From positions 1 through 48,058 of IMG/VR virus record IMGVR_UViG_3300037882_002668: 48,058 bases of DNA, one strand, 5' to 3'. Both the position numbers and the translations under genes were made by a program. Shown here one piece after another: positions 1 to 48,058 of the stretch (its first letter is position 1; each line of letters starts with the position of its first letter). The notes under the pieces were generated by a model that worked only from the letters and a program-made list of their open reading frames with translations, did no database searches and had not been told where the DNA came from. This stretch comes from a virus.

Positions 1-3
1 GTA

Positions 4-498
4 TTACTTTAATTTTACGGTTGAACTTTCGGCATTTGAAACATCTATATTTATAGGTGATATTGTATAACTCCCACCTAATGAAGCGATTGCAATTTGT
101 ATTTTAATTAATTCAGCGTTTATTTGGCTTTTTTCAGTCTGTAATGCAGTATCTAAAGGATCAAAACGAACAGCCGTAAAATTGGATCCGTTTAACAAAA
201 GATCCCCCTGGCTTTTCGCCCAAAGGAATGCTGTAACCTCCTTATTGCTCCCCAGGGCGTAGATCCGTGACTCCCCAATAGAAGCCAATTGATTCCTATT
301 TATGTAGCCAATTATTACAGATTCATCCTTGTTTGTTGTTTCCGCATATATTGCTGTCCAATCAGCTGGAGGAACGCTGTCAAATCCAAATGGATATGAT
401 TCTTTGGCGGTTTTTGCTCCAAATTGTAAAACTTTTAAAAATCTTTTTCCTTGTTCTATTGTTGAACTCTTTAGTTTGGATAATGAAATTTGAATCAT
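4..498 (-). CDS. Baseplate spike protein, Mu gp45-like (baseplate assembly protein V)
   Basis: 164 residues. In Mu-type tails this protein forms the trimeric membrane-piercing spike at the tip of the tail tube. The central stretch YPFGFDSVPPADWTA (about residues 35-49), followed by a short strand, a VIIGYINR-like segment and a pattern resembling GESRIYALGSN, follows the gp45 family layout (pyGfsSrPP, GvvIg, GE-ry). The C-terminal 60 residues replace the beta-helix of larger spikes with a helix-rich tail. It is the last gene of the tail module and lies directly after the gp44-like hub, as in Mu. The stop codon sits 4 bases from the window edge, so the end is complete. Family assigned by pattern recognition only. 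Confidence 0.75.
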   Translation of the reverse strand: MIQISLSKLKSSTIEQGKRFLKVLQFGAKTAKESYPFGFDSVPPADWTAIYAETTNKDESVIIGYINRNQLASIGESRIYALGSNKEVTAFLWAKSQGDLLLNGSNFTAVRFDPLDTALQTEKSQINAELIKIQIAIASLGGSYTISPINIDVSNAESSTVKLK

Positions 499-518
499 AT
501 AAAATAATATTTTGGATG

Positions 519-606
519 AAAAAAATTTTTTTTATTTTGTTTGTTGTGAGAAAAAAAAATTTTTTTTTATTCTACTTGCCACCCCGAAAAAAAAAATTTT
601 TTTTTT
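519..606. repeat. Three spaced perfect A(n)T(n) palindromic tracts
   Basis: Three blocks lie in the 106-base gap between the gp44-like and gp45-like genes: A7T8 at 519-533, A9T9 at 551-568 and A10T10 at 587-606. Their centres are about 34 and 37 bases apart. On the transcribed strand each reads ATA, A-run, T-run, C. The first tract read abuts the hub stop codon. They could act as U-run terminators, slippage sites or rigid DNA. Function unknown. Homopolymer lengths may include sequencing error. Confidence 0.8.
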
Positions 607-1780
607 ATAAAATGTCTTTTCTATTGGTGTAAGTACTATAATCTTCGTTTAAATGTGGTTCAAAATGATGATCTTCGTCTTGATGGTTAAATAAAATATT
701 TCTAATGAATCCTCCATTAAATGATTCCGGAACTACTAAATTTAATTCGGTTGTATCTGATTTTTCATCAAATTTTAATGTGATTTCATTAACCATAAAT
801 CTATTGTAAGCATAACAATAGATGTAGTGATTGTGTACATTTACAATTTCTCCGGGATAAATTTCATCAAATATACCTTGTAAATTGACTTTTACATTTA
901 TCCCATCTTTTAATTCACTTGCAATTTCATTTTTAGCAGAGTTTTCGGTGTCTAAATCCTCACCAGAGGACAATATTTTAGTTGTTGGTCTATATTTAGC
1001 AACAAGATTGTTTTTAGCGGTATCTGCCGTTGTAGCACCTTCATTGTCATCACTAGGTTGTCTAACAACATTTACCTCAGAATGTAATGTTTGACCATTA
1101 AATTCTGCCTCCATACTCAAAGAATTTCCTTTGGTGAAAAAATATTTTGGTTTTTGATTATAGCTTGGCTGAAAAATCAAAACTTCGCCCTTCTCGTTAT
1201 GAGACAAAATAAGGTTTTTTTGCCCAGCAAGTTTAGCAAGATAATTTTTTATTGTTTCAGTTGGTTCTGCCGATGTGCGGCCAAAAACCATTTTTGATTT
1301 AGCTTTTACTGATTCAAACTCAGATTGCTCTTGGATGTCTTTCTGTTTGCTTTTTATTGTTGTATTACTAATAGTTTTAGCCTGGTCCGAAACCACAACA
1401 TTTATATTAAAAATTCCGGCTAATCTTCGTGCAATTTCAATGAATGATTTTCCATTACTTTCCAATGGGTATTCGCTCACTGGAATAGTAACATCTTCCA
1501 ATATTCCGCTTTTTGAATAACCGGAAACCACAACAAGATTTCTTCCTTTATCACTTATAAAACGATTACTAAGTAAAGTCCCTGTAAAAATTAATTTATC
1601 TTTTGAATTGTAAATTTCTACATCACGATATTGCAATGGTTTTAACATTTCTTGATGTTCCGGATTATTGGCGCTGAATCGACATGAAAATTCAAATGTA
1701 GAAGCAATGGAATCCAATTTTAATATAATGGTTCCAGTGGTAAAAAAATTACATTCTCTGCCGCCTATTAATATTTTCAT
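605..1780 (-). CDS. Baseplate hub protein, Mu gp44-like
   Basis: 391 residues. This is the central hub that joins tail tube to spike (gp27-like fold). It starts MKILIGGREC and shows the gp44 pattern: an early strand-rich domain with PLQYRDVEIYNSKDKLIFTG, then VVVSGYSKSGILEDVT (about residues 83-98). That matches the GrSktgdLvD motif of gp44/late control protein D-like hubs. Next come a domain around SFIEIARRLAGIFNI and a C-terminal strand region with IYPGEIVNVHNHYIY. Only three bases separate it from the gp43-like gene upstream, so they are co-transcribed. The order gp43-gp44-gp45 is as in Mu. Confident on family, not on structure. Confidence 0.8.
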   Translation of the reverse strand: MKILIGGRECNFFTTGTIILKLDSIASTFEFSCRFSANNPEHQEMLKPLQYRDVEIYNSKDKLIFTGTLLSNRFISDKGRNLVVVSGYSKSGILEDVTIPVSEYPLESNGKSFIEIARRLAGIFNINVVVSDQAKTISNTTIKSKQKDIQEQSEFESVKAKSKMVFGRTSAEPTETIKNYLAKLAGQKNLILSHNEKGEVLIFQPSYNQKPKYFFTKGNSLSMEAEFNGQTLHSEVNVVRQPSDDNEGATTADTAKNNLVAKYRPTTKILSSGEDLDTENSAKNEIASELKDGINVKVNLQGIFDEIYPGEIVNVHNHYIYCYAYNRFMVNEITLKFDEKSDTTELNLVVPESFNGGFIRNILFNHQDEDHHFEPHLNEDYSTYTNRKDIL

Positions 1781-1783
1781 AAC

Positions 1784-3001
1784 CTATTTTGCATAACGGA
1801 TTTCTCTGCCTTTTTTAATTTCAAACAATTCATTAAGGCAAATATTATTGGTTTTTTTGAAAATTTCTAAATTTTCTCCTTCTGAATCTGTTCCTAAATA
1901 TCTATGAACCAAAAGTATTATATTTGTATCTCTGTCAACAATAACAATTCTTTCAGTACTGGTAGAAAATGAAATTTGATAAAGGTTTGCTTGAGCAAAA
2001 TTATACAAAGAATTAAGTTCAGTTTGAACCGTAGCATCAGGACTATAAGCATTATTTGTATCATAAATTGAAACCCTTATTTCATCCAAGGTTTCGAGAT
2101 AATCTTCATACAATGTGCGAAGTCTATTAGACATTCCAAAAACATCAGAAACCAAAACATAATCTCCTGGAATTGGAAGCGTCATAGCTAAAATTGTGGC
2201 CGCTAAAACAGTTGCACCCATTGCCTCAAAATATTTTTTATCAGCTAAAGTTTCTATTGAATTTTTTAATCTATAATATATGTTTTGATAAGATCCAATT
2301 CTACCTAACAAAGCTTGTTCATAAGTAGCGGGTAAATCAACAAAATTTTGAATTTGCTGAATTGCATTTAACGGATCTTGAGTAAGTTTATCTATGGCTT
2401 TTAACCCGGAATTCAAGAAATTTTGGAAATCTGAAAATGTATTTCCATCTTGAATTGGCATCATTTCACCGCCCATATCATTTATACTTGTCTGCAATTT
2501 TGGGATGTCAGCTGCTGCAACCGGGTTATTTGTAGTGTAAGAAACACCACAAGCAACTAAGACAGATTTATGACGGTCACGAGTATTATCTTTAACACTA
2601 TAATTATACAAAGGATAATCGGCATCTATGCTTTCCCAAAATGGAATTGTTATCTCAGTAATATTAAGGCTGTTATCGTCTCTCTTAATACTTATTGGAT
2701 GTCCTTTTATTGTTCCATAAAAAGGATGTGTAACAGTCCAAGGTCTTGGATCATCGGAAGAAATGTCAAATTCGTCTGCTTGGTCAATATTATCTTCACC
2801 TTGAAACCAAAAAACTAAAGGGTAAACGCCTGATTTTGGTTTTTTTCTATCAACCAAAGTTCCATATACATTTATGAATTCAAAAGATGAAGTATTGAAT
2901 TCCTTTTCTTTTTCTCCACCTTTATAAAGCGGATAGAAAATTTTTCCATCGCCAGTTTCAATACTGAATTTTATATTATCGATTCTTTCTTGCCAATTCA
3001 T
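1784..3001 (-). CDS. Tail/DNA circularisation-type protein, Mu gp43-like
   Basis: 405 residues. The N-terminal 140 residues carry the family signature: a plain beta domain ending in PWTVTHPFYGTIKGHPISIKR, then NITEITIPFWES, as in the 'DNA circularisation protein N-terminal' family of Mu gp43. The middle is helical with a hydrophobic stretch around AMGATVLAATILAMTLPIPG. The C-terminus (about 380-405, NNICLNELFEIKKGREIRYAK) resembles the LysM-like end of the family. The protein probably connects tube and baseplate hub. It is the first gene after a 620-base non-coding region and has its own TAACTTTG promoter box about 25 bases upstream. It heads the gp43-gp44-gp45 set. Confidence 0.75.
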   Translation of the reverse strand: MNWQERIDNIKFSIETGDGKIFYPLYKGGEKEKEFNTSSFEFINVYGTLVDRKKPKSGVYPLVFWFQGEDNIDQADEFDISSDDPRPWTVTHPFYGTIKGHPISIKRDDNSLNITEITIPFWESIDADYPLYNYSVKDNTRDRHKSVLVACGVSYTTNNPVAAADIPKLQTSINDMGGEMMPIQDGNTFSDFQNFLNSGLKAIDKLTQDPLNAIQQIQNFVDLPATYEQALLGRIGSYQNIYYRLKNSIETLADKKYFEAMGATVLAATILAMTLPIPGDYVLVSDVFGMSNRLRTLYEDYLETLDEIRVSIYDTNNAYSPDATVQTELNSLYNFAQANLYQISFSTSTERIVIVDRDTNIILLVHRYLGTDSEGENLEIFKKTNNICLNELFEIKKGREIRYAK

Positions 3002-3026
3002 ACGAAACTATCTTTATAATTGGAAA

Positions 3027-3034
3027 CAAAGTTA
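3027..3034 (-). promoter_or_regulatory. Promoter -7 box (TAACTTTG) for the baseplate hub operon
   Basis: On the minus strand TAACTTTG matches the Flavobacterium -7 consensus TAnnTTTG and lies 25 bases before the gp43-like start codon, giving a leader of about 20 bases. No clear TTG is seen at the usual upstream distance. Transcription probably starts near 3021. Confidence 0.55.
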
Positions 3035-3116
3035 ATGATTTTTTTATGTTAATAACATTAAAATTTTTTCTGCTAGAGGAAGATGTCTGTCAAGATTAAG
3101 CATAGTTATCCTTACG

Positions 3117-3141
3117 GAAAAAAGTCAAAATTTTAGACTTT
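3117..3141 (-). terminator. Intrinsic terminator at the end of the non-coding region
   Basis: Minus-strand hairpin AAAGTC...GACTTT (6-bp stem, AT-rich loop) runs straight into six U residues. It closes the structured non-coding stretch that begins near 3496. It could also act on the plus strand, but no plus-strand gene is seen. Confidence 0.6.
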
Positions 3142-3397
3142 GATCCAAAGGACAACATCAGCAATAATCAATTTTCTGCTTCAAGGTGAGTGCAGCCTGA
3201 GTATCGGTCAGCATTATTTATAGTTATCTGACTTCTCACATTTAACGCCTATAAAACGCTCCTTGCAACCCTGTGATTTAGTTAGGTTTCCTCCGTGCAG
3301 CTTTTAGAGGTTTAGGAAACTGATTAAAACGTAGATTTCAACCCGATAAATTCAGTTCCGATTTGCTTTTAATAAGTTTTGATGGGTATAAAACAAC
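3142..3397 (-). other. Non-coding stretch with predicted RNA helices, no gene seen
   Basis: No convincing reading frame on either strand. Read on the minus strand it contains several complementary arms: GGAACTGA with TCAGTTTCC (one bulge), CCTC with GAGG, GTCAG with CTGAC, GTGAG with CTCAC and CAAG with CTTG, the last two stacking. It is more GC-rich than the intergenic DNA around it. It lies between a terminator hairpin at 3398-3437 and another at 3117-3141, so it is either the distal part of one long RNA or a separate RNA. It matches no family I know: not tmRNA, RNase P, or group I or II intron core. Confidence 0.4.
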
Positions 3398-3496
3398 AAA
3401 AAACCCTATGAAAACGGGCTGATGATTTTCAAGGGTTCTTATGTTTTCGCAACTGGAAGAACCGAATATTTGCATATTCAGTTCAGCCCGAATTGC
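3398..3496 (-). ncRNA. Candidate structured regulatory RNA with terminator
   Basis: An RNA of about 100 nt is inferred downstream of the promoter at 3503-3534. It has a GC-rich 8-bp pairing of CGGGCTGA (3490-3483) with TCAGCCCG (3422-3415). This encloses a 9-bp hairpin with a GCAA tetraloop (ACTGAATAT/ATATTCGGT) and a second hairpin near a GCGA loop. Overlapping it is an intrinsic terminator, AACCCTTGAAAA/TTTTCATAGGGTT (3437-3402) plus a U run. The long-range arm falls in the terminator loop, so the two folds form a pseudoknot or compete. Function unknown; it could be a standalone sRNA or an attenuator. Confidence 0.5.
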
Positions 3497-3502
3497 ATTT
3501 TA

Positions 3503-3534
3503 CAAAGATAATATATAAAAAAATTAAAATCCAA
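3503..3534 (-). promoter_or_regulatory. Flavobacterium-type promoter for the candidate RNA
   Basis: On the minus strand TTG (3534-3532), 21 bases, then TATCTTTG (3510-3503) fits TTG-N17-23-TAnnTTTG. The start of transcription is expected near 3496, immediately before the folded RNA. Confidence 0.65.
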
Positions 3535-3545
3535 ATAAAAAAATA

Positions 3546-3579
3546 AAAAAAACGTGGTTACTATTGTTCGCCACGTTTT
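3546..3579 (-). terminator. Strong intrinsic terminator downstream of the tail gene at 3623
   Basis: Minus-strand hairpin AAAACGTGG...CCACGTTTT with a 13-base loop, followed by a run of U. It ends the operon of the fibres and the 3623-4366 gene. It also ends any short transcript from the TATATTTG box at 3609-3616, which would be about 60 nt long. Confidence 0.8.
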
Positions 3580-3608
3580 GCCTTGAGTAATTTAATAAAA
3601 TGATACTA

Positions 3609-3616
3609 CAAATATA
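3609..3616 (-). promoter_or_regulatory. TATATTTG promoter box just before the terminator
   Basis: TATATTTG on the minus strand, the same box as in the late promoters at 18.55 and 45.07 kb, placed between the stop codon at 3623 and the terminator at 3546-3579. If active it makes only a tiny RNA. No -33 TTG seen, so moderate to low confidence. Confidence 0.4.
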
Positions 3617-3622
3617 AAAAAA

Positions 3623-4366
3623 TTATTTCCAAATCTTGTTAAATTGATATTCCGCGTTTTTTTTATAAAACACTTCTATCTGTTGAGCAGTTTTAAGTGC
3701 TGCTTCTCGGTTGAAATGCGTGGCTTTAGCCCTTGCTTTAAATTTATTTCTACCACGCATAAGAAAATCCAATTTTACTTTTGTTTTTCCATCCGGACCT
3801 TGGTTATAACTTGTAGCTTGAACCAAGAAAAATCCTTTTTTTGTAGCAAAATGAAATGGTTTTTTTTGTTCAACGGATTCAATGGCTGATACTATAAAAC
3901 GACTTTTTGATTTTGAGTTTATATTCGTTGCGCCTCGACCAATTTTTAAAACCTTACTCTTATTATACCTTGCATTTCTCCTAACTAAACGAGTACTTCT
4001 ATTTGAAGTTCTAGTTTTTGGCATATACATAAAACCGGATGAATCTGTTCCTCCAACTTCATTTGATTCCATTCCGATTGGCACTTTAGAACCTTTTAGT
4101 CCGTCTTTTGGAATAAAACCAACCTCAGCCTCCATACTTCTAATATTAAATCCCGTGGCTCTTTTTACTCCTGTAAATTTTTTGAAAACCGTTTTGTTTC
4201 TAACGGTCATATTTTTTTTTGCGGATTCAGCAATATTAGTTTTTTTCATTTCAAAAGCAGCATCATTCAATGTTGATCTGACAGCAGATGGAAAAGCAGT
4301 TTTATTAAGCCTCTCCAATTTTGATGTCAGAACAATATTTGCTTTTGTATTTACATTAAGTTTCAT
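3623..4366 (-). CDS. Putative minor tail / tail completion protein (GPZ-like), unsure
   Basis: 247 residues from the internal ATG (MKLNVNTKAN). This start is preferred because an earlier in-frame start would overlap the fibre gene, which ends at 4374. The protein is very basic (Lys/Arg/Asn-rich) and has no membrane segment. The N-terminal part (LERLNKTAFPSAVRSTLNDAAFEMKKTNIAESAKKNMTVRNKTV) recalls minor tail protein Z and HK97 gp10-like proteins, whose first helix packs on the tail tube end. Unusually, it sits after the fibres, not beside the tail terminator. It could instead be a fibre assembly or DNA-binding protein. It closes an operon ended by the terminator at 3546-3579. Confidence 0.6.
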   Translation of the reverse strand: MKLNVNTKANIVLTSKLERLNKTAFPSAVRSTLNDAAFEMKKTNIAESAKKNMTVRNKTVFKKFTGVKRATGFNIRSMEAEVGFIPKDGLKGSKVPIGMESNEVGGTDSSGFMYMPKTRTSNRSTRLVRRNARYNKSKVLKIGRGATNINSKSKSRFIVSAIESVEQKKPFHFATKKGFFLVQATSYNQGPDGKTKVKLDFLMRGRNKFKARAKATHFNREAALKTAQQIEVFYKKNAEYQFNKIWK

Positions 4367-4373
4367 AAAAACA

Positions 4374-5540
4374 TTATAACAGCCATTTTGAGGCAATATC
4401 TCCGGATCCAAAATAATAACTTGTTTTAAAATAAAATAAGTTACCTATGGCTTTGTCATACACTCCTAAAAGTGTCTTAGATTCATCAACTAAACTAAAT
4501 GATGTCAAATATCCATTAATTAAAGTTATCAAGGCATTTGGCTTCATAACTCCATTGGTGGTTTTTACAAATGTATTTTCTAATGTGATTGTTGAATTAT
4601 TACTCATTTCAGGAACTGTTGGGAAATAATTCAATTTTCTTAATATAAAATCATCCGATGTGTCATTTCCATTGTTTGAAATAAAAATAGAAGTGCCATC
4701 AGTATAACAATAAGGCATATAATTAGTTCCATCAGGAATTTCGTAGCCAACCAAAACAGGAGAAGTCAAATCACTCAATTCAAACTGATAAAATCTATAA
4801 TTTTCTGATGAGTTTGTGCAAAAACATAAAAGTCTGCCTCTAACAACAAAAACCTGTAAAACCATTAAACTTAAATCAGAAGTAAAGGTTTTAAGAGTAG
4901 ATTCAATAGTGGCAACAGTTGGTGAATTACTGTACAAATTTCCATTTTCAAATGTATAAACAGTTTGAGAGTTGTTGTACTGTAATGGAGAACCAAGAGC
5001 AATTGAAATTAAAGAATCAGGAGAAGCTACTGATGATGAACTTGCGGATAATGGATAAACTCTCACCGCAGATTGGTCAATAACAACCATTAATTCGTCC
5101 CCGGAACTAAATCCAGAAGGACAACTTATTGCGTACGAAATTGTCGGACTGTCATTTCCAATGAAGGTATAATCTACTGCCGGATTAAATGCTGCGGAAG
5201 CTCTAGCAAAAAATACAAATTTATTTGGTAATGGTTGTAATTTTAATGGAACACTCCAAACAGTATCGGTTAAAAGCAATGAATGCTCAATATCATTTAT
5301 AACATTTGGTAATTTCTGAATTGCCTCTAAAATTTGATATTGAGTAATATCACTATCTTGAGTTCCTGTTGGAACAATTCCGGCAACTTGTAAAATTTTG
5401 TAAACATTGGTCAAGATGTCTCCATAAACTTCTTCAATCACCGGAGTTCCATCACTAACTTCTGTCTCATTCAAAATAGTGCTAAACGGAAATCTCGGAT
5501 CAGCATTTTGTGGAATTGCTAGGTTTTTTATTGTTCTCAT
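4374..5540 (-). CDS. Tail fibre / baseplate-attached protein 2
   Basis: 388 residues. The N-terminal 90 residues share a pattern with the preceding gene (5547-6602): DGTPV, VYGDI, a short helix, I-P-G, then QYQI-EA-L. This points to duplicated baseplate anchors. The rest is strand-rich and Ser/Thr/Asn-rich, with repeated short segments (LVGYEIPDGTNYMPYCYTDGTSIFISNN), like a beta-propeller or receptor-binding head. It lies where host-range proteins normally lie in Mu-like tails, after gp48. Binding target unknown. The gap to the upstream fibre is 6 bases, so they are co-expressed. Confidence 0.65.
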   Translation of the reverse strand: MRTIKNLAIPQNADPRFPFSTILNETEVSDGTPVIEEVYGDILTNVYKILQVAGIVPTGTQDSDITQYQILEAIQKLPNVINDIEHSLLLTDTVWSVPLKLQPLPNKFVFFARASAAFNPAVDYTFIGNDSPTISYAISCPSGFSSGDELMVVIDQSAVRVYPLSASSSSVASPDSLISIALGSPLQYNNSQTVYTFENGNLYSNSPTVATIESTLKTFTSDLSLMVLQVFVVRGRLLCFCTNSSENYRFYQFELSDLTSPVLVGYEIPDGTNYMPYCYTDGTSIFISNNGNDTSDDFILRKLNYFPTVPEMSNNSTITLENTFVKTTNGVMKPNALITLINGYLTSFSLVDESKTLLGVYDKAIGNLFYFKTSYYFGSGDIASKWLL

Positions 5541-5546
5541 GTGTTA

Positions 5547-6602
5547 TTAGATTTTAACCACTTCAAAGTGTATTCTTAAATTTTGATTTACCCCTCCAAA
5601 TTCTTTGATACAAACATCAAATGTAGTAGCATTAATTGGTTTAAAAGTAGGTGTAAAAATACTGCTATCTACAAAATGACCTGAGTTTAAACTTTCAATG
5701 AATGTACGAACATAATAACTTGTATTTGACATTGTATTAGCAACAACTATCCTTATTATAGAACCATCATCATCTCCGGAATTTGTTTTTGTTGCGCTTA
5801 CAATATTTCCGGTTACTGTATAAGTAGTTCCAGATGCTCCATTGTTTAAGTCAATACCTGATGCTGTACCTATGTTTCTTACAGGGTTTACAAGACCAGC
5901 TACAATAGTAAAATGTTCTTTTGGATAAAGTCCATTTCTAAGTGCTGTGGCAAGATAACTTCCAGATGTAGCTCCAATCACTCTATTGACAAATGCAGCC
6001 AAATGAGAGGCTGGTGTGGATGCTTTATTTACAATTGTTCCGGCAATATCTTCTGCATCAGATGCAGCTTTTAAAAAATTTAAAGAAGCAACTACTGCAT
6101 TTATATTAGCTTGATCTATTACCCTTCTTAATTCTACACCCGTGTTGGTTTTTATAAGTTCAACATATTCACCAATTTTAAAATCACCAACAACTGTGAT
6201 GGCAAAAGTTGTAGTGACATTAGTTCCTTTTATTGAAGTTTCATCTGTGTAGTTGCACGATGATTTACAATACATCTTCTCACCTTCAATTAAATGAGAT
6301 ATTTTCATTGAGGCTACTAAAACACCACCAGAGGTATTAATGTCAGCAACAATGCTATTTTTTGTGGCTAATGCTCGAAGTGCTTCGATTATTTGATATT
6401 GATTACTTTCATTATCAGGCAATCCATTTGGGATAATGTTGTACAACCTCATCATTTTAGAAATGTTTGAATGGATGTCTCCATATACGTTTCTATTTAC
6501 AGGAGTTCCATTTCCTGTTCCGGTGTTGTTTTTTATTCTTCCGTCTGGATAGTTAACTGAATCAGAGTTATCTACGTTGGGATTTGCTATTAATGGTATC
6601 AT
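5547..6602 (-). CDS. Tail fibre / baseplate-attached protein 1
   Basis: 351 residues. The N-terminus (about 28-75: NGTPVNRNVYGDIHSNISK, then NQYQIIEALRAL) matches the N-terminus of the next gene, a likely anchor to the gp48-like protein. The middle is helical to coiled (SDAEDIAGTIVNKAS). The C-terminal 130 residues are strand-rich (SGIDLNNGASGTTYTVTGN) and end in a beta segment with FGGVNQNLRIHFEVVKI, typical of a fibre tip. It follows the gp48-like gene by 12 bases. Assignment rests on position, composition and the shared N-terminus. Confidence 0.65.
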   Translation of the reverse strand: MIPLIANPNVDNSDSVNYPDGRIKNNTGTGNGTPVNRNVYGDIHSNISKMMRLYNIIPNGLPDNESNQYQIIEALRALATKNSIVADINTSGGVLVASMKISHLIEGEKMYCKSSCNYTDETSIKGTNVTTTFAITVVGDFKIGEYVELIKTNTGVELRRVIDQANINAVVASLNFLKAASDAEDIAGTIVNKASTPASHLAAFVNRVIGATSGSYLATALRNGLYPKEHFTIVAGLVNPVRNIGTASGIDLNNGASGTTYTVTGNIVSATKTNSGDDDGSIIRIVVANTMSNTSYYVRTFIESLNSGHFVDSSIFTPTFKPINATTFDVCIKEFGGVNQNLRIHFEVVKI

Positions 6603-6614
6603 AATACTTTCTTA

Positions 6615-7409
6615 TTAAATGTAATTTATAAATGTAAATGCAACAAGATGGGCGGGTTTTAATCTTAAAACCAACTCTCTAAATTCTTCTTCTCTATTTG
6701 CGGGAATTTCTGCCATATCACCTAAATTTTCACCACCTATAAAAAACGTTGCCCAAAGATTATTATCACCTACAGAATGGATTTCATTTGGTTTATGAGA
6801 ATTAGCAATTAAATCTGCTGTTCCCCCACCATGTTGTAATCCAATACCGTGTTGTATTGGTTCTCCATGTTGTATTGCCTCTGGTAAAATATTTAGAATT
6901 TCATAAGGCGTTTTAAAAACTTTAACACCTCCTTCTATAAATCCATTTTCAAATACAAAAACATTGAATCCGGCAATTTGTAATTGATATTCAAGGTAAT
7001 TTTTGTGTTGTCTAGCCGGAACATTTCTTCCTCGTCCCATTCTTCTAAAAATAGCCGCTCTACGGTCGGCAACACTTGTAGCTGAATTTGTCACCATTCC
7101 AAATCTGTATTCCCATAAATCACAATCATCTTCTGTGAAATTTTGATTATCCGGGAATGTAGAATCTAAAGTAGCATTGGCATCATTTATCAATCTTATG
7201 GAACTTCTATTGAACGCAATATGTGTTCTGTCAGCAATCCCTCCCTTTGGCATATAAAATGCCCTACCAGTAGGATATAGCCTTTGGGAAAGCCTTGAAA
7301 GCACATCTGTTAAGCTAGTGAGACCAAATATAGGAAACCTATGAGGTGTTTTAACACCGTGTGGTGTTCCTAATCCATGAACTGTGCTTCTTTCTGTGGT
7401 CTGATACAT
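6615..7409 (-). CDS. Baseplate/tail protein, Mu gp48-like (DUF2313, YmfQ type)
   Basis: 264 residues. The central part follows the DUF2313 layout: RLSQRLYPTGRAFYMPKGG, a helix with LINDANATLDSTFPDN, CDLWEYRFGM, DRRAAIFRRMGRGRNVPARQHKNYLEYQLQIAGFNVFVFENG. In Mu this protein links the baseplate wedge to the fibres. Two oddities lie outside the core: an N-terminal HGLGTPHGVKTPHRF segment and a His-Gly repeat at about 178-193 (QHGEPIQHGIGLQHGGG). It follows gp47-like after 4 bases and precedes the two fibres, as expected. Confidence 0.75.
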   Translation of the reverse strand: MYQTTERSTVHGLGTPHGVKTPHRFPIFGLTSLTDVLSRLSQRLYPTGRAFYMPKGGIADRTHIAFNRSSIRLINDANATLDSTFPDNQNFTEDDCDLWEYRFGMVTNSATSVADRRAAIFRRMGRGRNVPARQHKNYLEYQLQIAGFNVFVFENGFIEGGVKVFKTPYEILNILPEAIQHGEPIQHGIGLQHGGGTADLIANSHKPNEIHSVGDNNLWATFFIGGENLGDMAEIPANREEEFRELVLRLKPAHLVAFTFINYI

Positions 7410-7413
7410 AGTT

Positions 7414-8589
7414 TTAAGCGTATGTTAGATTTCTTAAATATGGAATATTACCAAGAGTAAACTCATAGGAAACAACAGCATTACCATCAACAAATAAATT
7501 CAATACGTTAAAGAAGTTTCCATTAGTTAATACATCGGTAACAACCGACTGTACACGCCCAGAATATAAAATATCATTTTTATTTCTTCTAAGGTCAGCG
7601 CCGGAAATAAATGGTCTCACATTATAAACCAACTCTTTTATAACCAACTCAATAGTGTCTTTTACTGCTTGAGAGGAATCCAATAACCCAACTATGGTAA
7701 CATCAACCGGAATTAAATTAACAGCAATAGCGGTTACATCTGCTTGAATTGGTCTGCGACTTCCTTCATATTGCGGAACTGTTACATCCGGATCTTGCTC
7801 AATAACGTCCTCCACATCTTGCAAAATTGTTGGTGTTGGTGTTCCATATCCATCTTCGCTATCCGCTAAAGTTGCTTCTACATAAATATCAACAAAACTA
7901 GCATCTACATCTCTAACGTATGGATAAATTCTTCTTACTCCTTGGGCATCGGAAGCCCATTGCATATAATCCCCTCTTGACCCACCTTGTGGTTCAATTT
8001 GGATAGCTTTCAATATAGCCGCACGATATGCCTCAATATCTTCCCCAGCTAATGGCTGAACCAAAACCTCATCTACTGTTACTGTTTGATTAACTCCAAA
8101 TACTGGCTCCGTAATGGTCAAATTATCGTTGACATTCAAGTTATAATCAACACCCGCTCCAATAGATCGAATCTCAATAAAGTCATCTGTTCCGGTTAAA
8201 ATATATTCTGAATCTAAAATGTAAAGTTGTCCGGCGTTGAGTGCATCAACATTTGATTTGAATGTTAAATTCATTCTCAAAACTGAGTTTGCTTCTCCTG
8301 TTACGGCAACACGGAAAGAACCAATGGAATCTGGAAAAGGATTTCGGTTCAAATAAATTCTACCTTGTCGCTCTAGTGTACCTCCATTGGCCGCAGTAGT
8401 AGCAGTATCAGGAAAAACATTATCTTGAATGTCACGAAGGAATAAATACAATAGATTAAATTGAGCAGCTAGGACTAAAGACATTGCCTCATAGACCTTC
8501 TTCAAATAATCAATAGAAAGATTCAATCTACTGATAATATCTCCTGTAATATTAGTTTTTAATTCCTGTATAGTTGGTATCGGTCTCAT
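7414..8589 (-). CDS. Baseplate assembly protein J, Mu gp47-like
   Basis: 391 residues, the usual size for Mu gp47/P2 gpJ. It builds the baseplate wedge. Family features: an N-terminal helical segment, LERQGRIYLNRNPFP, a beta insertion, then AGEDIEAYRAAILKAIQIEPQGGSRGDYMQWASDAQGVRRIYPYVRD (about 184-230), the classic core of baseplate J proteins, and a C-terminal PFISGADLRRNKNDILYSGRVQSVVTDV. Its ATG overlaps the gp46-like stop codon (ATGA), indicating translational coupling. Confidence 0.9.
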   Translation of the reverse strand: MRPIPTIQELKTNITGDIISRLNLSIDYLKKVYEAMSLVLAAQFNLLYLFLRDIQDNVFPDTATTAANGGTLERQGRIYLNRNPFPDSIGSFRVAVTGEANSVLRMNLTFKSNVDALNAGQLYILDSEYILTGTDDFIEIRSIGAGVDYNLNVNDNLTITEPVFGVNQTVTVDEVLVQPLAGEDIEAYRAAILKAIQIEPQGGSRGDYMQWASDAQGVRRIYPYVRDVDASFVDIYVEATLADSEDGYGTPTPTILQDVEDVIEQDPDVTVPQYEGSRRPIQADVTAIAVNLIPVDVTIVGLLDSSQAVKDTIELVIKELVYNVRPFISGADLRRNKNDILYSGRVQSVVTDVLTNGNFFNVLNLFVDGNAVVSYEFTLGNIPYLRNLTYA

Positions 8590-9077
8590 ATAAGTACATC
8601 AATTATAACTTCGTTCTTAATATTGTCAAAGATAAGTTGTAAAACTTTATCTTGTTGATTTGTTTTCTGATTTAATGTAATAATTATTGCAGCCTTGGAA
8701 ATACCTTTGATCTGTACATCTACTGTGAAATCAACCACGCCTTTCATATAAGCCAAATCATTATTAACCGATTGAAGTATGGCTATCCTACCTTGGCTAT
8801 TTAAGGCTGTACTTCTTAAAGTTCTTTCCGTTTCTGAATTAAATTGTTTAGTTTTCTGCTGTCCCCAAGCCAAATCATTTCCCCAATAATCATATCTCAG
8901 TTCATTAGGTAGATATGCAGACTTTGTACTAGCCTCGTAGTTGCCACCAAATAAAGCTAAATAAATGTTTTGGAACAATGATTCACCCATCATTAAATCA
9001 TTCGCTAAAATGGCAAAATCGCCTCCGCTTCCTGTTTCATATAGATTGATGTCTGTTGTTGTTGTATTATCTGCCAT
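8586..9077 (-). CDS. Baseplate protein, Mu gp46-like
   Basis: 163 residues. The N-terminus DINLYETGSGGDFAILANDLMMGESLFQNIYLALFGGN, and then NELRYDYWGNDLAWGQQ, fit the phage GP46 family (wedge protein homologous to T4 gp25). The C-terminal half carries strands seen in the family (VVDFTVDVQIKGIS). It lies directly after the tape measure and is coupled to gp47-like by an ATGA overlap. In Mu, gp43-gp45 would come between tape measure and gp46; here they are about 6 kb further downstream. Confidence 0.85.
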   Translation of the reverse strand: MADNTTTTDINLYETGSGGDFAILANDLMMGESLFQNIYLALFGGNYEASTKSAYLPNELRYDYWGNDLAWGQQKTKQFNSETERTLRSTALNSQGRIAILQSVNNDLAYMKGVVDFTVDVQIKGISKAAIIITLNQKTNQQDKVLQLIFDNIKNEVIIDVLI

Positions 9078-9083
9078 AACAAT

Positions 9084-11048
9084 TTATTTTTTTGTTGAAG
9101 TAGTTTTTACTGTGATTCCTTTTGGTTTATCAGTTTCTACGCTTTCAACATTATTACCTGGATCATTCAAATTAATAGTTACTGTTCCTCCGGTTTTCTG
9201 CATCCCATCGTCATTAACAGAATACTTACTTGCTCCGGCTAAATTTTTAGGTTTGTTGCTATCAATCACCCCAGCGGTTTTTATTCGCTCTGGAAGATTA
9301 GTATTAATCATTTTGGCAAAATCTGTTTTTGGCATAGATGCAAAATTAGCTTTAATTCTATCCATATTTGCCTTGGATGCAACCGCTTGGTTTTCTTTTC
9401 TTTTAGATATATTACCTAAAATACCTCCAACAGATTTTCCATCAAATTTTGATTTAAAACCCGGTTGTTCTACTGCCAATTGATTACGCTGTTTCTGTAA
9501 TTCTGATTTTTGTATAGCGGTGGAATTTTTCCACGCCATATTGCTTTTATCCAATCCAGCTAGTTGTTTGCTCACATAATCATCGGTACTACTGCTTGTG
9601 GAAGATAAAACGTATGCTAATCCACCTAAAGCAGCCACAACTAAAAGAACGGGCCAGTAAGCAGCCAACAATCCAGCCGCTACCGCTCCTAAACTCGCAG
9701 CCAAAGTTGCTTGTCCTGATGCAGCCAAATAGGTAGCAACAGTACATAACTCCGTTACCGTAGTATATGCTCCTTGTACAAAAGTAATAAACTGAATTGT
9801 TTTTCCGAGACCAAAAAATATCATTCCTACTAACTTGGCCGCCACACCCAATGACAATAAAATTCCGGTAGCGTAAAGAAGTGTTCTTGAAAGCCATTCA
9901 TTATTTTCGGACCAGGTTGTTATACCTTGTATGATTGGTATTACTTTCTCTACAAGAGAATTAAGTGCCGGAAGAACTGCATCACCTACCTTAATAGCTA
10001 AATCAACCAAATTATTTTTCAATAGTTGGAATCTAGCGGCGGTAGCAGCAGTTTGTTTCTTGAAGGATGCTGATAGGGTATCATTTCCGGATTCCATATC
10101 ATTATATATTTCTTGGAAATTCTTTCTTAGCGGCCCAAGTAAAGACAAGAGAGCATTTAAACCTTCTTTTCTACCTAAAGCTGCTGGAAGATTTGCTCCG
10201 GTTTTTTCAGCCATTTTTTGAACTAAGTCCAATGTTTTGATAAGACCTCCATTTTTCTTGATAAAGGTAGGAATGTCTTTTGCACCCAATCTATTCAAAA
10301 TTTTGGACATCGTTTTGTTTGGCTTAATAAGCGCAATGGTAGCTGATGCAACTTGTGTTTGCGCCCTAGATGCTGACATACCAGTTGTGGTCAAAGATGC
10401 TGTGGCCGCAAGAAATTCTGATAATTCAATATTGGAGTTTTTAATTAAAGCAGAACTATTACCAAAAGATTCAGCCAAACCTTCTACGGTAGTTTTACCA
10501 TACTTGACAGCCTTGAACACTTTATTGGCAATTTCTTCTGATTTGGAAGCATCTATATTAAATGAATTAATGGAAGAAGTCAGAATGTCCACCCCTTCCG
10601 CAGTTGTTCCCAAACCAGCGACCGCTAATCGTCCGGATGCTTTCAGTACAGTCATAGAATGCTGGGCATCAATACCCGCAGAAACTACATCATATAAACC
10701 AGATGTTAACTCATCAAGAGGTTTCGGAATTATTTTAGATAATTTGAGTACATCATCTCCCATCCGTTTCATCATCTCAGGAGTACTGTCTATTGTGGTG
10801 CTGACCGTTGCCATAGCTTTCTCAAACTTTACCGCTTGATCTACGGCAATTCCGATTCCAACACCCATAATTGCGCCTGATGTCAAAAGAGATGATCCGG
10901 CATCATTGAATTTTTTAGAAGTACGCATAGCCGCTGCTCCGGCCGCTTGACCAAACATAGTTGTTTTTCGTGTCATTTTATCGACAACGTTACTAAACCT
11001 ATCTATCGCAGTAAAGATAGTTGGTACTCTCATTGTAGCTACTCCCAT
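9084..11048 (-). CDS. Tail tape measure protein
   Basis: 654 residues, short for a myovirus tape measure and implying a fairly short tail. The TP901-type core is clear at about 65-330: KFEKAMATVSTTIDSTPEMM, LSKIIPKPLDELTSGLYDVVSAGID, LTSSINSFNIDASKSEEIANK, GLAESFGNSSALI, TTTGMSASRAQTQVASATIALI. Hydrophobic segments at roughly 390-480 could insert in membrane during DNA entry. The C-terminus is Lys-rich and disordered. A terminator sits between the chaperone gene and this one, so its level may be set separately. The start MGVATMRVP is the first ATG after that terminator. Confidence 0.9.
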   Translation of the reverse strand: MGVATMRVPTIFTAIDRFSNVVDKMTRKTTMFGQAAGAAAMRTSKKFNDAGSSLLTSGAIMGVGIGIAVDQAVKFEKAMATVSTTIDSTPEMMKRMGDDVLKLSKIIPKPLDELTSGLYDVVSAGIDAQHSMTVLKASGRLAVAGLGTTAEGVDILTSSINSFNIDASKSEEIANKVFKAVKYGKTTVEGLAESFGNSSALIKNSNIELSEFLAATASLTTTGMSASRAQTQVASATIALIKPNKTMSKILNRLGAKDIPTFIKKNGGLIKTLDLVQKMAEKTGANLPAALGRKEGLNALLSLLGPLRKNFQEIYNDMESGNDTLSASFKKQTAATAARFQLLKNNLVDLAIKVGDAVLPALNSLVEKVIPIIQGITTWSENNEWLSRTLLYATGILLSLGVAAKLVGMIFFGLGKTIQFITFVQGAYTTVTELCTVATYLAASGQATLAASLGAVAAGLLAAYWPVLLVVAALGGLAYVLSSTSSSTDDYVSKQLAGLDKSNMAWKNSTAIQKSELQKQRNQLAVEQPGFKSKFDGKSVGGILGNISKRKENQAVASKANMDRIKANFASMPKTDFAKMINTNLPERIKTAGVIDSNKPKNLAGASKYSVNDDGMQKTGGTVTINLNDPGNNVESVETDKPKGITVKTTSTKK

Positions 11049-11063
11049 GCTGTGTTTTGTTTT

Positions 11064-11100
11064 AAAAAAACCTCAATCGCCATTACAACTATTGAGGTTT
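11064..11100 (-). terminator. Terminator between tail chaperone and tape measure
   Basis: Minus-strand hairpin AAACCTCAAT...ATTGAGGTTT (10-bp perfect stem, 13-base loop) with a following U run. It would lower tape measure expression relative to tube and sheath. Confidence 0.85.
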
Positions 11101-11105
11101 CAAAT

Positions 11106-11683
11106 TTAACTTGTGGGTTTGATTTTTGAAATTCTTACGCATTCGTCATACCAATACATTATACCTTTCCAATCAAAATCGTCACAATACATTTTTTCAA
11201 TTGTTTTAGGTGTCCAACTATATTGATAAACTATGCTTTTGATGGCATCATCTATCTCAACTGTCCACCTTACGAAAAAACAGTTGAAATCTGACTGATT
11301 ATATCGTAGTCATACGGTTCAAATTTATCAAGAGTACCCGGCGTTTTATCAATGATGAAAGCCGTGATGTTCAATTGAAACTGTAAAACTTCTTTTTTCA
11401 AATCCAATCCTTTTCCTAACCCGGCTAATTGAGATGGTTTGATTCTAGTTCTGAAATTTATTTCAGAAATTGCAATTTCATTTTTGTCATCCTTGATAGG
11501 ATATTTTAAGGTAAATACCGGAACATTATCTTCTTTAAAAACAACCAAACCATCCATAATTCCATCAAGGACATCAGGATATAGTTCTTCTAAATTTGAT
11601 CTTAATACGGGTTTTTTACTGAACTTGTTAACGAAGGCTTCTAACTCATTAAGAGCCACCTCTTTTTCGACTTTACTTTCCAT
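11106..11683 (-). CDS. Tail assembly chaperone, long form made by -1 frameshift
   Basis: The zero frame (11270-11683) makes a 137-residue chaperone: acidic and helical, ending IISQISTVFS. In the -1 frame an open stretch continues to the stop at 11106-11108. It encodes about 55 more residues beginning at or just after the T6 run (plus-strand A6 at 11275-11280): FVRWTVEIDDAIKSIVYQYS, then WTPKTIEKMYC and a Trp/Asp-rich end. Position between tube and tape measure plus this overlap is the conserved arrangement of G/GT-type tail chaperones, which guide tube assembly on the tape measure. The slip site is not a canonical heptamer; the T-run next to a UCG-UAA context is the candidate. Confidence 0.75.
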
Positions 11684-11706
11684 TTTTTGTTTTGTTTTTT
11701 AATATT

Positions 11707-11740
11707 AAAAGTAGGGTATCGCAACCCACGATACCCTTTT
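11707..11740 (-). terminator. Hairpin/terminator between tail tube and chaperone genes
   Basis: GGGTATCG...CGATACCC, a perfect 8-bp stem with a 7-base loop, followed by UAC and a short U run on the minus strand. It probably acts as a partial terminator or mRNA-stabilising hairpin after the highly expressed tube gene. Confidence 0.75.
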
Positions 11741-11743
11741 AGA

Positions 11744-12151
11744 TTAGATTTTTTGGAGTTCTCCGTTTCCAGAAACTTTTAACGGAATAGTACCGTTATT
11801 GGTGTCTGTTGAAATCTCACCGACTGGACATCCTTGACCAATATAAATTGCTCCTGAGATCAATTCAAACTGCCACGAACCTAGTACCGGAGATGCAGAC
11901 ATAATGTTCAATGCATTGAACTCTGCGTTGGAAATAGTATCACAAGCAATTGGACATTCAACCAACCATCTTTCACGGTTTAGTTGTCTCATCATCTGAC
12001 CGTTTGAGGTGATTTGGTTTTTATCATCGTTACCTCTGATTCCACCTGGATCTAAAGTTCCACTTTCATTGGATTTAGGAGAAAATCTGTAAGTTGTTCC
12101 TAAATGGGTTACTACTATATTAAGTACATCCCCGAAAACAAAATTTGCCAT
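11744..12151 (-). CDS. Tail tube protein (contractile tail)
   Basis: 135 residues, close to the 118-145 usual for Mu gp40-like tube proteins. Predicted mostly beta. The segment YRFSPKSNESGTLDPGGIRGNDDKNQITSNGQ is the flexible loop region, and a strand-rich C-terminus (GTIPLKVSGNGELQKI) follows. The position directly after the sheath and before the chaperone is diagnostic. A hairpin follows immediately. Confidence 0.75.
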   Translation of the reverse strand: MANFVFGDVLNIVVTHLGTTYRFSPKSNESGTLDPGGIRGNDDKNQITSNGQMMRQLNRERWLVECPIACDTISNAEFNALNIMSASPVLGSWQFELISGAIYIGQGCPVGEISTDTNNGTIPLKVSGNGELQKI

Positions 12152-12171
12152 ATCGTTTTATGTTTTATAAA

Positions 12172-13692
12172 TTAAAATCCCGCTCTCGCAGTTGTACTTG
12201 AAATTCTAACCGTTCCGGTAGTTTTATAATCAAACACCGTGTCAAATCTGTTTGGATTTGTAGTGCTAATTTGTACATTCAAACTGTCTTTTGAAAACTG
12301 AGGATCATTGATTAATGCTTCTTCCGCTTTTTCATCAAACAAATTATGAATGATAGCTTTCCACTCTTTAGGTTTAACACAGTTTTCAACAGTCACAATC
12401 TGACCATCCGAAACTAATGTTTTGTCTTTCAAATAGAGTTTTTCCAAAGTGGTATAAGAATCCTTTACGTTGAAATGAATGTTCAATGTTCTTGGATATT
12501 GATATGCCAATGGCACTTCTCCCGCTGGATGGTAAGTAGTAACTAAATCTTGGATTTGATATGCACCATTTACCAAGGTAACAGTAGAACAACCTTTTTT
12601 AACCAAGAAATCTCGGTTATTGTAGTCTTTCATATCGCCAATTTCTTCATCTGCCGGAACAGGCATATCAGGATATGATAAACCACTTACATCAATATTT
12701 GGAGTGTTTTGATACACAACAGATGCTAAAGCAATTGCATTGGCCGCAGCCTCAAAAGGGAATGCTTTTGAATTTGGAGCAACACATAAAACATTTGTTA
12801 CTTGAGAAATTCTATCGGAATCATTTGTGATAGCCGCTAAAGCGTCTTTGTCAGACAATGTACTTCCGGCATAAGCAATGAATGGTTTGAAAATAAGACC
12901 TGAATACCTTCCGGTTGGAGCGGTATCATTTGGAAGTCCATTAAACTGCTCTAAAGCAGCAAATTGAGGCACACCATAAGTATTTAATACATCTGTGTAC
13001 CAAGTATCTCCAAATTGAGCAAAGGTATCAGCTAAATCAACTGAACCCGCTCCATCAGTAGATGTAGATTCAGCATAAGTAACTCCAACGGAGTTATTAC
13101 CTGAATCAATAGTCATGTGGAAATCAGCACTTGTAGTTCCTTTCCATTTTGTTGTAGCTGTACAAACTGCTAAAGCACTTGTAGCTGTACAAGGCGCACC
13201 TAAAACTCCACTAATAGCAGAGGCAATTTTAGCAGCAATAACAGTTGGCGTGTCTCCTTCAACTACATCAAAAGAATAAGATTGGAAATCAATAGAAGTT
13301 CTTCCATTGATAACAACCGTATGTGTAGCATTTCCGGTGGCGGTTCCAGTTACAGTCCAAGCTCTAACAGTAGCAGTAGCATCTTCTGCTGTAAGTTGTG
13401 GGAAAACAATGGTCGGAATTCCTCCAACACCGTCTCCATTCTGAGGTCTCAAAATACTAACCGCTCTATGGATAGGAGAACCATTTCCAAATAGTTCAGC
13501 GGCCTCAGCTGCACTTGTGACCTCAACTTTAGCTGGTGTCAAACCAGCTTGATTAGCCGTATTCGCCTCTCCAAAGATAGCGATAATATGAGGTAGGTTT
13601 TGTGTTTCGGTACTAAAACGACCTCTTTTAATATTGTAGCCGGATGTTCTCGAAATTCTATCTTCTCCAATAGCCGTAGATAATGTCCCCAT
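12172..13692 (-). CDS. Tail sheath protein
   Basis: 506 residues. This is the contractile sheath subunit and shows the phage is a myovirus. The start and end follow the family: TSGYNIKRGRFSTETQNLPHIIAIFGEAN near the N-terminus, and a C-terminal domain with EEIGDMKDYNNRDFLVKKGCSTVTLVNGAYQIQDLVTTY and a last strand NRFDTVFDYKTTGTVRISSTTARAGF. Between about 110 and 225 there is an extra Thr/Ala/Gly-rich beta domain (TVTGTATGNATHTVVINGRT ... TTSADFHMTIDSG), probably a surface insertion. It is followed by the tube, as always. Confidence 0.9.
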   Translation of the reverse strand: MGTLSTAIGEDRISRTSGYNIKRGRFSTETQNLPHIIAIFGEANTANQAGLTPAKVEVTSAAEAAELFGNGSPIHRAVSILRPQNGDGVGGIPTIVFPQLTAEDATATVRAWTVTGTATGNATHTVVINGRTSIDFQSYSFDVVEGDTPTVIAAKIASAISGVLGAPCTATSALAVCTATTKWKGTTSADFHMTIDSGNNSVGVTYAESTSTDGAGSVDLADTFAQFGDTWYTDVLNTYGVPQFAALEQFNGLPNDTAPTGRYSGLIFKPFIAYAGSTLSDKDALAAITNDSDRISQVTNVLCVAPNSKAFPFEAAANAIALASVVYQNTPNIDVSGLSYPDMPVPADEEIGDMKDYNNRDFLVKKGCSTVTLVNGAYQIQDLVTTYHPAGEVPLAYQYPRTLNIHFNVKDSYTTLEKLYLKDKTLVSDGQIVTVENCVKPKEWKAIIHNLFDEKAEEALINDPQFSKDSLNVQISTTNPNRFDTVFDYKTTGTVRISSTTARAGF

Positions 13693-13704
13693 GATATTGT
13701 CTTT

Positions 13705-14328
13705 TTAAGTATTATTAAATGTAAATTGTAATCCTTGTGTTGTGTTCTCAAGATGAATTTGGGTGTCATTTCCTAATAACGGAATGCCTTGCCAAAGATC
13801 TGTTCTTTCTTGAATTCTAACCATAAACATTATCCTTGCAAAACGGATATATGCCCAATCATAGTTACTGTGATTTCCAAAATTTGAATAGTCAGTATCA
13901 AGAGTAATTTTTTTAATGTATTTTCCTCCGATTAATCCTGGTGGTAATCCTAATGTTGGCATTTTTCCTGAACTTAAAATATACCGAATAAGTCCAAGAT
14001 ATTTATACAACTTTTTTTGCATTACAACACTCGCAAAATCATCGTCCTCCGATCCACCAGATATAAAGAGATCAATAAAAAACATCTCAAATCCTTGATA
14101 ATCGCTTTGGGTATTTCCTTCTGGAATACTCTCACGATATGCAACCGTAACCATGACATCTTCCTCTTTCGTAAACGGTTCAATACGCTCTAAAAAAACC
14201 TTACAAGTTTCAGTTAAATTTTGGAGTGATTGTTGATTTGCAATTTCCTCCGTTATAATTTCACATATTCTGTGTGCAACAATTTCAAAACCCTGTGTAG
14301 GGATTATTTCTTGAAGTATAGCAGCCAT
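13705..14328 (-). CDS. Putative tail terminator / neck protein
   Basis: 207 residues, no recognised motif beyond size, fold pattern and position. The alpha/beta order (helix ILQEIIPTQGFEIVAHRICEIITEEIANQ; strands DVMVTVAYRESIPE, FEMFFIDLFISG; C-terminal strand FARIMFMVRIQERT) fits tail terminator proteins that cap the tube. It lies between a connector-like gene and the sheath, exactly where the terminator is found in Mu-like myoviruses. Its ATG overlaps the stop of the upstream gene (TAATG). Confidence 0.6.
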   Translation of the reverse strand: MAAILQEIIPTQGFEIVAHRICEIITEEIANQQSLQNLTETCKVFLERIEPFTKEEDVMVTVAYRESIPEGNTQSDYQGFEMFFIDLFISGGSEDDDFASVVMQKKLYKYLGLIRYILSSGKMPTLGLPPGLIGGKYIKKITLDTDYSNFGNHSNYDWAYIRFARIMFMVRIQERTDLWQGIPLLGNDTQIHLENTTQGLQFTFNNT

Positions 14329-14717
14329 TATTCAGTTTTTTTATGATTTCCTAATACGAGGTAAAGTAATCCTAAATTATCATCTGGAAGATTTTCTCTC
14401 ACTCGATAATTTCTGACTTCTCCGGTACTATCTTTAAAAGAAACTTGATGTTGAAGCATAGAAACTTCTTTTTTCGCATTCCTATAAGGATAATTGGCCG
14501 CAATTAGCAAATCTTCATCAATAGTTATATGAGCGTTAGACGTATTTACTTGATTTCCATCGGAATCAAAAGACCAGGCGATTTTGGCGGCCCATCCGGT
14601 AACATTAACAGAGTGAGAGTTATTTTCTGTTGACAATTTAATGTCAACTTGATAACCACCCGTGGTTACAAATTGCTTTGCATCTCTCTTAATAATATCG
14701 AATAGGTCTCCATTCAT
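14328..14717 (-). CDS. Putative head-tail joining / stopper protein
   Basis: 129 residues. Small and strand-rich: ITIDEDLLIAANYPYRNAKKEVSMLQHQVSFKDSTGEVRNYRVRENLPDD. It is placed between the capsid genes and the tail terminator candidate, where stopper (lambda gpFII-like) proteins sit. In this family the C-terminal strands contact the tail; here a basic tail (LGNHKKTE) follows. Assignment is mainly positional. Confidence 0.5.
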   Translation of the reverse strand: MNGDLFDIIKRDAKQFVTTGGYQVDIKLSTENNSHSVNVTGWAAKIAWSFDSDGNQVNTSNAHITIDEDLLIAANYPYRNAKKEVSMLQHQVSFKDSTGEVRNYRVRENLPDDNLGLLYLVLGNHKKTE

Positions 14718-14744
14718 CGTTATATTTTAATTCTTTTCTGATGG

Positions 14745-15305
14745 TTATACAATATTACCATCTTCGTCAAATGATACACCACCTTCAACTAATTGTGCTT
14801 TTAAATCAGCAATTTTAGTTCCAGCGGTTGCCAAATCTTTTGCTTTTGCATCTTTCGGCAAATCGGCTTTTTCCTTAACGGCAGTTAAGTAATCGGCTTT
14901 CAATTGATCCAATTCAGGGTTCAATTGACCATCATCAACGGTTTCAAAAATTTTCACAAGCTCAGTAACATCTTCTCCTAAAACTCCCAACTTTTCAATT
15001 GGTGATTTTAAGGCATCCGTTACTGTTCCTCGATCTTCTTCTGAGGTTTCAGGTGTCAAGGCATCAAACGCTTCTTTTGCAGAATCATAAGCAACTTTTG
15101 CTTCTGTTAATTCCGCATCTGCGGTTGTTTCAGTTTGAGCCGGAGCAGAGGCTTTTTTATCCTCTGTCACCAACTCAATGAATCCATCTTTTACCAAATC
15201 AACAGGAGAACTGTTTAATTGACTATCATCAACGGTTTCATTATATTTTGCGATTTTATTATCCTTGATAGTCATCGCAATTACTAATACTCTATACTTT
15301 GCCAT
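14745..15305 (-). CDS. Acidic head protein of unknown function, after the capsid gene
   Basis: 186 residues, rich in Glu, Asp, Lys and Ala; mostly helical coiled coil in the middle (ELTEAKVAYDSAKEAFDALTPE, LDQLKADYLTAVKEKADLPKD). A motif occurs twice, NETVDDSQLNSSPVDLVKDG near residue 22 and FETVDDGQLNPELDQLKADY near residue 120, indicating internal duplication. Possibilities are an FI-like packaging accessory protein or a head fibre. Nothing shows enzymatic activity. Confidence 0.55.
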   Translation of the reverse strand: MAKYRVLVIAMTIKDNKIAKYNETVDDSQLNSSPVDLVKDGFIELVTEDKKASAPAQTETTADAELTEAKVAYDSAKEAFDALTPETSEEDRGTVTDALKSPIEKLGVLGEDVTELVKIFETVDDGQLNPELDQLKADYLTAVKEKADLPKDAKAKDLATAGTKIADLKAQLVEGGVSFDEDGNIV

Positions 15306-15317
15306 AATTGATACAGA

Positions 15318-16394
15318 TTAAAGTACTTTCATTGAGAATATTTTATCAATGGTAAATGGAACTACCAATGGAGCAGATGTCAATTCTAAAGTACTTGACA
15401 ACGTTTTCTTATCGCTATAAGCACGTAATAAATACTGTGCTTCTACGATTCCAGGCATATCAACCTCAACACCAGCAATGTTGTTAGAGTTTAATGTTGG
15501 TAATCCTCCAAAGACTGTTTTTCCTTTGAAATCATCCGGCAACATAACCACGGTATCATTAGCTAAATAGTACTGTGTAGCACCATTTTTGTCGGTGTAT
15601 TTTTCGTTGTAAGTCCAAATGTAAACCACAAAATCACCCGCTGCTACTTTACCTTGTAAAGCAAAACCTGATGCACCATCAAACTGTGGCATTGTGATAT
15701 TAATTCTTTGAACTTGCTCAACAACATTCGTTGCTTGGTCTTTCACTTGGGCGCATTTCATAAATGCTTCAAAAGCATCACCACGCATAATCACATTAAC
15801 TTGTGAACCGCTTGAGTTTCCAATGTTTCTCAAGAAGGTAAACCCGGCTCTTAAATCATCGATTGGCGTAGCGGTAGCTGATGTACTCCAAGGAATAGTT
15901 GAAACCACCATAGAATCCGCTCTCCTTCTGTAATCAATATTGTCTCCATTTTTAAGGGAAACAATACCCGTTTGAAGTACATCGGCTTGTTGTTTACGAA
16001 TCGCACGAACAATTTTGTCCCTGTTCTTAGTAACGGCTTTCAATGCGTTTGTAGCAATCACCTTGTTCACTTGAGCATTTTCCATTCCAACACCTAATGC
16101 AATGGTATTCATATACACCTGGTCTCTTTGGAAGTCATAATCTTCCTTGTGGAATGGTGGAATGTATTTGTGTTCAGAAATTTTTGAAGATTTGTTTTTG
16201 TTTCCTTCTGTGAAACGAACTACATCCTCAGAAATAGAATCAGTTCCTCTTTGAACCTCAACATCTACTTCAAGTGTTGGAGTTGTTTCTTCGGGAAACC
16301 ATCCGGCAAATCCAGAACGAACTTCAATCATTTCTTCAAAACGACCTACGATTTTTTTCGTAAGTGCGTTACTGTGTTCTTGTGGAGTTATCAT
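15318..16394 (-). CDS. Major capsid protein, lambda gpE-like
   Basis: 358 residues, close to lambda gpE (341). Characteristic stretches: DVEVQRGTDSISEDVVRFTEGNK, HKYIPPFHKEDYDFQRDQVY (about 76-95), a helix with MENAQVNKVIATNALKAVTKNRDKIVRAIRKQQADVL, and the C-terminal VEVDMPGIVEAQYLLRAYSDKKTLSSTLELTSAPLVV. This is the HK97-fold shell subunit. It follows the decoration protein by one base (stop at 16396, start at 16394), which suggests strong coupling and joint high expression. No Shine-Dalgarno is present before its ATG, which is usual in this host group. Confidence 0.92.
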   Translation of the reverse strand: MITPQEHSNALTKKIVGRFEEMIEVRSGFAGWFPEETTPTLEVDVEVQRGTDSISEDVVRFTEGNKNKSSKISEHKYIPPFHKEDYDFQRDQVYMNTIALGVGMENAQVNKVIATNALKAVTKNRDKIVRAIRKQQADVLQTGIVSLKNGDNIDYRRRADSMVVSTIPWSTSATATPIDDLRAGFTFLRNIGNSSGSQVNVIMRGDAFEAFMKCAQVKDQATNVVEQVQRINITMPQFDGASGFALQGKVAAGDFVVYIWTYNEKYTDKNGATQYYLANDTVVMLPDDFKGKTVFGGLPTLNSNNIAGVEVDMPGIVEAQYLLRAYSDKKTLSSTLELTSAPLVVPFTIDKIFSMKVL

Positions 16395-16395
16395 A

Positions 16396-17166
16396 TTAGT
16401 TATCGAAATTAGACAATTCGGAAACGTTGTTTAAAACGAAACCTAATGCGGTTAGTATATCCTTTAATGCTTTAGAGCCTACGATGGTGTCCAAAGTAAC
16501 TCCATTAGGTAAAATCAACATACTTGCATCAATATCACCTGAAAGGCAATAATTAGCAGACAAACTTGCACCGTTTGCCATTGTATTGATTCCTTCAATT
16601 TTCAAGATTCCAATTACATTTGCCAAATTAGCAGATGTAGCTGGACTGAATCCTTCGTCAACTCCCGCAGTTCCATTTACAATTGTAAATGTTGGCGATG
16701 TTCCGGTTCCGGTTGCGGTTAAATCAGTTTTCGCACCAACTGTTGAAGCAGTAAATACAACTGTATCTAAACTTGCACCAACAGCATCTCCGGTGGCATA
16801 TCCTGTTAAAGCACCTGAATAAGAACCAGTAGCAGTTCCCGCTCCGGTTGTAGCTCCAACTGCCAAGTTTGCAAAAGCAGCAGCTAATTCAGCCGGAGTT
16901 GTTGCGCCCGTAGAAGTATAAGTAAGACCAGCAATAATCATTGTTTGTCCCGCAGTTAAAGCAGTACCAAATTTTGCTGTTGCAGTTTCAAAAGTTCCTG
17001 AATTTCTTACTACCAAGAATCCGTCTTGAGCATCAATTTCTTCGCCAACGTTGTTGATGAAAGTACCAGTATTATATCTGTTACCGTAGGTAAAGATATT
17101 TTGCACCGTGAAGTCCATAGTGGACTGATTTCTCGTTGCGTTTCTTTGTTTTGAGTATATAGGCAT
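16396..17166 (-). CDS. Head decoration protein, lambda gpD-like with inserted domain
   Basis: 256 residues, about twice lambda gpD (110). The gpD-like parts are the ends: NVGEEIDAQDGFLVVRNSG near residue 40 and the C-terminal NVIGILKIEGINTMANGASLSANYCLSGDIDASMLILPNG. Between them, about 57-170, is a low-complexity Gly/Thr/Ala beta module (LTAGQTMIIAGLTYTSTGATT ... AELAAAFANLAVG). Such modules are seen inserted in several phage structural proteins and probably project from the capsid. It stabilises the expanded shell at three-fold positions. It is placed between protease/scaffold and capsid as in lambda. Confidence 0.75.
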   Translation of the reverse strand: MPIYSKQRNATRNQSTMDFTVQNIFTYGNRYNTGTFINNVGEEIDAQDGFLVVRNSGTFETATAKFGTALTAGQTMIIAGLTYTSTGATTPAELAAAFANLAVGATTGAGTATGSYSGALTGYATGDAVGASLDTVVFTASTVGAKTDLTATGTGTSPTFTIVNGTAGVDEGFSPATSANLANVIGILKIEGINTMANGASLSANYCLSGDIDASMLILPNGVTLDTIVGSKALKDILTALGFVLNNVSELSNFDN

Positions 17167-17177
17167 ATCCTTTATTT

Positions 17178-17519
17178 TTAAAGTTGAAAGTCCATAGCAG
17201 CTTTAATTTCTGCCTCTTTTTTCTCCTTAGATTTGTCAGCACCATTGTCGATGGCTGGTGTTTCTTCGGTAGTGATTGGTTTAGCACTATCAGATTTTAA
17301 TTCCTGAATTTTTCCTTTAGTAGCTAAAGTAGCTTGAAATTGGTGGGCTTGAGCATCTGTGATTTTTTTACCACTTGCAATACCTTCGGAAACCGCTTTT
17401 GAATCGGCTTCTCTATAAGCCTCCCAAGAAGCAACTCTGTCTTGTTCAGCCGTTGCGCCTTCTGCTAAAATGTCAGCATAAACGTCCGGGTGTTTTGATT
17501 TTAAATCTTCCTTAGTCAT
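17178..17519 (-). CDS. Nested scaffolding protein (internal start, Nu3-like)
   Basis: Same frame as the protease, starting at the internal ATG of MTKEDLKSK. Preceding codons are Asn/Lys-rich and AT-rich, giving an unstructured upstream region that suits initiation in this host group. Composition (Ala, Glu, Lys; helical) is that of a scaffold. By lambda precedent it would be made in excess over protease and removed before DNA packaging. This is an inference, not shown by the sequence alone. Confidence 0.5.
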   Translation of the reverse strand: MTKEDLKSKHPDVYADILAEGATAEQDRVASWEAYREADSKAVSEGIASGKKITDAQAHQFQATLATKGKIQELKSDSAKPITTEETPAIDNGADKSKEKKEAEIKAAMDFQL

Positions 17520-18443
17520 CTTGTTAGATTTTTGGTTATTATTATTTTCGTTTGAATTACTTCCTACTTCGTGTGCGCCTGATAAAATCATTTCTACAAC
17601 CTCATCAAAACTAGCGATTCCATCAATAAATGTTCCGATGGCATCTTTTGCAAAAACAGTATGTCCGTTATCGTAATTTGTACCTTTTAACAGAGGTCTA
17701 TTTTCAACAATTCTGTTTAAGAAATTTTCATTTAACGGATCAAGAACTTCATTTATTGCGATTGAGTAATTGTCATTTTCAATTGCCTCGTTATATGCGT
17801 GGTTTTTCTTAACTGATTTTGAAGCATATAAAATAACGTGCTTTGTTCCATTTTTGTCGGTTGTACCATTTGGTTTACCGCTAATCTGCCACATTGTTCC
17901 AGCACTTCCGATGATACTCATACCATCCTCGGCAAATATTTTTGTGGAAGGTGATGAAATACCATAAGCGGCAGATCCTAACATTCCTCCTTTTTCAACC
18001 AATGTATAATACGGTTTGGTTTTTTTAACCTCATTGATAGCATCTTGCATCAAACCAACCGCTACACTGGAACCTCCACCTGAATCAGACAATTGAATAA
18101 ATCCTTTGATTCTTGAATCCTTTGACATTTGAAGCATCTGCTTTGACATCTGCTTTGTGCCATTTGTTGATGCACCACCGTTTTTGGTTATAACACCGTT
18201 TAGGTTTATGATTCCGATGCCTTCAAAAGAATCAGGATTATTTAACTGCCAATTATAACTTATCAGCCTAGTTTCACTTGTAATGTCTAAAACACCTATT
18301 GAATTAAGTTTTGTTTCAGGCGGTGATAAAATCACTCCGTTTTGCAAATTGGTTAAAATTGCGGTTAACTGAGAAAGTGAAACAGCATCAGCACTCCATG
18401 GACTTCCGTAAATTTCTCTAGCTAATATATAATCAAAACTCAT
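17178..18443 (-). CDS. Prohead protease (S49/ClpP-like) with C-terminal scaffold
   Basis: 421 residues, organised like lambda gpC/Nu3. Residues 70-280 form an SppA/ClpP-like domain: GIGIINLNGVI, LSDSGGGSSVAVGLMQDAI (oxyanion region), and VEKGGMLGSAAYGISS with likely nucleophile Ser157. VILYASKSVKKN could hold the general-base lysine. After an Asn-rich linker comes a charged helical scaffold. An internal ATG at 17519 (MTKEDLKSKHPDVYADILAEG) could start a separate scaffold of about 113 residues. It is the first gene of the capsid operon, behind a late promoter and leader terminator. Confidence 0.85.
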   Translation of the reverse strand: MSFDYILAREIYGSPWSADAVSLSQLTAILTNLQNGVILSPPETKLNSIGVLDITSETRLISYNWQLNNPDSFEGIGIINLNGVITKNGGASTNGTKQMSKQMLQMSKDSRIKGFIQLSDSGGGSSVAVGLMQDAINEVKKTKPYYTLVEKGGMLGSAAYGISSPSTKIFAEDGMSIIGSAGTMWQISGKPNGTTDKNGTKHVILYASKSVKKNHAYNEAIENDNYSIAINEVLDPLNENFLNRIVENRPLLKGTNYDNGHTVFAKDAIGTFIDGIASFDEVVEMILSGAHEVGSNSNENNNNQKSNKMTKEDLKSKHPDVYADILAEGATAEQDRVASWEAYREADSKAVSEGIASGKKITDAQAHQFQATLATKGKIQELKSDSAKPITTEETPAIDNGADKSKEKKEAEIKAAMDFQL

Positions 18444-18465
18444 ATTTGGTTGTTTTTATAAAAGT

Positions 18466-18501
18466 AAAAAAGTGTTGTCCTCTCGGAAGAAGAAACACTT
18501 T
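18466..18501 (-). terminator. Leader terminator before the capsid operon
   Basis: AAAGTGTT...AACACTTT (8-bp perfect stem). Inside it is a small TCC-GAGA-GGA hairpin with a GNRA loop. Six U residues follow. It lies between the promoter at 18554 and the first codon at 18443, so it must be read through, skipped or used as an attenuator. Confidence 0.75.
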
Positions 18502-18525
18502 CTATAATTTTTTTAGTACCAATGT

Positions 18526-18539
18526 TCTCACAACAATAG
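18526..18539 (-). promoter_or_regulatory. Leader box CTATTGTTGTGAGA, copy 1
   Basis: These 14 bases are identical to those at 45041-45054 and lie at a similar distance after the same type of promoter. In both places an intrinsic terminator follows before the operon begins. Candidate nut/put-like antitermination signal or regulator site in the nascent RNA. Confidence 0.55.
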
Positions 18540-18553
18540 TTATTTGTTTGGTA

Positions 18554-18561
18554 CAAATATA
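18554..18561 (-). promoter_or_regulatory. Late promoter for the capsid/tail operon
   Basis: TATATTTG box within TATATATTTGTAC, shared exactly with the promoter at 45073-45080. A clear -33 TTG is absent from both, suggesting a phage-specific activator or a strong -7 element. The transcript would begin near 18547, with a leader of about 105 bases. Confidence 0.65.
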
Positions 18562-18599
18562 TAATTTTTTTTATTACATCGCAGATATTTTATTTTTTG

Positions 18600-18959
18600 T
18601 TAATTTTTTTTTCTATGGCCGCAAGAATTACAATTTCCGGAAACACAATTTGTGCCTGGATTTCCAAAACATTTACACTCATCTGGAAACTGAATTTTAT
18701 GTTGGAAGTTAAACGCCATTTTTTTGTTTGCTTCTTCCATTGTACCGTGAAAACTTCTTTCAATTGGTAGTTTGTGAAAAGTATATGAAGATAAAATTGT
18801 CACTACAACACTAATCAAAAAAGACCAAACACACCAAAAATTGAATGATGTGTCACTTAACCAAGATGCAATGGATTCTATTATGATCCAAATAAAAGAC
18901 AATGATGCTACCACACAAGATAACAATGTAACAAAACTTAATAACAATTTTTTTTTCAT
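18600..18959 (-). CDS. Small membrane protein with Cys-rich tail
   Basis: 119 residues. Two hydrophobic segments at about 4-28 and 40-62 suggest a hairpin in the inner membrane. The C-terminal 27 residues hold six Cys in DECKCFGNPGTNCVSGNCNSCGHRKKN, a possible metal site or disulphide knot. It is not a family I recognise. It follows the cytosine methyltransferase by 4 bases and ends the early operon just before the late promoter at 18554. Confidence 0.6.
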   Translation of the reverse strand: MKKKLLLSFVTLLSCVVASLSFIWIIIESIASWLSDTSFNFWCVWSFLISVVVTILSSYTFHKLPIERSFHGTMEEANKKMAFNFQHKIQFPDECKCFGNPGTNCVSGNCNSCGHRKKN

Positions 18960-18963
18960 AATG

Positions 18964-20634
18964 CTATTTGATTTTTAAAAGTTCTTTAATCAACAACACA
19001 AACACTCCAACACAAACTGAGTTTCCAGCTTGTTTGTATGCTTGGGTATCACTTACACTCCATTTGAAATCAGGTACGCCGGGAATGTCAAAGTTAAAGT
19101 CCATTAGTCTAAAACATTCTAAAGGGGTAAGCCGTCTTATGCTTTGTGTAATAATGGCGTTCTTCTTTACGGATGCCATAAACTCATCACTTGATCCTGC
19201 TCTACCAATGGCGTTTGTAATACAACCGGATATATCCTCATCAACACTTAAATTTTCTAATTTATCTTGTTGTTGATTCGTTAAGGTTTTATTCGGAATA
19301 ACGTATGCTGGGCGGCCACACTCTGTATCTAAAGTACCAACAATGTCTCCTTCATAAATTCTGTTTTGCTTAAATGGTTGTGCGCCACCGCTTTCTTTAG
19401 AAGGATTAATTTGGACTACATCTTTCGGTGATGCCGGAGCAATAACCACTTGATTACACGCAGTATCTAAAGTTTGCGCCACGCCTTTTCCAACACGACC
19501 TCGCCTTGTTTTACTATTGATGTTGTTAAGATTCAAACTGTCACCTTCTCTAAATTCTTCAAACCCCTTTTCGTTATTTGTAGTGATTTTGATTACTGGT
19601 TGACCGCTGCCATCTTCTCTAGCTCTTGCCGGAATCGTTGGGCAATTGTTATCTTCTGTTGGTCTGAATCCTTTTCCGTCCTCGTGAGTTCTCCATGTCC
19701 CAACCTCAACAAAATTATCATCAGCTCTTGAACCCGCCCTTGTTGTAACTGCTGATGCAGAACCATCAATAGGTTTTGGTTCAAACTTAAATCCATTGCC
19801 CTTAGCTTTTTGATTGGCTGTATGTTTTAGAAACATCTGAATTGTCTCATCACTCAAAAAATACTTTTTATCAACTACGGGTTCTAAACAATCACGCAAC
19901 TTCTTAACTAACGGCATTTTCTGAGGAAAAAAGAATTCGTCATCTTCGTCATCTCGGATTCCAATTATAAAAATTCTGTCTCTATTCTGAGGAATACCAT
20001 AATGCTTTGCATTCAAAACTTTATAATAGATGTGATATGGAACACTTTCTTCGTGTGGGAAGAATGTCGGATAACCATTAACTGATTTTCCACCAAGGTA
20101 ATCCACCCAGCGCTGAAATGTTTTCCCATCATCATCCGAAAGCAAACCTTGTACATTTTCAAAAATAAAAGACTTGGGTTTGTTCTTCTTGATGAATTCA
20201 TGGGAATTGTAAAAAAGGATGCCTCTTTTATCGGCTTCACCTTTCCTTTTTCCAGCCAAAGAAAATGATTGACACGGTGGAGTTGGAACATATATGTCAA
20301 GTGGTTGATCCGGTATCTCTCGATTATATACATTCCAATCAAAATAGAATGAGAATTGTTTTGCAAATGCCGTAGCCTCATCAAATAACGGCTTATGCTT
20401 CGGTTCAAAAATCTCATTCTTATCAACAACCCTTTTGATTTTTTTGCAAAGCTCAGAGTGTTTTTTGGAATACACCAACTCAATGTCTTTTTCAGTTCCG
20501 TAATTTAAACAAAATGTCTGCCTAGCATATTCGTCCATATCACAAGCAAAAAGTATTTGATGTTCAACACCCAACCTTTTTAACGCTTGTTCAAATGCAC
20601 CGACACCGGAAAAATCTGAACCTACACTAATCAT
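18964..20634 (-). CDS. C5 cytosine DNA methyltransferase
   Basis: 556 residues. Methylates cytosine C5, probably to protect phage DNA from host restriction. Motifs in order: SAM-binding GSDFSGVGAFEQAL (5-18); PCQSFSLAG with catalytic Cys121; FENVQG with E159-N160-V161; QNRDRIFIIG (216-225); RLTPLECFRLMDF and QAGNSVCVGVF (535-545). Between motifs VIII and IX lies a long target-recognition region. It has about five short repeats of the type A-x-T-L-x-T-x(5-9)-V-I (near 294, 333, 386, 433, 471). No restriction enzyme partner is seen, so it is an orphan enzyme. Its ATG overlaps the upstream HTH gene. Confidence 0.92.
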   Translation of the reverse strand: MISVGSDFSGVGAFEQALKRLGVEHQILFACDMDEYARQTFCLNYGTEKDIELVYSKKHSELCKKIKRVVDKNEIFEPKHKPLFDEATAFAKQFSFYFDWNVYNREIPDQPLDIYVPTPPCQSFSLAGKRKGEADKRGILFYNSHEFIKKNKPKSFIFENVQGLLSDDDGKTFQRWVDYLGGKSVNGYPTFFPHEESVPYHIYYKVLNAKHYGIPQNRDRIFIIGIRDDEDDEFFFPQKMPLVKKLRDCLEPVVDKKYFLSDETIQMFLKHTANQKAKGNGFKFEPKPIDGSASAVTTRAGSRADDNFVEVGTWRTHEDGKGFRPTEDNNCPTIPARAREDGSGQPVIKITTNNEKGFEEFREGDSLNLNNINSKTRRGRVGKGVAQTLDTACNQVVIAPASPKDVVQINPSKESGGAQPFKQNRIYEGDIVGTLDTECGRPAYVIPNKTLTNQQQDKLENLSVDEDISGCITNAIGRAGSSDEFMASVKKNAIITQSIRRLTPLECFRLMDFNFDIPGVPDFKWSVSDTQAYKQAGNSVCVGVFVLLIKELLKIK

Positions 20635-20893
20635 TTTTTTCTGTATGTATTTCTTTTACAAATTCTTCAAAATCTATATGATTATCTTTTAAAAAATGAT
20701 AAATCATAGTTACTATCTCAGGTGCTTCTTTGTTCCATTGACCAACGGAAACAACAGAAAAACCAACCTCGTTTGCGATGGTTTTTTGATTCTTCTTTAC
20801 ACCTCGTTTTTCAAGGATTTTTATAACTCCGGCAAAATCTAATTTCACCGGAGTTTTATCTAATTTACAACGTTTTGTTTTTGACGATGCCAT
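20627..20893 (-). CDS. Small HTH DNA-binding protein
   Basis: 88 residues. A helix-turn-helix is visible at about 33-60: VKKNQKTIANEVGFSVVSVGQWNKEAPEIV, with an XRE-like turn (NEVGFSVVSVGQW). Basic N-terminus. Overlaps its neighbours on both sides (29 bases upstream, 8 bases into the methyltransferase), so the three are translated together. It may regulate the methyltransferase operon or act as a middle-gene regulator. Confidence 0.7.
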   Translation of the reverse strand: MASSKTKRCKLDKTPVKLDFAGVIKILEKRGVKKNQKTIANEVGFSVVSVGQWNKEAPEIVTMIYHFLKDNHIDFEEFVKEIHTEKND

Positions 20894-21254
20894 GATTGTT
20901 TTTGTTTAAAGGTTCTTCCGGGATGAAGCCAAAGTTTCTAACCAATATCTTCATTACATTTTTTGGGTTCAATGCTGAAATATAAAGACAATTTGGCTTA
21001 ATGATTACCTCTTTAACTTCCTTTTCCACAAACTCAGGAGTACCTTTGGTTCTTAGAATTTTATTCATAATTGGAGCAACCTCAACCATTTTTTTTACAA
21101 TTTGGTATTCTGCTGGTTTCATTGTCATTTCAGTTTTATCAACCTCATATAACGTGTGACCAGAGCGAGGCACAACTTGAGCTTTCATTTGTCTTTCTTG
21201 TGGAAGTGGTTTCATTTTTACCACTCTTGGCTTTCTTGCTTTCTTTTCGTCCAT
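20865..21254 (-). CDS. Hypothetical basic protein
   Basis: 129 residues from the first ATG (MDEKKARKPRVVKMKPLP). An upstream TTG would extend it by 9 residues but falls in the promoter. Basic throughout, with no membrane segment. The middle (EYQIVKKMVEVAPIMNKILRT, then KEVIIKPNCLYISALNP) alternates helix and strand. First gene after the strong promoter at 21279-21309. No family recognised. Confidence 0.55.
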   Translation of the reverse strand: MDEKKARKPRVVKMKPLPQERQMKAQVVPRSGHTLYEVDKTEMTMKPAEYQIVKKMVEVAPIMNKILRTKGTPEFVEKEVKEVIIKPNCLYISALNPKNVMKILVRNFGFIPEEPLNKNNHGIVKNKTL

Positions 21255-21278
21255 TTTTATTATTGTTTTTTGATTTTT

Positions 21279-21309
21279 CAAATCTAAAGAAAACTTATTT
21301 TATAAACAA
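21279..21309 (-). promoter_or_regulatory. Promoter for the 21.2-18.6 kb operon
   Basis: TTG (21309-21307), 20 bases, TAGATTTG (21286-21279): a near-ideal Flavobacterium promoter. It overlaps an AT inverted repeat, AAAGAAAA (21286-21293) with TTTTCTTT (21312-21319), which may be a terminator or operator. The leader to the start at 21254 is about 20 bases. Confidence 0.7.
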
Positions 21310-21321
21310 ACTTTTCTTTAT

Positions 21322-21672
21322 TTATTTTTTGAATACTTCCGGGTAATTTGCCTCTGCCATTTCTTGTACGGTGGCATATAAAGGCGAAGGGCTGTTTAAG
21401 GAATCCAAATACTGCCTAGTGACATTGTTTTTTGATAATGATAATCGAAGCATTATTGATGGGAAACGATTCTCATCTTGCTTCATCAGCCATCCAACGC
21501 AAACTGATCCATTGGCTTTGTGACAAGCATAGTTTGCGCCCATATAATCATTTTCCATTTCCAGGAGTTTAATGTATTCCTCAACAGCCCATAACCTTAG
21601 TGGTGCATCTTTTCTGTACGGACAATTTCCGCAAGGCTGAGTGCATTTATAGGTTTCTACTTTTCCACACAT
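21322..21672 (-). CDS. Small Cys-rich protein, DUF6283-like
   Basis: 116 residues. Pattern CTQPCGNCPYRKDAP at 10-24, then YACHKANGSVCVGWL at about 49-63, i.e. CxxCPxRK ... CH ... CxG. This is the hallmark of small phage and actinobacterial proteins of the DUF6283 type, probably binding zinc or a cluster. The rest is helical. A second protein with the same pattern is encoded at 26112-26579. Function unknown. Confidence 0.65.
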   Translation of the reverse strand: MCGKVETYKCTQPCGNCPYRKDAPLRLWAVEEYIKLLEMENDYMGANYACHKANGSVCVGWLMKQDENRFPSIMLRLSLSKNNVTRQYLDSLNSPSPLYATVQEMAEANYPEVFKK

Positions 21673-22082
21673 TTCTTAACTTCGGATTTTTCGATGTACA
21701 TATCCTTCGGTAAAAGGTAAATGTTAAAGTGATTTTCTTTGAACCATTCTATTGCAGTAAACATAACGTTGGCACTTACTGCATAGTATTTGTTTTCAGA
21801 AATTGATTTTAAAAAATAACTACAATCAGTCACGGACAAAATATCACACAACTCAAGGTTTAACTGATAGAAATAATCGTTTTCATCATCAAGAATATTT
21901 TCGGATAACTTTTCAATAGAATGAAGTTCCGGTTTAGCCTGGTTGGTGACAACGTTATAATAGTAATTTCCCATTGTCAATATTTGGCGTTGTAAGGTGT
22001 CTATTTGAGACATCCATTGTACCGTGACCTTGTGAGGCATCATGCCAAACAAGGTCAGTTCCAATTTTCTTTCGTTACTCAT
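21657..22082 (-). CDS. Hypothetical protein
   Basis: 141 residues from MSNERKLEL. This start overlaps the upstream stop codon by a few bases and is better placed than a start five codons earlier. Mixed helix and strand, acidic in the middle (LSENILDDENDYFYQL), no membrane segment or recognisable motif. Coupled to the DUF6283-like gene, with a 16-base overlap at its 3' end. Confidence 0.55.
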   Translation of the reverse strand: MSNERKLELTLFGMMPHKVTVQWMSQIDTLQRQILTMGNYYYNVVTNQAKPELHSIEKLSENILDDENDYFYQLNLELCDILSVTDCSYFLKSISENKYYAVSANVMFTAIEWFKENHFNIYLLPKDMYIEKSEVKKCVEK

Positions 22083-22431
22083 CAGATTTGTTTCCATCGG
22101 TGTCAGAATTTAATTCTTCAAGTATTTCATCGGATAATAAAAACACAAGACGTTTTGCAGTTAAGTAACAACTACCCCAATCAGGTCTAGCCATTACTGT
22201 TCTTGTCCAAAATTTATCTAATGCTTTGGCGTGGTCTAAAAAATCTAAAATATATTTAAAAGAGGTATCTTCTTTAGTTGATAGTCTGCCTCCGTGCATT
22301 ATTCTGAAAATTTCAACCCCCGTCCAATTATCAATTGAATTGCTCCAAACAGAGTGTTCTGATTTAATACCATACTTCTCAAAAAGTTCCTCTTTAGTTT
22401 TTGGAGGTTGGTTTATTTCTTTATTTTCCAT
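22075..22431 (-). CDS. Hypothetical protein
   Basis: 118 residues from MENKEINQPP; overlaps the end of the YopX-like gene by 11 bases. Soluble, acidic C-terminus (EILEELNSDTDGNKSDE). Segments KTKEELFEKYGIKSEHS and MARPDWGSCYLTAKRLVFLL are seen, with no family recognised. Part of a run of overlapping middle genes. Confidence 0.5.
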   Translation of the reverse strand: MENKEINQPPKTKEELFEKYGIKSEHSVWSNSIDNWTGVEIFRIMHGGRLSTKEDTSFKYILDFLDHAKALDKFWTRTVMARPDWGSCYLTAKRLVFLLSDEILEELNSDTDGNKSDE

Positions 22432-22882
22432 GAGTGAATAATTCAGGATTTTCATAAATGTTTCCGATTACCTCAAAGAGTTCCACATCATTCTTTCCTT
22501 GATAGTTTTCAAAGATTGGGAATGTTGCTTGACCGTGTTGGTTTCTGAAATAGAATCCAGTGATGTCACAAAGATTTACTGTTCCTCCAACAATTCTTCT
22601 TTGTACCGTGCCATATTCACAAACTACTCGTATTTTTTCATTACGGTCGTTTGTAAGTTCAATGATGTCTCCTTGGTAAATGTCTTTGCCATTTTTGTCA
22701 GGATAACCAAAATGATCCATTACCGGAGATTCAGGTGGAAATTTTGTATTAAACGGACTGATACAGGCTGAATCATTTTCATCCAAACCTGGAACATAAA
22801 ATGCTCCCAATACCCCAACAAGAACATCATATTCCATTTTATGTCCAGTCCAAACTCTGTGTTTTCTTTCACGATTTTTCAT
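22421..22882 (-). CDS. YopX family protein
   Basis: 153 residues. The typical YopX core is clear: FGYPDKNGKDIYQGDIIELTNDRNEKIRVVCEYGT (about 57-91) and the C-terminal FEVIGNIYENPELFTHGK. YopX proteins are widespread in phages of Firmicutes and Bacteroidota, fold as a small beta barrel and have no settled function. It follows the sliding clamp gene and precedes several overlapping small genes. Confidence 0.85.
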   Translation of the reverse strand: MKNRERKHRVWTGHKMEYDVLVGVLGAFYVPGLDENDSACISPFNTKFPPESPVMDHFGYPDKNGKDIYQGDIIELTNDRNEKIRVVCEYGTVQRRIVGGTVNLCDITGFYFRNQHGQATFPIFENYQGKNDVELFEVIGNIYENPELFTHGK

Positions 22883-22905
22883 ATCTTTTAAGAGTTAGTT
22901 GTTGT

Positions 22906-24027
22906 TTATTTTTCCTCGGCTGTTTCTTGAACAGCCTTGGTTTGAAATTTACAAGGAGTTGCAAGTACTCTAGTGTTTTCTTCCACAAACATCGTTGGCT
23001 TAAAAGGTTCATAGAAATACCATTCAATTGTGTTTTCTTCCAAAGCATTTAACGCTGATTTCAAAAAGTTAATTTGGAAGCCAATTTTAAACGGTGCATC
23101 GTTATAAACACAATCCAAAACTTCTTTGGCTTTGCATCCTTTCGCACGGTTTTCAAAATACAATTCCACCTTGTTGTCGTTGAAATCCAAAACCAAAACA
23201 TTATTGTCTTTATCCGACAACGTAGAGAATCTTTTTACTGATGCTAAAAATTGATCTCTTTCAATTTTGAAACAGTTGGTTTTTTTGATGGCATCCAAAA
23301 TTTTTCTGTACGGTGGAAACTTGATTTGCATTTGGGTTATCTCTACCGTAAAGTCACCACAAGAAACACAGAAGAATGTTGGATTGTATCTCACAACAAG
23401 TGGATCATCAAAATCAAAAGATTGAGTGATGTATCTCGCTGCATTGGCACTTATGAAAAGTTCAACCTCATCACCGTTGTATGGGAATTTCTTTTCGTAA
23501 AAAGAAAATCTGTCAACTCCAACAATGTAAAGCTCTGCTTCAACGGATTTAATCATAATTGCATTAATGTTTTCCGTGGCATCATCTACAAATGGTGAGG
23601 CTTTCTTTAAACCATCCAATAAGAATTCTGCATCTACCATAAATGAATTGGCATCATTGATTTCTTTTGGAATTGGATAATCTTGTGCGGGTTCAATCGG
23701 TAAATTGTAAACTCCAATTTTTGATGAAATTACAATCTCATTATTACCAAATTCCAATTCAATTGCAGTTCCAAGCGGAAGTCCACTCAGAATGTTTACT
23801 ATAAGGTTCTTCTCTATACAGAATGCAAAATCACTCGATGCAATAACTCCTTCGATTTGAGTACTTGCCCTTACCTCTTGGTTGGCCGCCGTAACTTTTA
23901 GTTTGTCTGCGGTGATTTCACATAAAATGTTGTCGTAGATTTTAACTACATTTTTATCTCTTACTACCGGAGCAACCATTTGGATTGCCTTGAGTAAATC
24001 TGTGCTGATTATTGATAATTTCTTCAT
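22906..24027 (-). CDS. dnaN: DNA polymerase III beta subunit (sliding clamp)
   Basis: 373 residues, the length of cellular DnaN (about 366). Three tandem clamp domains are visible: 1-120 (LLKAIQMVAPVVRDKN, ITADKLKVTAANQEVRASTQIEG, FCIEKNLIVNILSGLP), 120-245 (FMVDAEFLLDGLKKASPFV, MIKSVEAELYIVGVDRFSF, KFPPYRKILD) and 245-373. The C-terminus departs from the host pattern: it has ATPCKFQ instead of a MPMR-like end, then 10 acidic residues. It would tether the host replicative polymerase to phage DNA, since no phage polymerase is seen. The ATG overlaps the stop of the upstream gene (TAATG). Confidence 0.88.
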   Translation of the reverse strand: MKKLSIISTDLLKAIQMVAPVVRDKNVVKIYDNILCEITADKLKVTAANQEVRASTQIEGVIASSDFAFCIEKNLIVNILSGLPLGTAIELEFGNNEIVISSKIGVYNLPIEPAQDYPIPKEINDANSFMVDAEFLLDGLKKASPFVDDATENINAIMIKSVEAELYIVGVDRFSFYEKKFPYNGDEVELFISANAARYITQSFDFDDPLVVRYNPTFFCVSCGDFTVEITQMQIKFPPYRKILDAIKKTNCFKIERDQFLASVKRFSTLSDKDNNVLVLDFNDNKVELYFENRAKGCKAKEVLDCVYNDAPFKIGFQINFLKSALNALEENTIEWYFYEPFKPTMFVEENTRVLATPCKFQTKAVQETAEEK

Positions 24028-24353
24028 TATTTTTGTTGTTCAAAGATTTCTAAAATTGATTTGGCATTGTGATCCGTGTATTCATTATTAATAGCATCCA
24101 AAATAACATCAGGACTTTCTAAAATATCCTCAAGCAATTGGGTAGTTTCTTCACGAGTGAAGATTTTCTTGGTTTTTAAATCTTGGTCCGGATTATATGC
24201 TGATGCAAACTTTTCCAAATCCTCAATCGGAATACGGTCAAAGTTGTCAAACATATTTTCAATAGCACTCGCAGTACGGATGTTTCCGTGTACCGTGTTA
24301 GCTAAAGCATTGTTAGCTGACCTAGCAGCATTAGATGAAGTTTCTGGTGACAT
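24027..24353 (-). CDS. Hypothetical acidic protein coupled to the clamp
   Basis: 108 residues, helical, acidic (FTREETTQLLEDILESPDVILDAIN). The N-terminal 30 residues are Ser/Ala/Asn-rich (ETSSNAARSANNALANTV). It overlaps the clamp start codon, so the two are made together. A partner or loader adaptor of the clamp is possible but rests on position alone. No motif seen. Confidence 0.55.
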   Translation of the reverse strand: MSPETSSNAARSANNALANTVHGNIRTASAIENMFDNFDRIPIEDLEKFASAYNPDQDLKTKKIFTREETTQLLEDILESPDVILDAINNEYTDHNAKSILEIFEQQK

Positions 24354-24376
24354 AATTTTCTGTTTTTGTTATTTAT

Positions 24377-24865
24377 TTAGTTTGGGCTTACCCCTATTTG
24401 TCTTTGGGCAGTTTCAGTTAATTTCAATTTATGAATTACTAGAGATTCTATGTTTAAATTACTTTCAACTAATCCCCACTCATTACTTTCATAATAAAAT
24501 AAAAGTGAAAATTGTCCATTAGTTAAATTTTGATATTTTGAGGAACTTGTTTCTTTTATTTCAAATCCATCAAATAAAACTCTTGATCTAGCTTGTCTAT
24601 ATTTTTGCATTTCTGATTCCGAAAACTCAGGACTATTTGATAACATAAATTCTTGAGACGGTGGAGTTATAATATTTCCATTAGTATCACAAGGAATGAA
24701 GCGATTCATAGGATGTGCTATAACATCATATACTTCATAGCGATCCTTCAAATTCTGATTTAAAAATCTAGCGTATAATTCAATTTTAAAAAGTCTTGAG
24801 TGAATTAGCGTATTACTGCTGTCAAAACCTAAAACGTAGGTCAATAATGGTGTTAAATTTTTCAT
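24377..24865 (-). CDS. Hypothetical protein
   Basis: 162 residues, soluble, mixed structure: TYVLGFDSSNTLIHSRLFKIELYARFLNQNLKDRYEVYDVIAHPMN, then helix EFSESEMQKYRQARSRVLFDGFEI. I recognise no family. It lies between two other small middle genes in a tight operon. Confidence 0.5.
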   Translation of the reverse strand: MKNLTPLLTYVLGFDSSNTLIHSRLFKIELYARFLNQNLKDRYEVYDVIAHPMNRFIPCDTNGNIITPPSQEFMLSNSPEFSESEMQKYRQARSRVLFDGFEIKETSSSKYQNLTNGQFSLLFYYESNEWGLVESNLNIESLVIHKLKLTETAQRQIGVSPN

Positions 24866-24870
24866 ATATT

Positions 24871-25149
24871 TTAAGATTCATCAGTATAAATTAATACTGC
24901 ACTTTTAAGGTTACTAATTCCATCAGAAGGATCTATAAACATTCCATAATTAAAAAACAGATTGTTCTTTCTTTGTAGTATGATTTCTTTTGTTCTTGTT
25001 TTGACTTCTGCAATTTCAAAAACTTTAAATCTAAAAGATTTTTTCGGATGGTCATGCATATCTCTATGAAATTGACAAGCAAGAACATCTCCCTTTTTTA
25101 AAGATTCAAAATCTTCTTTTGTAACTAATTGTTTAGATATAATACTCAT
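24871..25149 (-). CDS. Hypothetical small protein, possible SH3/ASCH-like fold
   Basis: 92 residues. LKKGDVLACQFHRDMHDHPKKSFRFKVFEIAEVKTRTKEIILQRK reads as a small beta barrel of strands joined by a basic loop. Its start codon overlaps the stop of the 48-residue gene upstream (ATGA). Function unknown. Confidence 0.5.
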   Translation of the reverse strand: MSIISKQLVTKEDFESLKKGDVLACQFHRDMHDHPKKSFRFKVFEIAEVKTRTKEIILQRKNNLFFNYGMFIDPSDGISNLKSAVLIYTDES

Positions 25150-25292
25150 TTTTTACGTTTCTTTTTTGGTGGTGTCAAGTGTGACATTGGACTTCTAGTT
25201 TTTTGCCATTTAACCTTGCCTTTTTGCATAGCATTATCAAATGATTTTGGTTCTCTTTCCATTATTTCGTGATTAATTTTTTGCTTTTTCAT
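25146..25292 (-). CDS. Hypothetical 48-residue basic protein
   Basis: Starts MKKQKINHEIM and ends PPKKKRKK; 16 of 48 residues are Lys or Arg. The stop overlaps the next start codon as ATGA, which supports translation. It may bind nucleic acid. No homology recognised. Confidence 0.6.
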   Translation of the reverse strand: MKKQKINHEIMEREPKSFDNAMQKGKVKWQKTRSPMSHLTPPKKKRKK

Positions 25293-25298
25293 AATAAT

Positions 25299-25433
25299 TT
25301 ATTGTTGTAGATTTTGTCCGTTATATTCAATTTCTGTGTGCCAAAAGTAATCTTTTGGAATCGCATAGTTTGATCCTACAAAATCAGGCATCCCTTCTGA
25401 AAATATATCTTCAATTTCTTCTTCTGATTCCAT
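25299..25433 (-). CDS. Hypothetical 44-residue acidic protein
   Basis: Starts MESEEEIEDIFSEG, then MPDFVGSNYAIPKDYFWHTEIEYNG. Strongly acidic, in contrast with the basic protein encoded 6 bases downstream. Clean ATG and stop, and spacing typical of this operon. Candidate small inhibitor or adaptor; function unknown. Confidence 0.5.
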   Translation of the reverse strand: MESEEEIEDIFSEGMPDFVGSNYAIPKDYFWHTEIEYNGQNLQQ

Positions 25434-25440
25434 AAACTAT

Positions 25441-25510
25441 CAGCCGTTTGAAGGTTTGCTACTAAGTACCACTTCACACACCTTCTGCACTTGCAATTAA
25501 CGTGCGGTTT
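25441..25510 (-). other. Foldable intergenic stretch before the 44-residue gene
   Basis: On the minus strand: an outer CCG/CGG pair, hairpin GCAC...GTGC, and a longer arm GAAGGT...ACCTTC with an inner AAGT-GGT-ACTT hairpin, about 67 bases in all, like a three-way junction. It is not a tRNA (no acceptor, T-loop or CCA pattern). Could be a leader element or processing site. Confidence 0.35.
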
Positions 25511-25522
25511 TTTTATTTATTT

Positions 25523-25774
25523 TTAAAAATATTCCGGTGCATCTATTATTATAAAAGGCAAAGCGCAAAGAAATAGCATTAATAAAAGCAAACCAAAAAA
25601 TAGAAACCACATTTTGAAAACAACCTTGTAATAATCAGGTTGCTTAGTTTGAGCTTTCAAAATTGTATAGTGGTCGTTAATTTTAATCCAACTAATTGTT
25701 GTTGTTAAAGTTGTTACTATAAGCATAATTCCAAACCATGCTAAAGATTCTGCACAAATTGCTAATTGTATCAT
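25523..25774 (-). CDS. Small inner-membrane protein, two transmembrane segments
   Basis: 83 residues. Hydrophobic segments at about 4-30 (ICAESLAWFGIMLIVTTLTT) and 52-78 (MWFLFFGLLLLMLFLCALPF) with a basic loop between them. Overlaps the upstream gene by 4 bases. No family recognised. It may serve superinfection exclusion or host takeover at the membrane; this is speculation. Confidence 0.55.
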   Translation of the reverse strand: MIQLAICAESLAWFGIMLIVTTLTTTISWIKINDHYTILKAQTKQPDYYKVVFKMWFLFFGLLLLMLFLCALPFIIIDAPEYF

Positions 25775-26115
25775 TTTGCTCTTTTATTTTTTAGTTTTAT
25801 TTTTTCTTGATCCGTTAAAATTGGTTTCTTTAACCAATCTACTAATTTCCAGGCTACTTTATCAAGACCGTAAATCGGCACTAGCCTATTTCTGAATTTC
25901 CAATGCTTTCCACACCAATACATTCCTCCGGCCGCATCCACAAATCCAAATTTTGGTGAATAATATTCAGGAGTAATTCCGTAGTCTCTAACCCTATGAA
26001 CGCTATTACATCCCTTACAACAACAAGTTATCCATACATTTTCATACGGAACTAAATCTAATTCTTCCTTGGACATAGACTTTAATTCATTGATGGCCGC
26101 TTGTTCCTCTGTCAT
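25771..26115 (-). CDS. Hypothetical Cys/His-containing protein
   Basis: 114 residues from MTEEQAAINEL. This start overlaps the upstream stop (ATGA), unlike the longer frame. VWITCCCKGCNSVHRV (about 27-42) and MYWCGKHWKFRN could bind zinc. Basic C-terminus (KIKLKNKRAK). Function unknown. Confidence 0.55.
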   Translation of the reverse strand: MTEEQAAINELKSMSKEELDLVPYENVWITCCCKGCNSVHRVRDYGITPEYYSPKFGFVDAAGGMYWCGKHWKFRNRLVPIYGLDKVAWKLVDWLKKPILTDQEKIKLKNKRAK

Positions 26116-26579
26116 AACTTGAAAGTTTCCAATCCACCCATATAATTGTACGTTGCATAAAATCGGTTTCCACATTCACATTTTCTCTTTGTCATACCGG
26201 ATTTGTTTTTATTGCATCGGTTTAAAATCTCATCGTTCTTGTCTCCAAACTTCTTTTGGCAATATGGACACTCAGATACATTTTTTGGTTGATAATGTCT
26301 AACCTTTCTATCCGGATCAATAACTTGCAAAGCATTTAAAAATCCCTTACAAGGTGTGCCTGAATCTACATCAGTTTCAATATGGCAGTTGAACTGTCCC
26401 ATCTCTAAAGACTGTATTGCTGCCTCAACATTGTGGCGTTCCAAATTTGCTTCTGAATCTTTCTTGAAAGCACAAGAAGAACACATTTTACCGCAGTTCT
26501 TTATTGATGCACCTTTTACCGCTAATTCAGCAATATAATTGCGATTGAATTCAAATATTTGTTTTGATGATTTTACCAT
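26112..26579 (-). CDS. Cys-rich protein: DUF6283-like domain plus zinc ribbon
   Basis: 155 residues. The N-terminal part, CGKMCSSCAFKKDSEANLE (about 29-47), then QFNCHIETDVDSGTPCKGFL, repeats the CxxC-x-x-K ... CH ... CxG pattern of the 21.3 kb gene. The C-terminal part has a separate four-Cys ribbon, SECPYCQKKFGDKND ... KRKCECGNRFYATYN. It starts in a TAATG overlap with the upstream gene. Possibly a nucleic-acid-binding regulator. Confidence 0.6.
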   Translation of the reverse strand: MVKSSKQIFEFNRNYIAELAVKGASIKNCGKMCSSCAFKKDSEANLERHNVEAAIQSLEMGQFNCHIETDVDSGTPCKGFLNALQVIDPDRKVRHYQPKNVSECPYCQKKFGDKNDEILNRCNKNKSGMTKRKCECGNRFYATYNYMGGLETFKL

Positions 26580-26845
26580 TACAATCCGTGTACCTCAACT
26601 TTAAAACAATCAATTCCTTCATAAATGCCTCCATTTGAAACATATCCGGATTTCGGATGCTCTCGTTCCAATCTATCAGTAAACATCTCATATAGCTTCT
26701 TATTTGCTTTGTGAAAGCTATCATTCGTGTCTCTACGATATTTAGGATCATAAACATAAGTAATTCCGGTTAAAAACAACTCACGAATGAAACGGTCCAG
26801 TAATTGACTGATTCTGTAATCCTCGGTATCGGTGTAATTTTTCAT
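26579..26845 (-). CDS. Hypothetical protein
   Basis: 88 residues, helical, charged: DTEDYRISQLLDRFIRELFLTG, then KANKKLYEMFTDRLEREHPKSGY. No membrane segment or motif. Overlaps both neighbours by 1 to 4 bases. Confidence 0.5.
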   Translation of the reverse strand: MKNYTDTEDYRISQLLDRFIRELFLTGITYVYDPKYRRDTNDSFHKANKKLYEMFTDRLEREHPKSGYVSNGGIYEGIDCFKVEVHGL

Positions 26846-27246
26846 CGGTTTCTTCTAAAGTTTTTATTGTTATTAATGCCCATTCGTTTCATACCAAAAG
26901 ATTTTGGTGATGTATCTGTTGGAATTATTGGAATTATTGGTCGCTCAAGTAAAACTTTATTTAATGAACTAATCAATTTTTCAGCATCCGATTTTGAAAT
27001 TTCCGTATCAAATTTCCAATTTTTTGTGTCAAATTCTGACTTTCCGGCTGATGGTGGTTTATGAACTGTCTGTGCAAATTGAGATAATGAAATACCTAAC
27101 AATCCAAAAGAAACATTCATTCTTGAAATAGCAACAGCAACTTTAGAACAATCTCCACTTCCAATTACAAGAACTTTTGGCTGATGCTTTTTAACTATAG
27201 CACTCAGTTTATCTCTCAGCGTTATGGTTAATGATAAATTGGTCAT
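26842..27246 (-). CDS. Hypothetical protein
   Basis: 134 residues. N-terminal LRDKLSAIVKKHQPKVLVIGSGDCSKVAVAISRMNVSFGLLGIS looks like a strand-turn-helix nucleotide-binding type start (VLVIGSGDCSK), but no complete motif follows. Pro/Ile-rich segment RPIIPIIPTDTSP and an Asn/Arg-rich end. Function unknown. Confidence 0.5.
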   Translation of the reverse strand: MTNLSLTITLRDKLSAIVKKHQPKVLVIGSGDCSKVAVAISRMNVSFGLLGISLSQFAQTVHKPPSAGKSEFDTKNWKFDTEISKSDAEKLISSLNKVLLERPIIPIIPTDTSPKSFGMKRMGINNNKNFRRNR

Positions 27247-27470
27247 CTTTTGTCAAAAAATAAATTGTAATCAATTTCGTTTTTAAACTCATAGAAATAC
27301 ATTACCATAACATTTTCCGGTTTTAGCGATGGATTTTTTTTAATTATACCATTCACAATGGCGTTATTACTAAAAGGATCTTCATCTGATGAAATAAATC
27401 CTAAATTTGCATTTCCCATCGCTGTTGGGGAAGTGATTGTTATTGAAATAAACCAATATCTTTTATTCAT
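27243..27470 (-). CDS. Hypothetical small protein
   Basis: 75 residues, strand-rich: RYWFISITITSPTAMGNANLGFISSDEDPFSNNAIVNGIIKKNPSLKPENVMVMYFYEF. Similar short proteins are common in phages of Bacteroidota, but I recognise no name. ATGA overlap with the next gene supports expression. Confidence 0.5.
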   Translation of the reverse strand: MNKRYWFISITITSPTAMGNANLGFISSDEDPFSNNAIVNGIIKKNPSLKPENVMVMYFYEFKNEIDYNLFFDKR

Positions 27471-27474
27471 ACTG

Positions 27475-27684
27475 CTATTTTTTTTTGTTAATATTTCTTC
27501 TTTTTGCTAACTCATTTCTCAGATGAAGTTTGAAACTTTCATCTTTTAAAATTTGTTCTACCTCAACGTGTTTACTATTAATTTCTTGAACATACCCTGT
27601 TTCATCTCCATCAGAATTTGCATCAAAAAAATCACTATATTCAGACAATAATACTCTAACCTTTTTTAAATTTTTTAAAGTCAT
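27475..27684 (-). CDS. Hypothetical small protein
   Basis: 69 residues; acidic centre (YSDFFDANSDGDETGYVQEINSKHVEVEQIL) and basic end (LAKRRNINKKK). Helical. No motif. Confidence 0.45.
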   Translation of the reverse strand: MTLKNLKKVRVLLSEYSDFFDANSDGDETGYVQEINSKHVEVEQILKDESFKLHLRNELAKRRNINKKK

Positions 27685-27695
27685 TTTAATTAGTT

Positions 27696-28013
27696 TTAGG
27701 GTTGGTCAATTTCAATATCAAAATATCTCCACTTAAAATTTTTAGGAATTGAATTTTCACAATTAATGAAAACCCAATTATCTTTAGAATAAGAATAGAA
27801 AGCTATATGGTTACAGTCATCGTCATAATCATAAACCAATACATCTTCTGAAATATTTCTACCATCCCTAGGATTTTCCGGAAGAACATTTTGAGAAAAC
27901 CATTCGTAGCGGTCATCGTTAAAGAACATATAAACCCAATAAGCAATAATAATAATTGCTACAATCGTAGAAAATACTTTTTCTGCGGTGGTCAAAGTTA
28001 TAAGTGGAATCAT
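27696..28013 (-). CDS. Membrane-anchored hypothetical protein
   Basis: 105 residues. One transmembrane segment at about 10-30 (KVFSTIVAIIIIAYWVYMFF), then a soluble acidic domain with YDYDDDCNHIAFYSYSKDNWVFINCENS. Its start overlaps the thioredoxin-like stop (ATGA), which might tie the two products together. Confidence 0.5.
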   Translation of the reverse strand: MIPLITLTTAEKVFSTIVAIIIIAYWVYMFFNDDRYEWFSQNVLPENPRDGRNISEDVLVYDYDDDCNHIAFYSYSKDNWVFINCENSIPKNFKWRYFDIEIDQP

Positions 28014-28309
28014 TTTATATAAGGTTTTAAAATTTCAACAATTTCATTTTTAAACATTTGTCCGGATTTAGAGAATACCTTTTTACCTTCATTATAAATC
28101 ATAATTGTTGGTAAAATTTTAATATTTAATGCTCCAATCAACAACTCATTTTTATCAGCATCTATCCTTATAACTTTTACTTTTTCAGCTAAGTCAAGAA
28201 CAACTTGCCTAACAACCAAATTCATAGAATCTGATTTCTCATTTTGCTCGTTGTAAAATTCAATCAGAACCGGAACTTGTGAATCTATTAATCTTCCAAA
28301 TGTTGCCAT
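28010..28309 (-). CDS. Thioredoxin-fold protein lacking the CxxC active site
   Basis: 99 residues, the size of a thioredoxin. The fold pattern is clear: VPVLIEFYN (strand 3), a helix with MNLVVRQVVLDLAEKVKVIRIDADKN, then LNIKILPTIMIYNEGKKVFSKSG with the cis-proline motif (LPT). Where WCGPC should be (about 19-25) it has YNEQNEKSD, so it cannot do dithiol chemistry. Known precedents for non-redox thioredoxins are structural, such as binding to a polymerase. Its role here is unknown. Confidence 0.7.
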   Translation of the reverse strand: MATFGRLIDSQVPVLIEFYNEQNEKSDSMNLVVRQVVLDLAEKVKVIRIDADKNELLIGALNIKILPTIMIYNEGKKVFSKSGQMFKNEIVEILKPYIK

Positions 28310-28321
28310 AGTTAGTTTTTG

Positions 28322-28690
28322 TTATTGTTCGTTTTCTTCTTCAAATTTACGGTGTTCCTCTGCCATTATCGGTGATAAATAATCCCAACATTTTTGACAG
28401 TAATTTTCACAAGCTGCATCTTGAACCATTACATCATAAGGAAACTTTTCAGAGCATCCAATACATTCTGTAAAGTCAAGGAGTTCCTTCACAATTTCTC
28501 GATTGTGATAATCCGGAAAGCAAGTGGAAACAAAATAATCCCATCCTTTTAATTTAGCGATGTTAATGAAATTTGCCAACTTTTTACGGTTGTCTAATTT
28601 AAGTAAGCATTTTTGTTTAATCGAATCCATACCTTTGAAATAGTCAATGGAAGAAACGGTATCTGCGGTTATTGGGTTTAGGCTACTCAT
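28322..28690 (-). CDS. Small Cys-rich hypothetical protein
   Basis: 122 residues from MSSLNPITAD, chosen because a longer frame would run further into the upstream gene. The C-terminal half has CIGCSEKFPYDVMVQDAACENYCQKCWDYL, two CxxC-type pairs suggesting a zinc site. Ends acidic. No family recognised. Confidence 0.55.
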   Translation of the reverse strand: MSSLNPITADTVSSIDYFKGMDSIKQKCLLKLDNRKKLANFINIAKLKGWDYFVSTCFPDYHNREIVKELLDFTECIGCSEKFPYDVMVQDAACENYCQKCWDYLSPIMAEEHRKFEEENEQ

Positions 28691-28946
28691 GTGGATTGTT
28701 TTTAATTTCAAATTCACCAAGATATTTCTCTCTGATAAATTCTATGGCTTGTTTAATGTTAATTTCTGTTGGCGTATCATCCGATGGTAATATTATAATA
28801 GTATTTTCTTTTGGATTAAGAAGATATTTTTGTGGTTTCAAAATTGCAATTTTTGATAAAGCATCATAATATGGCTTTGATTCTTTTAAAAAAAGGTCAA
28901 TTGATAATGCTAAAATTTCTTGGTCCGGAATTATATTATTTTTCAT
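28683..28946 (-). CDS. Hypothetical protein
   Basis: 87 residues, helix-rich, with a hydrophobic strand NTIIILPSDDTPTEINIKQAIEFIREKY. Overlaps the next gene by 8 bases. No motif recognised. Confidence 0.5.
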   Translation of the reverse strand: MKNNIIPDQEILALSIDLFLKESKPYYDALSKIAILKPQKYLLNPKENTIIILPSDDTPTEINIKQAIEFIREKYLGEFEIKNNPHE

Positions 28947-28958
28947 TTTGTTATAATT

Positions 28959-29246
28959 TTAGTCATCATCATCTTCTGGACAAATATTTATTTGAATCGG
29001 CGAAATTTTTTCAATGCTCATTACACAAAAATCTTCATTAATTCCAAATTGACCACCATACAAAATATACTTTACTTTTACCTCTAAAACTGCTCCGGTG
29101 TATTCAGCTAAACCACAATTCCATTCTTTTAAAATTAAAGTATCACCAACTTTATAATCTCTGTCGTTTTTTCTAACTTCAAATTTCTTTTCACCGGATA
29201 ATATTGCAATAAAATATTCACTCCAAGTTTTTAATTCGTGATTCAT
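28959..29246 (-). CDS. DUF3850 (ASCH/PUA-like) protein
   Basis: 95 residues from MNHELKTWSEYF. The ATG overlaps the upstream stop (TAATG). A TTG three codons earlier is unlikely. HELKTWSEYFIAILSGEKKFEVRKNDRDYKVGDTLILKEW, then LEVKVKYILYGGQFGI and CVMSIEKI follow DUF3850 almost position by position. The fold is a small beta barrel that probably binds RNA or modified bases. Ends in four Asp. Confidence 0.85.
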   Translation of the reverse strand: MNHELKTWSEYFIAILSGEKKFEVRKNDRDYKVGDTLILKEWNCGLAEYTGAVLEVKVKYILYGGQFGINEDFCVMSIEKISPIQINICPEDDDD

Positions 29247-29479
29247 TATTTCCAAGAAATTTTGGTTAGTGTTTCGTTTCGGTCAAATTGTTGACTGCCT
29301 ACTTCATAACCAAGTTCGGTTAAGATTTCACGGATGTCATCACTAATTGGAAAATAAATCCAACAAAAATACTCACCTTTTTTTGCGGCCTTTTCAATTG
29401 ATTTTTCAATCTCAGAGGTTTGATTGGATTTAGTGTTAGCATCCTTGGTTAATTCTGCAATTTCTTTAGCTGATTTCAT
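29246..29479 (-). CDS. Hypothetical small protein
   Basis: 77 residues. Helical, charged first half (EIAELTKDANTKSNQTSEIEKSIEKAAKKGEY), then strand CWIYFPISDDIREILTELGYEVG, a helix-strand pattern common in small phage proteins. Coupled to DUF3850. Confidence 0.5.
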   Translation of the reverse strand: MKSAKEIAELTKDANTKSNQTSEIEKSIEKAAKKGEYFCWIYFPISDDIREILTELGYEVGSQQFDRNETLTKISWK

Positions 29480-29482
29480 TGG

Positions 29483-30034
29483 TTATTTTTGTTTGAAAGC
29501 ATCGATTTGAACAACCTCAACTTTATTTTTAGATTTTAATTTACTGCGGTTATTAGATTGTTGTTTGGAATATCTTACTGTTATCCAAACTGAAATAGGT
29601 CGAGAATGCCTGTCTTTAGATTTACACGTAGCGTAGCCGTGGTGCTTAATTAAATCCTTCTTTTTTAGATACTGGAATATTGCGCCTAAAATTCTTGGTT
29701 GTTGTGGTTTTCCAAGTACTAAATACATATCAGAAGATAAGTCCTCACTTGTAAAAGGTTTGAACTGCTCTTTAATCCATCGTTCCGTATAAACAATAGC
29801 TAAATCATAATACTCTCTATTATTCTCTTTTACGGTTTCAATAGCTTCTTCCGTTGATTGAAGTTGCTTAGTGGTTTCTCTGTAAAATTGACCATTAATA
29901 ATTCTGAAACTTAATCCAGCAGCTTTACATTCCTTTTTGGCGTTTGTAAATTCTCCCGGATCAGAAGTATGACATTCAAAGTATTTACCTCCAATGTTTC
30001 TATACTGTGAATCTGACTGTTTTAATGAATTCAT
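29483..30034 (-). CDS. Putative winged-helix protein, first gene after an early promoter
   Basis: 183 residues. Residues 78-155 (YTERWIKEQFKPFTSEDLSSDMYLVLGKPQQPRILGAIFQYLKKKDLIKHHGYATCK ... RPISVWITV) resemble a phage winged helix that ends in 'RP-x-VW'. The C-terminus is basic (NNRSKLKSKNKVEVV). It lies directly behind the 57-base promoter repeat at 30040-30096. Probably an early DNA-binding or replication factor. Confidence in detail is low. Confidence 0.5.
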   Translation of the reverse strand: MNSLKQSDSQYRNIGGKYFECHTSDPGEFTNAKKECKAAGLSFRIINGQFYRETTKQLQSTEEAIETVKENNREYYDLAIVYTERWIKEQFKPFTSEDLSSDMYLVLGKPQQPRILGAIFQYLKKKDLIKHHGYATCKSKDRHSRPISVWITVRYSKQQSNNRSKLKSKNKVEVVQIDAFKQK

Positions 30035-30039
30035 AAATT

Positions 30040-30096
30040 AAGTTTTATTATTGTTTGACAGGACAAACATAAACAAAAGTTTTTATATAACAACTA
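30040..30096 (-). repeat. Promoter repeat, copy A
   Basis: Identical at 54 of 57 positions to 37491-37547. It covers the promoter and the leader up to the start codon, so both promoter strength and leader are conserved. Confidence 0.9.
30064..30093 (-). promoter_or_regulatory. Early promoter A
   Basis: TTG (30093-30091), 19 bases, TATGTTTG (30071-30064). Perfect match to the Flavobacterium consensus. Drives 29483-30034 and the genes after it. Confidence 0.8.
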
Positions 30097-30111
30097 AAAA
30101 GCAAAGTTTTT

Positions 30112-30579
30112 TTAATCTTTTTTTTCTAATCGGCTGACGGAATAACCTAATTCCTTTGCCTCTGTGGGATTGGCTTCAATCCATTCGTGTCCATCTCGTG
30201 AAACCGCTAAAAAGAAACGGACATCAATCAACAAACAAATGTTATTTTCCCTAGCCCATTCATCAGCATATTGATCGTGTCTGCGACCGCATTTATGATG
30301 AACCTCGGTTGTCGGCTGCTTGGTCACAGGACAAATTTTATTTTCGGGTTTTCCAAGGAACTCCCTTCGGACAACAATATATCTCAAATCGGCAAGTTGT
30401 TTCTTCTCGCTTTTTTTTGGAATCTGTGTGGATGGCTTCTTCTCAGGATAGCCCTTGTCGGCTATCTCACATTTTTGAGAACAATATTGGTCAGTAGTTC
30501 GGTGCAGCTTGAAAGGCTTCTTGCATTCTGAATACTTACAATCCCTATGGGTTTTTACTTTTATTGGTGAACGTTTCAA
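30112..30579 (-). CDS. NinG-like / HNH-type recombination nuclease, TTG start
   Basis: 155 residues. A zinc-binding start, CKYSECKKPFKLHRTTDQYCSQKC (14-37), is followed by TEVHHKCGRRHDQYADE (about 90-106) and RFFLAVSRDGHEWIEANPTEAKELGYS. This is the H-H ... H pattern of NinG and related HNH-like proteins. No ATG is available in frame, so the TTG before KRSPIKVK is the likely start; it overlaps the HNH gene by 35 bases. Probably acts on recombination or replication intermediates. Confidence 0.65.
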   Translation of the reverse strand: MKRSPIKVKTHRDCKYSECKKPFKLHRTTDQYCSQKCEIADKGYPEKKPSTQIPKKSEKKQLADLRYIVVRREFLGKPENKICPVTKQPTTEVHHKCGRRHDQYADEWARENNICLLIDVRFFLAVSRDGHEWIEANPTEAKELGYSVSRLEKKD

Positions 30580-30976
30580 AATAGAATATAATTGGTGTTT
30601 CGGTTTCGGTTAATTGGTTGAATCTTTTGGCAATTCTGAAATTTGCACTTCTTGCATTTAGACGATTCACTTGATCCTGTAACTCACTTCTGAATAATTC
30701 AAGATAGTGTGCTGATTTCCATTTATTACAAACTCTACAAGCTGGATTCAGATTATCGACATGATGCAAGTCAAATTCCGTTAAGTGTTCTAAAAATTCC
30801 GGAACAAACTTTCTGAAATATGAATCTATGTGTTTATTTCTGAATACATCAATCCAACTTCTCTGTGGAACAATGTGGTCAATTTGCATTTCTTTGGGTG
30901 CAATTTCCACACCACAATAAGCACAATGACCATTGTATTTTTCAAAAACTTGCTGTCTTAATTTTTTATATGGCAT
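30545..30976 (-). CDS. HNH endonuclease
   Basis: 143 residues. CAYCG at 18-22, IDHIVPQ with Asp33-His34, and NLNPACRVCNKWKS (76-89): the full HNH zinc-finger core. Larger than free-standing minimal HNH proteins; the C-terminal third is helical and basic. It could be a homing enzyme or assist a lambda-type terminase, which needs an HNH partner in some phages (HK97 gp74 precedent). Starts in a TAATG overlap. Confidence 0.85.
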   Translation of the reverse strand: MPYKKLRQQVFEKYNGHCAYCGVEIAPKEMQIDHIVPQRSWIDVFRNKHIDSYFRKFVPEFLEHLTEFDLHHVDNLNPACRVCNKWKSAHYLELFRSELQDQVNRLNARSANFRIAKRFNQLTETETPIIFYFETFTNKSKNP

Positions 30977-31335
30977 TATATTTTATTTTCTGTTATTTTC
31001 ATCCGGAACATTTCAAAATCTTTATTTTTAAAGTAGAGAATATTTTCGGTTGTGATTAATATTGAGTACCAATTAGTGTTATCTGTACATGAATATAAAA
31101 TACCAACTTTTATTCCTTTTTCATCAAGTAAAAAACGTCTTGACTTCATATACAATACTTGGTCAAATAACTCAATTTTATCTGCAAGAATAATTACAGT
31201 TCCCTTTTTTTCTATCAAATCAAAATTACCTTGTAAGTTTCTTAAATAAACCTCTTTGAACTCATAATTTTGGGCATCTGCGGAATTAAAAATAAACAAT
31301 ATTGAAATTAATAAAACTAATGATATTTTTTTCAT
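30976..31335 (-). CDS. Exported small protein with signal peptide
   Basis: 119 residues. MKKISLVLLISILFIFNSADAQ is a Sec signal with cleavage likely after ADA. The mature part is strand-rich and basic-acidic balanced (VYLRNLQGNFDLIEKKGTVIILADKIELF), with one Cys. Probably periplasmic. Exported small proteins are frequent in this phage; the role is unknown. Genes on both sides encode nucleases. Confidence 0.6.
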   Translation of the reverse strand: MKKISLVLLISILFIFNSADAQNYEFKEVYLRNLQGNFDLIEKKGTVIILADKIELFDQVLYMKSRRFLLDEKGIKVGILYSCTDNTNWYSILITTENILYFKNKDFEMFRMKITENKI

Positions 31336-31337
31336 AA

Positions 31338-32135
31338 TTAGTTTTGTATTTCATCCGGATCAAATGCACTTATTTGGTTTACTTGTTTTGGTTTTTTATT
31401 ACTGATTAAAGAGTTGAATCCATTGGAAATGCAATCAAATTTTATAATATAATCAGATTCAATTTTAAATACATCACTATCAGACATATTCGATGGTAGT
31501 TCTTCCAACACCTCAAAAGTCCAATCACTCAATTTAGTGGTTCTAAAATACAATCCAAATGGACTGCTTGAGTGAGTGAGATGATTCCACCAACGGAAGA
31601 AAGGAGCATTTCGAGTTTTTCCGATGTAGCATTTCCCAGTGGATTTTTCTGTACACTTGTAGATGTAATTCAAACTGTCTGACTTGACAAAATTCTCATC
31701 ATCCGGCATTTCAAAATCTTTGTAATATTCCTTTTTGTATTCATCTAGGCAATTACCATTGTCACAGAATAATAATCCAACAAAAGGTGGTTTTGTTGTA
31801 TAACGAATTCGTGATTCATATTTGTTTGGATGAACTTCTCCACAATGGTCACAAGTCCAAGTTCCGGCTTCTATCTGAGATGCTTCCCAATTGGAAAGTT
31901 TCTTGATGACAACATAAAAAAACTGAGCTGTATCTTTAGTCTCCTTTTCATATACTTTTCCATTTTGGAAGAACTGCGGATATTCTTCATACATTTTTGT
32001 TTTTACCGCTTCTTTGTCCGGTGCTAAAATTACTTTCTCACGGACAACCTCAACGGTATCAAACATAAAATTGATTTCAATCAAAGATTTAACAACCCGG
32101 ATTGAGGCACTAAAATATGTATTATCTGTACTCAT
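31338..32135 (-). CDS. GIY-YIG endonuclease with N-terminal zinc domain
   Basis: 265 residues. The first 150 include a zinc site, CDHC at 95-98 with CDNGNC at 124-129. The nuclease core is YIYKCTEKSTGKCYIGKT (157-174), with the GIY replaced by YIY, followed by catalytic Arg181 and a helix; ESDYIIKF holds the likely metal-binding Glu. Similar domains serve as homing or DNA-repair nucleases. Overlaps the next upstream gene (ATGA). Confidence 0.8.
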   Translation of the reverse strand: MSTDNTYFSASIRVVKSLIEINFMFDTVEVVREKVILAPDKEAVKTKMYEEYPQFFQNGKVYEKETKDTAQFFYVVIKKLSNWEASQIEAGTWTCDHCGEVHPNKYESRIRYTTKPPFVGLLFCDNGNCLDEYKKEYYKDFEMPDDENFVKSDSLNYIYKCTEKSTGKCYIGKTRNAPFFRWWNHLTHSSSPFGLYFRTTKLSDWTFEVLEELPSNMSDSDVFKIESDYIIKFDCISNGFNSLISNKKPKQVNQISAFDPDEIQN

Positions 32136-32494
32136 AAATATCCTAATTCTTTGGCTAATTTTTGAATCTCAAGCATTGATTCTTGACTATATCCCCAATT
32201 GGAACAGAATAACCCACCATACCCATTATCACCATTGATTTTTGTTCCGGTTTTAATAAATTGAACAAAATCCTTGGTAAGTCCCCATAAAGTTCCTCCA
32301 TGAGACCAATGTTTTGGTTTGTATTCACTTTTGGCAGAAATAAGCATATCAACACCATTGTATTCATTTCGCATATACAATTGTTTGTTTACTCTGAAAA
32401 TATAAGCAACCGTTCCTTTGTGATGAAAAAACATTCTGTCAAGTGTAGATATTTTTTCAATGATTTCATTTACTATTTTAATTCTTTCGTCCAT
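32132..32494 (-). CDS. Hypothetical protein
   Basis: 120 residues from MDERIKIVNEI (TAATG overlap with the replication gene upstream decides the start). KPKHWSHGGTLWGLTKDFVQFIKTGTKINGDNGYGGLFCSNWGYS is rich in Trp and Gly, and such segments are frequent in small phage proteins of Bacteroidota. No catalytic motif seen. Confidence 0.55.
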   Translation of the reverse strand: MDERIKIVNEIIEKISTLDRMFFHHKGTVAYIFRVNKQLYMRNEYNGVDMLISAKSEYKPKHWSHGGTLWGLTKDFVQFIKTGTKINGDNGYGGLFCSNWGYSQESMLEIQKLAKELGYL

Positions 32495-33207
32495 TATTTC
32501 TTGATGTATTTTCGTTTTGATTTTAGATAATCCAAATATGGTTTCATTTCTTCTTTTTTCTCCCAATCAGCAATTGTATCTTCCAACATTTGCCTATCCA
32601 TATTTTTGACTAAATCATCAATCATTGGTTTGGCTTTTTCAAGTTGTTGTTTCTTGTATTTGATTTCACGGATTCTTTTGTAATAAAGAGTAACCGGATG
32701 ATTGTCTGATTCTTGTTCTGTTGATTTCTCAACCGACTGGCGCTGATTCATTTTTTCAACTTCAAAGTATTTTTTATCCAAATACTCAGGCATCCATTTT
32801 GCCATAATATTTTGCCCATCAACCTTGAAATCCTTTCCGTCACCAATTATTCCTTGTCTCACATATTTCAACATAAGAACTATGTCCTCAATGGTTTCGT
32901 ATGGATATTTTTCGATGATGTCGGCTGCTATTTGGGCAGATTGTGCTTTAGTAATAGAGCGACCAACATTCAGATTTTCATTAAATCGATTTAAGAGATA
33001 TGCAATAGCAACCATTGTATTCATTTCGCCTATTCCGGATTCAAGTTTTGATAAATGAGTTCCAGAGAAAGCGGTTTCAAAACCAAGATGTTTTTCAAAT
33101 ACAATCAGTTCAATTTCATTGTCCGTAGCCAAAGCGTTTAGCAACTTCATCGACTGCTGATTTTTTATGGTCAGAATTTGATTTTGGTTGATTATTATTT
33201 CCGACAT
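32494..33207 (-). CDS. Putative replication protein, DUF6633-like
   Basis: 237 residues. The middle ITKAQSAQIAADIIEKYPYETIEDIVLMLKYVRQGIIGDGKDFKVDGQNIMAKWMPEYLDKK resembles replication-associated proteins of Bacteroidota phages and mobile elements ('YP-x-T-x-x-DI ... G ... Y' pattern). The C-terminal 80 residues are a Lys/Glu coiled coil. It lies immediately after the DnaD-like gene, with a 92-base overlap, as replication initiator pairs often do. Confidence 0.6.
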   Translation of the reverse strand: MSEIIINQNQILTIKNQQSMKLLNALATDNEIELIVFEKHLGFETAFSGTHLSKLESGIGEMNTMVAIAYLLNRFNENLNVGRSITKAQSAQIAADIIEKYPYETIEDIVLMLKYVRQGIIGDGKDFKVDGQNIMAKWMPEYLDKKYFEVEKMNQRQSVEKSTEQESDNHPVTLYYKRIREIKYKKQQLEKAKPMIDDLVKNMDRQMLEDTIADWEKKEEMKPYLDYLKSKRKYIKK

Positions 33208-33613
33208 TCTCTATGTTTTTAAAATTTCCTTCTAATATTTTTACAAAGTTATTTGGATTCATAACCCAATCGAAACTAGCTTTCCAATTTTTAATACGAC
33301 CGTTCAAATAATTGCTCTCTGCGGTGATATTAAATACTAAAACAACAACTTCTAAGGAATGTTCCTTTATCCTAGCGCAAATCGCAGATTTTCGTGCTTC
33401 TGTTAGCTTCTCCACTTGTGGTAGATCAATGCAGATAGTGTTGAATGTATCAATCACCATCTGACAATGATCCTTAGAAACAATAATTCCTTGTTTGATT
33501 TTTAATCCGGCAACCCACTCATCTATGATAGTCCCATTCCAAAATACCTCATCTTCACATTTGGCTTTGAGAATTTCGATGTCCTGGTCCGTAATGGTGT
33601 ATTCCTTCGACAT
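33116..33613 (-). CDS. Putative replication initiation / helicase-loader-like protein
   Basis: 165 residues from MSKEYTITDQD, 7 bases after the NdpA-like stop; an earlier start would overlap it. LTEARKSAICARIKEH, then SNYLNGRIKNWKASFDWVMNPNNFVKILEGNFKN (about 104-137) is the conserved C-terminal pattern of phage replisome organisers (xFLxG ... W ... FDWL ... N-x-KIxEG). The C-terminus is Asn/Lys-rich. It would load the host helicase on the phage origin. Confidence 0.65.
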   Translation of the reverse strand: MSKEYTITDQDIEILKAKCEDEVFWNGTIIDEWVAGLKIKQGIIVSKDHCQMVIDTFNTICIDLPQVEKLTEARKSAICARIKEHSLEVVVLVFNITAESNYLNGRIKNWKASFDWVMNPNNFVKILEGNFKNIENVGNNNQPKSNSDHKKSAVDEVAKRFGYGQ

Positions 33614-33620
33614 AAAAAGT

Positions 33621-34694
33621 CTATGATTTCTGTTCCTTGTTGAAATAAACCAAGTAGTAATACATCTGCTTTTCTTCATCCCATCCTTTTTCGATGAACT
33701 TTTCGGCAGATTCCGGATTTATGAAGTCCAATTTGATTTGAATGTTAGTATCAAGATTGATGATGTTTTTGATTTTTTTTCTTGCATCAGATACGGCAGA
33801 GTTAGATATTGAGAATGTAGATACATCTTCAATACTCCATTTTTCGCCTTTGTCCTCTTTGTAATTGTGGAACTCACTAACCAAATCTTCATTGTCAAGG
33901 ACTTCATTCAAAAATGCTTCCTCATCAAATTCATCATTCTTAGCAAAGTAATTAACCGCTCGGTTCATAAACATCACTTCTTCTTTTTTGTCCTCAGCCG
34001 GAAACACAACATCTTTTGCAAACTCTTGACAGAATTTAAGATACTTTTTGGTGATAAAATTTTCATCTTCAAAAGCATCTACTGAAAGGAAATGCTCCAA
34101 CCAATAACGTGCATCATAACGGTTACTGTCAACCGAAAGAACCTTATACCCATCTTCTCTTTTGTGGTTGAAAATTAAACAACCTTTGTCCAATTTATTC
34201 AAATTGATTCCTTGTTGTAAAATCATTTCTAAGTTATCTTCGTTTTCATCCAATTCAATAAAATCATCCTTAACCTCTGATTTGAAAATACCAATAGCAT
34301 CAACAATGTTGTTATCTATACTCAAATTTTTAAGATATGCAATGAACACATCTCCACCTTTAATATGTGGATGATTAGATTGTTCGTAAAGATGTTTAGT
34401 TATTGTTTGGGTTATTTCGTGAATACCATCAATATTTCCATTTTTTGCACAACTAAATATTTTAATTGCTTGTAAATACATTTCATTGTATTCTAAATCA
34501 ACCTCGTGAGCAAATTGGTAATACGCTTCTTCTTTTTCACGAAACGGTTTGAAGAAAAACTCTTTCAATAACGGTGTGATTTCATCATTAAGAGTGTACG
34601 GTGTGTGCGAAAGAAATGTTTTTTCATTTCGGCTTTTGTTTCCTACCTTATGCAAACTAAGGCTTACAATTTCTGCGTTGAATAAGTTTATCAT
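33621..34694 (-). CDS. Nucleoid-associated protein, NdpA/YejK family
   Basis: 357 residues, the length of cellular NdpA/YejK proteins. Conserved stretches of the Bacteroidota branch: SLHKVGNKSRNEKTFLS, FFFKPFREKEEAYYQFAHEVDLEYNEMY, HLYEQSNHPHIKGGDVFIAYL (about 103-123), DAIGIFKSEVKDDF, GINLNKLDKGCLIFNHKREDGYKVLSVDSNR and YLKFCQEFAKDVVF. The cellular protein binds the nucleoid. A phage copy may displace the host nucleoid or coat phage DNA. It is embedded in the replication cluster. Confidence 0.85.
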   Translation of the reverse strand: MINLFNAEIVSLSLHKVGNKSRNEKTFLSHTPYTLNDEITPLLKEFFFKPFREKEEAYYQFAHEVDLEYNEMYLQAIKIFSCAKNGNIDGIHEITQTITKHLYEQSNHPHIKGGDVFIAYLKNLSIDNNIVDAIGIFKSEVKDDFIELDENEDNLEMILQQGINLNKLDKGCLIFNHKREDGYKVLSVDSNRYDARYWLEHFLSVDAFEDENFITKKYLKFCQEFAKDVVFPAEDKKEEVMFMNRAVNYFAKNDEFDEEAFLNEVLDNEDLVSEFHNYKEDKGEKWSIEDVSTFSISNSAVSDARKKIKNIINLDTNIQIKLDFINPESAEKFIEKGWDEEKQMYYYLVYFNKEQKS

Positions 34695-34714
34695 TTTTCT
34701 AGTTTTGTTTTTTG

Positions 34715-35017
34715 TTAAATTTCTAAGTTAATTTCAAATGTTTCTACAACAAATTCAATAAATGATGGTTGAAGAAACAAAAATAATTCTCGGTTTTCCT
34801 CTGGAACATCGTTGACATCTGTTGCCAAACCCTTCAAAAGATCCAAAGGACATTCAAATAAATCTGAAAATTTTTCGAGAAGATAATCCGAAGGTTTTAT
34901 AAACGTATCACAGATTTGATGCAATTCGCATTCTTTAATTCCAATAGCTTCGGCAACGTGTTCAAAAGTCCATTCCTTTTTTTCGATTATCTTTTTTATA
35001 ATTATACCTATATGCAT
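34715..35017 (-). CDS. HTH (XRE-like) regulator
   Basis: 100 residues. Helix-turn-helix at about 15-50: WTFEHVAEAIGIKECELHQICDTFIKPSDYLLEKFSDLF. The C-terminal 45 residues are acidic. Next to the SSB-like gene. It might control the replication genes or act as an early repressor. Confidence 0.65.
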   Translation of the reverse strand: MHIGIIIKKIIEKKEWTFEHVAEAIGIKECELHQICDTFIKPSDYLLEKFSDLFECPLDLLKGLATDVNDVPEENRELFLFLQPSFIEFVVETFEINLEI

Positions 35018-35019
35018 GA

Positions 35020-35433
35020 TTAGAATGGTAAATCGTCATGTTCTTCTTCATTGAAGTTGGTGGCGGGTTCAAAAGATGTGGCTGCCGGAGCAGTACTTGA
35101 TGAATTTGGGTTTGATAATGTTGATTCCCCGGCTGATGGTTGATGTTTACCCGATGTTTCAGTTAACGCCTCCAAACGCCATCCTTGAATGTCATTGAAG
35201 TATTTAGTTTCTCCTTGGGGATTTACCCATTCTCTACCTTTCAAGTTAATAGAAACTTTTACGGAATCTCCGGCTCTGAATCGGTCTAGGCGATCTACGT
35301 TGTCTTGGACAAAGTTGATGCTTATATGCTGTGCATATTGTTCTTCGGTGCTTACTACAAGTTCTCGTTTTTTAAAGGTTGCTGATACTTGCTGTTCAGC
35401 ACCGATGTATCTGATTGTTCCTGATATATCCAT
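35020..35433 (-). CDS. SSB-like protein, DUF3127 family
   Basis: 137 residues. Single OB-type beta barrel at 1-85 (ISGTIRYIGAEQQVSATFKKRELVV, WVNPQGETKYFNDIQGWRLE), then a Ser/Pro/Ala-rich linker and an acidic end, EEEHDDLPF, like the C-terminal tip of SSB. DUF3127 proteins serve as single-strand DNA binding proteins in Bacteroidota phages. The acidic tip may recruit host replication proteins. Confidence 0.85.
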   Translation of the reverse strand: MDISGTIRYIGAEQQVSATFKKRELVVSTEEQYAQHISINFVQDNVDRLDRFRAGDSVKVSINLKGREWVNPQGETKYFNDIQGWRLEALTETSGKHQPSAGESTLSNPNSSSTAPAATSFEPATNFNEEEHDDLPF

Positions 35434-35436
35434 AAC

Positions 35437-35697
35437 TTAAATAATTGAATGTTCTAATGCTTCTTTGGCATCAGCTACCGTTACTACTCCCTCGGCAATG
35501 TCATCAGGAATTTTACATTCAAACTCCTTTTCAAATTCCATAACGAGTTCTACGATGTCAATAGAATCCGCTCCAAAATCGTTTTTAAAATCCTTGTCAT
35601 CGGTTACTTCTTCTACGGAAGAAATCATTCCGTCAAAATGTCTGAAATTGGCAATTATGCCTCTAAATTTTTTGTCTTGTTGTGGGTTTAAAGCCAT
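35437..35697 (-). CDS. Acyl carrier protein
   Basis: 86 residues. [34 protein letters not shown] is a full ACP helix II/III region. Ser45 in the DSI motif is the 4'-phosphopantetheine attachment site. Length and acidity fit cellular ACP. The N-terminal 25 residues ([24 protein letters not shown]) differ from typical housekeeping ACPs. No acyltransferase or synthase is nearby, so it must use host enzymes, for fatty acid diversion, membrane/LPS change, or protein binding. Confidence 0.9.
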
Positions 35698-35709
35698 TGT
35701 GAATTGTTT

Positions 35710-35961
35710 TTAAAGTTGATTATTATTTTGTGGTTCGGGAATAAAAAGGTCTTTCAAAGGTAAAACTTTTTCAAATTTTTCCATATAAGAAACCATAATT
35801 CTATTCATAATCTTTGGTTTGATTTTAGAGTTAGAAATGAATGATTTATCAACATCCAATTCGTCTGCAATATCAGTAAGGCTCTTGCCTGTTAACTCCG
35901 ATAATTTATCAAAGTCCATTACAAAATTTTCTGATCCGGAAGGGGTTTCTTTATTTATCAT
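35710..35961 (-). CDS. Putative small HTH protein
   Basis: 83 residues. DKLSELTGKSLTDIADELDVDKSFISNSKIKPKIMNRIM (about 17-55) reads as a helix-turn-helix. Ends in PEPQNNNQL. Overlaps the preceding gene by 11 bases. Likely regulator. Confidence 0.55.
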   Translation of the reverse strand: MINKETPSGSENFVMDFDKLSELTGKSLTDIADELDVDKSFISNSKIKPKIMNRIMVSYMEKFEKVLPLKDLFIPEPQNNNQL

Positions 35962-36274
35962 TGAGTGATGATTTTAATGGTGGTACTTCAAATTTAACGG
36001 CTTCTCCGTATGAATATAAATTACCACGGTGTTCACAAACGCCTCTGCCACTTTTTGATTTGTAATAGATGCAATGTGCCTTTTTACACTCACTTCTTTC
36101 TCCAACCGATGCTTCGTGTCCACACCAAATGTAATCAGGATTGTCGTTATCCGGAACCGCCACTAACAAAGTGATTTCTTCAAGACCTTCAAAAGCTGCA
36201 TCATTAATACGTTCTTCCAACGTATGACAAGTGGTGTCATCTTCATTTAGAAAATATAACTGTGGTTTTTTCAT
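35951..36274 (-). CDS. Cys-rich hypothetical protein
   Basis: 107 residues. IWCGHEASVGERSECKKAHCIYYKSKSGRGVCEHRGNLYSYGE (about 49-91) carries a C-H ... C ... C ... C-H pattern, probably a zinc site. The N-terminal half is acidic. Function unknown. Confidence 0.55.
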   Translation of the reverse strand: MKKPQLYFLNEDDTTCHTLEERINDAAFEGLEEITLLVAVPDNDNPDYIWCGHEASVGERSECKKAHCIYYKSKSGRGVCEHRGNLYSYGEAVKFEVPPLKSSLNDK

Positions 36275-36474
36275 TTTAAATATTCTTTGTTTAATACACT
36301 TATCGGAATTTCAAAGTTCCACGCCTCGGTAATTTTGAAAGGCTTTGCATCTTTGGAAATTTCAATGATCTGAGGATATGTTTTTCCCTTGGCCGCATCC
36401 ATCCTTTCGTGAATAAATTTCAACAAAGTTATCATTCCTTTTGGTATCGGTTTTAATTCAGTTACGGTTGCCAT
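36271..36474 (-). CDS. Hypothetical small protein
   Basis: 67 residues, basic, mixed structure (LLKFIHERMDAAKGKTYPQIIEISKDAKPFKITEAWNFEIPISVL). Coupled to the next gene by ATGA. No family. Confidence 0.45.
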   Translation of the reverse strand: MATVTELKPIPKGMITLLKFIHERMDAAKGKTYPQIIEISKDAKPFKITEAWNFEIPISVLNKEYLK

Positions 36475-36496
36475 TTGATTTAGGGTTTTATGGTTA

Positions 36497-36895
36497 TTAG
36501 TATTTTTTACCGTGTTTATGTTCTCTCAAAGAATTATACCTCATCTTGGCTTTCACATGGGCTGAAATGTCAATGTTTTTGAAGCCACAAAAATCCAATG
36601 CTCTAATTATGATGTCAGCCATTTCTTCTTCAAAAGTACCCTTGATTTGAGTTTTGTATTCAAGGATGAAATTAGCATCTTCTGTATAGCCATCAACTTC
36701 TTTAACACGCTCCATCCACTCTCCATTAGGAGCAGAAACAAGTCCTGTTGAATATTTACCTTCTCTATCGGCTTCTAATGCCTCACTAAGCTCTGAGTGC
36801 ATCAAAGCAATCATTTCACCTACATTTTTTGGTGAATCATAGAATCCTTTGCTCTTTGCGTTTTCGTGAATTTCTTGTGCTAGTTGATTTAACAT
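36497..36895 (-). CDS. MazG-like nucleotide pyrophosphohydrolase
   Basis: 132 residues. All-alpha NTP-PPase: GEMIALMHSELSEALEADREGK (about 26-47, metal-binding Glu pair) and TFEEEMADIIIRALDFCG (87-104, ExxxD). Ends RYNSLREHKHGKKY, the usual K-x-x-N-x-x-R-x-x-K-H-G-K-K end. Hydrolyses nucleoside triphosphates, possibly cleaning modified nucleotides or lowering (p)ppGpp during infection. Confidence 0.85.
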   Translation of the reverse strand: MLNQLAQEIHENAKSKGFYDSPKNVGEMIALMHSELSEALEADREGKYSTGLVSAPNGEWMERVKEVDGYTEDANFILEYKTQIKGTFEEEMADIIIRALDFCGFKNIDISAHVKAKMRYNSLREHKHGKKY

Positions 36896-36900
36896 AGTTT

Positions 36901-37095
36901 CTATTTTTTAACGGTTTCTGATTCTTTCACAACTGTTGGGAAAACTAATTCCGATAATTTTCCAATGTATCTGCGAGTTTTTGGATGATAGATGTGATAC
37001 ATCTTTCTCACTAACTCAGCATAAATTTCATCTCCTTCGATAAGAAGCACTTTTTCTAATAAAGAAAACGGTACGGTAACTGTATATTTTTTCAT
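36901..37095 (-). CDS. Hypothetical small protein
   Basis: 64 residues; KKYTVTVPFSLLEKVLLIEGDEIYAELVRKMYHIYHPKTRRYIGKLSELV, strand then helix, basic. No family. Confidence 0.5.
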   Translation of the reverse strand: MKKYTVTVPFSLLEKVLLIEGDEIYAELVRKMYHIYHPKTRRYIGKLSELVFPTVVKESETVKK

Positions 37096-37113
37096 TTTAA
37101 ATTGGTTTTTTAA

Positions 37114-37179
37114 TTAATCAATATCTTCATCGTTTCCGAAGATATTTTTTGGTTTCCAAATACTATTGTCTTTTTTCAT
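37114..37179 (-). CDS. Possible 21-residue peptide
   Basis: MKKDNSIWKPKNIFGNDEDID, with clean start and stop in a short gap between two genes of the operon. Too short to be sure; supported only by the regular spacing to neighbours. Confidence 0.3.
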   Translation of the reverse strand: MKKDNSIWKPKNIFGNDEDID

Positions 37180-37181
37180 AA

Positions 37182-37490
37182 CTACTGACCTAAGAAAGAT
37201 TTACAATCATCACAAACTAAATGTGTTGATTTACCTATTGTTACTGAATGCTTTCCAAGACTTCCCTCAGTACACATTGTACAAGTTGATCCTTCAACTG
37301 TTTTAGCATAACCATCGTGGTCATCCCAAATTAGTTCTTCGGTGTAGTTCTCCGTGGTGTACCAATAACAACCTAAACGAAAGAATATATTTGCTTGGTT
37401 TTTGATAATAAAAGTTCGGTTGGAACTTAAAGATTGAATTACCTTGTTTCCAAAATAATTTTTTACTTGTAAAGAGTTTGGTGTAATCAT
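37182..37490 (-). CDS. Zinc-ribbon-like hypothetical protein, first gene of the early operon
   Basis: 102 residues from MITPNSLQVK. An earlier in-frame ATG lies within the promoter and cannot be used. C-terminal CTMCTEGSLGKHSVTIGKSTHLVCDDCKSFLG (about 70-101) carries CxxC ... CxxC, a zinc ribbon. It is expressed from the strong promoter at 37515-37544, so it is probably among the first proteins made. Confidence 0.65.
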   Translation of the reverse strand: MITPNSLQVKNYFGNKVIQSLSSNRTFIIKNQANIFFRLGCYWYTTENYTEELIWDDHDGYAKTVEGSTCTMCTEGSLGKHSVTIGKSTHLVCDDCKSFLGQ

Positions 37491-37547
37491 AAGTTTTATT
37501 ATTGTTTGACAGTACAAACGTAAATAAAAGTTTTTATATAACAACTA
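37491..37547 (-). repeat. Promoter repeat, copy B
   Basis: 57-base sequence, 54 positions identical to 30040-30096; the three differences avoid the conserved promoter positions. Includes the shared leader GTCAAACAATAATAAAACTT. Confidence 0.9.
37515..37544 (-). promoter_or_regulatory. Early promoter B
   Basis: TTG (37544-37542), 19 bases, TACGTTTG (37522-37515). Drives the operon beginning at 37490. Confidence 0.8.
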
Positions 37548-37596
37548 TAAAATTGAAAAAAAATTGAAAAAAGTTTTTATATGTAAACCATAAAAT

Positions 37597-37626
37597 ACAA
37601 AAAACCCACAAGGAATGCGGGTTTTT
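37597..37626 (-). terminator. Intrinsic terminator
   Basis: AAAAACCC...GGGTTTTT hairpin on the minus strand with a U tail. Ends the short RNA from 37688 and insulates early promoter B. Confidence 0.8.
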
Positions 37627-37682
37627 CAATAATGGTGTCATCCAATAAAAACTTATTTATCGGGCAGAAAGCCCATAAGTAG
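37597..37682 (-). ncRNA. Candidate small RNA between two terminators
   Basis: About 85 nt, from a TATATTTG box (37695-37688) to the terminator at 37597-37626. Contains the hairpin GGGC-TTTCT-GCCC and could encode the 7-residue peptide MGFLPDK. Isolated on both sides by terminators, so it can only produce itself. Existence is inferred. Confidence 0.4.
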
Positions 37683-37687
37683 TACTG

Positions 37688-37695
37688 CAAATATA
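37688..37695 (-). promoter_or_regulatory. Promoter box TATATTTG for the small RNA
   Basis: Matches TAnnTTTG, just after the terminator at 37716-37746. No -33 TTG is seen. Confidence 0.4.
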
Positions 37696-37715
37696 GACAA
37701 AAATTTCATATAAAT

Positions 37716-37746
37716 AAAAAAACCGCAGACTTTGCTACGGTTTTTT
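37716..37746 (-). terminator. Terminator after the frameshifted exported-protein gene
   Basis: AAAAAACCG...CGGTTTTTT hairpin, 12-base loop, with a U run on the minus strand. Confidence 0.8.
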
Positions 37747-37768
37747 GAATATTTATTGATTATAGGAT

Positions 37769-38048
37769 TTAAAGTCCTGGAATCGGCAAGTGTGATTTTC
37801 TCATTACTTCTTCGTCATAGCACCTATCGGCTACAAGCGGAAGTGTTTCTTTTTGGTACTCTGTTGAAACAAATCGGTAGCCTACTTCGGCAACCAATAC
37901 TTCAACAAAATCACCTTTAGGGAAAATTACTCGATGGTACGAATAATTCTGTTTGCTGTTTGACCGGATGGCTGTTTTGTACGTGTCCGGTTGATGTTGC
38001 GAAAGCTAGTGTCGCAACCAATACTAAAGAAAAGAGTACTTTTTTCAT
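37769..38048 (-). pseudogene. Exported small protein gene split by a frameshift
   Basis: Starts MKKVLFSLVLVATLAFAT, a clean Sec signal, and in this frame stops after 43 codons at 37917. The +1 frame stays open from about 38005 to 37769. It encodes a sensible protein, including KQNYSYHRVIFPKGDFVEV, LVAEVGYRFVSTEYQKETLP and VADRCYDEEVMRKSHLPIPGL. The reading frame must change between about 38005 and 37920. Either the gene is broken, the base count is wrong, or +1 frameshifting occurs. It has its own promoter and terminator. A product of about 93 residues would be periplasmic. Confidence 0.65.
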
Positions 38049-38082
38049 GGTGTTTGATTTTAATGATTAATTATTAGAATAA

Positions 38083-38090
38083 CAAATGTA
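38083..38090 (-). promoter_or_regulatory. Promoter box TACATTTG
   Basis: TAnnTTTG match 35 bases before the start codon of the frameshifted gene; no TTG upstream. Moderate confidence. Confidence 0.45.
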
Positions 38091-38100
38091 AAAAAGTTTT

Positions 38101-38505
38101 TTATAAAATCATTGCTAATATCCCAAAAAATATTGAAGTTCCACCAATAGCCGCTAAAATAGTGGTTTTATTTTTTTGTTTAGTCAAGGCAGTATTTTTC
38201 TCAGAAATAGATAAATTCAATTCATTAACCTCCTTTTGCTTTTGCTTATATGACTTTAGCAAATCAAAATTGGCCGCCTTGGATTCCTTTAGCCTAATCT
38301 TCATAATGCTATCCATTTTTGCAAACTGCTTATTTTCCGCTTTGGCAACATCTCCGGAAACCAATTGGTTGATAATTTTGTTAGCTTGTAAACTATCTAA
38401 AACAACAACTTTTTTACTTTTTGGTGGTTGATTCTGCTGTGCGGTCATCGAAGTAAGACTGCATATCAGAAACACTATAAGTATTAACAACTTTGTATTT
38501 TTCAT
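38101..38505 (-). CDS. Exported coiled-coil protein with C-terminal membrane segment
   Basis: 134 residues. Signal MKNTKLLILIVFLICSLTSMTAQ, a long helical coiled-coil region (KAENKQFAKMDSIMKIRLKESKAANFDLLKSYKQKQKEVNELNLSISEK) and a C-terminal hydrophobic stretch, ILAAIGGTSIFFGILAMIL. Overlaps the previous gene by 92 bases in another frame, the arrangement of Rz/Rz1-type spanins. May be the second half of a lysis spanin or an envelope protein. Confidence 0.6.
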   Translation of the reverse strand: MKNTKLLILIVFLICSLTSMTAQQNQPPKSKKVVVLDSLQANKIINQLVSGDVAKAENKQFAKMDSIMKIRLKESKAANFDLLKSYKQKQKEVNELNLSISEKNTALTKQKNKTTILAAIGGTSIFFGILAMIL

Positions 38506-38803
38506 AATATTGAGGTTTGATTTGATTTTTTACATTAAGTAAACTGTCATAGGACTTTTCTAAGACACTATCTTTTACAATACGACCTTTGTATTGCTCA
38601 AAGTGGATTAATGAACTGTCTTGGTGAATTTCCGCTTGATTTTGGTGCTTGTCTGCTTTTTTCTCGGAACTGCTTCCAGAATTTAGGAATTGATAAACAT
38701 TCAAGCCACCTGAAACTATTATAATCAAGATATATAACCATGTGTAATTTTTTTTCACTGGTTCTTGTCGAATTGGAAAATTTGGAGTTCTATGTTCTTC
38801 CAT
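38414..38803 (-). CDS. Single-pass membrane protein, spanin-like
   Basis: 129 residues from MEEHRTPNF. One transmembrane segment (about 21-41, YTWLYILIIIVSGGLNVYQF), then a charged periplasmic region (KKADKHQNQAEIHQDSSLIHFEQYKGRIVKDSVLEKSYDSLLNVKNQ). Typical topology of an i-spanin. Its 3' end overlaps the exported coiled-coil gene by 92 bases. Confidence 0.6.
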   Translation of the reverse strand: MEEHRTPNFPIRQEPVKKNYTWLYILIIIVSGGLNVYQFLNSGSSSEKKADKHQNQAEIHQDSSLIHFEQYKGRIVKDSVLEKSYDSLLNVKNQIKPQYYEKYKVVNTYSVSDMQSYFDDRTAESTTKK

Positions 38804-38804
38804 C

Positions 38805-38996
38805 TTATTTTTCTTTTGCCTCAACTCCAAAATGAGCCATTAGTGAATACATATTCAGTCTGTCAGCATCCTCACAGTCCTTTTTGTTTTTATATCCCTC
38901 GGTAGAGGCATAAGTAATGTTTCCGTTGTCTGCTTTGATTTGGCTACGGTGTTCTCCGGCCGCATCTTTTTCGGTTATTAATGGATAAGTTTTCAT
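38805..38996 (-). CDS. DUF1508 (YegP-like) protein
   Basis: 63 residues. HRSQIKADNGNITYASTEGYKNKKDCEDA is the DUF1508 repeat (A-x-NG-x-I-x-x-S-x-EGY-x-x-K-x-x-C). Found in many bacteria and phages; function unknown. Sits inside the lysis-region operon. Confidence 0.85.
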   Translation of the reverse strand: MKTYPLITEKDAAGEHRSQIKADNGNITYASTEGYKNKKDCEDADRLNMYSLMAHFGVEAKEK

Positions 38997-39014
38997 AATT
39001 CTGTTTTTTGAGTT

Positions 39015-39623
39015 TTATGTTAGACAATTTAAAAATTTATTATGATAATCTTTTATTAGATCCGCTTTATCTAAACCATTAATAATTCTTCTAGCATTAA
39101 TAGGATCATTCGTAGTAGAATTAAAATAATTATTAAGTTGTTTTCCTGTAAAATCTCCTTTTAATGATTTTCCGGTCATCATACCCTCAAACATTACCTC
39201 TGTGGCAATTTTTAAATCAAGCATTAAATTTGGTTTGTTTACCAAATCATAGCCTAATATCTTGCTCATTCTAGTATAATTTATTCTACCAGTTAATTGG
39301 GGTTTTCCTTTTCCACAAAAATTAACAGCATCAGCCGGGGATAGATTTCCAAGTTGTTTTGCAATTTTCTTGTTTTCCCAATAACGTTTGATAAAATAAT
39401 TGTTATTTCCATATTCTTTTATTGGTTGCATAGTCTTGTCTCCTTCATGCCAATCAGTTGCTAAAATATAAGCAAGTTTCCGGAGGTCATTATCAACCCA
39501 TTTTTTAGAAATCCATAAATCCCATTCATCAAATGTGGCATTGAAACCATCAACTTGAGATTGAATTAGTTTTCCAAATTCAATACGGAAAGAATCAAAA
39601 AATAATTTTCTATCAATTGTCAT
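39015..39623 (-). CDS. Endolysin, glycoside hydrolase family 19-like
   Basis: 202 residues. Degrades host peptidoglycan. LAYILATDWHEGDKTMQPIKEYG (50-72) holds Glu60 and Glu70, which match the catalytic pair in family 19 lysozymes. CGKGKPQLTGRINYTRMSKILGYDL (103-127) is the substrate cleft, and FTGKQLNNYFNS, then ARRIINGLDKADLIKDYHNKF, follow. No signal peptide, so release depends on the holin. Confidence 0.88.
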   Translation of the reverse strand: MTIDRKLFFDSFRIEFGKLIQSQVDGFNATFDEWDLWISKKWVDNDLRKLAYILATDWHEGDKTMQPIKEYGNNNYFIKRYWENKKIAKQLGNLSPADAVNFCGKGKPQLTGRINYTRMSKILGYDLVNKPNLMLDLKIATEVMFEGMMTGKSLKGDFTGKQLNNYFNSTTNDPINARRIINGLDKADLIKDYHNKFLNCLT

Positions 39624-39637
39624 TTGCTATTTTTTTT

Positions 39638-39856
39638 TTAATAATCAAACTTTAGTTCTGCAATTCCAACACTTACTTCTGAATTTAAAATTTGAAGTTT
39701 AGATTTTGTTAATTGCAACCTCTGATCCATAGTAGGTCTTATAGGTTGATTTTGAATTGGAGCTTGTTTGATTTCTTTGTTTATGCTCGGCATTGAATCC
39801 ATGCCTAAAAAACTAAAAGCAATCAACGCATAGATTACATATTTTAGCTGTTTCAT
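39638..39856 (-). CDS. Small exported protein, spanin candidate
   Basis: 72 residues. N-terminal hydrophobic segment YVIYALIAFSFLGM acts as a signal or anchor. The mature part, with IKQAPIQNQPIRPTMDQRLQ, is Pro/Gln-rich like o-spanins, but no lipobox Cys is present. ATGA overlap with the coding region upstream (39853-40173). Confidence 0.5.
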   Translation of the reverse strand: MKQLKYVIYALIAFSFLGMDSMPSINKEIKQAPIQNQPIRPTMDQRLQLTKSKLQILNSEVSVGIAELKFDY

Positions 39857-40173
39857 TTTTTTTGGATTTTAATTAATTTTAAACTATCAATTTCTGCCTT
39901 ATGAGTATAGCCTATCCTCATTTGTTCTTCCATAAAATCTAAACTTCTTGTATCTTTCACATACTGAATTGAATCTTTAGTTTTTACAAGTTGTTGGTAA
40001 AATTTTTTATCATCTGCCCTACCTTTTCTTTCTTCACTTAATTCACCTTTGAAATATATAACAATGGCTGCATTAGTGCTTAATGATAGAGAAATAGAAA
40101 ATAATAAAAGAGCTAAAACTAATTGTTGGGGAGGTAGTTTAATTAAAACCTGAATTATTCTCCATTTTGTCAT
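39853..40173 (-). CDS. Single-pass membrane protein, Rz-like spanin candidate
   Basis: 106 residues. Transmembrane segment at 18-40 (LVLALLLFSISLSLSTNAAIVIYF), then a charged helical tail (GELSEERKGRADDKKFYQQLVKTKDSIQYVKDTRSLDFMEEQMR). Inner-membrane anchored with periplasmic coiled coil, the i-spanin form. Located between holin and endolysin genes. Confidence 0.6.
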   Translation of the reverse strand: MTKWRIIQVLIKLPPQQLVLALLLFSISLSLSTNAAIVIYFKGELSEERKGRADDKKFYQQLVKTKDSIQYVKDTRSLDFMEEQMRIGYTHKAEIDSLKLIKIQKK

Positions 40174-40199
40174 CTGATTGTAGGTTGTATGGCTTTAAA

Positions 40200-40228
40200 C
40201 AATGAAACCGCCTCTTTCAAGGCGGTTA
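40200..40228 (-). terminator. Hairpin after the holin gene
   Basis: AACCGCCT...AGGCGGTT (8-bp perfect stem, six-base loop). The U tail is short, so probably partial termination or mRNA 3' end protection. Confidence 0.6.
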
Positions 40229-40232
40229 TTAA

Positions 40233-40625
40233 TTACTCTTTTTTCAATCCGTAACGAACATCATTTGGATTGAGAATGTTTATTAAAGTTGGGATGATGG
40301 CAGCAAAAGCGGTATTGATAAAGTCTGGATAATCAATAGTAAACAATGTGCTTCCTGTACTTAATTGTTCTAAGAACAAACTTATAGAAACCGTTGCAAT
40401 TGTCTTTAATACATTTCCATACCAAGTATCAAAAAAGGCATTTCCAATATTTAATGCTTTTAATGCTGCACCAAACAATGCTGCGGCTGCGGCTGAAAGT
40501 ATTGCTTCCAAACCAATATCAGAGATCATAAGACCATGAGAATATTGAAGCATAATAAAGGTTAACATCGCTGCTAAAAATTGCTTTCCATAGGTAGCAA
40601 ATACTGAACTAATTGTGTTTTTCAT
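40233..40625 (-). CDS. Putative holin
   Basis: 130 residues. Three to four hydrophobic stretches: QFLAAMLTFIMLQYSHGLMI, AILSAAAAALFGAALKALNI, VLKTIATVSISLFLEQLS and DFINTAFAAIIPTLINIL; short basic end (YGLKKE). Size, hydrophobicity and position before the spanin candidates and endolysin suggest a holin. Sequence family not recognised. Confidence 0.65.
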   Translation of the reverse strand: MKNTISSVFATYGKQFLAAMLTFIMLQYSHGLMISDIGLEAILSAAAAALFGAALKALNIGNAFFDTWYGNVLKTIATVSISLFLEQLSTGSTLFTIDYPDFINTAFAAIIPTLINILNPNDVRYGLKKE

Positions 40626-40660
40626 AATAATAATAGTTAGAGAGTTATAAATAATTAAAG

Positions 40661-40668
40661 CAAATGTA
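40661..40668 (-). promoter_or_regulatory. Promoter box TACATTTG before the lysis genes
   Basis: Matches TAnnTTTG, 36 bases upstream of the holin start; no TTG at the right distance. Would give the lysis cassette its own transcript. Confidence 0.45.
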
Positions 40669-40712
40669 AATAATTATACTAATATTTTGAATTTATATTT
40701 AATCAAAAAACA

Positions 40713-42629
40713 TTAATTTACAGGATATTCAATAGTCATTCTAAAAACTCTATATCCGGCTGATGTAGCACTTATTATAAACTCAAAGTCTGTGTCAGAA
40801 GCATTTCTTCTTATTGCTGAAAACATATCAGAAGTACTTGCGCCTGTTTGAGTTAATCCTACTGCTGCTTGTCCTGTTCCTATATAAAGTAAAACTGATG
40901 CTCCGGTAAAACCGGTAGGTACTACGGGATCGGGTAAATCACTTGGCATTGGGATTTGTATTTGAGTAACTCCTGAACCAGCAGTTGAATAATCAAAAAC
41001 AAAATCCACTACAACCCTGTTACCAATTTGCTGCCAATTATAACTTTTACTTTCAGTTCCACTTGGTGCAGATGTAGTAAAAGTAAAAGTTGGTGTTCCG
41101 GTGTATGATAACTGTCCACTATGCCTGTAAGTTATCTCTGTTCCATCAGCAGTAGAAGATGTATTATTTGCTCTAAATGTGTGAGCTGAAAGAGACTTAT
41201 TTTCTTTACTGTTTATCTGAGTTTGAGCATTGCTTGATAATGTACTTATGTATTGAAATTCTGAATCTGTTACACTACCATCAGCTATTTTAGTTGCATC
41301 AATTGTTGGTAAATCCGCATTAGTTAAATCCGATCCGGCTGTGACTAAACCTTTAGAATCATAAGTTATTTTTGTTTTTGTTGCTCCGGTTATTGGTGGA
41401 TTAGCAAATACTTTATTTTCTACATCTGCTTGAAACGCAACAACTCCATCCTCATCTTGGAATACGATTTCACGATTAACTGTTGGATTAGTAAATATTA
41501 AATCGGTTTGAAAATCTCCTTTAATTCTTGATATTCTATCATGTAAAAGCCCTAAACTACTTAATGATGTTTCATTTCTTATTTCAACTTTATTTATGGA
41601 AAATGTAGCGTAGTCTAAATTAACTATGTTTTCCATTACTAATTCATTATTACTAAAAGTAGCCACAACATCATCTACTGTACTACCTAATATTATAGGT
41701 AAATCATTAGCTACATTTCCATTTCCTAAAGTAATTTCCAAATCTTGAGAAGCTGGTGATGGTATATCTAAAAGAGTAGCAATTCTACTTGTTGCTGTAT
41801 TTGGGTACAAATAGTCAACACCATTAATATTCATTTTATTATAATAAAATTCTGTGTTATTAAATGTTGATTGCATTAAAATAGAATTTCTTGATACCTG
41901 CATTCTATCAATTCCTCCATTGCTTAAATACAATCTATCTTTATCAAAAAAAGTATTTGGTTCTAAAGTTGAAATCCCAAAATCCCAAAATCCTAATCTA
42001 CCACTATTAGAAAGTCTATCAAATCTTGTAAAAACATTAGAATTAAATCTAAAAATAAGATCATTTGAAGTACTCTCGTTTCCGGCAGACAAAATATCAT
42101 TTACAGTTTGAATAATATTTCCGGAATCATCAGCAAAAGAATCATTAACACTCAAAACTAAAGTTCCATCACCATCAGGTAATCCTTGTGTTCTATTATC
42201 TGTTAAAGAATTTTGCATCAAATTCAAGTTGAATATACCTGTATTAAAATCAATACCAGCACCAGCTTGAAATTCAATATTCTGTTCTGTGAAATTACCT
42301 AATAAAGTTGTAGTGTTTAAATCATTGGAACTTCCACCTCCACCTCCAAATGATTCCCATGAAGAACCATTATAAAAATTATATTCACCAACTGTGGTGT
42401 TGAAAATAATCAAAGAAAGTGCTGGAGAAACAATTGCATTTCTTTGAGTAGTTGTCATTCTTGGAAAGAGAAATCCTTTTGTTGTAGAACGACCTTCAAA
42501 TATTGCGCTTGAGTGCATATCATTTGTTGAAAATCCAGCTCCAAATCCAGCAATATTTCTTGTTGGTGTTGGTGTTTGAGCATAAATACTTGTAGTAATA
42601 CAAAATAATAGAAATAACAGTTTTTTCAT
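40713..42629 (-). CDS. Fibre-like protein with a signal peptide
   Basis: 638 residues. MKKLLFLLFCITTSIYAQ is a Sec signal. Then GFLFPRMTTTQRNAIVSPALSLIIFNTTVGEYNFYNGSSWES (52-93), the head-attachment pattern of many Bacteroidota surface and phage fibre proteins. The middle is a beta repeat stalk (DNRTQGLPDGDGTLVLSV). The segment TKTKITYDSKGLVTAGSDLTNADLPTIDATKIADGSVTDS (about 410-450) is typical of tail fibres. The C-terminal jelly-roll-like domain runs from about 510. A cleaved fibre would be unusual; it may be exported to the cell surface. It lies downstream of the portal. Confidence 0.7.
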   Translation of the reverse strand: MKKLLFLLFCITTSIYAQTPTPTRNIAGFGAGFSTNDMHSSAIFEGRSTTKGFLFPRMTTTQRNAIVSPALSLIIFNTTVGEYNFYNGSSWESFGGGGGSSNDLNTTTLLGNFTEQNIEFQAGAGIDFNTGIFNLNLMQNSLTDNRTQGLPDGDGTLVLSVNDSFADDSGNIIQTVNDILSAGNESTSNDLIFRFNSNVFTRFDRLSNSGRLGFWDFGISTLEPNTFFDKDRLYLSNGGIDRMQVSRNSILMQSTFNNTEFYYNKMNINGVDYLYPNTATSRIATLLDIPSPASQDLEITLGNGNVANDLPIILGSTVDDVVATFSNNELVMENIVNLDYATFSINKVEIRNETSLSSLGLLHDRISRIKGDFQTDLIFTNPTVNREIVFQDEDGVVAFQADVENKVFANPPITGATKTKITYDSKGLVTAGSDLTNADLPTIDATKIADGSVTDSEFQYISTLSSNAQTQINSKENKSLSAHTFRANNTSSTADGTEITYRHSGQLSYTGTPTFTFTTSAPSGTESKSYNWQQIGNRVVVDFVFDYSTAGSGVTQIQIPMPSDLPDPVVPTGFTGASVLLYIGTGQAAVGLTQTGASTSDMFSAIRRNASDTDFEFIISATSAGYRVFRMTIEYPVN

Positions 42630-42641
42630 TTTTTTAAATTT

Positions 42642-42998
42642 TTAATTTGATGTTAATTGTAAAATGTCATCCGCAGATGCATTGCTTAATATTGTTAAAG
42701 AAGTTCCAACTACGGAATATGTACAAAACAAAGAGTTACTTTGATTGTAAACAGTTCCCGAATAACCAGAAGATACTATAATTGCACTTGAACCATCCCA
42801 TTGTAATATTCTATTAAACGAGACTGATGAAGTTGGAGATACATTAATCCAATTTCCATCTTCTGTTGGTTCAGTATTTATACCACTTATGTTTTGCCAA
42901 TAATTTCCGAGATGTTTAACAACCTTATTGACACTATACCTTTGTTTTTCGTTCCAATCAGGTATATTACTAACAATTCTATTTTGGTTCGCTATCAT
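42642..42998 (-). CDS. Small carbohydrate-binding-like fibre protein
   Basis: 118 residues. WNEKQRYSVNKVVKHLGNYWQNISGINTEPTEDGNWINVSP (15-55) resembles the CBM5/12-like module (Y-x-x-x-x-V ... YW ... N-x-x-P-x-x-GxW) found in phage fibres. The C-terminus is a strand-rich Ser/Thr domain. Probably binds surface sugars. It lies 8 bases after the portal gene and before the fibre-like protein. Confidence 0.6.
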   Translation of the reverse strand: MIANQNRIVSNIPDWNEKQRYSVNKVVKHLGNYWQNISGINTEPTEDGNWINVSPTSSVSFNRILQWDGSSAIIVSSGYSGTVYNQSNSLFCTYSVVGTSLTILSNASADDILQLTSN

Positions 42999-43006
42999 TT
43001 TTAGAT

Positions 43007-44662
43007 TTATTTTTCGTTTTTCTGTGGTTTTTCTTTTTTATTAATATCAGAATCGGGCTTATTGGTGATGTTCATCATTGCATCAACTTGTTCTTTTGGA
43101 ATTAAGTTTCTTTCTTCTTCAAGTTTCTTGTAATTTTGCATCCATTCTCCAACACCTAATATTTCGGTTGCTTGATCCATAGAAATTAAATTCAACTGTA
43201 ACATTAATTCAACCGCTTTTACCTCTTTCAACGGATCAATATGTGGCATATTTTTACCCATAAATCTACATTGTGAATAACTTTTGGTTATCATAAAATT
43301 ATCGATTCCTTCTAAATATCCATTTGCAGTTATTTTTCGGGAAAGAATTTGATGGTTTAACCATAATTCGTAAATAGGCTTGTAAAAATTTATAGCAAAT
43401 TTTTCTCTCTTGATGTCAATTATATAACCAAAACTATTTATGGCCGCCCTAGATGCAGAATAATTTGAATTATACTCTTGCATTGCAACTTCCGGAGGAA
43501 CATTCACACCAGCACTAATTGATTTAAAAATTGTTTCCGAGAACTCTTTATATGAACTTGCGTTGTCAACTTGATGTGGTTTTAAACTAGCACCTTGAGG
43601 CATATTATATGTCATTCCGGCTGCTGTTTCACTAATTTGATTTGCTAAACCATCAGCTAAAACACGATCTTTTCCAGATTCATCAACAGAATTAATTTGA
43701 GTTCCGCTTCTTACTTTTTTAACTCTATCCATAAGAGGGTTTTCGCCTGTGGAAAATTCTTCATGTTCTATGGTATAAACAATTTTTGCTGATTGTTCTT
43801 CTTTTATAACAGATGCTTCGGTATATCTATCTAATTTGTTTATTTTTTCTAAAGATTGTGACATCTCCGGAACCGATCTAAGATGATCCGGAGCAATTTT
43901 ATTTCCGGCAACCAACCAAACCAAACGTTTTTTTGATTTTGCTCCAAAAGCAGCAATTCTTTCCGATTTAATAGTTCCGTCCGGTTGTTTTACATTGACA
44001 AAATATGCAATATGAGAGCCTTTTTTATCTAGTTCTATTCCACATTCAATTCTGTTGTTATTGTTTTTGGCGGTTGAATAATAATCATTATTTTCTAGTG
44101 GTGGATTTTTAATGTGTTCTCCTGAAATAGTCTGTACTGTAAGACCTGAATCATCAAATCGGCAGACAACTAAAAAATCACCTCCTAAAAATTCCATTTG
44201 AAAACCTTCCATTGCAATTTCATGTAGGGTTTTTTCCTTCATATAATCCATTTCTTTTGAACTTGCATAAATCATAAATCTTGATTCACAAAGTTGTTGA
44301 AACGATTTATAATCATCGTCTGTATTAATAATTCCTTCTGACTTTAAAACAAGTCTATTTGGTTCTGATTGTAGTTTTAATCCTTCTCCAATTGTCCAAA
44401 AGAAAAATTTTGAGGCAATAATTTTTATTGTATCAATAGTAGCGTAGGCATGATAAGACCTTAATCTTAACCTTTCATAATCCGGAATGTTTTTTACAAC
44501 AACACCAAGTTCTCCTAATGTTTTTTCACCATCCCATCTTTTATTTAAAATTGGATATGCCGGACCATAAGTAACTGTATTGTCTTGAACAAAATTACTA
44601 TTTGGTGTTGACTGTGATTTTTTTTCCGCTTTTTGTAATCCGAAGAATGATAATAATCCCAT
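43007..44662 (-). CDS. Portal protein, lambda gpB-type
   Basis: 551 residues, near lambda gpB (533). LRLRSYHAYATIDTIKIIASKFFFWTIGEGLKLQSEPNR (about 59-98), then KTLHEIAMEGFQMEFLGGDFLVVCRFDDSGLTVQTISGEHIKNPP and APDHLRSVPEMSQSLEKINKLDRYTEASVIKEEQSAKIVYTIEH follow the family. The C-terminus is Lys-rich and disordered. The dodecameric portal is the DNA channel of the head. It overlaps neither neighbour; the head-completion gene lies 9 bases upstream. Confidence 0.9.
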   Translation of the reverse strand: MGLLSFFGLQKAEKKSQSTPNSNFVQDNTVTYGPAYPILNKRWDGEKTLGELGVVVKNIPDYERLRLRSYHAYATIDTIKIIASKFFFWTIGEGLKLQSEPNRLVLKSEGIINTDDDYKSFQQLCESRFMIYASSKEMDYMKEKTLHEIAMEGFQMEFLGGDFLVVCRFDDSGLTVQTISGEHIKNPPLENNDYYSTAKNNNNRIECGIELDKKGSHIAYFVNVKQPDGTIKSERIAAFGAKSKKRLVWLVAGNKIAPDHLRSVPEMSQSLEKINKLDRYTEASVIKEEQSAKIVYTIEHEEFSTGENPLMDRVKKVRSGTQINSVDESGKDRVLADGLANQISETAAGMTYNMPQGASLKPHQVDNASSYKEFSETIFKSISAGVNVPPEVAMQEYNSNYSASRAAINSFGYIIDIKREKFAINFYKPIYELWLNHQILSRKITANGYLEGIDNFMITKSYSQCRFMGKNMPHIDPLKEVKAVELMLQLNLISMDQATEILGVGEWMQNYKKLEEERNLIPKEQVDAMMNITNKPDSDINKKEKPQKNEK

Positions 44663-44671
44663 AATTTAGTT

Positions 44672-44965
44672 TTAAAGACCGCCACCTATCAATCTAATAC
44701 TTCTGCCACTAGCTTGATTAACGTACATTTGTCTAATTTTTATTAACCCATTCATTGCTTTCGTCATATCATCAATATTTCGATATTGCGCTCTGACTTT
44801 CATTTGACCATCATCCATTTCATATTGGATTAAATGTCCAGAAACAGTAGCTTTTAATATCGATTGTTCCATGCTATTAATAAGTATATCATAAGTTGCA
44901 ATCTTTCCAATTAATTTGGATTTGCACTCAAAATATTGATCTATTGACATATAATCTAAATTCAT
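44672..44965 (-). CDS. Head completion protein, gpW-like
   Basis: 97 residues from MNLDYMSIDQYF. A GTG earlier in frame lies inside the leader terminator and is rejected. AKTHEGL-like core is absent, but YFECKSKLIGKIATYDILINSMEQSILKATVSGHLIQYEMDDGQMKVRAQYRNIDDMTKAMNGLIKIRQMY fits gpW (helix, beta hairpin, helix). It seals the portal before tail attachment. First gene after the late promoter at 45073. Confidence 0.75.
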   Translation of the reverse strand: MNLDYMSIDQYFECKSKLIGKIATYDILINSMEQSILKATVSGHLIQYEMDDGQMKVRAQYRNIDDMTKAMNGLIKIRQMYVNQASGRSIRLIGGGL

Positions 44966-44982
44966 AATATAATTTTTAAAAC

Positions 44983-45014
44983 AAAAAAGAGTATCCACAA
45001 AATGCAGACACTCT
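44983..45014 (-). terminator. Leader terminator before the portal operon
   Basis: AGAGTGTC...GATACTCT, 8-bp stem with one G-U, 11-base loop, followed by U6. Sits between the late promoter and the gpW start. Confidence 0.75.
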
Positions 45015-45040
45015 ATTTGTCGTTAATTTTTTGCCCCGTG

Positions 45041-45054
45041 TCTCACAACAATAG
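45041..45054 (-). promoter_or_regulatory. Leader box CTATTGTTGTGAGA, copy 2
   Basis: Same 14 bases as 18526-18539. Starts about 13 bases after the expected transcript start; terminator follows 27 bases later. Confidence 0.55.
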
Positions 45055-45072
45055 CCATTTGATTAATCTGTA

Positions 45073-45080
45073 CAAATATA
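45073..45080 (-). promoter_or_regulatory. Late promoter for the portal operon
   Basis: TATATTTG in TATATATTTGTAC; identical core to 18554-18561. The terminase genes end just before it, with their own terminator. Confidence 0.65.
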
Positions 45081-45096
45081 TAAAAAATATGAAACA

Positions 45097-45125
45097 AAAA
45101 ACCCCCCAATAAAATTGAGAGGCTT
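45097..45125 (-). terminator. Terminator after the terminase genes
   Basis: AAGCCTCTCAA...TTGGGGGGTTT, 11-bp stem with G-U pairs and a U6 tail. Separates terminase from portal transcription. Confidence 0.75.
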
Positions 45126-45167
45126 TCCGATCAAAAAACAAAACTAGAAAATGTCTTGACAAATATA

Positions 45168-47198
45168 TCAATAATTAATTAAGTCACAATACATTCTCCA
45201 AGTCAAATCTTTTGGTACGTCCTCGTGTAATTTCATATCAGCAATAAAAATTTCCCTCGCAGCTTCTTTGTAAACTGCTAAATCCCAATAGTGATTGTTT
45301 TCTCTTTTCTTTTTCCAAGCGTAACCAACTTCTACTTTATTTACAATTTTAGGAATTCTATGTTCAGATTCATAATGAGAAAAATAATTGTTCAAATTGT
45401 ATTTTCCACCGGATGGTTGTGGAAAATTCATAAAACCATCCGGTTGAGTGCCATCAGTTCCTTGAACTAAAGACATATTAGCCGCTACTTTGTCTTTAAG
45501 TAAATTAACATCCAACATATATAACAAACCTTTATTTTCTTGAGAATGTTTAATAAGAGGGGAATTTGCATTAGATTTTCTATATTCGGTGATTTCATCT
45601 CCTTTGATACCAAAAATTTTCCTGTCTTTAATACTGCTTACAAAATTATAAGCTAGTTTTGTAAATTTACCCGTATCAACTATCGTAACATCAATATCGA
45701 AAAACATACCGCTTTCACCTTCTAAAGTTCTATAAACTATCTCTTTTAATAGCGGCCAAACGGAATTCTCTACACTATGATTGTAAGTGTATCTTTTTCT
45801 TTCAATATCTTCAATTTTACTTCTTTTCACATCACGATTTCTTTGAAAAGTACCAATACTTCCGTGGTCAATAGAATATGTTTGTCCCATTGATGTATGA
45901 GCCACAATTTCCCAATCTAAACGAACATCTTCATCTTGATTTATAGTGTCCATAATACCTCCTAAGTCACAACACAAAGTAATTAAGGCAATTTTTCCAT
46001 TACCATCTTTTTCACAAGTTAAATCAGGTATTTTTCCGATTTCATAATCTCTAACATTTTCCATAAGACCATTAACACGAGGCGATGTCCCTCTATCTTC
46101 CCAAAGTTCTCCGAGCTGTGTATTCGTAAAAACTTTTAATTTATCAATATCAACTGGTTTGCCAGGTGGACAAGCAGCGACAAACTGAGAGGCTAAATCT
46201 GCCCAAGATTCAAATCCAGGAGGGTTACACAAAGCGTTAAAACTATAACTTCTATATGAGGGTTTTTTTGGGGTGGCGGTTGGAATCCATTTCCCTGTCA
46301 AATTCAAAGAATATTTCATTTTATATTCTATTTTTCCTTTACAATTTTGACATTCATAATGTACAGAATCACTAATTACTTGACCTTCTTCGTCAAGTTT
46401 CCATTTTATTCCTCCGGTTGTGCCATCAGCTCGTTCTATACTCCATAATATTGGAATGTATTTTTTACAATGAGGACAACACCAATTCCATTGTCTTTTG
46501 TCTCCCATATTGTAAACGCCCTCAATATTTGATACACCCATAGTTGTAGGAGATGACATAAACACTAATCTTCTAGTATCAGCATAAGATTTTGTTCTTG
46601 CTAAAACCAAATCAAAAATTGATCCTTCTTTTTTATCAAGTTTTGGAGCATCATCATACTCGTCAGCAACCACCACTTCAACAGAATAAAATCTTAAATT
46701 TGATGGTTTATAAGTTTTATTTGTCAAGCTGCCTCCAGTAAATTCTTTTTTTAAATCTGTATCTCCGGTTCTTTGATTTGCTTTACTTGTAGAACTAGAT
46801 TTTATAAGTCCTTTTAAACCGGATGATTCTATTACAGTATCAAATCTGCCACGCATTGTATCTTTTATCAACACATCTGAACTTGTTAAAAAAAGCATAT
46901 TAGTTGGAGCTTCCGAAATATGATAAACCAACGTAGGAATAGCAACACTCTGAGTAAATCCTGATTGGGAACATTTCATTACTGCTGAAATCTCCACACC
47001 GGAATTTGGCATCATATTATCAACAACTTCTCTTGTGTATGGAGATCTTTTATAACTAAACAATCCTGAAAATCTTGATTCTGAATCAAGATAAATGGTT
47101 TTTTCAACCCATTCACTAGGAATAGGAGTTTTCATGTTGAAATTATAAATATTCTCTTGAATCCGATAAAGATTCTTGGTTATCAGTTCTTTTAGCAT
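45168..47198 (-). CDS. Terminase large subunit, lambda gpA-type
   Basis: 676 residues, close to lambda gpA (641). Motor and nuclease that cuts and packages concatemeric DNA. Walker A-like MKCSQSGFTQS (about 75-85), Walker B VVVADEYDDAP (about 174-184), then LVFMSSPTTMGVSNIEGVYNMGDKRQWNWCCPHCKKYIPILW (about 215-256), which holds a CCPHC zinc-type site. Late nuclease stretch around LCCDLGGIMDTIN and FFDIDVTIVDTGKF supplies acidic residues. gpA-type enzymes normally make cohesive ends. Confidence 0.9.
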   Translation of the reverse strand: MLKELITKNLYRIQENIYNFNMKTPIPSEWVEKTIYLDSESRFSGLFSYKRSPYTREVVDNMMPNSGVEISAVMKCSQSGFTQSVAIPTLVYHISEAPTNMLFLTSSDVLIKDTMRGRFDTVIESSGLKGLIKSSSTSKANQRTGDTDLKKEFTGGSLTNKTYKPSNLRFYSVEVVVADEYDDAPKLDKKEGSIFDLVLARTKSYADTRRLVFMSSPTTMGVSNIEGVYNMGDKRQWNWCCPHCKKYIPILWSIERADGTTGGIKWKLDEEGQVISDSVHYECQNCKGKIEYKMKYSLNLTGKWIPTATPKKPSYRSYSFNALCNPPGFESWADLASQFVAACPPGKPVDIDKLKVFTNTQLGELWEDRGTSPRVNGLMENVRDYEIGKIPDLTCEKDGNGKIALITLCCDLGGIMDTINQDEDVRLDWEIVAHTSMGQTYSIDHGSIGTFQRNRDVKRSKIEDIERKRYTYNHSVENSVWPLLKEIVYRTLEGESGMFFDIDVTIVDTGKFTKLAYNFVSSIKDRKIFGIKGDEITEYRKSNANSPLIKHSQENKGLLYMLDVNLLKDKVAANMSLVQGTDGTQPDGFMNFPQPSGGKYNLNNYFSHYESEHRIPKIVNKVEVGYAWKKKRENNHYWDLAVYKEAAREIFIADMKLHEDVPKDLTWRMYCDLINY

Positions 47199-47201
47199 AT
47201 T

Positions 47202-47990
47202 TTATTTTTTTTCACCACGAGATCTTAAATCTGAATATTCTTGAACCAAAATATCAATATCGTGGTTAGATTTTTCTTTAGATTTTTCAATTATATGGTC
47301 TAAAACCCCTTCTAATTCTATCATTACAGAATGTAAATCTTCATTTGTTCCTCCTAATCTATGAACCGTCACAGAAGCAATGTTTTTTAAATTAGAATGA
47401 AAGGATTTGAATATTGCTTTATAATTAATCGACATCAAACTCATTGCTTTGTCTAATGGTATTGTATTTCCCATTTTTTTTTCAATCTCCATTGTCTTTA
47501 ATTCCACTTCTCGTTCCTTGGCAATGGCGTTTGCTTTTTTTAATCTCAAATCATAATCTAACAATTCTTTACGGGCTTTTTCTTCTTCTCTACGAAGCCT
47601 TCTATCTTCGGCAGATTCTTTTATTTCAGGAACTTCATTATCCTTTGTAAGAGTTTGATTTATTTTTTTTGTGGTTATAGGTTCTTCTTTAGGTGTTGAT
47701 TTTGCTGATGGTTTTGATTTTTTTTCATTAGAAATTGATTTTTTTTCTGATGGTTTTGTTGCAACAATAAGTTTTCTTTGTATATTTGACTTAGAATTTA
47801 GATCAAATGGTATAAAAACATCTTGATTTCCACCATTTATCTCTAATAAATAAGCATAATTTAAGCGGTTTTCAGTATCTATTAAACCCTTTTTGTTGCA
47901 ACAAAGTTGCTTTCTGCTTATCTTACTTCTAATAGTGCCATCCTTTACTCCTAGAGCAATTCCGAAGTCAATTCTTTTCACTAAAGCCAT
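47202..47990 (-). CDS. Terminase small subunit, gpNu1-like
   Basis: 262 residues. The N-terminal winged helix is visible: VKRIDFGIALGVKDGTIRSKISRKQL, then LIDTENRLNYAYLLEING, as in gpNu1 ('x-x-DFG-x-x-x-x-T-x-x-x'). The middle (80-145) is Lys/Ser/Glu-rich and disordered, and a coiled coil follows (DRRLRREEEKARKELLDYDLRLKKANAIAKEREVELKTMEIEKK). The C-terminus probably contacts gpA, which starts 4 bases downstream. Its coding DNA holds two of the three palindromes described at 47756-48017. Confidence 0.85.
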   Translation of the reverse strand: MALVKRIDFGIALGVKDGTIRSKISRKQLCCNKKGLIDTENRLNYAYLLEINGGNQDVFIPFDLNSKSNIQRKLIVATKPSEKKSISNEKKSKPSAKSTPKEEPITTKKINQTLTKDNEVPEIKESAEDRRLRREEEKARKELLDYDLRLKKANAIAKEREVELKTMEIEKKMGNTIPLDKAMSLMSINYKAIFKSFHSNLKNIASVTVHRLGGTNEDLHSVMIELEGVLDHIIEKSKEKSNHDIDILVQEYSDLRSRGEKK

Positions 47991-48017
47991 TTTTTATCCT
48001 TGTTTTGTTGCAACAAA
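47756..48017. repeat. Three TTGTTGCAACAA palindromes, candidate cos/pac and operator
   Basis: Perfect palindromes at 47756-47767 (12 bp), 47893-47904 (14 bp with one extra pair on each side) and 48006-48015 core within 48004-48017 (14 bp). Two lie in the small terminase gene, the third overlaps its promoter box. The coding copies fall in different reading frames (Cys-Cys-Asn versus Val-Ala-Thr), so conservation is at DNA level. No other exact copy was noticed elsewhere in the window. Confidence 0.75.
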
Positions 48018-48021
48018 TATA
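48014..48021 (-). promoter_or_regulatory. Promoter box for the terminase genes
   Basis: TATATTTG on the minus strand, 24 bases before the terS start. The palindrome at 48004-48017 overlaps its TTTG half and the transcript start, so a protein bound there would block transcription. The region 48022-48058 holds no gene. Confidence 0.55.
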
Positions 48022-48058
48022 GCAAAACAAAAGGGAAAACTGTTGCATTGTCGAAAAA

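Follow-up and report, generated by a model that had tools for sequence, protein, structure and literature searches.

Repeated half-sites around the small terminase gene of a Flavobacterium phage relative as a probable cosB-type packaging-initiation site

We analysed a 48,058-base stretch of viral DNA (hereafter the window), which is the entire linear IMG/VR record IMGVR_UViG_3300037882_002668 and, as sequence comparison indicates, belongs to a tailed phage related to the Flavobacterium phages FL-1 and FCL-2. FL-1 is its nearest named relative, with a TerL 63.6% identical to that of the window, followed by the FCL-2/FCV-1 group with 47.6%; database records assign FL-1 and FCL-2/FCV-1 to the genus Ficleduovirus. 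The packaging genes and the sites considered here are as follows:

43007..44662, minus strand: portal protein, lambda family (PF05136, E 1.6e-39)
45168..47198, minus strand: terL, 676 aa, lambda gpA family (PF05876, E 1.5e-47; PF20454, E 1.4e-37)
47202..47990, minus strand: terS, preceding terL (phrog_5193, E 1.3e-47; AlphaFold2 models)
47756..47767, palindrome, no strand: site D, TTGTTGCAACAA inside terS, codons 75-78; the third palindrome, putatively accessory
47892..47905, palindrome, no strand: site C, TTTGTTGCAACAAA in codons 29-33 of terS, where the wing region of the predicted TerS DNA-binding domain is encoded
48004..48017, palindrome, no strand: site B, 14-bp TTTGTTGCAACAAA, which extends over part of the terS -7 box and over the predicted transcription start
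48014..48021, minus strand: -7 promoter box TATATTTG (flavobacterial consensus TAnnTTTG), its 3'-terminal TTTG shared with site B
48041..48046, minus strand: site A, a single half-site GCAACA (TGTTGC on the plus strand), at bp 50 from the relatives' left chromosome end

A small gene lies between terL and the portal gene (44672-44998, minus strand; phrog_5196, unknown function, E 5e-32; GTG start as listed). An Rfam scan of 40000-48058 gave no match, and an intergenic stretch at positions 500-610 of the window holds several poly-A/poly-T runs forming AAAAAATTTTTT palindromes.

A preliminary description of this DNA had reported three exact 12-bp palindromes, two of them extended to 14 bp, and these were confirmed at 47756, 47893 and 48005. 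Searching the entire record, we found TTGTTGCAACAA in three exact copies (47756-47767, 47893-47904 and 48005-48016), the last two extending to 14-bp perfect palindromes at 47892-47905 and 48004-48017. Their start-to-start spacings are 137 and 112 bp, the latter having been given earlier as 111. As had been stated, the two internal copies are translated as part of terS in different frames (one giving V-A-T codons, the other C-C-N), and the third lies over the terS promoter, where it covers the -7 box. Elsewhere in the 48,058-base record no copy occurs at 0 or 1 mismatch; with up to 2 mismatches the entire record yields 9 matches against 7.5 expected, and so we consider the degenerate copies to be due to chance. 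The exact copy is expected 0.017 times in the whole window under a first-order Markov model, against the 3 seen, and only 15 perfect palindromes of at least 12 bp occur in the record, of which the last three are these copies. At least two such palindromes arose within terS in only 0.13% of synonymous-codon shuffles (P 0.0013), and 7 of the record's 32 GCAACA half-sites fall within its last 302 bases. The three copies described earlier are thus real, but the set was incomplete: there are at least four sites, the half-site at 48041-48046 having been overlooked, and the relatives indicate that the conserved unit is the half-site and not the palindrome.

TerL and TerS searches provided about 16 usable terS starts, those of FL-1 and FCV-1/FCL-2 and others on metagenomic contigs and on two MAG contigs with the labels Bacteroidetes and Aquimarina; these genomes are non-independent samples, and several are contig fragments. 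A plasmid search with TerS gave no match, and in Cellulophaga phi38:2, whose TerS and TerL are related, no repeated site was recognised by eye. L013 was excluded from the comparison as a probable assembly chimera; in it (L013:1-185) an inverted terS promoter region immediately precedes terL, and the two are not separated by a terS, the likely partner being the near-identical L004 phage. Positions upstream of terS were counted in bp from the 13-bp sequence ATRGGTTGCGCAY (bp 1-13), where the relatives' genomes and contigs end; it reads ATATGTTCCGCAC in L114, ATGTGTTGCGATC in FCV-1 and ATACGTTGCGCAC in L118, and otherwise ATRGGTTGCGCAY.

On this scale half-site A lies at bp 49-50 in all 11 relatives with a readable end, and its position (48041-48046 in the window) is the best conserved of all the sites. 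The -7 box TAnnTTTG is found at bp 74-76 and site B at bp 85-87 in 10 of the 11, whereas in these same ten the position of the terS ATG ranges from bp 101 to bp 109; L118 keeps site A and departs from the layout beyond it. Within terS, ten relatives, not counting the window, have the site C half-site at +91 and three more have it at +82 to +93, and it was not found in L020 and L111; half-sites resembling site D, in the form of their own genome, occur at comparable but variable places (+173 to +228) in L117, FL-1, L018, L116, L114 and FCV-1. In the complete relatives the 12-mer, with no more than 1 mismatch allowed, is all but restricted to site B, and the motif is absent from every other promoter. 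The search of the whole genome and of related phages that had been proposed earlier therefore turned up no further spread copies and confines the motif to the putative packaging-initiation region; as for loss in close relatives, the sites themselves are kept, but their palindromic form often decays to a half-site. A pattern search of viral contigs for two exact 12-mers gave no match, which reflects the limited conservation of the palindromic form, and a promoter-pattern search returned 49 stretches, only a handful of them terS relatives.

The 13-mer is present at both ends of FL-1, whose record begins one base earlier and whose chromosome ends were confirmed by primer walking (PMC5465603), and at both ends of the 49,140-bp contig G012. 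Contigs G002, G003, G004 and G017 stop exactly at it (G003 and G004, which show no difference across the 8,120 bp compared, were counted as one phage), and contigs L018, L060, L107, L116 and L117 continue through the junction, as expected of concatemers or circles. Four more 13-mer matches, in the MAG behind L117, were set aside as probable chance matches with neither the site layout nor a terS-like ORF following. The 13-bp sequence common to both ends fits filled-in cohesive ends or, less probably, a very short terminal repeat. Genome ends had been predicted to lie near the end of the window, and those of the relatives do lie just beyond its right end: since half-site A (48041-48046) corresponds to bp 50, the window, which itself contains no cosN stretch, would end about 37 bp short of the 13-mer and hence of the chromosome end.

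A cos-pattern search returned 81 stretches, 5 of them with the GGTACTG box of the window's phage family, and this box lies upstream of the 13-mer in all 6 contigs of the position comparison that reach that far (at -32 in five and at -31 in L118). The conserved sequence AAAAAGGTACTGTRA, about 32 bp before the 13-mer in L107, L060, L116, L018 and L117 and also at the right ends of L006 and L198, is a cosQ candidate. The other end of the window has no GGTACTG box, the single copy in the record being at 16962, so that the record probably falls short at this end as well. Two records of relatives are peculiar at their ends: the last 35 bases of the FCV-1 record (L008, GenBank KY979235.1) end in CTGTCTCTTATACACATCT, which looks like a Nextera adapter and which we take to have been left in the assembly, the true right end being visible in FCL-2; and the left end of FCL-2 (L010:1-20, L011:1120-1143) is without about 12 bases, TATGTGTTGCGATCGGCG, that are present in FCV-1 (L007:1-20), as would result from loss of the single-stranded cohesive end during library preparation.

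Seven forms of the half-site occur across the window and its relatives, and, a few exceptions apart, all sites of one genome share a form:

GCAACA: the window, L004, L019, L021, L060, L107, L117
GCGACA: L051
GCAATG: FL-1, L018, L116
GTAACA: L020, L111
GGGACA: L114
GTAACC: L113
GCAACT: FCV-1

Site B is less uniform, one of its halves being GCAACA in L051, and its left half GCAACA and right half GCAACG or GCAATG in FL-1, L018 and L116. Counts of each form in the terS 5' region of each genome are nearly diagonal, with expectations (derived from the rest of each locus) mostly below 0.5. These forms were named after inspection of the sites, and the permutation test was accordingly run on fixed coordinate intervals with no motif, using one representative per form and comparing the longest words common to two sites within and between genomes. 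Common words were longer within than between genomes for sites A and B (exact p 0.008) and for sites C and B and sites A and C (p 1/5040 each). The amino acids encoded at site C vary from genome to genome, yet the DNA there keeps to the half-site form of its genome; the internal half-sites taken alone are not significant against synonymous shuffling in several relatives.

Half-site form follows the identity of the N-terminal 62 residues of TerS when the C-terminal 115 are controlled for (partial r 0.52, permutation p 0.003), whereas with the N-terminus controlled for it shows a partial r of 0.04 with C-terminal identity. L019 and L111 are, on the identities of their TerS proteins, a natural domain swap: their C-termini are 85% and their N-termini 51% identical, their helix sequences are GTIRSKISRG and VTVRQRIVRG, and their half-site forms are GCAACA and GTAACA, respectively. 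Linked inheritance alone could correlate sites A and B with the TerS N-terminus, as these are physically adjacent, but not bring about the joint change of three sites. Because the concerted change tracks the N-terminal helix-turn-helix and not the C-terminus, it points to TerS as the ligand, and TerS most likely binds the sites.

AlphaFold2 confidently models this N-terminus (pLDDT 89.8) as two helices, residues 6-13 and 17-25, with strands after them, the order of elements of a winged helix-turn-helix. Foldseek returned only weak MerR-type matches for the domain (E above 0.6 only); none of the small-terminase families of Pfam matched the window's TerS (E up to 1), which also had no sequence match to gpNu1, and a PDB sequence search with the TerS alignment found no chain at E up to 10. 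Several peculiarities were seen in the terS genes of relatives. The TerS linker (L005:460-505, L004:415-470, alignment A2) is variable and probably disordered apart from a KxKGSVKVAPxVETKK-like patch, which many relatives retain, whose DNA sequence hardly differs between FL-1 and L004, and which is unrecognisable in the window. In L020 (L020:41-1345, IMGVR_UViG_3300049847_000273) terS encodes 434 aa with an in-frame linker insert of about 150 residues, which contains CxxC pairs and by eye resembles an HNH endonuclease. An in-frame TAG at about codon 61 of the L004 terS (L004:264-269), the rest of which aligns well, marks either a broken gene or an assembly error.

The flavobacterial -7 box, with its consensus TAnnTTTG, is placed at -12 to -5 (PMC9723704), which puts the window's predicted transcription start near 48009, inside site B; bound TerS should therefore compete with RNA polymerase. 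Box and site share TTTG in the window, and in the relatives the site keeps a fixed distance behind the box. No conserved TTG -33 element was seen at the terS promoter. Chai 1997 is cited in PMC6316719 and PMC4737164 for the repression by SPP1 TerS of its own synthesis. That TerS of the window's phage represses its own gene from site B is plausible, fitting both the geometry and the SPP1 precedent, and we hold it to be about as probable as its opposite.

Taken together, we consider it highly probable that the sites form a lambda-like, cosB-type packaging-initiation site of TerS, with the cut just beyond the window's right end. In the arrangement that we infer, which covers binding by TerS, the precise places of the nicks, what each site does individually, and repression, TerS would grip sites A-D next to the chromosome end to start DNA loading, and TerS on site B would exclude RNA polymerase and turn terS down once enough has been made. 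The putative roles of sites C and D come from position and sequence only.

The sites could otherwise be operators of a separate phage or host transcription regulator acting on the terS/late promoter, their likeness to R sites being incidental. Sites A and B do flank and overlap the conserved flavobacterial -7 box, and an activator could be needed at this promoter because no conserved TTG -33 element was seen; yet site A is locked to bp 50 from the chromosome end, the place of R3 in lambda and N15, further sites lie within the terS gene, other promoters of the complete relatives are without the motif, and the half-site form follows the TerS N-terminus, all of which makes such a regulator unlikely. 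Lower still we place the reading that the three palindromes have no function and arose by chance or as a by-product of codon use and the promoter box, which we regard as barely credible. The -7 box does supply part of site B through its TTTG, and the internal half-sites of several relatives do not stand out alone from synonymous shuffles, but the exact copies exceed expectation too far (3 against 0.017), two internal palindromes are too rare in shuffles (P 0.0013), site C keeps its genome's half-site form while its amino acids differ, and the permutation tests between sites A, B and C, the form counts and the fixed positions in relatives contradict chance.

The earlier description had also left the choice between cos and pac, and a pac for headful packaging has in its favour that the SPP1 pac, like the sites here, overlaps both the promoter of terS and the codons for its DNA-binding domain. 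The relatives' ends, however, are sharp and identical and share a 13-bp sequence, where pac would leave imprecise, permuted ends; those of FL-1 were found by primer walking (PMC5465603), and the window's TerL belongs to the cos-cutting GpA family. Of the two options, then, cos is upheld by the sharp ends beside the sites and pac is given up, being in our estimate very improbable. Going further, we see evenly balanced prospects for a reading in which this cos has one TerS site fused to the promoter of terS and a second one within the part of that gene encoding the DNA-binding domain, TerS would switch the region from transcription to packaging, a change of specificity would require several sites and the protein to change in concert, and the seven natural specificities of one phage family would record this process.

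Detailed knowledge of how TerS recognises cosB comes mainly from lambda, 21 and N15. In the relatives seven site forms are each paired with a matching recognition domain; both the evolution of specificity and the switch from transcription to packaging can thus be tested directly in phages already available, among them FCL-2 and FL-1, and the layout predicts the chromosome ends of many metagenomic contigs. The first site being kept at bp 50 across very distant phages suggests a geometric constraint of GpA-type terminases.

Like the cosB of lambda, 21 and phi80 (R3-I1-R2-R1), the window's repeated sites adjoin terS and the relatives' chromosome end, with the first site at bp 50; R3 lies at bp 50-65 in lambda and at bp 48-59 in N15 (PMC9026076, PMC4669245), and by analogy its equivalent here would be the half-site at 48041-48046. 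As in lambda, TerL is of the GpA type (PF05876 and PF20454 far above cut-off), and the 12-nt cohesive ends of lambda compare with the 13-bp common end sequence of the window's relatives. Lambda TerS has its recognition helix at 17-24 (PMC9026076), and lambda and 21 differ in packaging specificity through this helix and the R sites (PMC9026076, PMC4669245). In lambda, however, all three R sites precede terS, which starts at bp 191, and an IHF site lies between R3 and R2, whereas a terS of the window's type starts near bp 105, with site B overlapping its promoter and sites C and D inside the gene. Where complex cosB has three R sites before terS with R2 inverted, one half-site and one promoter palindrome stand here, and, unlike in lambda, sites B-D are palindromic and TerS has no detectable sequence similarity to gpNu1.

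Like the window, N15 has a single upstream site, at bp 48-59, and another matching site within terS, at bp 249-260, the gene starting at bp 89 (PMC4669245, PMC9026076), but the window has an additional promoter site, one or two sites inside terS and an unrelated site sequence. FL-1 and FCL-2/FCV-1 share with the window the terS-terL order, the site layout and the kind of chromosome end and differ in half-site, which is GCAATG/GCAACG in FL-1 and GCAACT in FCV-1; in the literature searched we found no account of the cos or TerS sites of FL-1, FCL-2/FCV-1 or their Bacteroidetes phage family. The pac of SPP1/SF6, as described in PMC6316719 and PMC4737164, resembles the window in a TerS-binding region that overlaps the terS promoter, the ribosome-binding site and the codons of the DNA-binding domain. 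SPP1 uses headful pac with imprecise ends, in contrast to the relatives' fixed ends and the GpA-type TerL seen here, and recognition by SF6 TerS is described as largely sequence-independent, whereas the window's motif is sharp. By analogy with both systems, the region would work like a cosB that has the promoter overlap of the SPP1 pac.
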